Shown here piece after piece: positions 1-64,000 of a stretch of 64,000 nucleotides of DNA. Both the position numbers and the translations under genes were made by a program. The notes beneath the pieces were generated by a model. It ran no database searches and was not told the origin of the DNA. It saw only the letters and a list, made by a program, of their open reading frames with translations. Source of the stretch: Bacteroidota bacterium (GTDB lineage Bacteria; Bacteroidota; Bacteroidia; UBA7662; JAIXUI01); NCBI GenBank assembly GCA_027484125.1, contig JAIXUI010000009.1:39738-103737 (forward strand), given 5' to 3'. How positions within the stretch are numbered: position 1 is the first letter of the stretch; each line of letters opens with the position of its first letter.

Positions 1-432
1 ATGGGTTTCAAATCCGCGCTGTTGCAGCGTGCTAAGCACGGCAGCTTTCAATTTGAGCCCACTTTTTTTGCGCGCATGTTGCTTCCAAAGTGTTTCTATT
101 TGATTTTTCAAATCTGCTAAGTATTCTTCCTCATCTATTTCTTTCATGGCTTCCCGAATACAGGGTGCTGAAATCTGCCTTTGTAATAATCCATTCCTGA
201 TTTTTAATCTTCCCCAGCCGTTGATTCTTCGTTTTCCTCTAACATAAGCAGAAGCATAGCGTTGGTCGTCCACGAAACCCATTGAAATAAGCGTGACCAG
301 GATTTCATCCGCAACTTCTTCTTTAACTTCCCATTCTCTTAGTTTTTTCAGCACTTCAAACTGGCAGTGCTCCCTACTTGCACAATAATCCGCAGCTTTT
401 CTCAGGTACAGCGATTTGATTTCGGCTTCCAT
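1..432 (-). CDS. recX: RecX family regulatory protein (3' end truncated by window edge)
   Basis: Reverse translation MEAEIKSLYLRKAADYCASREHCQFEVLKKLREWEVKEEVADEILVTLISMGFVDDQRYASAYVRGKRRINGWGRLKIRNGL is RecX-like; start CAT at 430-432; runs off the left edge. Confidence 0.85.
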   Translation of the reverse strand, partial: MEAEIKSLYLRKAADYCASREHCQFEVLKKLREWEVKEEVADEILVTLISMGFVDDQRYASAYVRGKRRINGWGRLKIRNGLLQRQISAPCIREAMKEIDEEEYLADLKNQIETLWKQHARKKSGLKLKAAVLSTLQQRGFETH

Positions 433-438
433 TCGGTC

Positions 439-446
439 TAAATTTA
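439..446. promoter_or_regulatory. Palindromic TAAATTTA, putative shared -7 element for divergent recX and murF-alr
   Basis: TTTG 415-418, N20, TAAATTTA 439-446 on +; ATTG (470-467), N20, TAAATTTA on -; 6 nt to each start codon. Confidence 0.5.
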
Positions 447-452
447 CGCCCT

Positions 453-2939
453 ATGCAGGAAGGCATCAATCTTAATCCCGAAGAATTAACCCACGTGTTA
501 CAGGCAACCTTCCACGGAACTTGCCCTTCGGCTACTTTGCAACACATTGCCTATGACAGTCGAAAACTGGTTTTTCCTGCGGAAACGCTCTTCTTGGCAT
601 TAAAAGGAGACCAAAGAGACGGACATGGCTTTATACTCGATGCTTGGAAAAAAGGCGTACGCAGCTTTGTGGTGCAACATTGGGATGATTGTTTTCCGCC
701 GGCGGCCTATTGGGTGGTTTCGGATGTTTTGAAGGCGTTTCAACGACTAGCAGCCAACATTCGCACTCAATACAAAGGTTTAGTCATTGGCATCACCGGC
801 AGCAATGGAAAAACCACAGTCAAAGAATGGCTTTTTCAATTGCTTCATGCGGATGCGGAAATATACAGAAGTCCGAAAAGCTACAACAGCCAGCTTGGTG
901 TTCCTCTCTCTGTGATAGGGCTTCAGCCACACTCACAACTCGCCATCCTTGAAGCAGGCATTTCCCAACCGGGAGAAATGTCGATTCTTAAGTCCATCAT
1001 TCAGCCCGATTGGGGCGTCATGACTACACTTGGCGCTGCTCATGGTGAGCATTTCTCCAGTGATCAAGACAAGCTACTTGAAAAAGCCAACCTGTTTCAA
1101 GGTGTTAAAAAACTCTTTTATCCCCTTGATCACGAGCTCATTCACACCTTGTTTTCAAAGGGCAATAATCAAGTGGATAGTCCCGAGTTGCTTACTTGGA
1201 GTTTAAATGATACTTCAGCAACGTTAGCTTTATTAACCATTAAGCCATTTGGCTCTATTTGGAAACTTAAAGTTCGGTATAAAGCCCAGGAGTTTGATGT
1301 GCCTGTGCCATTTACAGACCGAGCTTCGCTTAGCAATGCGTTGTGTGCTGCCCTTGTAGCGGTTGAATGGACGAGGCAACCTGCCATCATTTTTGACCGA
1401 TTGGCTGCTTTAACGCCGGTTGCCATGCGTATGGAAATGAAAGAAGGCATCCATCAAACCCGCTTACTCAACGACGCTTGGAGCCTCGATCTTTCTTCTT
1501 TACAAATTGCCTTGGATCATTTATCCTCCCAACACGATAAAAAGCGAAAAACAGTTATTCTATCCGACTTTAAACAAGGGGAACTCCGAGGTGATGCGCT
1601 TTATCAAAAAGTTGCGGGCTTGCTTCAGAAGTTTCAAATCGATCGTTTGATTGGCATTGGCCCAGAAATCTCTTTTCATGCGGCGGCATTCCACGGCTTC
1701 GAAACTCATTTTTTTCAGAGTACTCGCAACTTTTTAAAAGTAGCACCGGAGTTGAGTTTTTCACAGGAATCAATTTTAATAAAAGGTGCAAGAGCCTTCG
1801 GTTTTGAAGAGATTGAAAAATTCTTCACTCGTCAGCGTCATCGTACGGTATTAGAGATAGACTTAGACGCTCTCATTCATAACTACAAGGTTTACAGAAG
1901 TTTACTAAAATCCTCTGTAAAACTGATGGTGATGGTAAAAGCATTTTCGTATGGTTCTGGGATTTCTGAGGTTGCGAAATTGATGCAATTTCATCAAGCC
2001 GATTACCTCACGGTTGCCTATCCGGATGAAGGGGTATTGCTTCGTCAGGCTGGAATTCACTTGCCCATCATGGTCATGAATACCGATGCAGATAGCTTTG
2101 ATAGTTGTTTTAACTGGCAACTAGAACCTGAAATCTATAGCATTGGTATTCTGAAAGCATTGATTGACCGCATTCAAGAACGGGAAGAAGAGAAGAAGGT
2201 GGGAATACATCTAAGCTTCGACACCGGTATGAATCGCTTAGGTTTGAATGAAGTAGAAGTCGATGATTTATTGATTCTATTAAAAATGGAACCCCGCCTC
2301 GAAGTGCGCTCGGTTTACACTCATTTGGTTGCTTCTGATGAAGCCTTGCACAGGGAATTTACGCTAAGTCAAATAAGTCGTTTTCAACATTGTGCCGATA
2401 AAATCTCCCGAGGCCTCGGTTATCATCCTTTGAGACATGTTTTAAACAGCGCAGGAATTCCGGCATTTCCAGAGGCACATTTAGACATGGTTCGCCTGGG
2501 AATTGGCTTATATGGATTTGAAGGTTCAGGAATCCTGGGTGATAAACTCAAGCCTGTTAGTTGCCTGAAAACGGTAGTTTCTCAGGTGAGAAAGGTGAAA
2601 AAAGGAGAAAGTGTTGGGTACAGTAGAAAAGGGGTGGTGCATTCGGATAGCGAAATTGCCACTCTTGCTGTGGGATATGCCGATGGTGTAAGCAGAAGCT
2701 TTGGCAATGGAGCTGTTTCGTTTTTCATAAAAGGACGTCAAGTTCCCACCATTGGCAATATCTGTATGGATATGTGCATGGTAGATGTTACCGATTTGGA
2801 AGTGAAGGAAGGAGATGAAGTAGAAATCTTTGGTCCTAACAATCCCATTGCACCTATCGCAGAAGCAATTGGAACGATACCTTATGAATTGCTTACCAAC
2901 GTTTCTCAACGAGTTAAACGGGTATATCTGAAAGATTAA
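453..2939 (+). CDS. murF-alr: Bifunctional UDP-N-acetylmuramoyl-tripeptide:D-alanyl-D-alanine ligase / alanine racemase
   Basis: N-terminal Mur ligase with GITGSNGKTTVKEW P-loop; C-terminal alanine racemase (LEIDLDALIHNY, MVKAFSYGSG PLP lysine region, VRLGIGLYG). Confidence 0.93.
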   Translation: MQEGINLNPEELTHVLQATFHGTCPSATLQHIAYDSRKLVFPAETLFLALKGDQRDGHGFILDAWKKGVRSFVVQHWDDCFPPAAYWVVSDVLKAFQRLAANIRTQYKGLVIGITGSNGKTTVKEWLFQLLHADAEIYRSPKSYNSQLGVPLSVIGLQPHSQLAILEAGISQPGEMSILKSIIQPDWGVMTTLGAAHGEHFSSDQDKLLEKANLFQGVKKLFYPLDHELIHTLFSKGNNQVDSPELLTWSLNDTSATLALLTIKPFGSIWKLKVRYKAQEFDVPVPFTDRASLSNALCAALVAVEWTRQPAIIFDRLAALTPVAMRMEMKEGIHQTRLLNDAWSLDLSSLQIALDHLSSQHDKKRKTVILSDFKQGELRGDALYQKVAGLLQKFQIDRLIGIGPEISFHAAAFHGFETHFFQSTRNFLKVAPELSFSQESILIKGARAFGFEEIEKFFTRQRHRTVLEIDLDALIHNYKVYRSLLKSSVKLMVMVKAFSYGSGISEVAKLMQFHQADYLTVAYPDEGVLLRQAGIHLPIMVMNTDADSFDSCFNWQLEPEIYSIGILKALIDRIQEREEEKKVGIHLSFDTGMNRLGLNEVEVDDLLILLKMEPRLEVRSVYTHLVASDEALHREFTLSQISRFQHCADKISRGLGYHPLRHVLNSAGIPAFPEAHLDMVRLGIGLYGFEGSGILGDKLKPVSCLKTVVSQVRKVKKGESVGYSRKGVVHSDSEIATLAVGYADGVSRSFGNGAVSFFIKGRQVPTIGNICMDMCMVDVTDLEVKEGDEVEIFGPNNPIAPIAEAIGTIPYELLTNVSQRVKRVYLKD

Positions 2940-2989
2940 GTCCATCATTGCGGACAATAATATCTATATTTGAAACTCAGAACCATAAC

Positions 2990-4144
2990 ATGCCGATTTA
3001 CCACTCTGCAGGCGTATTTCCGCAAAAACGCCACACTGTTTACCGCAAACCCGATGGTGGTTTGTACGCGGAAGAGCTCGTTTCAACGGAAGGCTTTTCC
3101 AGTGTTTATTCCCTTGTTTATCATGCGCATCCACCCACGCTAGTTAAGGCTATTCAAGAAGCTTACTCTGTAGCGCCACAGGTGGTAGTGGAGAAACATT
3201 TGAAGCACAGAAGCTTGCTGGGCTTCAAGATTAAACCGGAAGCTGACTATCTCAAGAGCAGAAAAGCGGTCTTAGTTAACAACGACCTGCATGTAGTACT
3301 TGCTGCTCCTCAGCAATCAACGCCGTATTTCTATAAGAATGCCGATGCCGATGAACTGGTTTTTATTCATGAAGGTTCGGGAAAGCTTAAAACCATGTAT
3401 GGCAAACTTGATTTTGCCTATGGAGATTACCTGGTTATTCCTAGAGGTACTATTTATCAGATGGAGTTTGATACTCCCGACAATAGACTGCTCATCATCG
3501 AGTCTTTTAGCCCCATCATGACACCAAAGCGCTACCGCAATCACTTCGGTCAGCTGCTGGAACACTCTCCTTTCTGTGAACGTGACATTCGTCGTCCTGA
3601 AGGATTGGAGACTTTTGACGAAAAAGGAGAGTTCCTTATCAACATCAAAAAGCAAGGCATGATGTATCCTTACATTTATGCTACTCATCCGTTCGATGTT
3701 ATTGGTTGGGACGGATATCATTATCCCTGGGCATTTTCCATTCACAACTTCGAACCTATAACCGGAAGGGTACACCAACCACCACCGGTACATCAAACTT
3801 TTGAAGCACACAACTTTGTAGTCTGTTCGTTTGTACCAAGGTTGTATGATTATCATCCGGAAGCAGTTCCTGCTCCTTACAACCACAGCAACATCGACTC
3901 TGACGAAATTCTCTACTATGTGGACGGCGATTTCATGAGTCGTAAACATGTGGAAAGAGGCATGATTACCTTACATCCCGGCGGAATTCCGCATGGACCT
4001 CACCCCGGAACGGTTGAAAAATCAATCGGTGCTAAAGAAACCAAAGAGTTGGCGGTCATGATTGATCCTTTCCGCCCTCTTCAACTCACCCAATACGCGC
4101 TCGAAATCGAAGATGAGTCGTATTACCAATCCTGGCTAGGCTAA
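2990..4144 (+). CDS. hmgA: Homogentisate 1,2-dioxygenase
   Basis: MPIYHSAGVFPQKRHTVYRKPDGGLYAEELVSTEGFSSVYSLVYHAHPPT; ORF-track start 2948 is a TTG, first ATG is 2990, preceded by TATATTTG (2965-2972). Confidence 0.9.
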   Translation: MPIYHSAGVFPQKRHTVYRKPDGGLYAEELVSTEGFSSVYSLVYHAHPPTLVKAIQEAYSVAPQVVVEKHLKHRSLLGFKIKPEADYLKSRKAVLVNNDLHVVLAAPQQSTPYFYKNADADELVFIHEGSGKLKTMYGKLDFAYGDYLVIPRGTIYQMEFDTPDNRLLIIESFSPIMTPKRYRNHFGQLLEHSPFCERDIRRPEGLETFDEKGEFLINIKKQGMMYPYIYATHPFDVIGWDGYHYPWAFSIHNFEPITGRVHQPPPVHQTFEAHNFVVCSFVPRLYDYHPEAVPAPYNHSNIDSDEILYYVDGDFMSRKHVERGMITLHPGGIPHGPHPGTVEKSIGAKETKELAVMIDPFRPLQLTQYALEIEDESYYQSWLG

Positions 4145-4155
4145 ATCAATCAACC

Positions 4156-5280
4156 ATGAATACTTTAACCCAAGACGCAGTGGCTACAGAGGTGGATTTT
4201 CTACCACTCAATGGGACCGACTACATCGAGTTTTATGTCGGGAACGCCAAACAAAGTGCTTACTATTATCAAACAGCTTTTGGTTACGAACTAGTGGCTT
4301 ATGCCGGACCCGAAACCGGGGTCCGAGATCGCTCTTCTTATGTGCTTCAACAAAATAAAGTACGTCTGATGCTCACTACTTCCCTCTATCCTGATTCTGA
4401 AATTTCAGAGCATGTAAAAAAACATGGTGATGGTGTGAAGGTTCTCGCTATTTGGGTTGACGACGCTCGCAAGTCTTTCGAAGAAACCACCAAAAGAGGC
4501 GCTGTTGCAGTAGAAGCTCCTAAGGTATTGAAAGATGAACATGGAGAAGTTGTGGTAGCCTCCATCAAAACCTATGGTGATACCATCCACACTTTTGTTG
4601 AAAGAAAAAACTATCACGGTGCTTTTATGCCCGGCTTCCAACCGAGAAAAAGCTTAATTCCTATTACTCCGGTAGGCCTGAAGCATGTTGACCATTGCGT
4701 TGGCAATGTAGGTTGGGGAGAAATGAACACCTGGGTCGATTTCTATGAAAATGTAATGGGCTTTAAGCTGTTGGTGACTTTCGATGACAAAGACATTTCA
4801 ACAGAATATTCTGCTTTAATGAGTAAAGTGGTATCAAATGGAAATGGCTACATCAAGTTTCCAATCAACGAGCCTGCTGAAGGAAAGAAAAAATCTCAGA
4901 TCGAAGAATATATTGAGTTTTATCATGGGTCAGGTGTTCAGCACATCGCCATTGAAACCGATAACATTCTTCATACAGTAGGTGAGTTACGCAAACGAGG
5001 AGTTGAATTTCTCTATGTACCTGAAACCTATTACGACGATTTAAAGGAACGTGTAGGGATGATTGATGAAGATATTGAAGCACTGAAAGCGCTCAATATC
5101 CTGGTTGATCGGGATGAAGAAGGATATTTGCTTCAAATTTTTACCAAACCGGTAGAAGATCGTCCAACTTTGTTTTACGAAATCATTCAGCGTAAAGGAG
5201 CACGTTCATTCGGAAAAGGTAACTTCAAAGCGCTTTTTGAGTCTATCGAACGCGAACAAGAACTAAGAGGAAATCTATAA
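4156..5280 (+). CDS. hppD: 4-hydroxyphenylpyruvate dioxygenase
   Basis: Two VOC-type halves; DYIEFYVGNAKQSAYYYQTAFGYELVAYAGPETG, HVDHCVGNV, C-terminal FYEIIQRKGARSFGKGNFKALFESIEREQELRGNL. Confidence 0.93.
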   Translation: MNTLTQDAVATEVDFLPLNGTDYIEFYVGNAKQSAYYYQTAFGYELVAYAGPETGVRDRSSYVLQQNKVRLMLTTSLYPDSEISEHVKKHGDGVKVLAIWVDDARKSFEETTKRGAVAVEAPKVLKDEHGEVVVASIKTYGDTIHTFVERKNYHGAFMPGFQPRKSLIPITPVGLKHVDHCVGNVGWGEMNTWVDFYENVMGFKLLVTFDDKDISTEYSALMSKVVSNGNGYIKFPINEPAEGKKKSQIEEYIEFYHGSGVQHIAIETDNILHTVGELRKRGVEFLYVPETYYDDLKERVGMIDEDIEALKALNILVDRDEEGYLLQIFTKPVEDRPTLFYEIIQRKGARSFGKGNFKALFESIEREQELRGNL

Positions 5281-5302
5281 TCTTTCTTTAAAAGCAAAAA
5301 AA

Positions 5303-5329
5303 AAGCCCGCAATTGCGGGCTTTTTTTTT
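5303..5329. terminator. Bidirectional intrinsic terminator between hppD and rpoD
   Basis: aaGCCCGCaattGCGGGCttttttttt, stem 5305-5320 with A-tract upstream and T-tract downstream. Confidence 0.85.
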
Positions 5330-5346
5330 GGGAAATCTCTATTGAT

Positions 5347-6210
5347 TTAACCGAGGTATGCTTTCAGCATTTTGCTTCTTGAAGTGTGACGCAAGCGCTT
5401 CAACGCCTTGTCTTTAATCTGACGTACGCGCTCACGAGTAAGTTCAAATTTTTCACCGATATCTTCCAAAGACATGCTGTGATCCATTCCAATGCCGAAA
5501 TAAAGCTTCACCACTTCTCTTTGGCGCTCAGTAAGCGTAGCTAAAGAACGGTCAATTTCATTGGCTAAAGACTCCTGCATCAAAATCGCATCTGATTTAG
5601 GAGCATCTTCGTTTACAAGAACATCGAGGAGCGTGTTTTCTTCACCTTGAACGAATGGAGCATCCATGGAAACATGGCGACCGGAGATGTTCATGGTACT
5701 TTCTACTTCATCTACTGTAACTTCCAACAAATCAGCGAGTTCTTCAACCGAAGGGTCACGCTCGTATTCTTGTTCAAGCTTAGAGAATGCCTTGCTAATC
5801 TTATTCAAAGAGCCAACTCGGTTGAGCGGTAAACGAACAATTCTCGAATGTTCAGCTAAGGCTTGAAGGATAGATTGACGAATCCACCATACGGCGTAAG
5901 AGATAAATTTAAATCCTCGGGTTTCGTCGAAACGCTTAGCAGCTTTGATAAGACCTAGGTTACCTTCATTGATAAGGTCACTGAGGGTAAGACCTTGATT
6001 TTGATACTGCTTGGCTACCGAAACTACGAATCGAAGGTTGGCTTTGGTCAGTTTTTCAAGAGCTCGTTGATCGCCTTCCCTAATCTTTCTCGCAAGAATT
6101 ACTTCTTCTTCCGGAGTGATAAGGTCAACCTTGCCAATTTCCTGGAGGTATTTCTCCAAAGATTGACTTTCCCGGTTGGTAATGGATTTGGTTATCTTGA
6201 GTTGTCTCAT
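5347..6210 (-). CDS. rpoD: RNA polymerase primary sigma factor (sigma-70 family, short Bacteroidota form)
   Basis: [88 protein letters not shown]; no region 1.1. Confidence 0.93.
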
Positions 6211-6364
6211 GGGCGAAGCGTGTGGTTCCTTGTAGAATCACCATACTAATGAACATAGCATGGGCAAAGAAAGTTGCGAAGGTAGTAAAAAAAATATCCA
6301 AGATTTAGGAGTACTTAGAATCCTTTCCTAACTTTTCACGTTCATCGCTGTTGTTCTTGTTGTC

Positions 6365-6820
6365 ATGCACCACGATTCCGAAGAAACTACTTTTACTTAT
6401 TGGTCAGGCAGAGACGCATTAGCGCCTGTTCCATTACATGTTGCTTCTGCAGCAATCAAGCCTGTTGATAAGGGTAAAATAAAATCAGTAGCCTTAGAAA
6501 CTGTTGAAAAACAGGCCAATCAGCAAATTAACATGCTAAAAAAACAGGCTGAGTTGATCATGCAACAGGTTCGTGAAATCGAAGAACGTGTTCGTATTGC
6601 AGCAGAAATCTATGCAGCCGATATTTCCTTCGAGCCTGTGATTGGCCATACTTACCACCTTTATGAAAGAAATGGAAAGCGTTCACTTTCCTTAGTTGGC
6701 CCCAAAGAATGGGGGAGAAGCAAAACCGCCGGACAGTTTATTGCAACGGTGAAACTCATGGCTGATCGTACTTGGGAGGTCTTGGACGTGGAAAAGCAGG
6801 AAAGTGGGGATGCCCTCTGA
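6365..6820 (+). CDS. DUF2452 domain-containing protein
   Basis: VALETVEKQANQQINMLKKQAELIMQQVREIEERVRIAAEIYAADISFEPVIGHTYHLYER; family assignment from memory. Confidence 0.7.
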   Translation: MHHDSEETTFTYWSGRDALAPVPLHVASAAIKPVDKGKIKSVALETVEKQANQQINMLKKQAELIMQQVREIEERVRIAAEIYAADISFEPVIGHTYHLYERNGKRSLSLVGPKEWGRSKTAGQFIATVKLMADRTWEVLDVEKQESGDAL

Positions 6821-8042
6821 GGTAGTTGTAATTGGTGGTGGTGCTGCTGGTTTTTTCTCTGCCATTCAGATTGCAGAAAAGCTTCCTAGTGCGCAAGTCA
6901 CTTTGATTGAAAAGAGTCAGAAGCTTTTATCCAAGGTTTTAATCTCCGGTGGTGGGAGATGCAATTTAACCCATGATTGTAGAGACTTCAAACAGTTGAT
7001 TAAGAACTACCCACGCGGTCAGTCCTTTCTCAAGCCTTTATTCAAGAAGTTTGCAGTAAACGAAACCTTGGATTGGTTTCATCGAAATGGAGTAGCCACA
7101 AAATCTGAGGCCGATGGACGAATGTTCCCCCTCAGTAACTCCTCCCAGTCCGTAGCCGACTGCCTGTTAAAGGCAGCAAAAAGGCTCAATATTCAGGTTC
7201 AGTGTGGGGTTGCAGTTAAATCAGTTGTTAAAAACGCCAATGGTTTTGAACTTCACACCAATAAGGGTGTACTGAATGCATCTGAAGTAGTAGTGGCTGT
7301 AGGTGGTCAATCGGTTCGGCCTTGCCCTGATTTCTTAGAAGGGTTTGATTTACAAACTATAGACCCTGTACCATCACTTTTTACATTTAACTTACCGGAA
7401 AATCCACTCGTAGCATTAGCTGGTGTGAGTGTTCCGGAGGCGGAAATTTGGTTATCTGGTTTTTCAATACGTCGAACTGGCCCTGTTTTAATTACGCACT
7501 GGGGACTTAGCGGTCCAGCCACGCTCTGGTTATCAGCATTTGCTGCGCGCTGGTTAAAAGAAAAAAATTACGAAGCAGATGTTTATGTAAATTGGGTTAA
7601 TCCATTATCAGAGCATGATATAAGAGAAGATTTTTCTGAAATGGAGCATCGATTTGCGCAAAGACAAATGGACAACCTTCCCCACTGGAATTTGCCGAAA
7701 CGATTGTGGGAGTTTCTCCTAATTCAGTCGGAAATCAGTCCCCAGGCTAAATTGGGGGAGTTGAGTAAGAAGGCCAAAAACAAATTGATAGACCGTTTGG
7801 TAAGGTCTGAGTTGAAAATGAGTGGAAAAACCACTTTTAAAGAGGAATTTGTTACCGCAGGCGGTATCAGTGATGCTAACTTCGAGCCGGGTAGTTTGGA
7901 ATGTAAACATCATCCGGGACTCTATTTTGCAGGCGAAGTTCTCGACATAGATGGCGTAACGGGAGGGTTTAACTTTCAGGCTGCCTGGACTACAGGATGG
8001 TCTGTAGCAGAACAAATCTTGAATCGTTATCGTGGCTCATGA
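6810..8042 (+). CDS. NAD(P)/FAD-dependent oxidoreductase, HI0933/YhiN-like
   Basis: VVVIGGGAAGFFSAIQIAEKLP, ISGGGRCNLTHDC, VTAGGISDANFEPGSLECKHHPGLYFAGEVLDIDGVTGGFNFQAAWTTGW; ATG at 6810 preferred over GTG 6804; overlaps the upstream CDS. Confidence 0.88.
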   Translation: MPSEVVVIGGGAAGFFSAIQIAEKLPSAQVTLIEKSQKLLSKVLISGGGRCNLTHDCRDFKQLIKNYPRGQSFLKPLFKKFAVNETLDWFHRNGVATKSEADGRMFPLSNSSQSVADCLLKAAKRLNIQVQCGVAVKSVVKNANGFELHTNKGVLNASEVVVAVGGQSVRPCPDFLEGFDLQTIDPVPSLFTFNLPENPLVALAGVSVPEAEIWLSGFSIRRTGPVLITHWGLSGPATLWLSAFAARWLKEKNYEADVYVNWVNPLSEHDIREDFSEMEHRFAQRQMDNLPHWNLPKRLWEFLLIQSEISPQAKLGELSKKAKNKLIDRLVRSELKMSGKTTFKEEFVTAGGISDANFEPGSLECKHHPGLYFAGEVLDIDGVTGGFNFQAAWTTGWSVAEQILNRYRGS

Positions 8043-9288
8043 TCCTTATTCATCCCTGAGATTCAGGGATTTTCGTTTTTATCTCTCCGCAAGAGTTTTT
8101 AGCACCATTGGTACGCAAATTCAAGCTACTGTAGTAGGTTGGCAACTTTATGAACTTACCAAAGACCCGCTTTCCCTTGGTTTAATCGGGCTTACAGAAG
8201 CTATCCCCGCCATCGGGTTGTCTTTATTTGGTGGCTTACTAGCAGATACGGTCAACAGGAGGCGAATCGCCCTTTTTTGCTACCTCGGCTTGTTTATTTC
8301 TGCTCTATTGTTGGCATGGTTCTCCCTTCAACCTACTTCTGTAATTGAACAAACCGGGGTTATGGTCATTTACCTTGCAGTTGCGGTAAATGGCATTGCC
8401 AGAGGGTTTCTTAGTCCTGCTATGTTCTCCTTACTGTCTCAAATGGTTCCTCGATCAGAGTACTTGAGCGCTTCCACTTGGAATAGTACCGGCTGGCAAA
8501 TGGGGGCAATTACTGGGCCTGCACTTGGTGGTTTAATTTATGCAGTGGGTGGTCCATTGCCTTGTTATTTAGCCGTATGTGCTCTTACTTTCCTAGGCAT
8601 GATGCTTCTGCTTCTGATTCGAAAAGTAGATAATCCAATCATGCAAAAAATAGAACCTATCAAAACCAGGCTTTTTTCAGGTATCCATTTTGTATTCAAA
8701 AATCCTATCATTTTAGGGGCTTTGTCCCTCGATTTGTTTGCGGTTTTGTTTGGTGGAGCCGTGGCTCTTTTGCCGGTGTTCGCTTCTGACATCTTAAAGG
8801 TAGGTCCAGAGGGTCTAGGGATTTTAAGGGCTGCTCCGGCACTGGGTTCTACACTCATGGCATTTGTAATGGCCTATCGAAAACCTATGAAAAATGCGGG
8901 AGTTAACCTCTTGTTGGCGGTTGCCGGTTTCGGAGTAACCTCTATTATTTTTGGTTTGTCAGAATCGTTTTGGCTCTCTGTGCTCATGCTTGGTATTGGT
9001 GGAGCACTCGATAATATTAGTGTTATCATTCGGTCGGTAATCTTACAAATGCTGACTCCCGACGATATGCGAGGAAGAGTATCTGCCGTTAATAGCATCT
9101 TCATCGGATCATCCAATGAAATTGGCGCGTTTGAATCAGGTTTGGCGGCTAGTCTGTTAGGAATAGTCCCCAGTGTGGTTTTTGGTGGAATGATGACCAT
9201 CGCAGTGGTGGCTGTCACATGGTGGAAAGCTCCAAGCCTCAGGCGTTTAGATTTGAGATCCCTTCAACAAAGAAACGAAAGCGCCTAG
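8032..9288 (+). CDS. MFS transporter (EntS/MFS_3-like)
   Basis: GTG start; RFRDFRFYLSARVFSTIGTQIQATVVGWQLYELTKDPLSLGLIGLTEAIPAIGLSLFGG; multiple TM segments; 11-bp overlap with upstream CDS. Confidence 0.85.
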   Translation: MAHDPYSSLRFRDFRFYLSARVFSTIGTQIQATVVGWQLYELTKDPLSLGLIGLTEAIPAIGLSLFGGLLADTVNRRRIALFCYLGLFISALLLAWFSLQPTSVIEQTGVMVIYLAVAVNGIARGFLSPAMFSLLSQMVPRSEYLSASTWNSTGWQMGAITGPALGGLIYAVGGPLPCYLAVCALTFLGMMLLLLIRKVDNPIMQKIEPIKTRLFSGIHFVFKNPIILGALSLDLFAVLFGGAVALLPVFASDILKVGPEGLGILRAAPALGSTLMAFVMAYRKPMKNAGVNLLLAVAGFGVTSIIFGLSESFWLSVLMLGIGGALDNISVIIRSVILQMLTPDDMRGRVSAVNSIFIGSSNEIGAFESGLAASLLGIVPSVVFGGMMTIAVVAVTWWKAPSLRRLDLRSLQQRNESA

Positions 9289-9324
9289 CAGCCACGGAAA
9301 AATCCTTTACCTTACACGCAGGCT

Positions 9325-12300
9325 ATGGGTTACCGGAATATTTGGCGAAAACTCACTTGGCTTTGGCCGATTCTCTCTTTGTTTCTGTCGATTTACTTTT
9401 ATTTCGTCAGTCAAACACCAGCAGATAAATTCGTTCAAAACAAGGCAAGTGAACTCAATGCTTGGCTTCGTAATGCAGATCAGCGTTTTAAACTGGAAAT
9501 GGCTGAGCTTAAAAATCAGCCCGACGATTTCAAAACGTTCAATGCTCTTCGTTCGCTTTCAGGTGAAGGAGTTCCTTGGAATACGATTGCGGTCTTTCAT
9601 AAAAATAAATTGCTTTTTTGGACAAGCAACAACGTACCAGAATTAGCTGATAAACCCAAAGACAGCGTTGATTACGCTTATAAAGTACTTGCCAATGGTT
9701 ATTATCTCAAATCTTATTATCGATGGAGAAATTATACGGCAATTGCTTATCTGCCTATAAGAACTAGGTTTCCAGAAAACTCCAGGTTTCTAAAGAACCA
9801 CTTCGTTCCTCCAATTCAAGGCATTGAACAACTAAAAATTGTAACCTTAAATAGCGCGGGCGCAGTCGTAAGGGCTCCCGACAATCAATCTATTTTCAGG
9901 TTAAAACTAATCAATGCGCAATCAAAAGTATATGATTCCAGTTGGGCAGGATGGGCTTCAACTTTATTCATTCTCTCAGTAGTCCTTTTTCTTGCCAAAG
10001 TAAAAGAATACCTCGAAGCCCGTTGGATTCGGCAATATCCCATACAAGTCCTATTGGGCTGGACTTTCTTATTGGTGGTTTTTCGAATTATTGTTTTCAA
10101 TGGTCGGTTTGCTGCCGGTTTGCAAGAGTTTGACTTATTCAGACCGGAATTGTTGGCAATTTCGAGCATTATTCCTTCTCTCGGCGATTTGTTGCTGCAT
10201 AGCTTAATGGTCGTTGGGGTGCTTTCCATGTTGCTTTCCAGTCGGGATGTTTTTAGGGCTTTATTGAAAACTAAATTGCCACTTAATTGGTGGAGAATTG
10301 TAACTCCCCTAGCTTTTTTGTTAGTTAATCTAGGTGGTTTATTCTTGCTGGATTTAAGTTCATCTATTGTACTGAACTCAGAAATTGTAATTGATCTCAG
10401 CAAGATTCGGAATCTATCTTATTACAGTTTCCTCGTTTACGGACTCATCATTGTTTTATTGGTGGTTTGGGTGATTTTGGTGAAAGCCGTAGTCAGACAC
10501 CTCTCATCACGCGCTGATTTTTGGACATTTTTCTTAATCCAATTGTTTATTACCTGCGGAATAGGAACTTTTCAATGGTGGTCAGTTGGTGAAGCAGATG
10601 CTGCTATCCTTCTGATTTTTCTTTGCATGTTGGCGGCTTGGTCAATATCCATGCTCCTGAAAGAAGGTAGCGCACGATCTTATTACGTTAGTTTATTTGG
10701 ATTGTCCTCTGTTGTTTTTGGATATCAACTTAATGAAGCACAACAGGCAGTTACTTTGAATAATGCCATGCTCCAAACAGAGAAGTTGTTGTCTCCGGAT
10801 GATCCAACTGCGGGATATTTGCTGCTTAGCCAAGCCAGGCTCATTCAGGAAGATGACCTACTGCTTGAACAGCTGTCTCAAAAGTTTACGGTTGATCCTG
10901 CTATTCGTTTACGCATTCAACTTCAATATCTCAATGGTTATTTGGAAGGCTACAATCTTCAACAAGTAGCACTAATTCCCGGATTAGATACAGCCAAATT
11001 TATTGCGGATGCTCAACCCATTATTAAACGTTATTTTTCTGATGCCCGAATGGGTTTTGAATTGAAAATTCCTTTTTCTAATCAAGGGTTGACGGACACC
11101 CTTTTTTTAAAACTTCAGCAGAAAGTCAATCGAAACCAAAGCCCGTATCCGGTATTGCTAGAGGATAGAGATTGGAGAAGTAGAGAGCGTTTTAGTGATT
11201 TATCATTTGCAGTCTATCAAAAAGGAGCTCTGGTGCGCCAAGGTGGTGTTTTTCCTTATGCATTAAACGATAGAAAATGGCAGGCTAGCTTTGATGGAGA
11301 GGTTATTCACCAAAAGGGGACTACTCATTTAATCGCCAAACCTGATTATCATCTTACGATTGTAGTGAGTTTTAATGGTGGATATGTGCTGCGCTGGATG
11401 GTAACAGCTTCATTTTTGTTTATGTCAGGCATGCTCGTTTTCTTGCTTTTTGGACTTGGAAATGTGGCATTTGCAGACTTTAACTTGCGTCCTAGGATCA
11501 CTTATCAGCTTAAAATTGAACTGGCTTTTATGGGGTCTGCGGTGCTAATTCTGTTGGTGGTAGGGTACATCACCTTGCAATACACTTTGATTAAAGGAAG
11601 GCAGCGGCAACATGAACAAATCAGCATGCGCATTCAGAGCATTTCTTCTTCTATAGAAAATGAAATGGGTCCTTATTTTAGGCTGAATCAAGAATTTTTC
11701 TTCGCTCTTAGTCAAATGGCTCGCAATTATGGGGCTGATGTCAACGTCTTTGCTCTTAATGGCAAGTTGCTATATTCAACCCAACCGGGAATTTATCAAC
11801 GGAATCTCTTGGCTTCTTATATCGAGCCTCAAGCTATTTTCCAGATGAATGGGCTCCAAAAAACGGTTTTTGTGCAGCAAGAGGCTATTGGAAAGTTGAA
11901 ATACTTATCTGCTTACATTCCTTTAAACGGCCGTGATAATCAAAAGCTGGCAATTTTAAATTTACCAGGGTTTACAGATCCTTATTCCGAACGTGATTCA
12001 CTCAATGATTTAATCGGAAACTTGGTCAATCTTTATATTTTATTTCTCTTATTGGTATCCGTTTTAGCATTACGTTTCTCGGAGAAAATCACTGCTCCTT
12101 TAAGACAAATCACCCGAATTATTTCTGAAACTAGAAGAAGATCAGCTTCTTCTGATCAATTACTTCAACGTGAAGATGAATTAGGGCAAATTCTTAAGGA
12201 GTATTATCGGGTAGTAGAAGAGTTGGAAAAAAGTGCTGCTTTGCTTGCGAAAACACAACGCGAAGAAGCATGGCGAGACATGGCAAGACAGGTAGCTCAT

Positions 12301-12936
12301 GAAATAAAAAATCCACTTACTCCAATAAAGCTTAGTATTCAGTATTTACAGAAAGCCTGGAAAGATGAGGTTCCGGACTTTGACCGTCGCTTAGCTCGTA
12401 TTACGCAAACTGTTCTAGAACAAATTGAGTCTTTAAATCGAATAGCAGGCGAGTTTTCGGCTTTTGCTCAAATGCCGGTTTCTCAAAAAGAAAGATTAAA
12501 TCTTGATGCTTTAATTGAATCAGTGGTTGATTTGTTCAAGGAATCTGCAACCATTTATTATCATAATGAAACACAGGATGCAAGCGTTTACATTCATGGC
12601 GATGCCGATCAAATGCAAAGGGTACTCAACAACTTGATAAAAAATGGCATTCAAGCAGTTTCCAGCGCTCAGCCTGTCATCTTAGTTTTTCTTCAACGCA
12701 CAAAAAATCAATTGCTGGTCACCATTACTGACAACGGTCCCGGCATTCCTGATGATTTAGCGGATAAAATTTTTACTCCCAACTTTACTACCAAATCTTC
12801 CGGTATGGGACTCGGTTTGGCAATTGTTAGAAAAATAATTGAACAACACGATGGTAAAATTGGCTTTACCAACTTGCCGGATGGAGGAGCTTCGTTCTGG
12901 TTCAGTCTTCCGCTTTATGAAGAAAAGGATTCTTAG
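9325..12936 (+). CDS. Large polytopic NtrY-like sensor histidine kinase
   Basis: About 12 predicted TM stretches, HAMP-like region, H-box AWRDMARQVAHEIKNPLTPIKLSIQYL, N-box NNLIKNGIQA, G-boxes DNGPGIPDD and GMGLGLAIV. Confidence 0.9.
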   Translation: MGYRNIWRKLTWLWPILSLFLSIYFYFVSQTPADKFVQNKASELNAWLRNADQRFKLEMAELKNQPDDFKTFNALRSLSGEGVPWNTIAVFHKNKLLFWTSNNVPELADKPKDSVDYAYKVLANGYYLKSYYRWRNYTAIAYLPIRTRFPENSRFLKNHFVPPIQGIEQLKIVTLNSAGAVVRAPDNQSIFRLKLINAQSKVYDSSWAGWASTLFILSVVLFLAKVKEYLEARWIRQYPIQVLLGWTFLLVVFRIIVFNGRFAAGLQEFDLFRPELLAISSIIPSLGDLLLHSLMVVGVLSMLLSSRDVFRALLKTKLPLNWWRIVTPLAFLLVNLGGLFLLDLSSSIVLNSEIVIDLSKIRNLSYYSFLVYGLIIVLLVVWVILVKAVVRHLSSRADFWTFFLIQLFITCGIGTFQWWSVGEADAAILLIFLCMLAAWSISMLLKEGSARSYYVSLFGLSSVVFGYQLNEAQQAVTLNNAMLQTEKLLSPDDPTAGYLLLSQARLIQEDDLLLEQLSQKFTVDPAIRLRIQLQYLNGYLEGYNLQQVALIPGLDTAKFIADAQPIIKRYFSDARMGFELKIPFSNQGLTDTLFLKLQQKVNRNQSPYPVLLEDRDWRSRERFSDLSFAVYQKGALVRQGGVFPYALNDRKWQASFDGEVIHQKGTTHLIAKPDYHLTIVVSFNGGYVLRWMVTASFLFMSGMLVFLLFGLGNVAFADFNLRPRITYQLKIELAFMGSAVLILLVVGYITLQYTLIKGRQRQHEQISMRIQSISSSIENEMGPYFRLNQEFFFALSQMARNYGADVNVFALNGKLLYSTQPGIYQRNLLASYIEPQAIFQMNGLQKTVFVQQEAIGKLKYLSAYIPLNGRDNQKLAILNLPGFTDPYSERDSLNDLIGNLVNLYILFLLLVSVLALRFSEKITAPLRQITRIISETRRRSASSDQLLQREDELGQILKEYYRVVEELEKSAALLAKTQREEAWRDMARQVAHEIKNPLTPIKLSIQYLQKAWKDEVPDFDRRLARITQTVLEQIESLNRIAGEFSAFAQMPVSQKERLNLDALIESVVDLFKESATIYYHNETQDASVYIHGDADQMQRVLNNLIKNGIQAVSSAQPVILVFLQRTKNQLLVTITDNGPGIPDDLADKIFTPNFTTKSSGMGLGLAIVRKIIEQHDGKIGFTNLPDGGASFWFSLPLYEEKDS

Positions 12937-15900
12937 GCTTTTACTGGCCTTGAATGCCCTGAGCTTCTTTGCTTCATTGGATGCCTTTTCTCAACCTGCC
13001 TTGCCTTCCTTTCTTCGAACTCCTCAACTCGGCAAACCATTATACTTTAAAGGGCCCCCTGACACTTCGAAAGTGTTTAAAGTAAATCCTTTATGGAAGG
13101 CAAGCAATTCGGAAGATGCGGTCTCACCTTTTCTTCAGTCGGTAGAATCACTCGATAAATCTGGAAGTTTTGCCCGTTCATTTTCCGCAGGTACCAATCA
13201 GAGTGCCGTCTTACAGTCGAATTTTAATTTGCAAGTTTCAGGACAATTAACACCGAAAGTCAGGTTGATGGCGAATCTTACGGATAATGTTCAACCTACT
13301 CCCACTAACGGAATTACCCAAAGTTTGCAGGATTTTGACCGCATATATGTAGCGCTACAAAGTGATCGTTTTGAGCTTGGACTTGGAGATCTTGATGTCA
13401 AAAACTATTCTGGTAATTTTCTCGCCTACAACAGAAATGTACGTGGTGCTCGATTGGCTTTTAAGCAGGAAAATGGCAAAAGAAAAAATAAGCAAGAATT
13501 CAGCTTTTCTTCTGCTCGTGGACGTTTTGCGAGGCAACTCGTGTCGGTTAAGGAAGGCAATCAGGGCCCATACCGTTTAAACGGTGCTCAAGGTGAAACC
13601 TTCATCGTGATTTTAGCCAATTCTGAAAGGGTCTTTTTAGATGGTCAGTTGTTAAAACGTGGTGAGCTTTATGATTATTTAATTGATTATAATACTTCTG
13701 TTATCACGTTTACACCCAATCGAATTATTACTGCTCAAAGTAGGGTGATTGTTGAGTTTGAATATGCTAATCAGGCTTATGTCAGAAGTTTAACTACCGC
13801 TCAGTTTTCTGAAGAGCAGCATAATTGGTTGGTTTCCGGTCGGTTTTTCCTCGAAAGGGATTTGCCTAATCAACCGCTACAACTCAATCTCGACAGTAAT
13901 AAACGTGCGTTGTTGAGCCGACAATATTCCGGCTTTGGGCAAGGATTGGTGGATGGTGCCACTCCAGCTACGTTTAATACCACTAATTTATTCTACAAGA
14001 AAACGGATAGCCTGGGTTTCAGTCCTGTTTGGGTGCATTCTCCTGTAGAGCAATCAGGACTTTTTCAAGTTCAATTTAGCTTTGTTGGGCAGGGGAGAGG
14101 AGATTATGTTCCCGGACCTTCCTTAACCAATGGGCGTATTTACGAGTGGGTGGCTCCTGAAATTAGAGGTAATGATACGATTAGAAAAGGTAGTTATTCA
14201 CCACTTGTTCAGTTGGTAGCTCCTGTTTCTCAGTTAGGAATGAGTTTAATTGCGGGTAAAAAATGGGCTAACCAATCCCTGATAAAGGTGGAATTGTTGA
14301 GCAGTAAAATAGATTCCAACGTTCTGGCTGAGCCCGGCATCGGACGTTGGGGTTCAGGTGTTATCGTGGAAGGCTCCTGGATAAATCCCTTTCGGTTAAA
14401 AGCCATTTCAGCCAATACCAGAATTGAGCGATTGAGCCAGGACGCACTAATTACTCAGCCCTATAGAAATCAAGAGTTCGCCAGAGAATGGCTGTTACCT
14501 CGTTTATTCACCGGCAGCAATGAATGGCTCACTGATTGGAATGTTAACTTTTCTCCTGATTCTACCCAATCGTGGAAAATTGGGTTGAAAACCCTAAATG
14601 CAGCAGACTATCTGGGTGTTAAACCCTATGCTGTTTTATCATTTCGTTATAAAAGACTGAATGCCAATGCCACTTTGGAAGGTTTACAAGTAAAATCGGA
14701 TACCACACAAGGCAACTATTGGCGCATACTTTCGAATGTCGCTTATCGGTTAAATAGCAGTAGTTGGTTTTTGAAGGTTCAACATGAGTCCAATCTCTCT
14801 AAGACTTCTGTTTTCTCTCCTGGGGCATTCCGTTTTACAGAAATAGAGTCGGGAATTCGTTCCCTAGATTCTTCTTCCGGAACAAAACAATGGGAATTCG
14901 CCTATAATTACCGCAATGACGAGCAAACTCGCAGTGGCGTCCTTTTGCCTTTTCAGGAAGGACATACAGTAAAAACTTCGCAATCCTGGAGTTTGGGTCC
15001 TACAAGTATTTTTAAAATCACTGCAAGCTTGCGAAGAAGTAAGTTCTACCTTCCTGATACAGCCTTTGGTGTTTCCGGGAATAACTTTTTACTTCAGTCG
15101 GATTTTAATTATCGATCAAAGGATGGCGTTTGGCAGGTTTCTACTTTTTACAATACCGGAGGTGGTCAAGAAATTAGAAGGGATTTTGTTTTCCTGGAAG
15201 TGCCGAAAGGGCAAGGAACTCACATTTGGGTGGATTATAACCAAAATGGAGTGAAAGAACTCAATGAGTTTGAATCTTCCTTTTTTGCTGATCAAGCCAA
15301 TTTTGTTCGTGTTTTAATGCCAACCACCGGGTTCATCCCTTCTTTAAAAAGCAGAGTAAATTATAGCATTGGCATTTATCCGGATCGAATCCGCTCTTCA
15401 TCGGGTTTGATGCGCCTTTTGAAGCCTTTTGCGTTGTTGCATTCCATCAACCTGGAACAAAATCTCAGCGCAAGTGCTGGTCAATGGTGGGAAGCCCCAT
15501 TGTTGAATCAAGTTTCAGATCGACTTATTAGTGGCTTATTCAACAGCCGTACTACCTTGTTCTTATTCAGAACTAAGCGCACCTTTTCCCTCGATTTGTC
15601 TTGGTTTCAGCAACAACAGCAAATACTGGGTACAAATGGATTGGAGCGAAACTTGAACGATGAAATAGTGCTTAAATCGAGGCTTTCCTTTTTAAGTGCT
15701 TGGCTTTTTGAAACTTCACTTTCCGCTAAAAATAGAAAGCGGAGTGCCGAATGGGCAGCTAACCGAAATTACTTTTTTCAAACTTTTGATTTTGAACCTC
15801 AACTATCTTGGCTGAGTGAATCGGGTTGGCAAGTACAAGGCAACATGGGCTGGAGAACTTCTAAGCCAATTCCGGCTGATGAGGTTCCCGGTTTAGAACA

Positions 15901-16180
15901 GTGGAAAACTAGTGCCGCTGTGCAATTCAATAGTCTCAAGAAAGGGATATTCAAGTTAACCTTCTCAAGAATTGTGATCAACTTTTCAGGAAATACCGCT
16001 ACTGCATTAGCATTTGAAATGTTACAAGGGTTGTTGCCCGGTAACAATCTGCTTTGGAATATGAATTGGACCCGCGAATTGGGAGAAGGTATTCAGCTAG
16101 CTATTCAATATGAGGGCCGAAGTTCTGATCAAAATGCTGCCATCCATACAGGTAGGGTTCAAATTAGGTTACTTTTATAA
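12917..16180 (+). CDS. Large secreted protein, probable outer-membrane beta-barrel (hypothetical)
   Basis: ATG 12917 overlaps kinase 3' end by 20 bp; signal peptide MKKRILRLLLALNALSFFASLDAFSQ; alternating aromatic beta-strand-like segments; LDGQLLKRGELYDYLIDYNTSVITFTPNRII. Confidence 0.65.
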   Translation: MKKRILRLLLALNALSFFASLDAFSQPALPSFLRTPQLGKPLYFKGPPDTSKVFKVNPLWKASNSEDAVSPFLQSVESLDKSGSFARSFSAGTNQSAVLQSNFNLQVSGQLTPKVRLMANLTDNVQPTPTNGITQSLQDFDRIYVALQSDRFELGLGDLDVKNYSGNFLAYNRNVRGARLAFKQENGKRKNKQEFSFSSARGRFARQLVSVKEGNQGPYRLNGAQGETFIVILANSERVFLDGQLLKRGELYDYLIDYNTSVITFTPNRIITAQSRVIVEFEYANQAYVRSLTTAQFSEEQHNWLVSGRFFLERDLPNQPLQLNLDSNKRALLSRQYSGFGQGLVDGATPATFNTTNLFYKKTDSLGFSPVWVHSPVEQSGLFQVQFSFVGQGRGDYVPGPSLTNGRIYEWVAPEIRGNDTIRKGSYSPLVQLVAPVSQLGMSLIAGKKWANQSLIKVELLSSKIDSNVLAEPGIGRWGSGVIVEGSWINPFRLKAISANTRIERLSQDALITQPYRNQEFAREWLLPRLFTGSNEWLTDWNVNFSPDSTQSWKIGLKTLNAADYLGVKPYAVLSFRYKRLNANATLEGLQVKSDTTQGNYWRILSNVAYRLNSSSWFLKVQHESNLSKTSVFSPGAFRFTEIESGIRSLDSSSGTKQWEFAYNYRNDEQTRSGVLLPFQEGHTVKTSQSWSLGPTSIFKITASLRRSKFYLPDTAFGVSGNNFLLQSDFNYRSKDGVWQVSTFYNTGGGQEIRRDFVFLEVPKGQGTHIWVDYNQNGVKELNEFESSFFADQANFVRVLMPTTGFIPSLKSRVNYSIGIYPDRIRSSSGLMRLLKPFALLHSINLEQNLSASAGQWWEAPLLNQVSDRLISGLFNSRTTLFLFRTKRTFSLDLSWFQQQQQILGTNGLERNLNDEIVLKSRLSFLSAWLFETSLSAKNRKRSAEWAANRNYFFQTFDFEPQLSWLSESGWQVQGNMGWRTSKPIPADEVPGLEQWKTSAAVQFNSLKKGIFKLTFSRIVINFSGNTATALAFEMLQGLLPGNNLLWNMNWTRELGEGIQLAIQYEGRSSDQNAAIHTGRVQIRLLL

Positions 16181-16471
16181 CGAGAAGGATTTGATTTTAT
16201 CAATCAACACATGCCCAGGAACTACACCAGACTGTCTCCAAAGCTGTTGCCCTTTTCGATATAGGATCAGTGTCGGTACGCTTTGTATTTGGTATTGGCT
16301 GGCAACTTGAGGGTTTTTGTCAATATCAATTTTTAGAATTTTTACTCCTTCACCAAGTTTAGCTTTCACTTCGTGTAGAATTGGAGCAAGCGTTTGGCAT
16401 GGGCCGCACCAGGTTGCTGAAAAGTCGAGCAATACTGGGGTTTCTGATTGAATTATTTCTTGAAATTTCAT
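16175..16471 (-). CDS. trxA: Thioredoxin
   Basis: LLDFSATWCGPCQTLAPILHEVKAKLGEGVKILKIDIDKNPQVASQYQIQSVPTLILYRKG. Confidence 0.95.
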   Translation of the reverse strand: MKFQEIIQSETPVLLDFSATWCGPCQTLAPILHEVKAKLGEGVKILKIDIDKNPQVASQYQIQSVPTLILYRKGQQLWRQSGVVPGHVLIDKIKSFSL

Positions 16472-16506
16472 ATTGGATTAACGAAATACATGAGATAAAT
16501 GGTTCT

Positions 16507-16947
16507 TTATTGCCAACGAATCTGAAAAGAATTTACTTTCCATGTTTTAGGTGTTCTCACCCACAATCCCGGATAAGTTATCAACTCAGAGTAAAAGTGA
16601 CCGCTCTTCGGTTTCGTTTCCTTGATGGTCATCGTCATTTTACCTCCTCTCAACCGCAATGTCGGACAGTATAGTCCATACCCCGTATTTCCTTTTTGAC
16701 CAGTTGTTATATAGTATAATCGTCTTAGTTGAACATTGGGGTTTTGTTCTATAATCGAACGGAATAAATCAATTGGAATTCCTGTTCCAGAAGTATCGGA
16801 TAAGCGAATAACCAGTCTTTTCTCTAAAGGAAAAAGCTGATGATCGGTTAATCCTTGCGGAGGCATGTTAAGCACTCTGGTTCGTTGTCCAAAGGAGGAA
16901 TTAAAGAAGAAAAGTGTCCCTAGAACAAGCAAAGCTATCTTATTCAT
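16507..16947 (-). CDS. Hypothetical secreted protein
   Basis: Signal peptide MNKIALLVLGTLFFFNSSFG; no recognised domain. Confidence 0.6.
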   Translation of the reverse strand: MNKIALLVLGTLFFFNSSFGQRTRVLNMPPQGLTDHQLFPLEKRLVIRLSDTSGTGIPIDLFRSIIEQNPNVQLRRLYYITTGQKGNTGYGLYCPTLRLRGGKMTMTIKETKPKSGHFYSELITYPGLWVRTPKTWKVNSFQIRWQ

Positions 16948-16963
16948 AAGGGAAGATAAGCAA

Positions 16964-17491
16964 TTAAAAGGCGATTAGCTGATCCGCGTGAAGCTCGAGA
17001 AATTTCAGGTATTCTGCGTTAGTCAGCTTGCCTTCTTGTAGATGTTTTCCAATTTGAATGAATCTTGGTCTCAAGGCCAAGGTGTTCATTCCTAAATAGT
17101 TGAGGATATCTGCAAAGTGCCCCATAGCTAAGGCGCCCCCTTGTGTTCCATCTGAGATTCCAACTAAACCTCCTTTTTTTCCTTTGAAGGAACTAGGGAA
17201 CTGTAAGCCATCGACCCAAACTTTTAATATGCCGGGGAAGCTGCCGTTGTACTCAGGGATGATGAAGACAAATTTGTCTGATGCATTTACGATATCCTGC
17301 ATCGATTTCCATGAAGGATTTTCAGACTTGCCGTTGTATAGTCCTTGCCCGATAAAATCGGATGGAACATCAGCTAAATCAATGATTTGCGCCTGATGAC
17401 CTTTTGACTGAAGTATGGATAAGTAAGTGTCCGCTATTAAGCGAGTATTGGAAGAGCGTCGGCTAGTAGCCGAAACCACAGAAATGAACAT
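16964..17491 (-). CDS. NADPH-dependent FMN reductase family protein
   Basis: VVSATSRRSSNTRLIADTYL, FVFIIPEYNGSFPGILKVWVDGL, GKKGGLVGISDGTQGG. Confidence 0.85.
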   Translation of the reverse strand: MFISVVSATSRRSSNTRLIADTYLSILQSKGHQAQIIDLADVPSDFIGQGLYNGKSENPSWKSMQDIVNASDKFVFIIPEYNGSFPGILKVWVDGLQFPSSFKGKKGGLVGISDGTQGGALAMGHFADILNYLGMNTLALRPRFIQIGKHLQEGKLTNAEYLKFLELHADQLIAF

Positions 17492-17521
17492 ATTTTATTA
17501 ACAGAACAAGGAGTATATTGT

Positions 17522-18790
17522 TCAGGAGGCTGTTTTTAGCGCACCCAAACCTGAGCGCTTGAAACGCTCTTCTGCATACAACCGTGTTACCTTGAAATCT
17601 TTTTCTTGGTGCTCAGCCGAAGGCAATTCGTACATAGCATCCAATAAAATAGCTTCGCAAATTGAACGTAAACCTCGCGCGCCTAATTTCAACTCCATGG
17701 CTTTCTCCACAATGAAATCTCTCGCATCGTTTTCTAAAACGAAGTTCACTTGCTCCATTTTGAATAGTTTTTCATACTGTCGGAGCAAGGAGTTGCGTGG
17801 CTCAGTAAGAATTTTAACTAAACTTTCTTTGGTAAGTGGGTTCAAGTGACAAATCACAGGTAGTCGGCCAATCAATTCAGGTATAAGCCCAAAAGTTTTG
17901 ATATCGTTGGCACTTACCAAAGACAAAAGTTGTTCTTTCTGGACTTTGGCGACTTCCTGATTTTTGAGCCCATAACCAATGGCATTGATTTTTACCCTTT
18001 TAGAAATAATCTTATCAATACCATCGAATGCACCACCACAAATAAAGAGGATGTTTTTGGTGTCAATTTGAATGTACTTCTGTTCAGGATGCTTTCTTCC
18101 TCCTTGAGGTGGGACATTCACTACAGTACCCTCGAGCATCTTTAATAAGGCTTGTTGAACTCCCTCACCGGAAACATCTCGTGTGATGGAGGGATTGTCG
18201 CTTTTTCTAGCGATTTTATCAATCTCATCTAAATAAACTATCCCTCTTTCAGCAGCCGCAACGTCATAATCGGCTGCTTGCAATAACCTGGTTAAGATGC
18301 TTTCAACATCTTCACCCACATAACCAGCTTCCGTAAATACGGTCGCGTCTGCGATACAGAAAGGAACTTCCAACTGTTTGGCAATGGTTCTGGCAAGGAG
18401 CGTTTTGCCTGTACCGGTTTCTCCAATTAGGAGAATATTCGACTTTTCAATTTCAACCTCCGACTTTTTATCGTTTGGCTGATTGATTCGTTTAAAATGA
18501 TTGTAAACAGCAACAGAAAGCACTTTTTTCGCTTCTTCTTGACCAATGATGTATTCGTCTAAGTAAGACTTGATTTCCATTGGTTTAAGAACACGCGTTT
18601 TTTTCGAGTTAGAGCTGCTTTTGGGTCGACTATCCTCCGATTCTGAGGAACCTTTTGCATGATCGATGATACTTTTTGCTTGATCTACACAATTGTTGCA
18701 GATGTAAGCATCCATACCCGAAACAAGCATATTGACTTGCTCTTTTTCAAGCCCGCAGAACGAGCATCGTACTTTCTGTTGCTTAGCCAT
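17522..18790 (-). CDS. clpX: ATP-dependent Clp protease ATP-binding subunit ClpX
   Basis: Zinc-finger [11 protein letters not shown], Walker [30 protein letters not shown]. Confidence 0.97.
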
Positions 18791-18796
18791 TAGGCC

Positions 18797-19477
18797 TTAT
18801 TTTCTACTTGATTTCACGAGAACATCATCAATCATACCGTAGGCTTTGGCCTCTTCTGAGGTCATCCAGTAATCACGATCCGAGTCTTCATGTACCCTTT
18901 CATACGATTGGCCACTGTGGCTGGCGATGATTTCGTAAAGTTCTTTTTTCAACTTTTCAATTTCACGATAGGTGATGGCGATGTCAGAAGCTTGTCCTTG
19001 AGCGCCACCCATAGGCTGATGAATCATCACTCTTGAGTGTCGTAAGGCTGTTCTTTTTCCTGCAGCGCCCGCGCACAACAACACCGCAGCCATAGAAGCT
19101 GCAATTCCTGTACAGATAGTGGCAACGTCAGGATTAATAAATTGCATGGTGTCGTAAATACCTAAACCAGCATAAACAGAACCTCCAGGACTGTTTAGGT
19201 AAATTTGGATATCACGTTGGTTGTCAACAGATTCAAGAAACAAAAGCTGAGCTTGAACGATGTTCGCTACTTCGTCATTGATGGGAACTCCAAGAAAAAT
19301 GATGCGGTCCATCATAAGACGAGAGAAAACGTCCATGGAGGCTACATTCATCGGGCGCTCTTCAATGATATAGGGGGTTAGGTTATAGATACCACTATCT
19401 ATTACACTATCCACTTTCAGGCTGCTGATTCCCTGATGTTTTACAGCAAATTTTTTGAATTCTTTTCCGAAGTCCAT
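18797..19477 (-). CDS. clpP: ATP-dependent Clp protease proteolytic subunit ClpP
   Basis: IYLNSPGGSVYAGLGIYDTMQFI, GIAASMAAVLLCAGAAGKRTALRHSRVMIHQP. Confidence 0.97.
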   Translation of the reverse strand: MDFGKEFKKFAVKHQGISSLKVDSVIDSGIYNLTPYIIEERPMNVASMDVFSRLMMDRIIFLGVPINDEVANIVQAQLLFLESVDNQRDIQIYLNSPGGSVYAGLGIYDTMQFINPDVATICTGIAASMAAVLLCAGAAGKRTALRHSRVMIHQPMGGAQGQASDIAITYREIEKLKKELYEIIASHSGQSYERVHEDSDRDYWMTSEEAKAYGMIDDVLVKSSRK

Positions 19478-19502
19478 TTTGGAAATTTATTACTAAACGG
19501 GA

Positions 19503-20840
19503 TTAGGCCTCGTTAAGTTTCCTGAATTCTGAAAAGGATATTTCTTGTGAAGGACTGCTTACCAAAGTGTCTAAATGTTCGAGCACTTTATTGAAGCGCA
19601 CTTCGCTGTAAAGTTCTTCTTGTCCGGTTCCATTCTCAAGCTGCTTCAAAGCATATCCTCGAGCTTCTTCATAGGAGAGGTTCAAGCCATACTGAGTGAA
19701 TTGTTCCATGAATTTGCGTGTTGCACGATCTACAATTTCATTGTAGTTCACGGTCAATTCATATTGCTTCATGATTTTATCCATCACTACATCCTGCTTG
19801 ATTTGAGCAGCGTAGTTGGGGAATTCCTGCTCCATCTCTTCTACTTTCACTTTCTTCTCAGCGTGTTTGGTAAAGAATGTCTTGAGGAAGTTCTCCGGAA
19901 TTGGAAAATCGTTGATTTGAAGGATTTCTTTCAAGATATCACTTCTAAAACGATTCAATGATTCATTAACCAGAATAGCATCAATATCTTCTTTAACAGC
20001 AGCTTTGAAACTCTCGTAATCGGTTAAGCCTTTGTCTGGGAAAATTTTAGCGAAAAATTCAGAATTAATTTCAGCTTCACCTTCACGCATGATATTGGTG
20101 AGTGTAAGCTGGAAGTCAGAAGCCAACAATTCATCGCTTGCACTTTCATTGCGAATCATTTTTTTCTGCTCATCTGGAGAGGTGAAGAATTGAGATAGTT
20201 TAACTACATGCTCATAATTCTTTTCTACTCCTGTAAGGGCTTGCTTAAGACTGTCGTCAAGAATTTCATCCAGCTTGAAAGTAGTCATCGAAGGTTGTAA
20301 TTCTTCGAAATCCTCGCCCAATGCTTTCAAACGAATGAAGAGCACGTCGCCAGATGCAGATTTTTCCGGATATGCATCTTCGTAGAAACGCTTACGAAGA
20401 TTGGAAATATGTTCTTCCAAGAATGCGTCATCAGCGAAAATGGCATAACGGGTGACTTGACCTTCAGCAGGCAAAGTAAGATCAAAATCCGGACGTTTAC
20501 CTATTTCGAAAACAAGCTCAACTTTGTCATTCTTCTCTAAATCAACTAGAGGGCTGTCCTCAGCTGGAACAGGATAAGCGAAAATCTGAATGTTGTTTTC
20601 TTTGAGGTAGTTGTCGAGGGATTCCTGAACGAGCTTGTTGACCTCTTCATAAAGAACAGACTGGCCATACATGCGTTTAATCATGCCTATTGGCGCTTGT
20701 CCTTTACGGAAACCAGGAATATTAGCCTGATTTCTATAGTTTTTAAGGGTTTTTTCGACTCTGGGGTTGTAAGTTTCTGGCCCGAAGCTCAAATGAATAC
20801 GGCTTTCGAGCAGACCAATGTTTTGTTCTGTGATGTTCAC
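19503..20840 (-). CDS. tig: Trigger factor
   Basis: VNITEQNIGLLESRIHL, YRNQANIPGFRKGQAPIGMIKRMYG; likely GTG start at 20840 (alternative TTG at 20858); no in-frame ATG at N-terminus. Confidence 0.9.
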   Translation of the reverse strand: MNITEQNIGLLESRIHLSFGPETYNPRVEKTLKNYRNQANIPGFRKGQAPIGMIKRMYGQSVLYEEVNKLVQESLDNYLKENNIQIFAYPVPAEDSPLVDLEKNDKVELVFEIGKRPDFDLTLPAEGQVTRYAIFADDAFLEEHISNLRKRFYEDAYPEKSASGDVLFIRLKALGEDFEELQPSMTTFKLDEILDDSLKQALTGVEKNYEHVVKLSQFFTSPDEQKKMIRNESASDELLASDFQLTLTNIMREGEAEINSEFFAKIFPDKGLTDYESFKAAVKEDIDAILVNESLNRFRSDILKEILQINDFPIPENFLKTFFTKHAEKKVKVEEMEQEFPNYAAQIKQDVVMDKIMKQYELTVNYNEIVDRATRKFMEQFTQYGLNLSYEEARGYALKQLENGTGQEELYSEVRFNKVLEHLDTLVSSPSQEISFSEFRKLNEA

Positions 20841-20862
20841 GCTGAATCGTTTATCCAAAATG

Positions 20863-20944
20863 TGCGCATGGAGGGACTCGAACCCCCACGCCGTGAGGCA
20901 CCAGATCCTAAGTCTGGCGCGGCTACCAATTACGCCACATGCGC
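20863..20944 (-). tRNA. tRNA-Leu (anticodon TAG)
   Basis: Minus strand GCGCATG..CATGCGC acceptor pairing, anticodon stem CCAGA-CTTAGGA-TCTGG, long variable arm, T-loop GGTTCGAGTCC; CCA not encoded. Confidence 0.95.
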
Positions 20945-20989
20945 ATTTTGAGGTTGCAAATATAGTAATTGCATCCTGTTTTTTTGGAA

Positions 20990-22597
20990 TTAAACTCCGT
21001 CTTTTAAAATATTCTGGATACTTTCAGCAGTGAGGGGTTTAGAGATAAAGTTTCGAACACAAGGGTATTGAGAAGCTTTAAGCCTATCGCTTGGATCGAT
21101 AGACGAAGATAGCATATATACTACACTTCGTAAATTTAGTTTCACAAAAGCATCCAAAAATTCCCAACCATTCATTACTGGCATGTTAATATCAAGCAAG
21201 ATAATGTCTGGGATGTTGTCAGGATTGTCTTTTAAATAAGTCAGCGCCTTAGCCGCTTCGTTAAAATCAATCAACTTAACATTGGAGTCAGTATTCTGGA
21301 TTATCTTCCTATTGATGAAGTTGACAATCTTGTCATCATCGATAAGAATGATAGAATCTGGTCGTTTAAATAATGAAGCTTCAGCCACAAAGTTGATTGA
21401 GGAGTTCTTGAGTTCCCTCAAAGATACTAGATTGTTCAATTCTTTAACAACACTATCTAATTCATTTGAAGCACTCTTCAGTTTTTCTACAATTCCTTCA
21501 CCACCATCGATGACATCATATTGTTTTTCAATAAGATTGATCAGTCCAAGTATGCTGGTAAGGGGTGCTCTTACTTTGTGTGAAGTTACAAATGCATACT
21601 CTTGTAATTGGGTATTCTTTGTTTCGAGTTCGTTTTGATAGGTTTTTCGATCGGTAATATCCGACTCTATCACTAAGAATTTTAGTTTCCCAAATCTGGC
21701 TTTTGTATCAGCTTTCAGTGGAATGATGGTTCTGTCAGTAAAGAAAACATTTCCATCAGAGGATGATCCCTTAACCTCTCCACGCCAAACATTTCCTTTC
21801 GCACAAGAGTACCATGCTTGATTAGTGTTTAAAGGATCATTGTTTTGTCTTTGGTTTTCCAGTAGATTAAACCCTCTGGATTGACCTTTGGTAAGCCCGT
21901 ATTTTTTAATAAAGTTATCATTGGCTTCCATGAGGCTTCCATCTTCTTCTGTGAATATGGTTAATGTGGCTACTGATACGGCTTCTTCAAACTCATTCAG
22001 TTTCTCATACTCAAATTTTAGCCTTCTTAAAGCTGGTCTTCCTATCGTAAGGACCAAAATCAACGAAAGTGCAATAGCGAAGATGTTGAAGGTTAAATCT
22101 AATTGGCTTATCAAATTGACGTCTTTACTCAATTGATTTCCAAATTGTATAAAGAGAATCTGGTTGTTGTTTAAAAAATCTTCACTTAACCGGTTGAGGG
22201 TAGTTACATTCAATTTCGCCTTGTTTCTCACTTTGTTGTAAGACTCAAGAAAGTCGAAAAGCTGTTGATAGCTTAACTTGGCGTTTTTAAAGTTGGATTT
22301 GAAATAATCTTGTTCTGTAGGATCTACAAATATCGTTCTACCTACCGCTTCTATTCGAAAATTGTTGAGTGTTAGTTCGGTTAAAACAGAGTCGGGTACC
22401 GCTTGAAAGCCCTTATTGGTATTGCCAAGAAGAAGATTGACCCGATGAAGAAGGGTTTTTTGATTATTGATGTGGAATAATACTGGTAAGTGGCGGTTGT
22501 AATCATCTGCCAGTTTCCACTGGATGATGTAGGAAGCACTGAGTACCGCGAAAAGGGCAATCAGCATCACAAAGTAAAACCGCCTAAATAAATTCAT
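20990..22597 (-). CDS. Membrane PAS-HisKA-receiver protein lacking a HATPase_c domain
   Basis: Two TM segments, PAS region, DHp-like LQEYAFVTSHKVRAPLTSILGLINLI, C-terminal receiver DSIILIDDDKIVNFINRKII...IILLDINMPVMNGWEFLDAF; no N/G1/F/G2 boxes between them. Confidence 0.8.
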   Translation of the reverse strand: MNLFRRFYFVMLIALFAVLSASYIIQWKLADDYNRHLPVLFHINNQKTLLHRVNLLLGNTNKGFQAVPDSVLTELTLNNFRIEAVGRTIFVDPTEQDYFKSNFKNAKLSYQQLFDFLESYNKVRNKAKLNVTTLNRLSEDFLNNNQILFIQFGNQLSKDVNLISQLDLTFNIFAIALSLILVLTIGRPALRRLKFEYEKLNEFEEAVSVATLTIFTEEDGSLMEANDNFIKKYGLTKGQSRGFNLLENQRQNNDPLNTNQAWYSCAKGNVWRGEVKGSSSDGNVFFTDRTIIPLKADTKARFGKLKFLVIESDITDRKTYQNELETKNTQLQEYAFVTSHKVRAPLTSILGLINLIEKQYDVIDGGEGIVEKLKSASNELDSVVKELNNLVSLRELKNSSINFVAEASLFKRPDSIILIDDDKIVNFINRKIIQNTDSNVKLIDFNEAAKALTYLKDNPDNIPDIILLDINMPVMNGWEFLDAFVKLNLRSVVYMLSSSIDPSDRLKASQYPCVRNFISKPLTAESIQNILKDGV

Positions 22598-22619
22598 AGT
22601 TCAATGCAAACTTACTGCC

Positions 22620-23558
22620 TCATGGCGCTTCATCAATCTGGGTTAACTTGTTTACATCGAATCCTCGAAGGAATGCGTCGATTGGAAGCCGTTTTTTCCC
22701 TTCTGCTTGTATTTCCAACACTTCAATCCACCCTGTTTTCATTTTTATAAACATTTGGTTTTTGGTGCTTTCGATAGTTCCGGCAGGCTGATGGTTGTTT
22801 TTGTTTTCTGCAATTCTAGCTTTGAAAAGCTTGAATGTAAGGTTATTGGCTTTAAACCATGCAGAAGGGTAAGGACTAAGTCCGCGTACGAGGTTGACCG
22901 CCTCTTCGTCAGTGAGGTTTGAAGGCATAATCCTGGTGTTCAGCTTAGTCAACTTTGGGGCATGACTCACCTTCGATTCATCTTGAGGGAATGGCTGGAG
23001 GTTATTAGAGGCTAACCCTTGAAGCGTTTTTAGCAGTAGTTCTGCACCTTGAAGACTCATTTTATCGTGCAAGGCGCCTGCGTCGTCTTCAGGAAGAATG
23101 TTAATTTCTTCCTGAAGCAATAAATCTCCCGTATCTATTTCATGTTGAAGAAAGAAGGTAGTAATTCCGGTTATTCTTTCCCCCCGGATGATGGCCCAAT
23201 TGATGGGTGCTGCCCCTCGGTAAGCTGGAAGCAAAGAACCATGTAAGTTGATGGAGCCTAAAGGTGGCATATTCCAAACTACTTCCGGCAACATCCTAAA
23301 GGCCACTATAACGAATAGGTCTGCTTGATAGAATTTTAGTTGTAATAGGAATTCAGGATCTTTAAGCCTGAAAGGTTCTAGTACTGGGATGTTATTGGCT
23401 ATTGCGAATTCCTTAACCGGACATTGATTAAGCTTTTGACCTCTTCCGGATGGTTTATCAGGGGTGGTTACAATCACCACAGGGGTAAAGCCATTTTTGC
23501 AAAGTAATTCAAGGCTGGGAACGGCAAAGGCCGGTGTACCCATGAAGGCTATTTTCAT
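22620..23558 (-). CDS. fmt: Methionyl-tRNA formyltransferase
   Basis: MKIAFMGTPAFAVPSLELL, INLHGSLLPAYRGAAPINWAII. Confidence 0.96.
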   Translation of the reverse strand: MKIAFMGTPAFAVPSLELLCKNGFTPVVIVTTPDKPSGRGQKLNQCPVKEFAIANNIPVLEPFRLKDPEFLLQLKFYQADLFVIVAFRMLPEVVWNMPPLGSINLHGSLLPAYRGAAPINWAIIRGERITGITTFFLQHEIDTGDLLLQEEINILPEDDAGALHDKMSLQGAELLLKTLQGLASNNLQPFPQDESKVSHAPKLTKLNTRIMPSNLTDEEAVNLVRGLSPYPSAWFKANNLTFKLFKARIAENKNNHQPAGTIESTKNQMFIKMKTGWIEVLEIQAEGKKRLPIDAFLRGFDVNKLTQIDEAP

Positions 23559-23561
23559 TGC

Positions 23562-24767
23562 TTAGGGAAGGTCTGGGTAAAGCAGGTAGGTTTTACGTTG
23601 TTTTTTGAAATTGGTGACTCCAGCTTGCCATTTTTTCCGGATCTCTTTTTCGGATAATCCGGATAGGATATCTTTTCTAAGCGCTGACGTTCCTGCAAGT
23701 TTATCGAAGAAGTTGTTGAAAAAGTCTTTTTTACCAGTCTTACTATACTGTTTGTAGCATTGAATCAGGGGGATGAGATCAATTTTCTTTCTGGAAAAGA
23801 GGTTTTTTTCTGAAACATGTGCATAGCTAAACCCTCTACAATCCTGATTCAGCATTGGAGGATTCTCAGCTTTTCCCGGTATTCTTTGAGGCCTGAATTT
23901 AATATTACCACCACTAAACCAACTGGCACCGTAAAGTTGAAATGGCGTAGGAGTACCTCTTCCAATGCTTACGGGTGTTCCTTCCATGAAGCAAAGGCCA
24001 GGATAAAGTAGAATTGATTTTGGATTTGGAAGGTTAGGGGAGGGAGGAATCGGAAGTTGGTAAGGTTGCGTTCGAACCCAGTTTTGACAAGGAATGACAG
24101 TTAATTTGCACTTTACCTGCTTGCTAAGCCATTTTTCACCATTGATCATGCCAGCCAGTTCCCCCAAGGTCATACCGTGAACAATTGGGATAGGATGAAG
24201 GCCAACAAAAGAACGAAGTGAATCTTCTAAAATGGGGCCATCTACGTAATGTCCGTTGGGGTTAGGTCGATCAAGCAGTAGTAACGGAATACCTTTTTCT
24301 GCACATGCTTCCATCACGTAGTGGAGTGTAGATAAGTAGGTGTAAAATCGGCAACCTACATCTTGAATATCGAAGATGACTAGGTCAATTCCGGAGAGTT
24401 GTTCAGGTTTTGGTTTGTAATTTTTGCCGTACAAAGAGACTACTTCCAGTCCAGTGGAAGGGTCTTTTCCACTTTTTATCGCAGCTCCGGCTTCTGCTTC
24501 TCCCCGAAAGCCATGTTCTGGGGCGAAGATTCGCACTATATCGAATGACTTTCTTAAAGTATCCACCAAATGAGTGCTGCCAATGACCGAAGTTGGATTC
24601 ACAACCAGTCCTAGTTTCTTGCCTTTTAAAAGCGGGAAGTAGCGTTCCGTTTGTTGTGCGCCTGTTTTTTGAGCATTAGCTTGAGCACAAAAAAGCAAGA
24701 GCAACAGATAGTAGGTAACTTTGACAGGGATGTTGAAGTTGAAGAACCTAAACTGGTTGGTATTCAT
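23562..24767 (-). CDS. DUF1343 family protein (NamZ-like exo-beta-N-acetylmuramidase family), secreted
   Basis: KKLGLVVNPTSVIG, IFAPEHGFRGEAEAGAAIKSGKDPSTGLEVVSLYGK, GIDLVIFDIQDVGCRFYTYLSTL; ATG at 24767 precedes a signal peptide; the ORF extends to 24884. Confidence 0.85.
   Translation of the reverse strand: MNTNQFRFFNFNIPVKVTYYLLLLLFCAQANAQKTGAQQTERYFPLLKGKKLGLVVNPTSVIGSTHLVDTLRKSFDIVRIFAPEHGFRGEAEAGAAIKSGKDPSTGLEVVSLYGKNYKPKPEQLSGIDLVIFDIQDVGCRFYTYLSTLHYVMEACAEKGIPLLLLDRPNPNGHYVDGPILEDSLRSFVGLHPIPIVHGMTLGELAGMINGEKWLSKQVKCKLTVIPCQNWVRTQPYQLPIPPSPNLPNPKSILLYPGLCFMEGTPVSIGRGTPTPFQLYGASWFSGGNIKFRPQRIPGKAENPPMLNQDCRGFSYAHVSEKNLFSRKKIDLIPLIQCYKQYSKTGKKDFFNNFFDKLAGTSALRKDILSGLSEKEIRKKWQAGVTNFKKQRKTYLLYPDLP
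24716..24723 (+). promoter_or_regulatory. Putative -7 element TAACTTTG upstream of the FtsX-like permease
   Basis: Exact TAnnTTTG match, 6 nt before ATG 24730; lies inside the divergent DUF1343 CDS; no convincing -33 seen. Confidence 0.4.
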
Positions 24768-25971
24768 GACCGGTAGGATGGGAGTTTCTGGTAATCGGGG
24801 CTTCTCTTCCGGAATGGTAAGAATTGCTGGTGGAGCAATTGCGCTAGCGGTGGTAATTCTGGTTTTGACCAGGTCCATCATCAACGGTTTTCAGGAAGTG
24901 ATTCCCGACAAAATTAAGGTTCTATGGGGCGATGTTCAATGTGTGCGTTTAGATTTAGAAAATGGCCTAGAAAGTGCCGAAATCAGGGCTGATGAATTGA
25001 ATTTTGAAGCACTTCAAAAAATCCCTGGCATACGCTCTGTCAATCAGTTTGTTACAAAAGCAGCTATCGCTAAAACAGCGCAAGAATTTGAAGGAGTAGT
25101 TTGGATGGGAATGGACAAGCCGGAAGCTTTTTTCTACCAAGCTAACTTTTTAAAATCCGGACGCCTTCCTCGTTTTAGTGCATCAGGAGAAGCTTCCTCG
25201 GAAGTGATGATTTCAACCCGTTTAGCCAAACGACTAAGGTTAAAAATTGGGGATAAATTGCCTTTGTATGTGGTTCAAAACCCTCCTAGAGCTAGAGCAG
25301 TAGTCATTACCGGCTTCTATGCTTCCGGCTTAGAGTCGGAGTTGGGACGTGAAATTGTATATGGAGATATCAAGTCGGTTTTGAAATTGAATAAGTGGGG
25401 ACCTGGAAGTTTTGGGGGTATCAAGATTCAAGTTGACGAGAACACCAGCAGTTTGAAGGTGATGCAGTCGATTAAAAAATTGGCAGGTCCTGACATTGAA
25501 GTGTTGAACTACGAATCCAGATTTCCTAATCTGCTAAACTGGTTGAACCTATTTGAAGTTAACGAGCAGGTTTTGATGCTGGTTTTATTAGCAGTGGTGG
25601 GCATCAATATACTATCTGCTTTGCTGGTGTTGATAGTGGAGCGAACCAGGCTTGCTGCTTTATTGAATGTATTAGGAGCAGCACCATCTGAGGTTCGTAA
25701 ATTGTTTATCAGCTTTGGAATGCGTCTTGTGCTAACGGGATTGTTAATCGGCAATTTGGTAGCTGCTGCCCTCTATTTCATCCAAAAACAATACAGCCTC
25801 GTCCAATTGGACGAGGCTGTTTATTATGTTTCCGCTATTCCTTTGAAGATTTCTCTTCAAGAGTGGGCTTGGTTAAATTTTTGGATGACTTTGGTTTCGT
25901 TTTTAGTAATCCTAATACCAACCATTCTTATTCAACGTATCAAGCCTGCTGCTGCGCTTCGCTTCTCATAG
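24730..25971 (+). CDS. FtsX-like/LolC-LolE-type ABC transporter permease
   Basis: [55 protein letters not shown]; four TM segments; [15 protein letters not shown]-type C-terminal region. Confidence 0.85.
25793..25820. repeat. Perfect 28-bp palindrome inside the permease CDS
   Basis: ACAGCCTCGTCCAATTGGACGAGGCTGT; minus strand continues ATTGTTTTTGG, plus strand continues TTATTATGTTT. Confidence 0.95.
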
Positions 25972-26619
25972 TACCATTTCCTTCACCGTATCAGGAACCA
26001 CCAAACGTCCAGCGGTTTTCGCTACAATTTCTTCTACTGAAACTCCCGGAGCGCGTTCCAACAGTAAAAAGCCTTCATTGGTAACCTCTAATACGGCCAG
26101 TTCAGTGACTACTTTCCGAACACAGCGAATGCCGGTAAGTGGAAGGGTGCATGAAGGAAGCAGTTTGGATTCGCCTTTTGGGTTGGTGTGCATCATGGCT
26201 ACAATGATGTTTCTGGCAGAAGCGACTAAGTCCATGGCGCCTCCCATACCCTTCACCATTTTTCCTGGAATCTTCCAGTTGGCGATATCTCCTTGGTCAG
26301 AAACTTCCATAGCTCCCAAAATTGTAAGATCTACTTTCCCACTTCTAATCATGCCAAAACTCATGGCAGAGTCGAAGAAAGAAGAGCCTTTCACAGTGGT
26401 AATAGTCTGTTTGCCTGCATTAATAAGGTCAGCATCTTCAGTTCCTTCCAAAGGGAAAGGTCCGATTCCAAGCAAACCATTTTCACTTTGCAGGATTACT
26501 TCCATGCCTTCCGGGATGTAGTTGGCCACTAAGGTTGGGATTCCTATTCCCAGATTCACGTAGTAACCATCTTGGAGTTCTTGCGCAATTCGCTTAGCAA
26601 TTCCGTATTTATCTAACAT
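25966..26619 (-). CDS. scoB: 3-oxoacid CoA-transferase subunit B
   Basis: [38 protein letters not shown]; overlaps the convergent permease stop by 6 bp. Confidence 0.93.
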
Positions 26620-26625
26620 ATTGTC

Positions 26626-27321
26626 TTAGGCTTTTCTGGTGGTTCGTTGTTCGATGCGCTTTTCATATTGTTGCCCTTGGAAGATGCGGTGAACATAAAT
26701 TCCCGGAGTGTGAATCAAATCGGGATCTAAGCTGCCCGCGGGTACTAATTCTTCTACTTCAGCGATGGTGATTTTCCCTGCCATGGCCATAAGTGGATTG
26801 AAGTTTCTGGAAGTAGCACGGAAAACAAGATTACCGTGAGTGTCGCCCTTCCAAGCTTTAACAATGGCAAAATCTGCCTCGAAAGCCATCTCCAAAAGGT
26901 ACGTTTTGCCATCAAAGTCACGGGTTTCTTTTCCTTCTGCTACTTCAGTCCCTACACCAGCCGGGGTGAAGATGGCAGGCATGCCATATCCGGCTGCCAT
27001 ACAGCGTGTAGCAAGCGTTCCTTGAGGAATAAGTTCAACTTCTAGTTCACCGCTAAGTAGTTGTCGTTCAAATTCTGCGTTTTCTCCCACGTAAGAAGAA
27101 ATCATTTTCTTTACCTGCTTTTGTTGCAATAGCAACCCAATTCCGAAGTCATCAACTCCGGCGTTATTGGAAATGCAAGTAAGGTTTTTTGTTCCTTTTT
27201 GTACCAATGCCGCGATGCTATTCTCGGGAATTCCGCATAACCCAAAGCCTCCCAGCATGAGTGTAGCTCCGTCTTGGACGTCGTGTAGTGCCTCGAAGGC
27301 GTCTTTTACTACTTTCTTCAT
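26626..27321 (-). CDS. scoA: 3-oxoacid CoA-transferase subunit A
   Basis: [55 protein letters not shown]. Confidence 0.93.
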
Positions 27322-27340
27322 GGATGATATTTCGTACGTG

Positions 27341-28789
27341 CTATTGTTTTAAATGGTCGTTTTTTCCAATCCAAAGGACGGAATTTCCGGTCCCATATTC
27401 GTTGTTTTCCCAGTGAGGATTGTCAGGATCGGTGATCCATTCGCCGTCCACAATGAATTTGTAAGTGTGCTTTCCTGGTTTCAAAAATACCGGAATGCTC
27501 CAAACTCCAGCGCTATCTTTTATCAATGGAATTCCTTCTTTTGACCAGTCTATAAAGCTTCCACTAACCAATAGGTTTTTAGCATTTTGAAACTTTGTGG
27601 TTTTGAAAACATGATTGGGGTGAAAGGAAAATGCAGAGTTTAATTCTCCCTCATAACGCGCTTGCAAGGTATGAGTAGGATCAAAAATCCATTGTTTTCC
27701 ATCAATCAGAAATTTGTAAGTATAAAACCCTGGCGCAAGTGCGTAGTCCAAAACCCATCCACTGTCTGTCTTTGTCATGGGAGACTCTTCGGTTCTAAAA
27801 CGGTTAAAACTTCCGCATAAAAAGACTTTTTGGCTTTTAAGGTAGCCTGGCAAAAAGAATCGATGAGTTTCTCCAGAACTAACGAATGAGTTGATGTTTC
27901 CTTCCCCATCTGGTCTTTGGTCTGGATTGTCGGGATCAAGAAGCCAGTCGCCATCTGCCACGAATTTATAGGTATAACTGCCTTCTTTCAGATAAAGTGA
28001 AATTTCCCAGCCATTGGCTCTTGGAAACATTTCAAGTTCATTTTTCTGCCAATTGTTGAAGCTTCCCGTAAGGAAAACTTGTTTGTATCGATTAGTTGTT
28101 CGGAAGAAAAAACGTTTGTTATATGCGTAGAAAACTGAATTATTGTTGTAATGGCCGTCATTTTCTGTAAGTCTGTTGAAAGGATCTATAAGCCATTTCC
28201 CATCGACGATATACTTATAAAAGTATTTTCCCGGTTGAAGTTGCTTTTTTATAACCCAACCGCTGTCTGTTTTGGTCATGGTGTCTCTAGAGACCGACCA
28301 GTCATTGAAGCTTCCTGAAAGCCACACCTTATGTGACTTCAGGTAGCCTGGCAGAAAAAACTGATACAAATTCTTACCAATCGATTTTACGTTGACTTGT
28401 TCAAAATTGTTTTGCCCTACTATCACATGGTCTGAAGTGGAAGGTGGATTGACTTCATTTCCGGGAAGTACTTTTTCTATGATTAAATGGTCGTCTTCTG
28501 AATAAGCTTCTAATGATTTTACTAAGATGATTTCCTTGCTGGTGTTTTTCTCAACTTTCCAATTTTCATTTTTGTAAGGGCCTAATGAACCAAACAGACG
28601 TAGGCTATCTACATTCAGCAACGATAAATCTGCCATTTCCAACACCGTTTGCAACTGTTTGATATGGCCTTGAGGCGCTAGGGTGACTACCAGTTTATTG
28701 TCCTTTATTTCAAAGGAGGATTTTTTCTGTGCATGGCCTAGGATGGAGAAAAGCAAGACCAAGAGTATAGTACCAATCGCTTTCATCAT
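27341..28789 (-). CDS. Secreted protein with four tandem CBM48/AMPK-like glycogen-binding modules, no catalytic domain seen
   Basis: Four ~80-aa repeats with GSFN-W ... [19 protein letters not shown]-type motifs; signal peptide [24 protein letters not shown] 28789 preferred over TTG 28792. Confidence 0.8.
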
Positions 28790-29778
28790 CAATTTCTGTT
28801 ATAAAGGTACATCGAGAAAAGGCCTTTGCGTGTGTTGATTACGGCGATACCTCTTGAGAATAAATCGTAACCAATAATGCCTGATATGGGTAAATCAAAA
28901 GCTTGACCGAGGTCGGCAATCATGGCCGGTATGTATTTCATCTCAACTCCCGCCAATTTTATTTCTTTGAGCGTTCCAGTAATCACCTCTCTTCTTCTTC
29001 CATCGGAGCCTATGAGTTTAGACCTTCCTCTTGGAACAAAAGCTTCCATGCATTTACTAGGCAACCGGCTATCGAGTATGGTCATTTCTGCGCCTGTATC
29101 TAGCAAAAAAGGGACTTTTCGTCCACCAATTTCTGTTTCTATTACCATGTGCTGTTTCGAATAGCGGAGAGGTATTTCGAAATCGGGACTGTTTGTAACA
29201 GAGGGTGCCTGAAGTGGATTTCCATCTCGATCAAGCTTGGTGAGGTACATCACCTCATTGGCCAAATCAATTTCTACTTGAAGCCTTGAAAAAATACTGG
29301 CACCAATTAGGCCTAGAATTTTCACCTCTCTGCTGTTCTCCAGGTGGCCAAGTGGCGCTACGTCTGCTCTTAAATTTTCGTAGTATAAGTCAGACAAGGA
29401 GAATCTTTTGACGTTGGTTCTCATCACTGGACCTTCTAACATGCCATTTACACCACTCGCAGAAGCTAAGTCGTCGGCTGGCCAAGAATTCCTAAAGTAA
29501 GTTTGGTTGAGGACCAAAGTTGAGGCACCGGTATCAAAAATTAAACTTCCCTCTATGGAATCAATTTTAGCATCAATTAGAATAAGATTTCCTGCTCTCT
29601 TAAGTGGAATGGATAGTTTAGAGAATTCACCAAGTGGGGTGGGGTCTATTAGTTTAGATTTGACATCCAATGACTTGGTTGCTGAAATTGCCGGAGACGC
29701 TCCACTTTTTGAAGGAACTTCATTCGGCGGAGTCGTGAGCAGGCTCGCAATCGCAAGTAAAGAATACAAACTTGTCAT
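28789..29778 (-). CDS. Retropepsin/pepsin-like aspartyl protease family protein with two DTGA motifs
   Basis: GSLIFDTGASTLVLNQTYF and KVPFLLDTGAEMTILDSRLP in one chain. Confidence 0.8.
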   Translation of the reverse strand: MTSLYSLLAIASLLTTPPNEVPSKSGASPAISATKSLDVKSKLIDPTPLGEFSKLSIPLKRAGNLILIDAKIDSIEGSLIFDTGASTLVLNQTYFRNSWPADDLASASGVNGMLEGPVMRTNVKRFSLSDLYYENLRADVAPLGHLENSREVKILGLIGASIFSRLQVEIDLANEVMYLTKLDRDGNPLQAPSVTNSPDFEIPLRYSKQHMVIETEIGGRKVPFLLDTGAEMTILDSRLPSKCMEAFVPRGRSKLIGSDGRRREVITGTLKEIKLAGVEMKYIPAMIADLGQAFDLPISGIIGYDLFSRGIAVINTRKGLFSMYLYNRN

Positions 29779-30794
29779 TGGGTGAGTTTATAAATCAACT
29801 CCTGACTTAGCTCTTCTTCGGTGGTATAAGCTGTACCAATGCCGTTGATTTTTAGGTTGAATTCCAACAAAGTTCTGATGGCTCGTTTTAACCTCGGTAC
29901 GTTGAAATGGCGTGCAGCTTGCTGATAATCTTTGAGGAAATAGGGATTAACTCCCATGGATGAGCCAATTTCCTGGTCGCTTAAGCCTTTTAATGAATGA
30001 TAAATCAACAACTTATTGAAATATCCATAAAGCAATCCGATAAGCCCATGAACGGAATAATCGTTGCCTTTGGGGTACTCATTGAAATAGCGTATGATTT
30101 GGTAAGCTTTCAACAAATCTTTCCGGCCAATGGCATTCTGCAATTCGAAGAGGTTAAAGTCTTTGTTGATGCCGATGAAGGTTTCAATCTGTTGCCTCGT
30201 GATGTCGCTACCGGGCTTTAAATTAATGGCCAGCTTGCTGAGTTCATTCACCACTCTTTCGAGGTTATTGCCTAAGCATTCTTTTAGGAAAAAGCAGGTT
30301 TCGTCATTAATCTTGAATCCTTGGTCTTTTACGTATTGACCTATCCAAGCGGGCATTTTATCATCCCTGATTTTTTCTGATTGAAAGATTACTCCATTGG
30401 TGGCAAATGACTTATAAAGCTTTTTTCTTTTGTCTAAGGATTTGTTTTTTAGGGCCATCACGAAGATTGTTGACCCTGAAGGAGCATCAGTGTAAGTGGT
30501 TAACTCATCAATTTTGGTGTGGTGAATCCCCTGTGCTTCACGTAGAATCACCACTTGAAATTCCGACATCATGGGATATCGCCGTGCAGATGCGATTACC
30601 TCTTCTACGGTAACGTCTTTACCATAAAGAACGGTCTGATTGAAACTGCGCTCGGATTCGGTAAGGACGGATTTCTCCAGTAAATCAGTGAGTTGATCAA
30701 TAAAATAAGGCTCTTCGCCCTGCAACAGGTACAACGGAGAAAACCGTCTCCTTTGAATATCAGCTTTGATATCAGCAAGGCTTTTTGCGGCCAT
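29775..30794 (-). CDS. holA: DNA polymerase III subunit delta
   Basis: SPLYLLQGEEPYFIDQLTDLLEKSVL, SLDKRKKLYKSF, LERVVNELSKLAINL; stop overlaps next start as ATGA. Confidence 0.88.
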   Translation of the reverse strand: MAAKSLADIKADIQRRRFSPLYLLQGEEPYFIDQLTDLLEKSVLTESERSFNQTVLYGKDVTVEEVIASARRYPMMSEFQVVILREAQGIHHTKIDELTTYTDAPSGSTIFVMALKNKSLDKRKKLYKSFATNGVIFQSEKIRDDKMPAWIGQYVKDQGFKINDETCFFLKECLGNNLERVVNELSKLAINLKPGSDITRQQIETFIGINKDFNLFELQNAIGRKDLLKAYQIIRYFNEYPKGNDYSVHGLIGLLYGYFNKLLIYHSLKGLSDQEIGSSMGVNPYFLKDYQQAARHFNVPRLKRAIRTLLEFNLKINGIGTAYTTEEELSQELIYKLTQ

Positions 30795-30795
30795 G

Positions 30796-31566
30796 TTAGA
30801 ATCTTAAGTGTTTTACAGTAAGCCCATTGTTGATTAACAATCGTAAAGATTCCACGCCAATTTTCAAGTGCATCTGCACATAACTTTCGGTCACTAAAGA
30901 ATCAGATTCAGAGGTTTTTACCCCTTCTGGAATCATGGGTTGGTCAGAAACCAATAGCAGCGCACCGGTCGGGATTTGGTTGGCAAATCCTGTGATGAAG
31001 ATGGTAGCGGTTTCCATGTCGATGCCCATGGCTCGCATGTCCCTCAATCTTTTTTTAAACGCTTTATCATGTTCCCAAACCCTTCGGTTGGTGGTGTAAA
31101 CCGTTCCGGTCCAATAGTCGCGGTTGTTATCACGGATGGTGGTAGAAATGGCTTTCTGCAGGGCAAAAGAGGGAAGTGCTGGTACTTCCGGTGGAAAATA
31201 ATCCGAAGAAGTTCCTTCACCTCTAATCGCTGCTATGGGAAGAATTAGGTCTCCAAGTGCATTTTTTTTCTTCAGACCTCCGCATTTACCCAAAAACAAT
31301 ACTGCTTGAGGTGAGATAGCAGAAAGTAAGTCCATCATGGTTGCGGCTAATGGGCTTCCCATTCCAAAGTTTATCAAGGTAATTCCACCCGCAGAAACAC
31401 TTTGCATGGGTTTACCCTGTCCGATGATAGGCGCGCCGTACCATTCGGAGAAAAGGTCTAAGTATTTGCTGAAGTTGGTCAGCAGGATGTATGGAGTAAA
31501 ATCTTCCAGCTCCCGGCCTGTGTAGCGGGGAAGCCAGTTTCCGACAATTTCGTCTTTGGTCTTCAT
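30796..31566 (-). CDS. amn: AMP nucleosidase (short form)
   Basis: MKTKDEIVGNWLPRYTGRELEDFTPYILLTNFSKYLDLF, INFGMGSPLAATMMDLLSAI, VLFLGKCGGL, GIDMETATIF. Confidence 0.88.
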   Translation of the reverse strand: MKTKDEIVGNWLPRYTGRELEDFTPYILLTNFSKYLDLFSEWYGAPIIGQGKPMQSVSAGGITLINFGMGSPLAATMMDLLSAISPQAVLFLGKCGGLKKKNALGDLILPIAAIRGEGTSSDYFPPEVPALPSFALQKAISTTIRDNNRDYWTGTVYTTNRRVWEHDKAFKKRLRDMRAMGIDMETATIFITGFANQIPTGALLLVSDQPMIPEGVKTSESDSLVTESYVQMHLKIGVESLRLLINNGLTVKHLRF

Positions 31567-31595
31567 GAGACTGTCAAATATAGCATCTTTGAGGC

Positions 31596-32033
31596 ATGCT
31601 TGGATTAATCGAGGAATATGCCTCCCGACTTAAAACAAGAAAGTCAGGAAGTTTTTCAGAAGTCTGGGATCCTTATCGGAAAAAATGGGTGGCTTTAGGT
31701 CCGGAAGAATTCGTCCGTCAGGTGATGCTGGCCCTTTGGGAAGGGGAGGGAAGGTTTAAACAACTCACCCCAATAGTAGAAAAAGGGCTTTTATTGGAAG
31801 GCAAGCTGCTTAGGTTCGATGCAGTTTTGATGAAAGGGACAGAGGTATATGTGATTTTGGAATTTAAATCGCCTTCTGAAGCGCTGAGCGAAGCCCATAT
31901 GCTTCAGCTTTCGCGATATAATATGGTGTTAAATGCGCCTTACCTGATTTTATCTAATGGCATAGAGAGCCGTTACTTTCAACGGCTCTCCGCAGGCTAT
32001 CAGCAGCTTTCCGGCTGGGAAGATATTATTTGA
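31596..32033 (+). CDS. HsdR_N-like PD-(D/E)XK domain protein (stand-alone)
   Basis: EEFVRQVMLALW...LRFDAVLMKGTEVYVILEFKSP, D-x(n)-ExK signature; no hsdM/hsdS nearby. Confidence 0.75.
   Translation: MLGLIEEYASRLKTRKSGSFSEVWDPYRKKWVALGPEEFVRQVMLALWEGEGRFKQLTPIVEKGLLLEGKLLRFDAVLMKGTEVYVILEFKSPSEALSEAHMLQLSRYNMVLNAPYLILSNGIESRYFQRLSAGYQQLSGWEDII
31965..31990. repeat. Intragenic hairpin, perfect 10-bp stem
   Basis: GAGAGCCGTT-actttc-AACGGCTCTC. Confidence 0.9.
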
Positions 32034-32039
32034 GATTGT

Positions 32040-34724
32040 CTATTTGATTTTCAACCAAACAAGCCCACTTGCTGGTGGACACTTAATGGTCACTTTTTTG
32101 CCACCAACCAAGTTTTGGTTAGCTCCTCTGACGCCTTTTTCATGGTTGAATTCCCTGCCGTTTCCAATAAGTTTCCAAGTTCCTGCTGGTAATTCAATAG
32201 CATCAAATATTTGCTCTTGGTCGGAAGTATTGATTAAGGTAAGCACCTGTTTATTGACCACATAACCGAGCATTTGCTCATTTTTCGGTAGGATAAATCG
32301 ATAATAGTCAGTTGGAACAGCTAACTCCTGACGGAAGATTTTGCCGATGCTGCTAGTCCTGAATTTGTTGAGTGCTCTCCAATAGGCATGCATGCCTTTG
32401 TAATCGCAGAAGATGTCTTTTTCACCTGTAGTGGTACCTACTTGATTCCAAACAAACTGATTAGGCTTCCGCACGTTGTAGGTATCTCTTTTTCCATGGA
32501 AATAAAGTTTTCCGGTGCCATTTTCCTTGATAATTTCCATAAGTGGTGAGCTTCCCTTGCTTCTCATTATTTCAGAACCTCCATGGGTGACTATGGGGCC
32601 TAAGGAAGTGTAAAGCAATAAAGCTGCGATTTTATATCGACTCTCATCTACTCCAAATCTTCCATCCCAGTCTTTGGTGGCAAATTGATCAGCTAGCGCC
32701 CAATTATCATGTATGTCGAGGTAGTTGATGCCAGATAAAGGCGATTTTTCTTCAGGAAAGGTGCAAGTAAGGCCTTTCATCACCTTCTCTCTTTGGCTAC
32801 CATCGCCACCCGCGTAACCCCTGTCTTTTGCTTTATCCTGTGGATTAGAAACAGGCCCTTTGAAGGCATTTCGAGCGTCATCTTGGAAGAAAGTAATGGG
32901 CGAATCTTCTTTGTACCAATCCCAATCCGGATTGGCTTCGTAATCTGGGTCGTTTGAGCCAATCCACGGTTCTCCATAAATGATGACATCCGGTCCGAGT
33001 GCTTCTCTGAGTTTCCGTAAGGTTTGTTGGTCGGTTTGTCCTGCCAGGTCGATTCGAAATCCATCTACTCCGAATTCTTCAATAAAATGTTTGCACTGAT
33101 CAATGATCCACCTTTGAACCATTGGTCTGTTTTCACTTTTGGTTTCATTGCCATATTCTCCGATGTGTTCAAGGTTTTTCGTCCTGTAATAGTATTGTTT
33201 ATCAAAGGCATTGAAAGCGAAATAGTAGGAGCGGCCGTCCATGTTTTCAGCGGTATGGTTAAAAACGAAATCAACAATTACTGCAATTCCTTTATCATGA
33301 AAGGCTTGTACAAGGTCACGGAATTGATCCCTTTGCGCACCGTGCTCTGTCCCTTTTTTTCTAAACCTGGTTTCTACTGCAAAAGCATGTGAAGTGCGAT
33401 ATCCCCAATCGTAGTTTTCCATGTTTACACCCTGTGAAATCATGTATGGGTCGTCTTTGAAGTGCTTCTGCCAATCTTCGTCCGGGAAATGAAGAAATTC
33501 TTGAACAGGCATCAGGTGAACGGTGTTGATTCCCAACTCTGTTAGGTAGTCGAAACCGATTTTTTGACCTTTTTTGTTTTTCAAACCGGGCATAATCATG
33601 GCTGGAATAGTTCCCTGGAGAGAAGGGTCAATCGGGAGCTGGTCTGTGAAATCTTGCACATGAACCTCGTAGGCAATCACATCTTGCATAGGAGGGCGCC
33701 CGTTTTTCAATGGAGTAGCAGCTTTCGTCTTTCTCCAAACCCTCGACTTTCCGAAAGTGTCATCGATGACTCTTGCATAAGGGTCGCTCACGTGCTGACC
33801 AGTAGTTTCGAAGAAATGATTACCAGGATCGTTAAATCCATGTACGGTAAAATCGTACCAAGTGCCATGTAAATCGCCTGGAAGGGTGATTTCCCAAACA
33901 CCTTGAGGGTCGATGGTGAGTTCGTGAACGGATGTTTCTTTTGAGGAGGTTCTATCTGCATAGAGGTACAACTTTACGCCGGTTGCTCTTGGAGAAAACA
34001 CCCGAAAGGTAGTTTGCTTGCCGTCTGCAGAAACATTGGCTCCTAATTCTTTTTCAGAATACAAGGTTTTAAACCATCCATCAAAGCTGCACAACGTTTT
34101 AATTTTCAATGGGGTAAACTCCAGATAGTAAATCCTTCGTTTATCGATAGATTGGCTTGGTTTTAACAATGCCTCACCTGCGTTGTAGGGAAGAACTTCA
34201 GCAACTGGAATGAGCTCCCCTTGACTGTTGGTGAGTTTCCAATGGTCAGGGTTCCAGCTTAGTTGTTTGCCAAGGCCTTCTGTTTTAATCCAAATGGCAT
34301 CATTGGCAACCAACTCCGGACGAACTCGCGGAGGCTTGATGCCTTTCATGAAAATCAGATTCCCACCTTCCGTGTCTAAACTCCCTGACGGAGGATCCAG
34401 CCATTTACCTTCGTTGATTCTGTATTTGAATCCCGAAGAAACCTGAATAACCTTAAACTCCGGGTTGGCTACTTTCAGTATCCATTGAGACTTTCCAAAC
34501 TTTTTTAGTTCCCATGGTCCAGCCTGGATTTGACTGTCCCAGTTTCGAAAACTTCCGGTGACCCAAACTCTAATGGGTTTAACTTGGTAGAAGTCTTCGT
34601 CGAAGACAAAAGTTGTGCTATCGTTCTGATGTAGGTAACCGCGTTTAACTACCTCTTCACCAAATGGTTGTCCGCTCACAGTGAGACTTACTAATGATAA
34701 AATAATGCCGATGAACTTTTTCAC
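32040..34724 (-). CDS. Type I pullulanase (GH13) with N-terminal CBM48-like module
   Basis: GTG start; VIAYEVHVQDFTDQL, VNTVHLMPVQEF-like region, YDWGYRTSHAFAVETRFR, VDGFRIDLAGQTD, IIYGEPW, YLDIHDNWALADQ. Confidence 0.9.
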   Translation of the reverse strand: MKKFIGIILSLVSLTVSGQPFGEEVVKRGYLHQNDSTTFVFDEDFYQVKPIRVWVTGSFRNWDSQIQAGPWELKKFGKSQWILKVANPEFKVIQVSSGFKYRINEGKWLDPPSGSLDTEGGNLIFMKGIKPPRVRPELVANDAIWIKTEGLGKQLSWNPDHWKLTNSQGELIPVAEVLPYNAGEALLKPSQSIDKRRIYYLEFTPLKIKTLCSFDGWFKTLYSEKELGANVSADGKQTTFRVFSPRATGVKLYLYADRTSSKETSVHELTIDPQGVWEITLPGDLHGTWYDFTVHGFNDPGNHFFETTGQHVSDPYARVIDDTFGKSRVWRKTKAATPLKNGRPPMQDVIAYEVHVQDFTDQLPIDPSLQGTIPAMIMPGLKNKKGQKIGFDYLTELGINTVHLMPVQEFLHFPDEDWQKHFKDDPYMISQGVNMENYDWGYRTSHAFAVETRFRKKGTEHGAQRDQFRDLVQAFHDKGIAVIVDFVFNHTAENMDGRSYYFAFNAFDKQYYYRTKNLEHIGEYGNETKSENRPMVQRWIIDQCKHFIEEFGVDGFRIDLAGQTDQQTLRKLREALGPDVIIYGEPWIGSNDPDYEANPDWDWYKEDSPITFFQDDARNAFKGPVSNPQDKAKDRGYAGGDGSQREKVMKGLTCTFPEEKSPLSGINYLDIHDNWALADQFATKDWDGRFGVDESRYKIAALLLYTSLGPIVTHGGSEIMRSKGSSPLMEIIKENGTGKLYFHGKRDTYNVRKPNQFVWNQVGTTTGEKDIFCDYKGMHAYWRALNKFRTSSIGKIFRQELAVPTDYYRFILPKNEQMLGYVVNKQVLTLINTSDQEQIFDAIELPAGTWKLIGNGREFNHEKGVRGANQNLVGGKKVTIKCPPASGLVWLKIK

Positions 34725-34777
34725 TTAAAAAAACCGTTTTCCTTTACAGCAAATTAATTCCTTTCTCAAGTTTTTTC

Positions 34778-35995
34778 ATGAGTTCTAAAAAAGAAAACTG
34801 GCTTCTTCTTACCCTCGCCCTTTTACAATTTACCAACATCGTTGACTTCATGATCATCATGCCCTTAGGGAAGATGCTCATGCGTACACTACAGATTAAT
34901 ACCCAAGAATTCGGACTTATTGTTTCGAGTTACACTTTTTCGGCAGGCATTTCTGGATTTTTAGCCATGTTTTATATAGACTGGTTCGATAGGAAGGCAG
35001 TGCTAAGAAACATTTACACCGGATTTTTAATCGGTACCCTATTATGTGGACTTGCCAACAACTATGAAATGTTGCTTGCTGCTCGCATACTTACAGGGGC
35101 ATTTGGTGGCGTGCTGGGCGCATTAAGTTTGTCGATTGTAAGCGATGTAATTCCTTTAGAGCGGAGGGCATCCGCAATGGGTAAGGTGATGGCAGCTTTT
35201 TCAGCAGCATCGGTGCTTGGCGTTCCGATGGGTATTTTTCTGGCCAATTACTGGGACTGGCACTTTCCATTTTTCTTTCTTGCCGCTTTAGGGCTTCCGG
35301 TTTGGATTTTAATTGTGAAAAATATCCCCAATCTTACTGGTCACTTAACCGAACGAAAAAATAAACCCCTTCAAACACTGCGAGGAATATTTGAGGTAAG
35401 GAATCATTGGAAAGCGCTTTTCTTTGGATTTATCCTCATGTTAGGACATTTTTCTATTATTCCATTTATCAGTCCTTACATGGTTTCCAATGTGGGATTT
35501 TCTGAAAAACAGCTCACTTGGATTTACTTCGTTGGTGGACTGCTCACTTTGTTCACCTCGCCTTTAGTAGGCAAATTAGCGGATAAGTATGGCCGTTTTC
35601 AGATGTATGCGGTGTTTGCGGCGATATGTTGTTTGCCTATTTTCTTGATTACTAATCTTGGCCCAACGCCCATTTGGCAAGCATTAATCGTGAGTGGACT
35701 CTTTTTTATTGCAACCGGAGGGAGAATGGTGCCCATGCAGGCCATGGTTTCAGCTGCGGTAAATCCGAAAATTAGGGGAAGTTTTATGACCTTGAACGCT
35801 TCTGTACAGCAGTTAACAGCAGGCTTAGCCTCACTTATCGCCAGTCAGGTGATATCAGAAAAAGTAGTAGATGGGCATGTTTATCTTGTTCATTATGATT
35901 GGGTTGGCTATGGAGCTATAATCTTTAGCTTATTGGGAATTGGAGTAGCAAGTCAATTGAAAACAGTTCCTCAAACTATCGTGCAAGTAGAATAA
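34778..35995 (+). CDS. MFS transporter (AraJ/drug-efflux-like)
   Basis: LLLTLALLQFTNIVDFMIIMPLGKMLMRTLQI, RRASAMGKVMAAFSAASVLGVPMGIFL, DKYGRFQMY; about 12 TM. Confidence 0.88.
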   Translation: MSSKKENWLLLTLALLQFTNIVDFMIIMPLGKMLMRTLQINTQEFGLIVSSYTFSAGISGFLAMFYIDWFDRKAVLRNIYTGFLIGTLLCGLANNYEMLLAARILTGAFGGVLGALSLSIVSDVIPLERRASAMGKVMAAFSAASVLGVPMGIFLANYWDWHFPFFFLAALGLPVWILIVKNIPNLTGHLTERKNKPLQTLRGIFEVRNHWKALFFGFILMLGHFSIIPFISPYMVSNVGFSEKQLTWIYFVGGLLTLFTSPLVGKLADKYGRFQMYAVFAAICCLPIFLITNLGPTPIWQALIVSGLFFIATGGRMVPMQAMVSAAVNPKIRGSFMTLNASVQQLTAGLASLIASQVISEKVVDGHVYLVHYDWVGYGAIIFSLLGIGVASQLKTVPQTIVQVE

Positions 35996-36023
35996 AAAAG
36001 GCCCGCATTCGCGAGCCTTTCAG
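35996..36023. terminator. Imperfect hairpin terminator between convergent genes
   Basis: aaaaaggcccgcattcgcgagcctttc; GGC(c)CGC attc GCG(a)GCC. Confidence 0.6.
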
Positions 36024-36815
36024 TTAGTCGTTGGTAGTATTTCCTCGACTTATTTTTTTTACTAAGCTCCGGCCATTGGCTGAAACTACAAGGAACACCG
36101 TTCCCTTGATTCTCCTTCCTAAATCAATTGCATTGTTGAACAATCCGATGTAGCGAGTGTGAGATTGTGAATAAATTTCTTTTCCTTCTTGACTTAACAC
36201 TTTCACTACGAGGTTTACAGGTTCGAAAACTTCAAACGTAAGTTTCAGTTTGTTTTTCGAACTTGAGCCACTTACCATTAAGTCTTCTAGGTATTCTTCA
36301 GCATTCCCGGGTTTAACTCCAAGCTTATTCAGTTCTTCTTTGTCTGCATCAGTAACTTGAATGCTAAAGTTTCGGTTTCCATTCATCGCCCAACCGTGAT
36401 GGAATACCTTCATTTCAGGAAGGTCGAATTGAAATTCTTCTAAACTTCTTAAAGCTTTTGTAACCTCATCAGCGCTTTGATCTGGACCTAAAAACATGAT
36501 TTTTTTCTTTTTCTTAAGGCTTCCACCTTCTTCGTCACAATCTTGATTAAGGAATAATTCAATCATTTGATCACCTTGAACAACTTGCTCTGGTTGTTTT
36601 TTCTTCTTGGTGTAAAGCTTAACTGCTGCTTGAGCTTCATCTAGGTTATTGAAACTGGTATCAAGCACACTACTTAAACCATTTTCCTCATGAATAATAT
36701 TCATCTGGATTTTAGTTTCATTTCGAGGACTTACTCTTGAGTCAGAAGATTGCCCGAAAGCCAGCACCGGTGCAAACATGCACCCGACCGCCATCAATTT
36801 TAGACATGTACGCAT
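36024..36815 (-). CDS. Hypothetical secreted protein with C-terminal beta-sandwich-like tail
   Basis: Signal peptide MRTCLKLMAVGCMFAPVLAFGQ; C-term LVVKVLSQEGKEIYSQSHTRYIGLFNNAIDLGRRIKGTVFLVVSANGRSLVKKI resembles type A sorting domains loosely. Confidence 0.6.
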   Translation of the reverse strand: MRTCLKLMAVGCMFAPVLAFGQSSDSRVSPRNETKIQMNIIHEENGLSSVLDTSFNNLDEAQAAVKLYTKKKKQPEQVVQGDQMIELFLNQDCDEEGGSLKKKKKIMFLGPDQSADEVTKALRSLEEFQFDLPEMKVFHHGWAMNGNRNFSIQVTDADKEELNKLGVKPGNAEEYLEDLMVSGSSSKNKLKLTFEVFEPVNLVVKVLSQEGKEIYSQSHTRYIGLFNNAIDLGRRIKGTVFLVVSANGRSLVKKISRGNTTND

Positions 36816-36834
36816 TGTTTTGATTTTGTAAAGC

Positions 36835-36842
36835 CAAAACTA
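36835..36842 (-). promoter_or_regulatory. Putative -7 element TAGTTTTG for the secreted-protein gene
   Basis: Exact TAnnTTTG on minus strand, 19 nt before start codon at 36815. Confidence 0.45.
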
Positions 36843-36864
36843 CCGTAGCATTGAAAATCAGAGA

Positions 36865-36901
36865 GTTAACGGTCGGTTAAAGGGCGTTAACGAAAGGTTA
36901 A
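36865..36901. promoter_or_regulatory. Four GTTAA direct repeats, candidate response-regulator operator
   Basis: GTTAA at 36865, 36876, 36886, 36897; spacing 11, 10, 11 bp. Confidence 0.6.
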
Positions 36902-36928
36902 TCGGTTTTCTAACATTTCATTTATGAA

Positions 36929-36936
36929 TAATTTTG
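36929..36936 (+). promoter_or_regulatory. Putative -7 element TAATTTTG for the histidine kinase gene
   Basis: Exact TAnnTTTG, 4 nt before ATG 36941; TTTT at 36906-36909 is 19 nt upstream. Confidence 0.5.
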
Positions 36937-36940
36937 AAGC

Positions 36941-38998
36941 ATGAACAAAAGGCTGTTGTACGGAATTATCACGCTGTTGGCCATAACCATGGTTGGAATA
37001 TTGGGATTCCAGTATTTCTGGTTGAAGAATACCATCAGGTTGGAAACAGAATCCTTTGACAGAAAAGTTTATGACATCGCACAGCGGGTGAATCAGCAAT
37101 TGGAGGAAAAAGAAGCCCGTGATATGGTGAAAAAGGATATAACCAGGCTTATTGCTACTTCTGAGCCCGGTAGCCATTCAATTCCGGTTGAAGCTAAACC
37201 CTTGACTCCAAAAAAACTTGTGCCTAAAAGCGAGGTTCAGCCAGCTCCAAAAAACACTGCGACGGTTAGCCAAGAAAAGCCTTCCAGGCCAGGCAAAAAG
37301 GTTGAAATTATGTTGCCTTTTTCCGGTACAAACGCTCAAAAGCATATCAATCAAGCTGACTACTTTACGTTTCCGGAATTTCAAGATTTTGAGAGTTTTG
37401 AAAGACTAAAAGAATTTGAGCCATTATTGCAACTTGGTTTGGCTAATCAATTTGAAATCAATCAGTTATTAAGAGATTTTTTTCCTGAAATTATGATTGA
37501 AGACAGTCAAATTGTGGTTATGAAGAACAAAGGCAACTGGCCTCAAATGATACCATCGCCTCTTTATAAACGGCTTGATTCTTTGAAGACAAAAAGAATT
37601 AAAGCAGTCAACCAACAGGTAGCAAGATTTTTAAAGCCTGATTTTATTCAAGATTGCACAGCGCGTTGCGTTGATCAGGAAGTTAAAGGCCAGGAACAAT
37701 CTGGCTACAGAATGACTTTTGCAGGTCCTGTTAAAGCTCCTCAACCGAGTAAATCAACTAATCTAGTTGTTGCTGATAAAGCGGAAGAGCAAGAGGAGTT
37801 TGTTCAGAGAAAACTGAGCATAAAACAGTCAGAAATTGAAAGAAAAGCAGCTGAAAAAGCAATGATTAAAGCCAAAACGCTTGATCTCGAAATGAAAAAA
37901 GTGATGGTCAATTATTTCTCAGGTCAAAAAAACATCAAGGAAAGAATTGATTCAGCTGAAATTCAAATGATGTTGGCAAGCGAACTAAAAAAGTCAGGGA
38001 TTAATTTGCCGTTCGATTTTGCGGTTTTTCGCGGACATCAACCTGTTTACAGAACTGCCGGCCTGCTGAATAAAGGCCAAACAGAGAAAGAATTTACTGC
38101 TAAAGTTTACACTGCGGGCTTGTTTACCAATGATGTGGTAGATTCTAAACTCAGGCTTTCATTGGTATTTCCAGGGAAAGATGAATACATCATACAAAAT
38201 TTGTATGCCTTGGTTTTAGTTTCTGGAGCCTTAAGCTTGCTAATATTGACAGCATTTTTTGCTTCAGCTTGGGCTTTATTACGTCAAAAGAAAGTGTCTG
38301 ACATCAAGTCTGATTTCATTAACAACATGACGCATGAGTTTAAAACACCCATTGCTACCATTTCACTCGCAACAGATGCGCTGAAAAATCCGAAAGTTTA
38401 TCAAGATCAAAATCGAATACAGTACTATTCCGGCATTATCCGCGAAGAAAATAAACGCATGAATAAGCAAGTGGAAAAAGTCTTGCAAATGGCTCAATTA
38501 GAGCGAAAAGATTTGCAATTGAATAAAGAGCCGCTTTGCATTCACGATGTGATCCAACAAGCAGTTTCCATGCTAAGTCTTCAAGTAGAAGACCGTGGCG
38601 GAAAAATAGAAACCTACTTTTCAGCGGAAGACTGCGTTACCTCAGCTGATGAGGTTCATATGGCCAACGTATTTTTTAATTTAATAGATAATGCAAATAA
38701 ATACACCGATACCCAACCTGAGATAAAGCTCTATACGTATAACCATCAAGACCGAATTATCATTGAAGTTACGGACAACGGAAAAGGCATGAAACCAGAA
38801 ACCATTCGCCACTGTTTCGATAAATTCTACAGGGAATCTACCGGAAACAGGCATGATGTAAAAGGCTTCGGACTTGGACTTAGTTATGTCAAAGAAATTG
38901 TTGACATGCACTTGGGTGATATTAAGGTTAAAAGTGAACTCAACAAAGGAACAACGTTCGAAATAAGTCTACCGTTATGCAAAGCAAACAAGAATTAA
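36941..38998 (+). CDS. Sensor histidine kinase (RprX-like)
   Basis: N-term TM, long extracytoplasmic region, second TM, H-box FINNMTHEFKTPIATISLA, NLIDNANKYTD, VTDNGKGM, GFGLGLSYVKEIV. Confidence 0.9.
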   Translation: MNKRLLYGIITLLAITMVGILGFQYFWLKNTIRLETESFDRKVYDIAQRVNQQLEEKEARDMVKKDITRLIATSEPGSHSIPVEAKPLTPKKLVPKSEVQPAPKNTATVSQEKPSRPGKKVEIMLPFSGTNAQKHINQADYFTFPEFQDFESFERLKEFEPLLQLGLANQFEINQLLRDFFPEIMIEDSQIVVMKNKGNWPQMIPSPLYKRLDSLKTKRIKAVNQQVARFLKPDFIQDCTARCVDQEVKGQEQSGYRMTFAGPVKAPQPSKSTNLVVADKAEEQEEFVQRKLSIKQSEIERKAAEKAMIKAKTLDLEMKKVMVNYFSGQKNIKERIDSAEIQMMLASELKKSGINLPFDFAVFRGHQPVYRTAGLLNKGQTEKEFTAKVYTAGLFTNDVVDSKLRLSLVFPGKDEYIIQNLYALVLVSGALSLLILTAFFASAWALLRQKKVSDIKSDFINNMTHEFKTPIATISLATDALKNPKVYQDQNRIQYYSGIIREENKRMNKQVEKVLQMAQLERKDLQLNKEPLCIHDVIQQAVSMLSLQVEDRGGKIETYFSAEDCVTSADEVHMANVFFNLIDNANKYTDTQPEIKLYTYNHQDRIIIEVTDNGKGMKPETIRHCFDKFYRESTGNRHDVKGFGLGLSYVKEIVDMHLGDIKVKSELNKGTTFEISLPLCKANKN

Positions 38999-39720
38999 TG
39001 GAAACCGAGGTGCGCAGTAAAGTGCTGTCTGTACTCTTGGTAGAGGATGATCAGAATTTTGGTCGGGTCCTCAGAGACTACCTCGAATTGAATGACTTTA
39101 CCGTTACTCTTGCTCGTGATGGCATTGAAGGCCTCGCTTGGTTTCGGAAAGCTTCATTCGATTTGTGCTTGTTAGATGTGATGATGCCTAAGCTTGATGG
39201 TTTTGCATTAGCTAGAGAAATTCGAAAGGTAAATCCTGAAATGCCGATGCTTTTCCTGACTGCAAAAAATCAGAAAGCGGATATTTTGGAGGGTTTCCGC
39301 CTCGGAGCTGACGATTACATCACCAAACCGTTCGACTCGGAAGTGTTGCTGGCTAAAGTTAGAGCGATTGTTAATCGTAAACTATCGCTTGAAAGCCAGG
39401 AAGAAAATGAGTTTGTAGTGGGTAAGTTGAAGTTCAATTTCAAACTGCGAACCATTGTGAACACTGAAAATGGAAATGCACAGAAGTTGTCTCCCAAAGA
39501 AGCGGAACTGCTGAAAATGCTTTGTCAGCATAAAAATGACGTGCTAACTAGAGAAAAAGCACTCAAAACCATCTGGAAAGAGGACTCTTATTTTACCGCG
39601 AGAAGTATGGATGTTTTCATAGTTAAACTTAGAAAGTATTTAAAAGAGGACCCAAGCTTAACCATCCAAAACCTTCACCGTCATGGCTTTCAACTTAGTG
39701 AGCATGCGGTAGTCGCTTAA
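38998..39720 (+). CDS. OmpR-family response regulator (RprY-like)
   Basis: VLLVEDDQNFGRVLRDYL, LLDVMMPKLDGFALAREI, FLTAKNQKADILEGFRLGADDYITKPF; C-terminal winged helix KTIWKEDSYFTARSMDVFIVKLRKYLKEDP; TAATG stop/start with kinase. Confidence 0.92.
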   Translation: METEVRSKVLSVLLVEDDQNFGRVLRDYLELNDFTVTLARDGIEGLAWFRKASFDLCLLDVMMPKLDGFALAREIRKVNPEMPMLFLTAKNQKADILEGFRLGADDYITKPFDSEVLLAKVRAIVNRKLSLESQEENEFVVGKLKFNFKLRTIVNTENGNAQKLSPKEAELLKMLCQHKNDVLTREKALKTIWKEDSYFTARSMDVFIVKLRKYLKEDPSLTIQNLHRHGFQLSEHAVVA

Positions 39721-39741
39721 AGTTTATTTCTACTCTTAAAC

Positions 39742-39770
39742 AAAAAAGGCCGGATTTCCGGCCTTTTTTG
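39742..39770. terminator. Bidirectional intrinsic terminator
   Basis: AAAAAAGGCCGG-attt-CCGGCCTTTTTT. Confidence 0.88.
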
Positions 39771-39934
39771 TTTACTGCATCCTTAACATCAATGATAGAA
39801 TGTGTGAGAAACCTTGTTAAAGGCTATTGATTTCCAACCGTAAATCATTGGTTTGTTTCACTGTTTGAAGCAAGTTGGACTTACTTAGCATATGAAGAAT
39901 AGAAGCATGGTGGTTGAAAGCCTCAAACCTAGTG

Positions 39935-41026
39935 TCACCAAGTCATTAAAGTTTTCATTTTATGGAAAATAGCAGTATTCTCATATATGCCACCAAACAG
40001 TTCTGAACCAGGCCCGAAACTGTAAACTGGGATTAAAATGCCGGTGTGTTTTTTTGTTGTGAAAGCAGCATCGATGGTCCGTTTTTCTTTGCTTCCGCCA
40101 TTAATGGCAAGTCCTCCGGTTTCGTGATCGGCCGTTACTACTACCAAGGTTTCCCCGTCTTTTTCGGCAAATTGTAGTACTGTTTTAATGGTTTCGTCAA
40201 AGTCAATGGTTTCTCTGATGATGTAGTCAGGGTCATTGTTATGGCCACCCCAGTCAATTTGAGAACCTTCTACCATTAGAAAAAAGCCATTCTTGCTTAT
40301 ACTTAGCTTTTTTAATGCCAATTCAGTTGCTTTTGGAAGGTATGAGTTTCTGCCCTCTGACATTTTGGGTAATTCATCTTGTGCGATCAAGGCCAGCAAT
40401 TTAGTGCCTTTGCTTTTTTCAACTTCAGCTAATTGATCTGTGAAGAAGTAGCCCATTTTCTGCATTTCTTGAGTCAGGTTTCGTCCGTCCTCGCGCTTGG
40501 TAAAATACTGTCGGCCACCGCCAATGATGCAATCAGCCGATCCTGATAAGAAATCTAGAGCGATGGCTTCATTCATGGCCCTGCTAGGCTGGTGGGCCAC
40601 AAACGAGGCAGGTGTAGCATGGGTCACTGCGCAAGTAACCACCATGCCGGTTGCCAAACCGCGACGATGAGCTTCTTCTAAAATTGTTTCCTTGGCAGCA
40701 CCTGAGGAGTCGACCCCTATGGCACCATTGAAAGTTTTTTTACCGATTGAAAAGGCTGTTGCACCTGCTGCAGAATCGGTGATGAGATTGTCAGAGGAAT
40801 AACTTTTATGCAGCCCAATAACTGGTAATTTCTCCAGATGCAACCACATGCCATTGGCAACCATAGCAGCATACACTTGGGCCAATCCCATTCCATCACC
40901 AATCATCAGGATGATGTTTTTAGGTTTTTTCCTTTCGGTTTTAGAAGCAGAATGAGGCTGGTTTGATTTGCAGGAAATAAGGAGTATGCCCGCAGATAAA
41001 ATAAAGAGGCTGAGGTGTTTTTTCAT
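39935..41026 (-). CDS. Alkaline phosphatase (lipoprotein)
   Basis: ISCKSN lipobox-like; KNIILMIGDGMGLAQVYAA, TDSAAGATAFSIGKKTFNGAIGVD, VTADHETGGLAI; ATG 41026 overlaps upstream stop. Confidence 0.9.
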   Translation of the reverse strand: MKKHLSLFILSAGILLISCKSNQPHSASKTERKKPKNIILMIGDGMGLAQVYAAMVANGMWLHLEKLPVIGLHKSYSSDNLITDSAAGATAFSIGKKTFNGAIGVDSSGAAKETILEEAHRRGLATGMVVTCAVTHATPASFVAHQPSRAMNEAIALDFLSGSADCIIGGGRQYFTKREDGRNLTQEMQKMGYFFTDQLAEVEKSKGTKLLALIAQDELPKMSEGRNSYLPKATELALKKLSISKNGFFLMVEGSQIDWGGHNNDPDYIIRETIDFDETIKTVLQFAEKDGETLVVVTADHETGGLAINGGSKEKRTIDAAFTTKKHTGILIPVYSFGPGSELFGGIYENTAIFHKMKTLMTW

Positions 41027-41904
41027 TTTTTGATTACTGGGGGTTGTTCTGGGGCTAGGTAGGTTTTGCCATCTGGGTCGTTTCTGAGGTTTACATTCGA
41101 CTGAAAAACCCACTTGTTCTTCTTCCAAACATAGGCATCATAAGAGAGGTCAGGTACGTAATCGAAGCGCATGTCTTTGTTTTTTGGATTTGATGGAATC
41201 AAATGGTCCATCACAATCATTTTTTTATCCTTCACAAATCGCAACATCATCACAGCCTGCTTACTGTATTCCAATATTTTACGCTTCATAAGTTTACCTG
41301 TTGGTTTATCTTCAAACAAAGGCAAACCAAAAATGGCGCGTCCTTGTGCATTAAAGGTGAGGGTTTCAATAATTTTCCTCTGAGAAAAAGGCTCAAAGGT
41401 GTCGTGTCCAATTAAAGTATAGATGGCTTTATCGCCTTTTCCTGTTTGGATGATGTCATAATACTGGCAGCCTAGCCAGTTCATGATGCCAAGAGCAGTG
41501 TCTTCATTTGCGCCAAGCTGGTCTGAATTGTCAAAAAGAGGTACAATAGGTCGGGCTTTATTCGACTTCCGAATGATGCACCCATAATGTCTTACAGTTC
41601 CTTCTTCCATCTTTACCTGCCAGGTCAAAATTCTAAAGAGTTTATCAGGACTCTGTAGAACCGACATGGGACGTAACGTATCTAAATAATAGAGTGTATC
41701 ACCCTCTTCCTTAAGGGTTTGTACCAATAAACGGATAAAGTTAGCATTCGCTTCTGCCCGTTGATTGACGTTCTGTGATTCAGTTAATGTTTTCATTAAT
41801 CCTGACAGAGAATCCAGTTGAGCTGGAAGGCGTTTTTGTCCAGATACTGACTTTCCCAATAATCCCAATAGGAGCATGAGCCCACATGCAATTCGTGCAT
41901 TCAT
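41023..41904 (-). CDS. Hypothetical secreted protein
   Basis: Signal peptide [22 protein letters not shown]; no recognised domain; TATTTTTG -7 (41909-41916) 4 nt from start. Confidence 0.65.
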
Positions 41905-41958
41905 GCCGCAAAAATACCCCTCATTTTTGCCTATCTTCGGGCCGCATTAAAAAATAAC

Positions 41959-44478
41959 ATGTCGGAAGGGACAAAAATCATCCCCATCAATATCGAGGAT
42001 GAGATGAAAACCGCTTACATCGACTATTCGATGTCAGTGATTGTAGCGAGAGCATTACCAGATGTACGTGATGGTTTAAAACCAGTTCACAGAAGGGTTT
42101 TGTTTGGGATGCATGAATTAGGGGTAGGATGGAATAAACCTTACAAGAAATCGGCTCGTATCGTCGGTGAAGTGCTCGGTAAGTATCACCCTCACGGAGA
42201 TACTTCTGTTTACGACGCTATGGTGCGTTTAGCCCAAGATTGGAGCATGCGTTATACATTGGTGGACGGCCAAGGTAACTACGGCTCCATCGACGGTGAT
42301 AGTCCGGCAGCTATGCGTTATACCGAAGCCAGATTAACCAAGATGGCTGAAGAAATGATCGGTGAAATTGATCAGGAAACAGTTGATTTCCAGAACAACT
42401 TCGACGATTCTCTCCAAGAACCTAAGGTGCTTCCGGCTAAGATTCCTAATCTTCTGGTCAATGGTGCCTCAGGTATTGCGGTAGGTATGGCCACCAACAT
42501 GGCTCCACACAACCTCAGAGAGATCTGCCAAGCCATCATTGCTTACATCAACAACAAAGAAATTACGGTTGAAGAACTGCTTCCTATCGTTAAAGGGCCA
42601 GATTTTCCGACAGGTGCCATTATCTATGGATATGAAGGCGTAAAACAAGCGCTTCTTACCGGTCGTGGAAGGGTGGTCATGCGTGCAAAGTCCAACATTG
42701 AAACCTTGGATAATGGCCGCGAACGCATCGTATTTACTGAAATTCCTTACCAAGTTAACAAAGCGGATATGCTCTCCAAAATTGGAGACCTCATCAACGA
42801 CAAAAAACTGGAAGGAATCTCTGACCTACGGGATGAATCTAACCGAGAAGGTATTCGCATCGTCTTCGATATCAAACGTGACGCGATGGCCTCGGTGGTA
42901 CTCAACCATCTTTACAAATATTCAGCGTTACAGAGCAGTTTTTCAGTTAACAACATCGCGCTTGTTAATGGAAAGCCCGAGACCCTGAATACCCTCGACA
43001 TGATTCGCCACTATGTAGATCACCGTCACGAAGTGGTAATCAGAAGAACCAAGTATTTATTGAGAGAAGCCGAAAAGCGTGCTCATATATTACGTGGGTT
43101 AATCATCGCAGTTGACAACATCGACGAGGTGGTTCGAATTATTCGGGAGTCCTCAACGCCTCAGGCTGCGATGGATAACTTGATGGCTCGATTCGACTTA
43201 GACGAAATTCAGACTCGCGCCATTCTGGATATGCCGCTACGCAGGCTTACAGGACTGGAAATTGAAAAACTGAAAGCGGAATACGATGAACTGATGATTA
43301 AGATCGCGGATTATCAGGACATTCTTTCAAATGAAGAACGCCGCATGGGCATTATTCGTGATGAGGTAGCTGAAATCAATCAGAAGTACGGCGATGAGCG
43401 TCGTTCCATCATCGAGTATGCGGCGGAGGAATTTAGAATGGAGGATATGATAGCCGATGAGGACGTGGTAATTACCATTTCTCATATGGGCTACATCAAA
43501 CGTACTCCTTTAACGGAGTATCGTAAGCAAAATAGGGGAGGGCGCGGTTTTACTGGTTCTTCTACCAGAAATGAGGATTTCATTGAGCATATTTTTATTG
43601 CTTCCACCCACAACTACATGCTGTTCTTTACTGAAACAGGCAAATGTTTCTGGGCGAAAGTGTATGAAATTCCGGAAGCTGGAAAGAATTCTCGCGGACG
43701 TGCGGTTCAAAACATGCTGAACATTGCGGCTGAAGATAAAATCAGGGCATATCTGAATGTTAAAAATCTTTCAGATGAAACTTATCTCAATGAGACGTAC
43801 ATCATGTTTGCAACTCGTCAGGGTGTAATCAAGAAAACCCAACTCGAAGCGTTCTCTCGTCCTCGCGCAAACGGAATTACGGCTTTGAATATCAATGAGG
43901 GAGACCGTTTGATTGAAGCAAAACTTACCACCGGAAACAGTGAGGTGCTCTTAGCCGTTCGCTCTGGTCGTGCTATCAGATTCCATGAGTCTAAAGTGAG
44001 AGCTATGGGCAGATCGGCCACCGGGGTAAGAGGCATTGAACTAGATGATGAACAGGATGAAGTGATTGGCATGGTCTGTGTCGATGACCTCGAAAGATCT
44101 GTACTCGTGCTTTCAGAAAATGGATATGGAAAACGTTCAGCCTTGGAAGATTATCGAATCACTAACCGTGGCGGTAAAGGGGTGAAAACACTTAACATCA
44201 CAGACAAAACTGGGGTATTGGTGGCCATTACTGATGTTTCTGATGCAGACGATTTAATGATTATCAATAAATCTGGAGTAACCATTCGAATTGGGGTGAA
44301 AGATCTTCGCATTATGGGAAGAAATACCCAAGGGGTTCGACTCATTAAATTGGATGACGATGACAGCATCGCCTCTATTGCAAGAGTTGCCAGGGATGAA
44401 GAGGAAGAAGCAACGGACGGTGAAACAAATACTGAAGAAAACAACCCTTCAACAGACGATACTCAAGTAACCGAATAA
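41959..44478 (+). CDS. gyrA: DNA gyrase subunit A
   Basis: [49 protein letters not shown], catalytic region [16 protein letters not shown]; acidic C-terminal tail. Confidence 0.97.
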
Positions 44479-44479
44479 C

Positions 44480-45631
44480 ATGAGAAAATTCTTACTGGTT
44501 CTGTTATTAACCGGAACCACTTCACTCGCTTTCGCACAAAAGTTTAAAGTACAGAGTGCGATCATCCATTACCGAAATGGTGAATTAAAAGAAGCCATGA
44601 CAGTGATTGATGAAGCAGTCCAAAGTTCCTCAACCGCTCAAGATGCCAAAGCTTGGTATTGGAGAGGAACCGTTTACTGGGATCTTTACGGTAAGGACAC
44701 TACTAGAAAAATACATCCTGATCCTCTTCCAGTCGCCATAGAAAGTTTTACCAAATGCCTGGAGTTTGATAAAAAGGACGACTTTAAAGAAGATCCGGAA
44801 AATGCCGATAGAATGTTGAAGTATGCAAAAGCCTATCAGCTTAATGAATACTACAACAAAGGCATAAATAAATACAATAAAGGCGATTATGCCGGTGCGC
44901 TTGCAGATTTCGAAGTACTCATTGCCTCCAATCCAATAGATAGCAATATCTTTTTAAACGCAGGAGTTTTTGCAGAAAAAGCAGGTCAAAGGTCAAAAGC
45001 CATAAAGTACTATCAAGAAGCACTTAATCGCAAACTTCAGAAGCCACAGATTTACACCAGCATGGCTAATCTGTACAAAGCTGAAAAAGATACTGCTGCT
45101 GCTTTAGCTACTTTGGCCATAGGTCGTCAGCAATTCCCAGGAGAGAAAGCGTTGGTGGTTGAAGAAGTCAACATTTACCTTGCTTCCAACAAGTCTGACA
45201 AAGCACTTGAAATGCTCTCTAAAGCCATTGAACTCGATCCTAAAAACTCTTCCTTGTATTTTGCTAAAGGTAAATGCTATGATGATTTAAAAGACAGAGC
45301 CAATGCTGAGATTTTCTACAAAAAGAGCTTTGAAGTAGATCCTACTTACTTTGATGGATACTACAACCTTGGCATCATGTACTTCAATGATGGCGCCGAC
45401 ATTACCAATGCTGCCAATAAAGTGCCTGCAAAGGATGTAAAGAAGTATAACGAGTTAAAGAAAAAAGCTCAGGATGCTTTCAAAGCAGCGCAACCTTACC
45501 TTGAAAAAGGGCTTGAACTACAGCCTAAAGACTTCAACACGTTGCTAGCACTTCAGCAGCTTTATGCCAATATCAATATGCTGGAGAAGTCCAAAGAAAT
45601 GAAAGACAGAAAAGAAGCGTTACGTAAATAA
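44480..45631 (+). CDS. Secreted tetratricopeptide-repeat protein
   Basis: Signal peptide MRKFLLVLLLTGTTSLAFAQ; repeated TPR motifs (YNKGDYAGALADFEVLIASNP, KAIKYYQEALNRK, ALEMLSKAIELDPKN). Confidence 0.88.
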   Translation: MRKFLLVLLLTGTTSLAFAQKFKVQSAIIHYRNGELKEAMTVIDEAVQSSSTAQDAKAWYWRGTVYWDLYGKDTTRKIHPDPLPVAIESFTKCLEFDKKDDFKEDPENADRMLKYAKAYQLNEYYNKGINKYNKGDYAGALADFEVLIASNPIDSNIFLNAGVFAEKAGQRSKAIKYYQEALNRKLQKPQIYTSMANLYKAEKDTAAALATLAIGRQQFPGEKALVVEEVNIYLASNKSDKALEMLSKAIELDPKNSSLYFAKGKCYDDLKDRANAEIFYKKSFEVDPTYFDGYYNLGIMYFNDGADITNAANKVPAKDVKKYNELKKKAQDAFKAAQPYLEKGLELQPKDFNTLLALQQLYANINMLEKSKEMKDRKEALRK

Positions 45632-45657
45632 CCGCGCTGAATTTCCTTAGCAATTAT

Positions 45658-45688
45658 GAAAGAGGCTCAATTGAGCCTCTTTTTTTTG
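45658..45688 (+). terminator. Intrinsic terminator downstream of the TPR gene
   Basis: AAAGAGGCTC-aatt-GAGCCTCTTTTTTT. Confidence 0.85.
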
Positions 45689-45712
45689 CCCTTTTTTCAT
45701 CATTTTTGCCCT

Positions 45713-46255
45713 ATGATGAACCAACTACAAAGTCGTCAATGGGCTATGTTCGTATTGCTAATTGGCATAGCCGCAATTTCCAGAGCTCTTCCACATCCAC
45801 CCAACTTTACACCTATAGGAGGAATGGCCTTATTCGCTGGCGCAGTTATGCCTCATTTAGCTGTGGCTTTACTGCTCCCGCTCGCTTCTTTGATTATTGG
45901 AGATTATCTTTTCTTAGGGGGCGGGTACGAAGGCTCTTGGGTGGTTTATTTATCATTTGCTATGATTACACTTTTCGGTAGGCTTGGACTTAAGCATTTT
46001 AACCAGCCACTGAGAATTTTTGGTAGCGCACTTCTAGCCTCACTCTTTTTCTTCATTACTACCAATTTAGCAGTTTGGTATGGCAGCAACTTCTACACCC
46101 AAGATTTTGCCGGCTTAACTACTTGTTACACCATGGCGCTTCCATTTTTTGGAAACTCTATCGCAGGGGATGTCTTTTTCTCCGCTTTCTTTTTTGCATC
46201 TTGGAAGTGGATTGCACGTCCCAACAATCAGTCTGTTACCAATCAAGTTGTGTAA
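45713..46255 (+). CDS. Integral membrane protein, DUF6580-like putative transport protein
   Basis: ALPHPPNFTPIGGMALFAGA, about five TM segments; ORF-track start 45656 lies before the terminator hairpin so ATG 45713 preferred. Confidence 0.65.
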   Translation: MMNQLQSRQWAMFVLLIGIAAISRALPHPPNFTPIGGMALFAGAVMPHLAVALLLPLASLIIGDYLFLGGGYEGSWVVYLSFAMITLFGRLGLKHFNQPLRIFGSALLASLFFFITTNLAVWYGSNFYTQDFAGLTTCYTMALPFFGNSIAGDVFFSAFFFASWKWIARPNNQSVTNQVV

Positions 46256-46277
46256 GTCGTTAAACCTGATTTTTCAC

Positions 46278-46318
46278 AACAAAAAATGCCTGAGCTCTAC
46301 GCTCAGGCTTTTTTGTTG
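46278..46318. terminator. Long hairpin terminator
   Basis: CAACAAAAAA(t)GCCTGAGC-tctac-GCTCAGGCTTTTTTGTTG. Confidence 0.85.
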
Positions 46319-46696
46319 TAATGTAGTCCGCTGTAATCTATTGCTTGTGGGAATCTCCATTTTTATATCCAAAACTTTTAACATGGGAGTGTTTTAAAGA
46401 ATGAAGTTTGAGCTTAAGAGGTAACTAAGTTCTTCCTTACCATGGAAACTACATTTACTTAAATCCAAAACATCTTCTTTGACTTGAGTGGATAATTAAA
46501 GATGGATGGGTAGTAGAGACAAAGACCTCTATGATTGCTTAATAAAAGTTTAGAAAATGAAGTGGTTAGTTTGGAAATAGCTAAAAGAAATATTTGCTAT
46601 GCATTGTAAAAGTTGCTGAAAGCTAATCCCAATCACTTTTGATTTTAATCTTAAATGCCGATAGCCTAACAAAATCTAATGAGAACATTGAAGTTA

Positions 46697-46743
46697 AAGT
46701 GTAAAAAAAGCCACATGATTTTCATGTGGCTTTTTTTACACTT
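46697..46743. terminator. Perfect 22-bp-stem bidirectional terminator at 3' end of the TonB receptor gene
   Basis: AAGTGTAAAAAAAGCCACATGA-ttt-TCATGTGGCTTTTTTTACACTT. Confidence 0.9.
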
Positions 46744-46756
46744 GGGACGGTCAGGC

Positions 46757-49588
46757 TTAAAACTTAAAGTTTAGTCCGAACATCACTTGTCGTGGAGCAC
46801 GGAATCTGGATGGATCGTCTGGTGGCGTACCATAGGAGCGAGCATCTCGTGGATCTAAGTAAAGAGGATCTCTTTGGGTGGAAGGTAATGGATCACCAAC
46901 TCGATAGGCTCTACCTGTAACAGGGTTAGGTACAATACCGTTAAGCGTATTAAACATGTTGGTGATTTGAACGGAGAACTCAAAGCGCACTTTTCTTACA
47001 CTAAACCACTTTCTGAAATTCATATCTACCCACCAATTTGATTCACCTAGCCCAGACCAAAGATTGGCTGGATTAGGATCCCGTTCGTAAATCGGGCGGT
47101 TCGTAATGGGTTCGATTCCTCTAAAGATGAATGGGGTGTACCTACGGCCAGTTCTGTAAATTCCTTCAAAGTAGAAGGAAAAGTTATTGAGCCATTTTTT
47201 CCCAAACAATCCTGTTTTAGTAGCCACCGTAAAAATTGCAACACCTTTTAAATCAAGCGGACTATCCCAGGCAAGTGGCGTTTCTCTTGTGTCTTCCCTG
47301 TTCCCAGTATTCAATAATTGGTTCAGAGCTTCGTTAGCAGAGGAACTTTGTCCACGAACGGTTGAATAAGAAAAAGCTGCTTGACCGTTAAACCATTTTC
47401 CAATACGTTTTAAGTAGCTTAACTCGATCCCTCTTGCACGTGCATAATCAGAGTTAATACGGATAGTTCTTGTAAGCTCACGTCCGTTCGCATCTTTTAT
47501 TTGTATGCTTGCAGCGGTGATAAAATCGTATTTATCTTTCCAATAGGTGGTAACTGTGAATGCGTCGTTGTTGGTAATCTGTGTTTTAAGTCCCAATTCG
47601 TAAGAAATATCCACTTCCGGATTCAAGTTAGGGTTACCCACCCGAGATACTACGGATCGATCTTGATAAAGTGGGTTTAAACCTTGATAAATGAATGAAG
47701 GATGTGGTAAAACCATGGAATGATTATAATTAAAAAACATTACCTGGTTTTCACGAATAGGGAAGGAGGCCGAAATTTTGGGGAGGAAGCGCATCTTAAA
47801 GCGATTTCCCATGAAAGAAGGATTATTCAGGTAGTCTTGTCTAATTTCATCACGAATTGGTGAACGACTATCAACCACAGCCTGATCTACGAATGCACCC
47901 GGAAACCAATATTCCAATCGTCCTCCAAATTCTGCATTCAAACCTTTGTATTTTAGTTTGTTAGAAGCATAGAATGCCCCTCTTGTAGGAGTTACTTTCC
48001 AAACATCGCTATAGTCTCCAAGACGGAAACTTTGAGTGGTTTGTCCATTCGGAAGAACGATGGGAGCGCCAATCCACGGGCGAATGATGTCAATCCATTG
48101 CATATCCTGGCGTTTGATTTCAGCTCCGAATAAAATTCGGTTTCCACTTGAGCTATAATAATAAGTTCCGTTGAAGCGGGTAGTTAGCTCTTCAACATAG
48201 TGGTCATGCCATAAGGTACCAATTCCACCGTTGTTGAATAATCCAGGGCCCGGATTTACGAATACTGCGCTGTCCGCAGGATTAAATAGGGTGGAAGGGA
48301 AAGTGATAATAGCGTCTGGATCAAACTCACTATCTACATTTCCTGGTCTCCAATAACGACCGTTCGCATCAGCTCGTAATCTTACGAACATTCTGCTGGC
48401 CAGAATTTTATACGAAAATTTCTTGTTTACGTTGTGAGCCCAGTTCAGAATCAACATATTGTTGTCTGAAGTGTAAGTGTTCGCTCTGTCAGGTTGTAAG
48501 CTAAATTCATACTGAAATCCCGGAAGGAAGGGAACATCGTTTCCGGTAACACGAAGCATGTTAATATCTTGGTTGATAGTAACGGATTTCAGATAAGTAA
48601 CAGAGAGCTTAATTTTAGGGTTGATTTCATAGTCCAATTTAAACATTCCCGCCCAACGGTTATCTTGGTAAGGCGACCAATTGGTGTTAGGATAGAGTGA
48701 TGATACGACCTGATTGGCAGGTCTTCTATAAAACTGGTCATCAAAAATTGATTTGACCGATGTAAAGAACTTGAGCTTTTTAGAGATGAAATCTAAAGGT
48801 CCACCCAACGTTAATTCATAAGTAGAGTTATTCCAAACGGAAGCCCAATTTCGGTTGAAGCCTAAATTATCGCGTTTTATACCGCCCCCAACTTCGAGGC
48901 GCTTACCACCAGACTTGGTACTTGTGTTAACAATACCCGCGGTTCCATCTCCATATTGAACATCTCCACCGCCGGTGGTAACAGAGATGTTATCGATAGA
49001 GTTCGTGCCAAGATCAATTCCAAAACCAGTTCCAGCTAACGGGTCAGATGCAGAAACACCATCAATCATGTAGGCAGTTTCATAAGTTCTGCCCCCGCGA
49101 ATCGAAATTCCTTCCGGATTTAAAACCACTCCTGCTTGAGTATTTAACAGTCCTTGAACTTGTCTGACCGGAGCTGCTTCGATACTCTCCATCGAAATAC
49201 TTCTTTCGGTTTTGGATTGCTCGATATCTACCAATGGCTTTTCTCCAACAACGGTTACTTCTTCACTGAAGGTGAGTACACTAGTAGTTAGTGCGATGTC
49301 AATAACCTTCTTTTCGTCTTTCTCGAAGCGAACGTTGGTGAAAATCTTTTTCGCATAACCGATGTAGGAAACTTCAATCGTATAAGAGCCAGGAGAGATA
49401 TTCTTAATCAGGTATTTTCCTTGAGCGTCTGTGCTAGCTCCAAACGCCGTTCCCTTGATAGAAACAGTTACGCCGATCAGTTCAGATTTGTCTTTCTGGT
49501 CAATAACTTTCCCGCTGAGTGAAGCCTTTTGAGCCAAAGCTCCAACGCTGAAAATCAAACAGGTAAGCAGAAGTAAAGGTGTCTTCAA
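46757..49588 (-). CDS. TonB-dependent receptor with N-terminal carboxypeptidase-regulatory-like domain
   Basis: KASLSGKVIDQKDKSELIGVTVSIKGTAFGASTDAQGKYLI, plug NTQAGVVLNPEGISIRGGRTYETAYMIDGV, C-terminal barrel ending QVMFGLNFKF. Confidence 0.93.
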   Translation of the reverse strand: MKTPLLLLTCLIFSVGALAQKASLSGKVIDQKDKSELIGVTVSIKGTAFGASTDAQGKYLIKNISPGSYTIEVSYIGYAKKIFTNVRFEKDEKKVIDIALTTSVLTFSEEVTVVGEKPLVDIEQSKTERSISMESIEAAPVRQVQGLLNTQAGVVLNPEGISIRGGRTYETAYMIDGVSASDPLAGTGFGIDLGTNSIDNISVTTGGGDVQYGDGTAGIVNTSTKSGGKRLEVGGGIKRDNLGFNRNWASVWNNSTYELTLGGPLDFISKKLKFFTSVKSIFDDQFYRRPANQVVSSLYPNTNWSPYQDNRWAGMFKLDYEINPKIKLSVTYLKSVTINQDINMLRVTGNDVPFLPGFQYEFSLQPDRANTYTSDNNMLILNWAHNVNKKFSYKILASRMFVRLRADANGRYWRPGNVDSEFDPDAIITFPSTLFNPADSAVFVNPGPGLFNNGGIGTLWHDHYVEELTTRFNGTYYYSSSGNRILFGAEIKRQDMQWIDIIRPWIGAPIVLPNGQTTQSFRLGDYSDVWKVTPTRGAFYASNKLKYKGLNAEFGGRLEYWFPGAFVDQAVVDSRSPIRDEIRQDYLNNPSFMGNRFKMRFLPKISASFPIRENQVMFFNYNHSMVLPHPSFIYQGLNPLYQDRSVVSRVGNPNLNPEVDISYELGLKTQITNNDAFTVTTYWKDKYDFITAASIQIKDANGRELTRTIRINSDYARARGIELSYLKRIGKWFNGQAAFSYSTVRGQSSSANEALNQLLNTGNREDTRETPLAWDSPLDLKGVAIFTVATKTGLFGKKWLNNFSFYFEGIYRTGRRYTPFIFRGIEPITNRPIYERDPNPANLWSGLGESNWWVDMNFRKWFSVRKVRFEFSVQITNMFNTLNGIVPNPVTGRAYRVGDPLPSTQRDPLYLDPRDARSYGTPPDDPSRFRAPRQVMFGLNFKF

Positions 49589-49615
49589 ACTAACAATTTT
49601 GAGAATGTAAAACTA

Positions 49616-49634
49616 AGATTCAATGGCCGAATCT
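49616..49634. promoter_or_regulatory. Dyad AGATTC-N7-GAATCT upstream of the TonB receptor gene
   Basis: Perfect 6-bp inverted repeat next to -7-like TAGTTTTA (49608-49615, minus). Confidence 0.45.
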
Positions 49635-49685
49635 GTACTTTAAGTGATGATTAAATGCGAAACAATTATGCTTAAAATCAAGCAA

Positions 49686-49722
49686 AAAAAAAGCGGTCAT
49701 TCTATGAATGACCGCTTTTTAG
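49686..49722. terminator. Intrinsic terminator downstream of atpC
   Basis: AAAAAGCGGTCATTC-tat-GAATGACCGCTTTTT. Confidence 0.88.
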
Positions 49723-49733
49723 CAAGGATAAGT

Positions 49734-49976
49734 TTAAGCTTCTGTTAAGATACTCACTTTATCGTTTAGCACTTCAACAACTCCACCGTTACAGGGGAAC
49801 ATCAGTGTTTGATTGTCTGCGGTAATCACCCTGATTTGAGCATTTTGCTCAAGTGAAGAGATGATGGGAGCGTGTTGACGGAGTATTTCAAAAGAACCTT
49901 TAGAGCCTGGCACTTTCACGGAAACAACATCACCGGAAAACAGACTTTTTTCAGGAGTGAGGATATCGAGCTTCAT
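49734..49976 (-). CDS. atpC: F0F1 ATP synthase subunit epsilon
   Basis: MKLDILTPEKSLFSGDVVSVKVPGSKGSFEILRQHAPIIS. Confidence 0.93.
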   Translation of the reverse strand: MKLDILTPEKSLFSGDVVSVKVPGSKGSFEILRQHAPIISSLEQNAQIRVITADNQTLMFPCNGGVVEVLNDKVSILTEA

Positions 49977-49989
49977 TGATTATTAGCAA

Positions 49990-51549
<1,560 letters not shown>

Positions 51550-51650
51550 TTAGTATTTGGAGATAAAAGATGAATCGGTAGTAATTATTTTCAGCCAACG
51601 TGAAGAGATATGGGTTTTGTCCATTTCAAACACAATGAAACTCTAATTAC

Positions 51651-51809
51651 TTAGAAGATAGCTCTGTACAACATCACCAACACACAAAACAAAAAGAGGA
51701 TGATGGATACTTTGTTGATGCCATGCATCACTTTCAAGTTAAAATTTGGCGCTTGGTGAGGCCCATTCTTTTTGAATACTTGAATGAAGTAGCTAAAGAC
51801 TTGTTTCAT
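51651..51809 (-). CDS. 52-aa single-TM membrane microprotein (possibly DUF6728-like)
   Basis: MKQVFSYFIQVFKKNGPHQAPNFNLKVMHGINKVSIILFLFCVLVMLYRAIF; 14 nt after rodA stop on same strand; hidden inside the longer ORF 51651-52034. Confidence 0.7.
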   Translation of the reverse strand: MKQVFSYFIQVFKKNGPHQAPNFNLKVMHGINKVSIILFLFCVLVMLYRAIF

Positions 51810-51823
51810 GAAGGATAAACAAA

Positions 51824-53095
51824 TTATTGCAGCACGAGTTTTCTGGTATTGTCCAATCGTAGAAATATCGAAACTAGTAAAGTGAAAGCAAACATACTGG
51901 ATCCTCCGTATGAAATAAAAGGAAGTGGAATACCAATGACTGGTAGCAATCCGATAGTCATTCCGATATTGATAAAAACGTGAAAAAAAATAATAGATGC
52001 GACTCCATATCCATAGATTCGGGCGAATCTCCACTTCTGAAGCTCCGCAAGTTTGATTATTCTAATGATCAGAATGCTGTATAAGGAGAGTAAAACTAGG
52101 CTTCCAGCAAATCCCCACTCTTCCCCTATGGTACAGAAAATAAAGTCAGTACTCTGTTCAGGTACAAAGTTTAGCTTGGTTTGAGTGCCTTCTAAGAATC
52201 CTTTTCCCCACAATCCCCCGGATCCAATCGCGATTTTACTTTGATGAACGTTGTATCCCACTCCTTTAATGTCGGTTTCCTTACCTAACAACACGTTTAT
52301 CCTATCTTGTTGGTGAGGCTCTAGTACGTTATTAAAGATAAAATCGATAGTAATAACTAGAAATAATCCAATGAGTAAAATCGGCAAATAGCTTAAAAAC
52401 GCTCTTAGTTTAAAACGAGAAAACAAAACATAAACTGCTCCAAAGCCCGATAGTATAGCAATCAGTAGTACTTTATCGAATAGGAGCGCAAGAACAGAGA
52501 CTAGTCCTATAAAAGCAATCAAAAGAAGATAGTTAATTGAGAGTCCTTCTCTGTACATCACAAAGATAAAGCTGAAGTAAACCAAGGCACTTCCTGTATC
52601 GGGTTGCAGCATGATAAGAAAAAGGGGGACTGCAATCAAGATAACCGGAACAAGGGTGTGTTTGAGCTGATTAAACTTAAGTCCAGAGTTGCCAATGTAA
52701 TTGGCTATACTCAAGCAGGTGGCTACTTTGGCAAATTCAGCGGGTTGAAGCCTGAATCCTCCAATTTCAAACCAAGCTTTTGCTCCATTTACTTCTCTTC
52801 CAAATACAAGTACTAACCCTAATAAAAGCAAGGTTAGGGCATAAAAAAAGTAGGAAGCTGGTTCAAAAATGCGGTAATCGGTTCCAAGTACTATCACCAA
52901 AATAAGGAATGCGCCACTTATCCAGAGTATTTGCTTGCCATAACTTTGTGAGAGATCGAAAATAGATTGATGTTCATTGTTGTAAACAGCTGCATAAATG
53001 GATAATAATCCAATTAACATTAAGCCCATCACCGTAAGCAGTATGGGTAGATCAACATATTGAAAGACCGTTCTTTGTTCTCTTGTATCTTTCAT
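51824..53095 (-). CDS. rodA: Rod shape-determining protein RodA
   Basis: SEDS TM protein; SKIAIGSGGLWGKGFLEGTQTKLNFVPEQSTDFIFCTIGEEWGF, GIPLPFISYGGSSM. Confidence 0.96.
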   Translation of the reverse strand: MKDTREQRTVFQYVDLPILLTVMGLMLIGLLSIYAAVYNNEHQSIFDLSQSYGKQILWISGAFLILVIVLGTDYRIFEPASYFFYALTLLLLGLVLVFGREVNGAKAWFEIGGFRLQPAEFAKVATCLSIANYIGNSGLKFNQLKHTLVPVILIAVPLFLIMLQPDTGSALVYFSFIFVMYREGLSINYLLLIAFIGLVSVLALLFDKVLLIAILSGFGAVYVLFSRFKLRAFLSYLPILLIGLFLVITIDFIFNNVLEPHQQDRINVLLGKETDIKGVGYNVHQSKIAIGSGGLWGKGFLEGTQTKLNFVPEQSTDFIFCTIGEEWGFAGSLVLLSLYSILIIRIIKLAELQKWRFARIYGYGVASIIFFHVFINIGMTIGLLPVIGIPLPFISYGGSSMFAFTLLVSIFLRLDNTRKLVLQ

Positions 53096-54924
53096 TAGTT
53101 GTTCAATAAATCAGCTTCAAGAAGACGTTGTTCTACCCAAGGTCGTTTGATGGTATCGGTCATGTATTTTTCTATCATCAAACTGGCTATTGGTGCAGCG
53201 TATAATGAACCATATCCTGCATTTTCTACATAAACCGCAATCGCAATTTTGGGTTGTTCTCTGGGGGCAAAGCATACGAAAATTGAATGTGCCTTGCCAT
53301 GCGGATTTTGGGAGGTGCCTGTTTTTCCCAAAATGGGAATATTTGGAAGGTAGGCTGAGCGAGCAGTACCATGCTCAACCACCGCCTGCATACCGTCTAA
53401 TATGTTTTCAAAGTATTTACTGTCGGCTACTTCATGTTTTGCTAAAAATCGCTTGGGTAATTCTTTGTTTTTTCCCAGATATCGAATCAGGTGAGGGGTG
53501 TAATAAAATCCTCTATTGGCAAAAATGGCTATGTAATTAGCCATCTGGATAGGAGTAGTCCCTAATTCTCCTTGCCCAATGGACATGGAGATCATATTCG
53601 TCCATTTCCAACGCTTGGTGCCATATCGCCTATCGAAAAACTCTGGAGTAGGTACTAGTCCTTTTAACTCATTAGGCATGTCTATTTCTAACTTTTTCCC
53701 TAATCCAAAGCTCATGATATCATCTCTCCATAACTGATAGTTTTGACGATTGTTGCCGAGGTTTTTATTTAACATATAGTTTTTGAAGGTATGACAGAAA
53801 TAGGCGTTACAGGATTCTGAGATGGCATGATTCAAATCAGGAACGCCATGATTTTCACCGTTGTTACAATTAACACGAAGAGAACCAATGCTAAATCCGG
53901 AGTTACAAACGAAAGTTGAGCTTGGATGTAAAATGCCCCGTTTTTGCCCTACTACTGCCATCGCTAGTTTAAAGATTGAACCCGGCGGATAGGAAGCCAT
54001 CAATGGCCTGTTAAATAGGGGTTTGGTAGGATCTCTGTATAGTTTTGAAAAGGTTTTGGAACGTTTTAAGCCTACCATGTCATTGGGATTGTAAGTAGGG
54101 GAACTTACAAATGTCAATATCTCACCTGAAGTGGGCTCTATGGCAACTACTGATCCTCGTTTGTTGGCCATTAACTTTTCAGCATAAAGTTGAAGATCGC
54201 GATCAATACTCAGATGTAAATCGTCGCCGGTAACTGCAGCAGAATCATACTCTCCATTTTTAAAACTGCCCTGAACACGGTTATAAACATCCACATATTG
54301 GTATTTAACCCCCTTGATTCCTCTTAGCCAAGGTTCATAGTATTTTTCAATACCTGCCATTCCAATATAGTCACCCATTTGATAATAGCCGTTTGATTTT
54401 ACTATATGCCTTTCATTCACTTCTCCAATATATCCGAGAACGTGTCCTGCAATGGGAATTGGATAGTCTCGCACCGTTCTGCTTTCACCATAAAAACCTG
54501 TAAACTCATAAAGTCTTTCTTGAATCTTGGCAAATTCATCAATGCTTACTTGTGATAAAAAGGTTGACGGTAAATAGGGGGAATAGTTTTTTGCCTTAAT
54601 GATTTTCTCTATAAATTCATCCTTACTGATGTTCAATAGGTCGCAAAAAGCCAATGTATCCATGGCTACATTGATCTTACGGGGAATTACTTTTATTTCA
54701 TAAATCTGCTTGTTTACCACTAGCAGTTTTCCATTTCTATCATAGATTAAGCCTCTATCCGGATAAACAGTAGTTTTTCTTATTGCATTTTTTTCTGCCA
54801 ATGTGGCATATGACTTATCTATGATTTGCAGATAAATCAGCCTTATCAAAAAAACCAAAAACACCGCCATCATAAGAATGATAACAGTATTCTTTCTGCT
54901 TAGGTTACTTATACTTCCTTCCAC
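53095..54924 (-). CDS. mrdA: Penicillin-binding protein 2
   Basis: GTG start; RGLIYDRNGKLLVVNK, MASYPPGSIFKLAMAV (SxxK), ISESCNAYF, GKTGTSQNPHG. Confidence 0.95.
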   Translation of the reverse strand: MEGSISNLSRKNTVIILMMAVFLVFLIRLIYLQIIDKSYATLAEKNAIRKTTVYPDRGLIYDRNGKLLVVNKQIYEIKVIPRKINVAMDTLAFCDLLNISKDEFIEKIIKAKNYSPYLPSTFLSQVSIDEFAKIQERLYEFTGFYGESRTVRDYPIPIAGHVLGYIGEVNERHIVKSNGYYQMGDYIGMAGIEKYYEPWLRGIKGVKYQYVDVYNRVQGSFKNGEYDSAAVTGDDLHLSIDRDLQLYAEKLMANKRGSVVAIEPTSGEILTFVSSPTYNPNDMVGLKRSKTFSKLYRDPTKPLFNRPLMASYPPGSIFKLAMAVVGQKRGILHPSSTFVCNSGFSIGSLRVNCNNGENHGVPDLNHAISESCNAYFCHTFKNYMLNKNLGNNRQNYQLWRDDIMSFGLGKKLEIDMPNELKGLVPTPEFFDRRYGTKRWKWTNMISMSIGQGELGTTPIQMANYIAIFANRGFYYTPHLIRYLGKNKELPKRFLAKHEVADSKYFENILDGMQAVVEHGTARSAYLPNIPILGKTGTSQNPHGKAHSIFVCFAPREQPKIAIAVYVENAGYGSLYAAPIASLMIEKYMTDTIKRPWVEQRLLEADLLNN

Positions 54925-55426
54925 TTTTTATTAGTAAAAGCCTGAATATCAATACGAAAACCAAAGACATCAGTGCAGCAGGAACTGCTTTGAAGATAAC
55001 AACGGGTAGCTTACTGAATTGAAAAATCTCTAAAGTGAAAAGCCAAATGTGGTGAAGAAGAATAAGTATTCCCGAATAAGTAGCAAATCTTGGAATTTCA
55101 ATTTCTTCAATATCAAAAGTTGAATCACCCTCATAGGAAGATTGAGGGACAGAAAATGATAATACATATCCACGCATGGTCATCATCCAAACACAGGCTG
55201 AGGCATGCATCCCACCGGTATTGAGAAATAAGTCAACAATTAATCCGGTTACAAAGCCAAAAAGGAGGGACGTCCAGCGTGGAAATTGATAAGGATACAA
55301 AAGCAAAACCCATAGGTATGGATAGGGACTTAGCCATCCTAGAAATGATATCTTACTAAATAGTGTAACCTGCAAAAACAGACCTAACCCTAAGCGCCAA
55401 AGCAGCGAAAAAAGCTCACTGGACAT
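54905..55426 (-). CDS. mreD: Rod shape-determining protein MreD
   Basis: Position between mreC and mrdA, multi-TM, WTSLLFGFVTGLIVDLFLNTGGMHASACV. Confidence 0.85.
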   Translation of the reverse strand: MSSELFSLLWRLGLGLFLQVTLFSKISFLGWLSPYPYLWVLLLYPYQFPRWTSLLFGFVTGLIVDLFLNTGGMHASACVWMMTMRGYVLSFSVPQSSYEGDSTFDIEEIEIPRFATYSGILILLHHIWLFTLEIFQFSKLPVVIFKAVPAALMSLVFVLIFRLLLIKSGRKYK

Positions 55427-56252
55427 CTTCTGTTATTTGTTTTTCTAAAACATTGCGTTCCTCTTTCAAAAGGTCATCAACTACATAAACATAATCGAGT
55501 TTTCGCATATCAGAGTTAAGTTTTACAGTGATTTTGTAGGTGTTTGAGCCAGAGGGTAATTCAAAATCACTGATGTAACCTACCGGAATACCGCTTGGAA
55601 ATAGATTAGAATAAGGTGAGGTAACGATCTTCATGCCTTTTTTAACCGGTAAATGCCTGGGTATATCATTCAAAGTTCCTGTCTGGTAATCACTACCATC
55701 CCAAAAGATAACTCCAGTATAGTTTAGCGGTTCAATAATACAGGAAAGTCTGAATTTGGGATTCAATACAGAGATGACCGATGAAAAGTGAGGACTAACC
55801 TGATGAACTATTCCAGCTATGCCATTAGAAGTCATAACCCCAGACCTTGGTTTTATTCCTTGATTACTACCTTTATCAATAATAAGATAATTGGCTGAGA
55901 GGTGAGCAGTTGAATTAACAACCTTAGCCCAAGTGTAGGTAAATTGCTGTTGAAGTGCTGTGTCTATGACACTGGTTTTGGTAGTGCTATCATACCGCAA
56001 GGACGTTACAAGAAGCGTTTTCAATCTCGCATTTTCTGCAGAAAGACTATCGTTGATGGTACTCAGCCGTACGAATGAAACGGCATCATTGAGAAACTTA
56101 TAATAGGTACCTATCCAATAGTTAGACGATGAAATGTAACCAGCTTTTTGAAAGGCATTCTGTTGAGCAGATAAATACAGCGCCAAACTCTGTAATATCA
56201 GGAAAAGCACTACAATGTGCCTTTTGATTAAAAAGGCTAAAAACCTACGCAT
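55416..56252 (-). CDS. mreC: Rod shape-determining protein MreC
   Basis: N-terminal TM, IIDKGSNQGIKPRSGVMTSNGIAGIVHQVSPHFSSVISVLNP. Confidence 0.92.
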   Translation of the reverse strand: MRRFLAFLIKRHIVVLFLILQSLALYLSAQQNAFQKAGYISSSNYWIGTYYKFLNDAVSFVRLSTINDSLSAENARLKTLLVTSLRYDSTTKTSVIDTALQQQFTYTWAKVVNSTAHLSANYLIIDKGSNQGIKPRSGVMTSNGIAGIVHQVSPHFSSVISVLNPKFRLSCIIEPLNYTGVIFWDGSDYQTGTLNDIPRHLPVKKGMKIVTSPYSNLFPSGIPVGYISDFELPSGSNTYKITVKLNSDMRKLDYVYVVDDLLKEERNVLEKQITEDVQ

Positions 56253-56257
56253 GACAC

Positions 56258-57280
56258 TTAGGTCATCAGGAAGTTAAATCGATTGATGTTCTTTAAAGCG
56301 ATACCTGTTCCTCTTACAACCGCACGCAGCGGATCTTCTGCAATCTGAACTTTTAGCTTTGTTTTTTGGCTAATGCGTTTGTCAAGGCCACGAATAAGCG
56401 CGCCTCCACCAGTTAACCAGATGCCATTTTCTTCAATATCAGCAGAAAGCTCTGGAGGAGTGATTTCAAGTGCACTTAAAATAGCTGACTCTACTTTGGA
56501 GATGGACTTATCTAAAGCATGAGCGATTTCCGAATAAGATACTGTAACTTTTTTGGGCACGCCGGTTAACAAGTCTCTACCAGATACTTGGTAATCTTCA
56601 GGAGGATTAGGAAGTTCGGTAAGTGCAGAACCGATGTTTATTTTAATATTCTCGGCAGTACGTTCTCCAATGAGGATGTTATGTTGGCGACGAATATGGT
56701 CCAAGATATCATTGGTAAATTCATCACCAGCAACCCTAATAGATTGATCGCAAACAATTCCGGCCAGAGCAATTACAGCAATTTCAGAAGTTCCACCACC
56801 AATATCGATGATCATATTCCCTTTGGGCTCTTCTACGTCAATGCCTATACCTATTGCAGCTGCCATAGGTTCATGAATCATATAAACTTCCTTAGCACCT
56901 GCATGTTGTGCGGAGTCTCTAACCGCCCTTTTTTCTACCTCTGTGATACCAGAGGGGATACAAATTACCATTTTCAAGGAAGGAGAGAAAAAACGACTTC
57001 GTTGAGGGATCATGTTGATCATCCCACGAATCATATATTCTGCAGCATGAAAATCAGCGATTACTCCATCTCTCAGAGGTCTTACCGTTTTAATGTTCTC
57101 ATGGGTTTTACCATGCATTTGCTGTGCCTGCTTGCCAATAGCAATTACTTTATTGGTCTGCCTGTTGATGGCCACAATGGAGGGCTCATCCACTACGATT
57201 TTATCCTTGAAAATGATCAGGGTATTGGCTGTACCTAAATCGATGGCGATTTCTTGTTGTATGACGTCGAAAAGACCCAT
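56258..57280 (-). CDS. mreB: Rod shape-determining protein MreB
   Basis: IDLGTANTLIIFKDKIVVDEPSIVAINRQT, MIDIGGGTSEIAVIALAGIV, GIWLTGGGALIRGLD. Confidence 0.97.
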   Translation of the reverse strand: MGLFDVIQQEIAIDLGTANTLIIFKDKIVVDEPSIVAINRQTNKVIAIGKQAQQMHGKTHENIKTVRPLRDGVIADFHAAEYMIRGMINMIPQRSRFFSPSLKMVICIPSGITEVEKRAVRDSAQHAGAKEVYMIHEPMAAAIGIGIDVEEPKGNMIIDIGGGTSEIAVIALAGIVCDQSIRVAGDEFTNDILDHIRRQHNILIGERTAENIKINIGSALTELPNPPEDYQVSGRDLLTGVPKKVTVSYSEIAHALDKSISKVESAILSALEITPPELSADIEENGIWLTGGGALIRGLDKRISQKTKLKVQIAEDPLRAVVRGTGIALKNINRFNFLMT

Positions 57281-57298
57281 GGTATGGTCTGGGGTTGT

Positions 57299-58822
57299 TT
57301 AATGTTTGAAGTGTCTGTAACCGGTAAACACCATGGAAAGGCCATGGGTATTGCAAAAATCGATGGAGTCTTGGTCCTTGATTGACCCACCGGGTTGAAT
57401 GATTGTTCTAATACCTTCCCGATAGGCCATTTCCACAGAATCTGCAAACGGGAAAAATGCATCGGATGCCAAAACACAATCATGAACTTCATGATTGAAC
57501 TGTTTGGCACGCTGTACCGCATGATGAAGGGCTTCGATACGTGAGGTTTGACCAGTGCCAGATCCGATTAGCTGTTTATTTTTGACCAACACTATGGCAT
57601 TACTCTTAGTATGCTTCACTAGTTTATTGGCAAAAATCATGTCCTCCATTTTGGATTGATCGGGTTGATGTGTTGTCACAACATTCATTTCGTTGTTACT
57701 TTCAGTTACAGCATCGCGATCTTGTTCGAGTACTCCTCCTAGAAGGCTCCGGAATTGTTTGGTAGGTATTTCGAATGGTCTGCTTTTAAGGACAATTCTG
57801 TTTTTCTTTTTACAAAGGAGTTCTAAGGCATCCTCAGTGAATTCGGGTGCGATAAGAACTTCATAGAAGATTTTGTCAATATCCTCCGCTATAGTTCTGT
57901 CTATCGTGCAGTTGGATGCGATGATTCCCCCAAATGCTGCCACAGGATCTCCGGCTAAAGCGGCACGCCATGCATCGAAAACATTTGTCCGAGAGGCCAT
58001 TCCACAAGCATTGTTGTGTTTAATAACACAAAAACTTGGCTCTGTAAAATCTGAAATAAGATGGATGGCAGAATCTACGTCCAGTAAGTTATTATAGGAG
58101 AGTTCCTTGCCATTTAACTTCTCGAATACTTGATCCAAGTTGCCGTAGAACACTCCTTGTTGGTGGGGATTTTCGCCATATCGAAGAACATGACCATTGG
58201 CATGGCTGGTTTTGAAAGCTGAAATTGAAGGCTCTCGGTTTAAATAGTGGAATATGGCCGTGTCGTAGTGTGATACCGTGTTGAAAGCTTGCGCCGCTAA
58301 AAAGCTGCGCTGTTCCAAGGTGGTTGAACAATTTTGTTTGGATAATATTTCAAGCAACAAGTGATAGTCATTCGGGCGGGATACTACTGTTGAATATTGA
58401 AAGTTTTTAGCTGCCGCTCGTATCAGGGAAACGCCACCAATGTCAATTTTCTCAATAACCTCCTCATGGCTTGCACCTGATTCAAGCGTCCTCTCAAATG
58501 GATACAAGTCAACCATGACTAGGTCGATAGGAGGGATATTGAAACCTGCCATATCGTTCAAGTCATCCATCAAGTCTTTCCTAGAAAGAATTCCTCCGAA
58601 GACAACAGGATGAAGTGTTTTGACTCGGCCACCTAAAATGGACGGGAAGCCGGTTATGGACTCAACGGATATGACTTCAATGCCTAGTCCTTTGATAAAA
58701 GTTTCTGTTCCTCCTGTAGAGTAGATAGTTACCCCATGTTGGGCCAATACGCTAACAATCGGCTCTAATTGGCTTTTGTCGTAAACAGAAATTAGAGCAG
58801 ACTTTATGGGTAGGAAACTCAT
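57299..58822 (-). CDS. purH: Bifunctional AICAR formyltransferase/IMP cyclohydrolase
   Basis: ALISVYDKSQLEPIVSVLAQHGVTIYSTGGTETFI, GRVKTLHPVVFGGIL, RYGENPHQQGVFYG. Confidence 0.96.
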   Translation of the reverse strand: MSFLPIKSALISVYDKSQLEPIVSVLAQHGVTIYSTGGTETFIKGLGIEVISVESITGFPSILGGRVKTLHPVVFGGILSRKDLMDDLNDMAGFNIPPIDLVMVDLYPFERTLESGASHEEVIEKIDIGGVSLIRAAAKNFQYSTVVSRPNDYHLLLEILSKQNCSTTLEQRSFLAAQAFNTVSHYDTAIFHYLNREPSISAFKTSHANGHVLRYGENPHQQGVFYGNLDQVFEKLNGKELSYNNLLDVDSAIHLISDFTEPSFCVIKHNNACGMASRTNVFDAWRAALAGDPVAAFGGIIASNCTIDRTIAEDIDKIFYEVLIAPEFTEDALELLCKKKNRIVLKSRPFEIPTKQFRSLLGGVLEQDRDAVTESNNEMNVVTTHQPDQSKMEDMIFANKLVKHTKSNAIVLVKNKQLIGSGTGQTSRIEALHHAVQRAKQFNHEVHDCVLASDAFFPFADSVEMAYREGIRTIIQPGGSIKDQDSIDFCNTHGLSMVFTGYRHFKH

Positions 58823-58884
58823 GGAAGGAGAGGATTTTGGTGACGCAAAAATAGAAAATCTATTGGCAGTAATTTTCTACTTTG

Positions 58885-59898
58885 TTACCATTTAATTAAT
58901 GCCGAAGCCCAAGTGAATCCGCTGCCGAAAGCGGCAAGACATACCAAATCGCCAGGCTTGATTCTGCCTGCTTCCCAAGCTTCGCTCAATGCAATGGGTA
59001 TGGACGCAGCAGTTGTGTTTCCGTATTTATGGATATTGGAAACCACCCGCTCTTCAGGAAGATTCATAGACTCCCTGATGTAGGTTGTTATCCGCAGATT
59101 AGCTTGGTGAGGTACTAACAAATCGAGGTCCGAGGCACTTAAGCCATTTGAAGCCAATGCTTCATTGATAACCTCTGGAAACCTAGTAACTGCATGTTTA
59201 AAAACATAATTTCCATTCATATAGGGGTAAATTCCTGTAGCTTCATCAATCATTTCTTTTGAAAGCCGTACCTCACGACTGCTACCAGGGTCTAATACAG
59301 CCAACTCTTCTGCATACTGGCCTTCACTATGCAAGTGGGTAGAAAGAATACCTCGTCCTTCATCTTCGCATCTGCTTACAATCGCGGCTCCTGCGCCATC
59401 TCCGAATATAACGGACACTCCTCTTCCTCTTGTGGTCATATCTAAACCGGTGCTATGAATCTCTGAACCGATTACTAAAACATGCTTGTACATGCCGGTT
59501 TTTACGAATTGATCAGCTACAGAGAGAGCATATACAAAGCCGGAACATTGATCACGAACATCTAAAGCGCCAACTGTTTTGTCGCCCATTAGTTCTTTTT
59601 GAACCAATACTCCTGAGCCTGGAAAAAAATAATCAGGACTTAAGGTTGCAAAAACGATAAACTCAATATCATCGGGGGATAAACCGGCGCGTTCTAATGC
59701 CACTCTTGCAGCCTTAACGCCCATGTTGGCACAGGTGTCCACACCGGGTGTAAAATGTCGACGTTCTTTAATCCCAGTTCTCAATTGAATCCATTCGTCG
59801 GAAGTTTCCATGATTTTGGATAAATCTTCATTTGTGACAATCTTCTCAGGGACGTAGTGCCCAACTCCTGATAGAATTGAGCGGAACATTTTGGCCAT
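58885..59898 (-). CDS. fabH: Beta-ketoacyl-ACP synthase III
   Basis: SDEWIQLRTGIKERRH, DVRDQCSGFVYALSVADQFV active Cys, VPHQANLRIT, SNIHKYGNTTAASIPIAL. Confidence 0.95.
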   Translation of the reverse strand: MAKMFRSILSGVGHYVPEKIVTNEDLSKIMETSDEWIQLRTGIKERRHFTPGVDTCANMGVKAARVALERAGLSPDDIEFIVFATLSPDYFFPGSGVLVQKELMGDKTVGALDVRDQCSGFVYALSVADQFVKTGMYKHVLVIGSEIHSTGLDMTTRGRGVSVIFGDGAGAAIVSRCEDEGRGILSTHLHSEGQYAEELAVLDPGSSREVRLSKEMIDEATGIYPYMNGNYVFKHAVTRFPEVINEALASNGLSASDLDLLVPHQANLRITTYIRESMNLPEERVVSNIHKYGNTTAASIPIALSEAWEAGRIKPGDLVCLAAFGSGFTWASALIKW

Positions 59899-59993
59899 TT
59901 TGGTGTTTTTTTCGTTTAATTACGCGAATGTAAAGTGTTTGAACGTTAGATTTGTGTCTTACTGAATGCAATCATTATAATCAGGTCACAAAA

Positions 59994-60335
59994 ATGAGTC
60001 TAGTTTCCTTTGCTTATCTTGAAGAAATCTCCGGTGGTGATAAAGACTTTCAGAAAGAAATCGTTAACACCTTCTTAGAGGAAATAAACCCTGATTTATC
60101 AGCACTTCAACAACATGCTGATGCAGGAAACTGGATTGAAATGGGAAAAATGGCCCATAAAGTGAAAGCACCCATCGGAATGCTTTGTGGGGAAGAAATG
60201 AAAGACAAGGTGCTCTTCCTTGAAAAAAATGCAAAAGCCATGACTTCTACTGACCAGCTTCCGGCTAAAGTCACTGAATTTCTTTCTATGATGCAACAGG
60301 TAATTGCTGAGCTAAAGGCCGCTTTCCCTGCATAA
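59994..60335 (+). CDS. Stand-alone histidine phosphotransfer (Hpt) domain protein
   Basis: FQKEIVNTFLEEINPDLSALQQHADAGNWIEMGKMAHKVKAPIGMLC; ATG 59994 preceded by TAGATTTG. Confidence 0.8.
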   Translation: MSLVSFAYLEEISGGDKDFQKEIVNTFLEEINPDLSALQQHADAGNWIEMGKMAHKVKAPIGMLCGEEMKDKVLFLEKNAKAMTSTDQLPAKVTEFLSMMQQVIAELKAAFPA

Positions 60336-60366
60336 CGTATCATATTTGCGCCGCTAATCTCTTTTC

Positions 60367-61443
60367 ATGAAAAAACTGAATGAAGAAGCGGTAATCCAAG
60401 CACTTTCACGTGTTATTGAACCGGATCTAAAAAAAGATTTGATAACACTTAAAATGGTCCGTGATGTAAAAATTACAAGTGCCACAGGTGTTTATTTCGA
60501 AATTTGTCTTACTACTCCAGCCTGTCCTCTAAAAGAGGAAATGAAAGCTTCTTGTGAAAAAGAACTTTTAACTGACTTCCCCGAACTTACAAACATAGAT
60601 ATACACTTCTCTGCGGAAGTAATTACCCGTAAATCAGATCCTTTGATTCCGGGTGTCCGAAATATCATCGCTGTTTCGTCTGGAAAAGGAGGGGTTGGCA
60701 AATCAACAGTGGCCGCTAACCTCGCCCTTGCGCTAGCTTCAAAAGGTGCCAAAACTGGTTTGCTTGATGCAGACATATATGGGCCTTCGGTGCCTATTTT
60801 GATGGGTGTGCAAGGTCAAAAGCCTGAAATGGTGGATATCGAAGGTAAAAACAAGATTCTGCCGCTTCAAAAGTATGGATTGAGCATCATGTCAATAGGA
60901 TTATTGATTGATGAGAGACAGGCAATTGTTTGGAGAGGCCCGATGGTTAGTTCTGCCCTCAGACAGTTCTTTAGCGATGTGAATTGGGGTGAACTCGATT
61001 ACCTGGTAGTTGACTTGCCTCCTGGAACCGGCGATATACACCTTACTTTTGCTCAGCTTGTGCCAATTGCTGCTACGATTGTAGTTACAACTCCTCAAAA
61101 AGTAGCCACTGCCGATGCTCGCAAAGGTGCAGCCATGTTTCAAATCCCGCAAATCAACGTACCGCTTACAGGTGTAGTAGAAAATATGGCTTGGTTTACG
61201 CCTAAAGAACATCCTGATGAAAAATACTTCTTATTTGGACAAGGAGGTGGTGCTGACTTGGCAAAACAACTTAACATAGATTTGTTGTCTCAAATACCTT
61301 TGGATCAGTCCTTTAGCGAAGGTGGCGCAAGCGGTTTAGTGGTAATTGACCATCCAGAATCCAATACTGCCATGGCGTTTCAAGATTTAGCTGCCGAAAT
61401 AGCACGTAGGCTTGCTGTTCAATCTCATTTAACACAACGATAA
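60367..61443 (+). CDS. Mrp/NBP35 (ApbC) Fe-S carrier ATPase
   Basis: N-terminal MIP18-like region; IIAVSSGKGGVGKSTVAANLALALA; DYLVVDLPPGTGDIHLT. Confidence 0.95.
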   Translation: MKKLNEEAVIQALSRVIEPDLKKDLITLKMVRDVKITSATGVYFEICLTTPACPLKEEMKASCEKELLTDFPELTNIDIHFSAEVITRKSDPLIPGVRNIIAVSSGKGGVGKSTVAANLALALASKGAKTGLLDADIYGPSVPILMGVQGQKPEMVDIEGKNKILPLQKYGLSIMSIGLLIDERQAIVWRGPMVSSALRQFFSDVNWGELDYLVVDLPPGTGDIHLTFAQLVPIAATIVVTTPQKVATADARKGAAMFQIPQINVPLTGVVENMAWFTPKEHPDEKYFLFGQGGGADLAKQLNIDLLSQIPLDQSFSEGGASGLVVIDHPESNTAMAFQDLAAEIARRLAVQSHLTQR

Positions 61444-61485
61444 AGGAGTTTATACTCCAATTTGTTATCTTTGTTCATCAGCCCT

Positions 61486-62346
61486 ATGAAAACCATTCTT
61501 GTACCCACCGATTTTTCACATGATTCAATACAAGCTTTTGAGAGTGCTATCTCATTAGCCAAGTCAAATGGTGCCCAAATTATCCTTCTTCACGTACATA
61601 AGGTAGTTTCTATCGCAAGTGTTGATTCAGTTGCCGGAATTCCCGTTTCTTACAACATTTCTCCGGAAGCTGAGGAAGCAGCCATGCGGGCTGAAACTAA
61701 AAAGCTTGAGGCATTTGCTGAAAAATTTGTGGATAGAGGCGTTTCAATCTCTACTAAAATCATCAAGGATTATAGCCCAGGAAGCCTCGACCCAGATCTA
61801 ATTCTTGAGATTCCCTCAGATTTAATCATCATGGGAACCAAAGGACATTCTGTCTTGGAAAATGTTATTGTAGGCTCTAACACACTCAACTTGGTAAGAG
61901 AATCAGATAGACCGGTTTTGGTGGTTAAGAAAAATCCACTTGCTGTACAGGTTACAAACATGCTGATTCCAACAGATTTTGAACCTTGGAGTAACAATTT
62001 GTCTAAAGAAATTTTGGGTTTCGCGAACGCATTCGGAGCGAAAATCCATTTTTGCTATGTTCACTTACCAGGTGCTGTAGGATTTATGACTACCCAAGAT
62101 GTGTTGAAAAAGGCAGAAACCTTCGCAAAGAAGCATCACATTACCGATTACACGGTGGATTTGGTCAATGAACTTACCGAGGAACAAGGAATTCTATTTT
62201 GTGCTGAAAAAAGGAAGGCAGATCTCATCGTCATGCCTACTCATGGAAGAAGTGGATTAGAGCGCTTTTTTAAAGGCTCAGTGACTGAAAATGTCTTGAA
62301 TGACAGCCATTTTCCGGTACTTACTTTGAGCATGAAAACCCGATAA
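61486..62346 (+). CDS. Tandem universal stress protein
   Basis: MKTILVPTDFSHDSIQAFESAISLAK and second domain NMLIPTDFEPWSNNL; GTKGHS and PTHGRSGLERFFKGSVTENVLN. Confidence 0.92.
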   Translation: MKTILVPTDFSHDSIQAFESAISLAKSNGAQIILLHVHKVVSIASVDSVAGIPVSYNISPEAEEAAMRAETKKLEAFAEKFVDRGVSISTKIIKDYSPGSLDPDLILEIPSDLIIMGTKGHSVLENVIVGSNTLNLVRESDRPVLVVKKNPLAVQVTNMLIPTDFEPWSNNLSKEILGFANAFGAKIHFCYVHLPGAVGFMTTQDVLKKAETFAKKHHITDYTVDLVNELTEEQGILFCAEKRKADLIVMPTHGRSGLERFFKGSVTENVLNDSHFPVLTLSMKTR

Positions 62347-62359
62347 CTAACATTATCCC

Positions 62360-62367
62360 TATTTTTG
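62360..62367 (+). promoter_or_regulatory. Putative -7 element TATTTTTG upstream of the NifU-like gene
   Basis: Exact TAnnTTTG 3 nt before ATG 62371; no -33 match at the usual distance. Confidence 0.35.
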
Positions 62368-62370
62368 TGC

Positions 62371-62625
62371 ATGGTTCAGGAAAAAGCTGACTTGCTGCGC
62401 AAAATAGACTCAAGTTTAAATACACTACGCCCTTATTTACAAGCTGATGGGGGAGATGTAGAAGTAGTAGATTTTACCGATGAGGGCGTAGTGAAAATTA
62501 AACTCAAAGGAAGCTGCGAATCTTGCTCTATGAGTTCAATGACCATGAAAGCGGGAATCGAAAAGACGATAAGAAGAGACTTTCCCAACGTTATAAGGGT
62601 TGAAGCTGTAGAATCTATACCATAA
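62371..62625 (+). CDS. NifU C-terminal-domain Fe-S scaffold protein
   Basis: LNTLRPYLQADGGDVEVVDFTDEGVVKIKLKGSCESCSMSSMTMKAGIEKTI (CxxC). Confidence 0.92.
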   Translation: MVQEKADLLRKIDSSLNTLRPYLQADGGDVEVVDFTDEGVVKIKLKGSCESCSMSSMTMKAGIEKTIRRDFPNVIRVEAVESIP

Positions 62626-63434
62626 TGAATAGGTCGGCTCTCCTCCATCAAATAAAGAGAAAGCAATCTGTTCTCTGTTTAGGTTTAGACCCATCTCTAG
62701 ATAAAATTCCGACCCACCTTCTTCATAAAAATAGCATTGAAGAAGCTGTTTATGAGTTTTGTATGAGCATTGTGCTTGAATGTCAACCTCATATTGTAGC
62801 TGTTAAACCTAATTTTGCCTTCTTTGAGTCTATAGGGTCGAGGGGTATTGAATTGCTTCAAAAAATAATCGCTCATTTACCTGACGATTTGTTCATTATC
62901 GGAGACGGCAAGCGTGGAGATATTGGCAACACCTCATCCGCTTATGCCAAAGCTGGATTTGACATTCTAGGATGTCATGCGCTCACTATCAATCCTTTCA
63001 TGGGCGAAGATAGCGTGGTGCCATTTTTGCAACATCCAGATAAATGGGGTGTAGTGCTTGGGCTAACGTCAAACCACGGTGCCAATGATTTTCAAATGCT
63101 AGAGGTTGAAGGACGTCCGCTTTATCTTCATGTCATGACCAAAGTTGCATCGTGGGGAACTCCTGAAAACTTGATGTTTGTAGTCGGAGCTACTCGTCCA
63201 GCCCTACTTAAAACTATTAGAACACTATTTCCTGATCACTTTTTTTTGGTTCCAGGAATCGGAGCCCAAGGTGGAGATTTAGAGGAAGTGATGCAAGCAG
63301 GGTTGAATAAAGATGCAGGTCTTCTTATTAATGCCTCAAGGGCTATTCTTTATGCAGGCTCAGATTCAGATTATGCGAAAAAGTCTAAGATAGAAGCTCA
63401 AAATCTTCATCAAATCATGCGTAACTTCCTTTAA
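62625..63434 (+). CDS. pyrF: Orotidine 5'-phosphate decarboxylase
   Basis: VLCLGLDPSLDKIPTHLL, VAVKPNFAFFESIG, IIGDGKRGDIGNTS; TAATG overlap with nifU-like gene. Confidence 0.95.
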   Translation: MNRSALLHQIKRKQSVLCLGLDPSLDKIPTHLLHKNSIEEAVYEFCMSIVLECQPHIVAVKPNFAFFESIGSRGIELLQKIIAHLPDDLFIIGDGKRGDIGNTSSAYAKAGFDILGCHALTINPFMGEDSVVPFLQHPDKWGVVLGLTSNHGANDFQMLEVEGRPLYLHVMTKVASWGTPENLMFVVGATRPALLKTIRTLFPDHFFLVPGIGAQGGDLEEVMQAGLNKDAGLLINASRAILYAGSDSDYAKKSKIEAQNLHQIMRNFL

Positions 63435-64000
63435 TGAAGGAAGTGGTACTTCAGTATATCTGGGAAAAGCAGCTATTCAAGAAGCACAATTTACAAACTA
63501 CTGCCGGGGCATCCCTCCAAGTGATTGCCTCAGGTAAGCTCAACAACGGTCAAGGTCCTGACTTTAGTGAAGCGGTTCTGCAAATAGGCGGTATCATATT
63601 CTCTGGTTCTGTTGAAATTCATCTAAGATCTTCTGATTGGATTCGTCATCAACACCGATATACCAATGTAATCTTGCATGTGGTGCTCATTCATGACCAA
63701 GATTTGCTTGATGAAAGCGGCTATCTTCTTCCAGTATTAGCACTTTCTGAACGACTTCTCAATCGCTACATTCCCAATTTTCAGCAGCTAATTGCAGATT
63801 GGGCTGAAATAAATTGCAAAGGGTATTTTCAAAAAGAGCATGAATCAGTAGCCGTTGAAGTCCTAAGAGTTGCCGGAATTCAACGGCTAAATGACATGAA
63901 ATCTCAATTGTGTCATCAACTCAATAGGTTAGATGGAGACATCGAACTACTCGCCAAGTGGATATTCTTTAAAACTATCGGGCCGCCTTACAAGGCAGTT
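63434..64000 (+). CDS. DUF2851 family protein (truncated by window end)
   Basis: MKEVVLQYIWEKQLFKKHNLQTTAGASLQVIASGKLNNGQGPDFSEAVLQIGGIIFSGSVEIHLRSSDWIRHQH; not in ORF track because no stop in window. Confidence 0.75.
   Translation, partial: MKEVVLQYIWEKQLFKKHNLQTTAGASLQVIASGKLNNGQGPDFSEAVLQIGGIIFSGSVEIHLRSSDWIRHQHRYTNVILHVVLIHDQDLLDESGYLLPVLALSERLLNRYIPNFQQLIADWAEINCKGYFQKEHESVAVEVLRVAGIQRLNDMKSQLCHQLNRLDGDIELLAKWIFFKTIGPPYKAV

Follow-up and report, generated by a model that had tools for sequence, protein, structure and literature searches.

Direct repeats spaced by one helical turn, lying between two genes that are read away from each other, raise the question of which protein binds them and which of the two genes that protein would control. 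We examined such a region in the genome of a Bacteroidota bacterium, within a stretch of 64,000 nucleotides that we call the window. The original prediction was that four GTTAA repeats form an autoregulatory operator for the OmpR-family regulator of the adjacent two-component operon, and that this operator also controls a divergent gene for a secreted protein, so that the three genes would act as one envelope-sensing unit. The features of the locus, with the basis for each in brackets, are as follows:

36024..36815, minus strand: divergent secreted protein, 263 aa (hydrophobic N-terminus, HMM membership, homologues' tails, tail model)
36830, minus strand: divergent transcript predicted to begin here, with a leader of 15 nt (from the Flavobacterium psychrophilum TAnnTTTG rule)
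36835..36842, minus strand: divergent -7 box TAGTTTTG, 22 bp from the first GTTAA (sequence, conserved spacing)
36865..36901, plus strand: putative operator, four GTTAA half-sites (sequence, genome uniqueness, conservation at orthologous operons)
36929..36936, plus strand: kinase-facing -7 box TAATTTTG, 27 bp past the array (sequence, conserved spacing)
36941, plus strand: kinase mRNA predicted to begin with the A of its ATG, without a leader (from the same F. psychrophilum rule)
36941..38998, plus strand: sensor histidine kinase, 685 aa (HisKA, HATPase_c; hydropathy)
38977..39720, plus strand: response regulator of the OmpR/PhoB family, RprY-like and presumed to bind the array (Response_reg, Trans_reg_C, tree)
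39743..39772, plus strand: terminator-like hairpin (GGCCGGATTTCCGGCC, T run) ending the kinase-regulator operon (read from the sequence)

The response regulator gene has an alternative ATG at 38998. Terminator-like hairpins at 35993-36022 and 39743-39772 lie at the outer ends of the secreted gene and of the kinase-regulator operon, and would set the three-gene unit apart.

Position and uniqueness of the GTTAA array

Read from the sequence, the GTTAA repeats start at 36865, 36876, 36886 and 36897, in steps of 11, 10 and 11 bp; these positions and the two exact TAnnTTTG boxes had been predicted correctly to the base. The pair GTTAA-N5/6-GTTAA occurs three times in the 64-kb window, each time inside the array (0.56 occurrences expected from shuffles). 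A genome scan, proposed together with the original prediction, found the exact GTTAA triple once in the whole 3.33 Mb genome. With up to three mismatches allowed, the four-site pattern matched the window array (both strands read) and one other place only, a degenerate match upstream of a paralogous kinase-regulator pair. About 7e-5 exact four-site arrays are expected from the base composition of the genome. The array had also been placed just upstream of both -33 regions. This is right for the kinase side, where the array ends about 5 bp before the expected position of the -33 element, but not for the secreted-protein side, where the first GTTAA itself overlaps that position.

Conservation of the array and geometry of the two promoters

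For 55 related kinase-regulator pairs, we compared the sequences that lie upstream. Of these, 36 contain GTTAA chains at steps of 9-12 bp, while the same regions gave no chain on the opposite strand, none at steps of 5-8 bp and three at steps of 13-16 bp, and no more than one was seen for any of the 29 other permutations of GTTAA. An in-phase exact GTTAA pair was not found in the remaining 19 of the 55, which include some RprY-like lineages, and the design is therefore not universal. When scored for the four-site array, 20 relatives ranked above every value of the reversed-sequence control. Across 389 Bacteroidia genomes, we counted 99 exact triples, that of the window among them (35 in the reversed control). 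Of the 98 triple arrays outside the window, 51 immediately precede the genes of an RprXY-like kinase and its regulator, and the fourth site is present in 48 of the 51. Arrays lie near the regulator in Flavobacterium and Winogradskyella species, among others, and a perfect one was found in a metagenome-assembled genome labelled Chlorobi. The idea of an operator thus survived the comparison with orthologous operons, a failure of conservation being one of the outcomes that had been named as speaking against it.

Beyond the repeats, a nearly base-exact layout was found again in about fifty distantly related genomes of the class Bacteroidia, in the conserved order TAnnTTTG, 22 bp, GTTAA-N6-GTTAA-N5-GTTAA-N5/6-GTTAA, 27/28 bp, TAnnTTTG and kinase start. 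In 44 of 49 arrays, a set that includes the window, 27 or 28 bp separate the fourth GTTAA from the kinase -7 box. On the other side, a -7 box matching at all six bases stands exactly 22 bp from the first GTTAA in 40 of 48 arrays, and a scan of offsets from 5 to 69 in the same 48 arrays returned only two exact boxes elsewhere. The best divergent box is at 22 bp in the window and in all 26 loci where a secreted gene was recognised, and both boxes are in their fixed places, with at least five of six bases matching, in 41 of 48 arrays. No base conservation was seen at the expected -33 position on either side across the conserved arrays. Judged from this geometry, the layout is that of a promoter whose activator would stand in for the -33 element. 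Such an arrangement is known from the pho box of PhoB and similar class II operators of the OmpR/PhoB family, in which head-to-tail repeats abut or replace the -35 element. The window array shares the head-to-tail direct repeats and differs in its half-site and in serving, as a single array, two opposite promoters at 22 and 27/28 bp.

The TAnnTTTG box of F. psychrophilum occupies positions -12 to -5 (PMC9723704), so that the kinase mRNA is predicted to start at the ATG. The ATG of many orthologous kinases is 4-10 nt past the -7 box, and a leaderless or nearly leaderless kinase mRNA (36929-36943 in the window) is predicted across many families. Leaderless mRNAs make up only 5.5% of the mapped mRNAs of F. 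psychrophilum (PMC9723704).

The adjacent regulator as the presumed binder

The kinase carries HisKA and HATPase_c domains, and hydropathy places transmembrane segments at residues 5-23 and 423-441 around an extracytoplasmic domain of about 400 aa. The regulator belongs to the OmpR/PhoB family (PF00072, 106 bits; PF00486, 60.8 bits). It had been described as part of an RprXY-like operon. It is indeed RprY-like but is not RprY itself, scoring 276 bits against the RprY equivalog NF051850 (curated cut-off 370). It probably belongs to a sister clade of canonical RprY, as it falls in a separate clade of a tree of related regulators other than the RprY proteins of Bacteroides and Porphyromonas gingivalis themselves. 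In this tree of 109 regulators, the third step of the array (10 or 11 bp) needs a single change, compared with a mean of 21 changes when the step labels are shuffled (none of 500 shuffles as low as one). The branch separating step 10 from step 11 has moderate support (76/93), and one change suffices in all 200 bootstrap trees. The window regulator is in a clade of 27 rows (100/98) with step 11, and the neighbouring clades have step 10. Operator spacing varies together with the regulator next to it, and this is the best computational evidence that the cognate regulator binds the array.

We therefore read the array as the operator of the adjacent OmpR-family regulator within a geometry-locked bidirectional promoter, with a probability of roughly 0.8. 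The predicted autoregulatory operator that also controls the divergent gene is supported by conservation, by the fixed distances to the -7 boxes, by spacing that tracks the regulator tree and by the linkage of the secreted family to the array, whether or not the regulator genes are adjacent. Phosphorylated regulator dimers would bind the four half-sites head-to-tail on one face of the helix and recruit RNA polymerase to both -7 boxes, replacing the missing -33 elements. The kinase-regulator operon would be turned up by positive autoregulation through a near-leaderless mRNA, and the divergent secreted gene would be turned up from the shared array. The secreted protein would most likely act in the envelope or at the cell surface, either as an effector or by feeding back on the kinase in the way that CpxP does on CpxA. 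We infer that the regulator binds the array, that it activates rather than represses, and that the secreted protein has a feedback role.

The regulator could instead bind the array as a repressor, in negative autoregulation that keeps both promoters off until a signal inactivates it. P. gingivalis RprY, which binds its own promoter, has been proposed as a negative regulator (PMC3646045), and some relatives have an extra GTTAA after the array and before the kinase -7 box. However, a spacing that varies by only about 1 bp on either side and the lack of -33 elements would be expected if the regulator were a class II activator, and repression needs neither; we consider repression unlikely. The fifth GTTAA lies about two turns past the fourth, just before the kinase -7 box (loci L231, L233, L237, L242, L249 and others); it is present in part of the clade of the window and absent in the window, and could be a second, repressing site. 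As for RprX/RprY of Bacteroides and Porphyromonas more generally, the window system has a regulator of the same superfamily, which putatively binds its own promoter as the P. gingivalis protein does, and it differs in the score below the RprY cut-off, the separate clade and the third step of 11 bp in place of the 10 bp of the neighbouring clades. No RprY operator motif was found in the literature searched.

The array could also belong to another regulator, such as one of the RprY-like paralogues (C156, C148), its position next to this operon being incidental. The genome encodes several RprY-like regulators, and the second four-site match, a degenerate GTTAA array at 17638-17674 of C148 in the window genome (G000), is upstream of one such paralogous pair (L185/L125); cross-talk is therefore possible. 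Against a different binder stand the segregation of the third-step spacing with the phylogeny of the adjacent regulator and the many families in which arrays adjoin the regulator operon, and we regard it as quite improbable. Paralogous regulators of this genome share the box, and one or several of them could be the binder. The gene divergent from the C148 pair encodes a DUF1573-like secreted protein and not a member of the secreted family of the window. Chance, conceivable for so short a motif in an AT-rich intergenic region, has a vanishingly small probability for an array that is unique in its genome, expected about 7e-5 times and conserved across the class, and is refuted by the conservation data. 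An iteron-like or otherwise unrelated repeat was ruled out because the array is locked to the promoters and to their orientation.

The divergent secreted protein, a putative wider regulon and the parallel with Cpx

The divergent gene encodes a protein of 263 aa with a signal peptide, a short N-terminal 'NG...DTT/SF' domain and a C-terminal beta-sandwich. Searched against Pfam and NCBIfam, it gave nothing above cut-off. Its single-sequence structure is poor overall (mean pLDDT 53.8), with only the tail usable (pLDDT about 80), and the modelled tail has weak matches in the PDB; in this model, the beta-sandwich looks like a degenerate sorting tail of the type IX secretion system (T9SS). The T9SS tail (PF18962/TIGR04183) is present in the three homologues tested, and the tail of the window protein is not recognised by PF18962. 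With 81 matches to the sorting-tail family in its genome, the organism probably uses type IX secretion.

Used as a query, the window protein retrieved distant homologues, mostly adjoining arrays. We built two HMMs of the N-terminal domain (motif like V-x-I-x-K-x-x-NG-x4-5-DTTF), seeded from divergent genes, and ran them on all ORFs of the fetched loci. Each gave 15 hits, and all 30 are divergent from a kinase-regulator operon or an array; as the seeds were themselves divergent genes, the informative part is the absence of hits among the other ORFs and the gain of further divergent genes. The two HMMs match each other with 91.8% probability. The divergent gene represents a fast-evolving secreted family and, as had been proposed, forms part of the unit. 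At three loci (L241, L311 and L320), the secreted gene keeps the array and the 22-bp promoter with no kinase-regulator pair adjacent, and would therefore be a target in its own right.

The composite GTTAA-N5/6-GTTAA-N27/28-TAnnTTTG was found in 99 of 194 genomes, with eight hits in all for the reversed control. Among 30 composite loci examined, 21 have an RprX-type kinase downstream, and at others the element is followed by HtrA-like proteases and DUF1573-like secreted proteins. Four-site arrays are also upstream of HtrA/DegP-type proteases in two further genomes, and a domain scan identified one array-linked HtrA/DegP-type protein as a Do-family protease. Because array promoters precede HtrA/DegP-type proteases, envelope stress is the likely theme of the regulon. 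HtrA/DegP-like proteases with the same GTTAA promoter (L259, L260, L337 and L338) come from two different families of the class.

In the window genome, single GTTAA pairs lie near a PspC-domain gene, a gene for a GIN-like secreted protein and an S41 peptidase gene (L113, L120 and L124), and are possible weak targets. The fixed -7 spacing is absent at the PspC and GIN-like pairs, the two checked by eye, and for this reason we do not claim them as part of a wider regulon.

In Escherichia coli, the cpxRA operon is divergent from the gene of the secreted protein CpxP, with which it shares a control region, and CpxP is a feedback partner of the kinase CpxA. The regulator CpxR binds the box GTAAA-N5/6-GTAAA and activates cpxP and degP (PMC9600279). 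Both systems combine an OmpR-family regulator with direct repeats of a pentamer at helical-turn spacing and with a secreted-protein gene divergent from a two-component operon with a shared control region, an arrangement that is conserved here; a DegP-type protease is in the regulon as well, here in relatives only. They differ in the half-site (GTTAA here, GTAAA in E. coli, in the same spacing class), in the secreted partner, which is unrelated to CpxP by Pfam, and in the TAnnTTTG promoters of Bacteroidota, the four sites and the fixed two-way geometry. Membership in Cpx is ruled out by the family cut-offs, the window regulator scoring 111.6 against the CpxR model (cut-off 341) and the kinase 93.6 against the CpxA model (cut-off 486). 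By analogy, the Bacteroidota circuit resembles the Cpx plan built from different parts, with no homology in detail.

Some members of the divergent secreted family carry a T9SS sorting tail. A bolder reading, which we regard as rather doubtful, is a class-wide Cpx-like envelope stress circuit in which the secreted family is a feedback ligand of the kinase that reports on outer-membrane export: when type IX secretion or envelope assembly fails, the protein would accumulate in the periplasm and alter the activity of the kinase.

In the open-access literature, we found no earlier description of the layout, of GTTAA repeats as an operator or of the secreted partner. Taken together, the analysis offers a precise and testable operator and promoter grammar for a large and poorly studied group of Bacteroidota two-component systems, with a consensus that can be searched in any Bacteroidota genome, gut and oral species included. 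It predicts members of the regulon, namely the secreted family and HtrA/DegP proteases, ties an unannotated secreted family to its putative controller, and sets beside cpxP-cpxRA a clear parallel from a phylum whose promoters differ.
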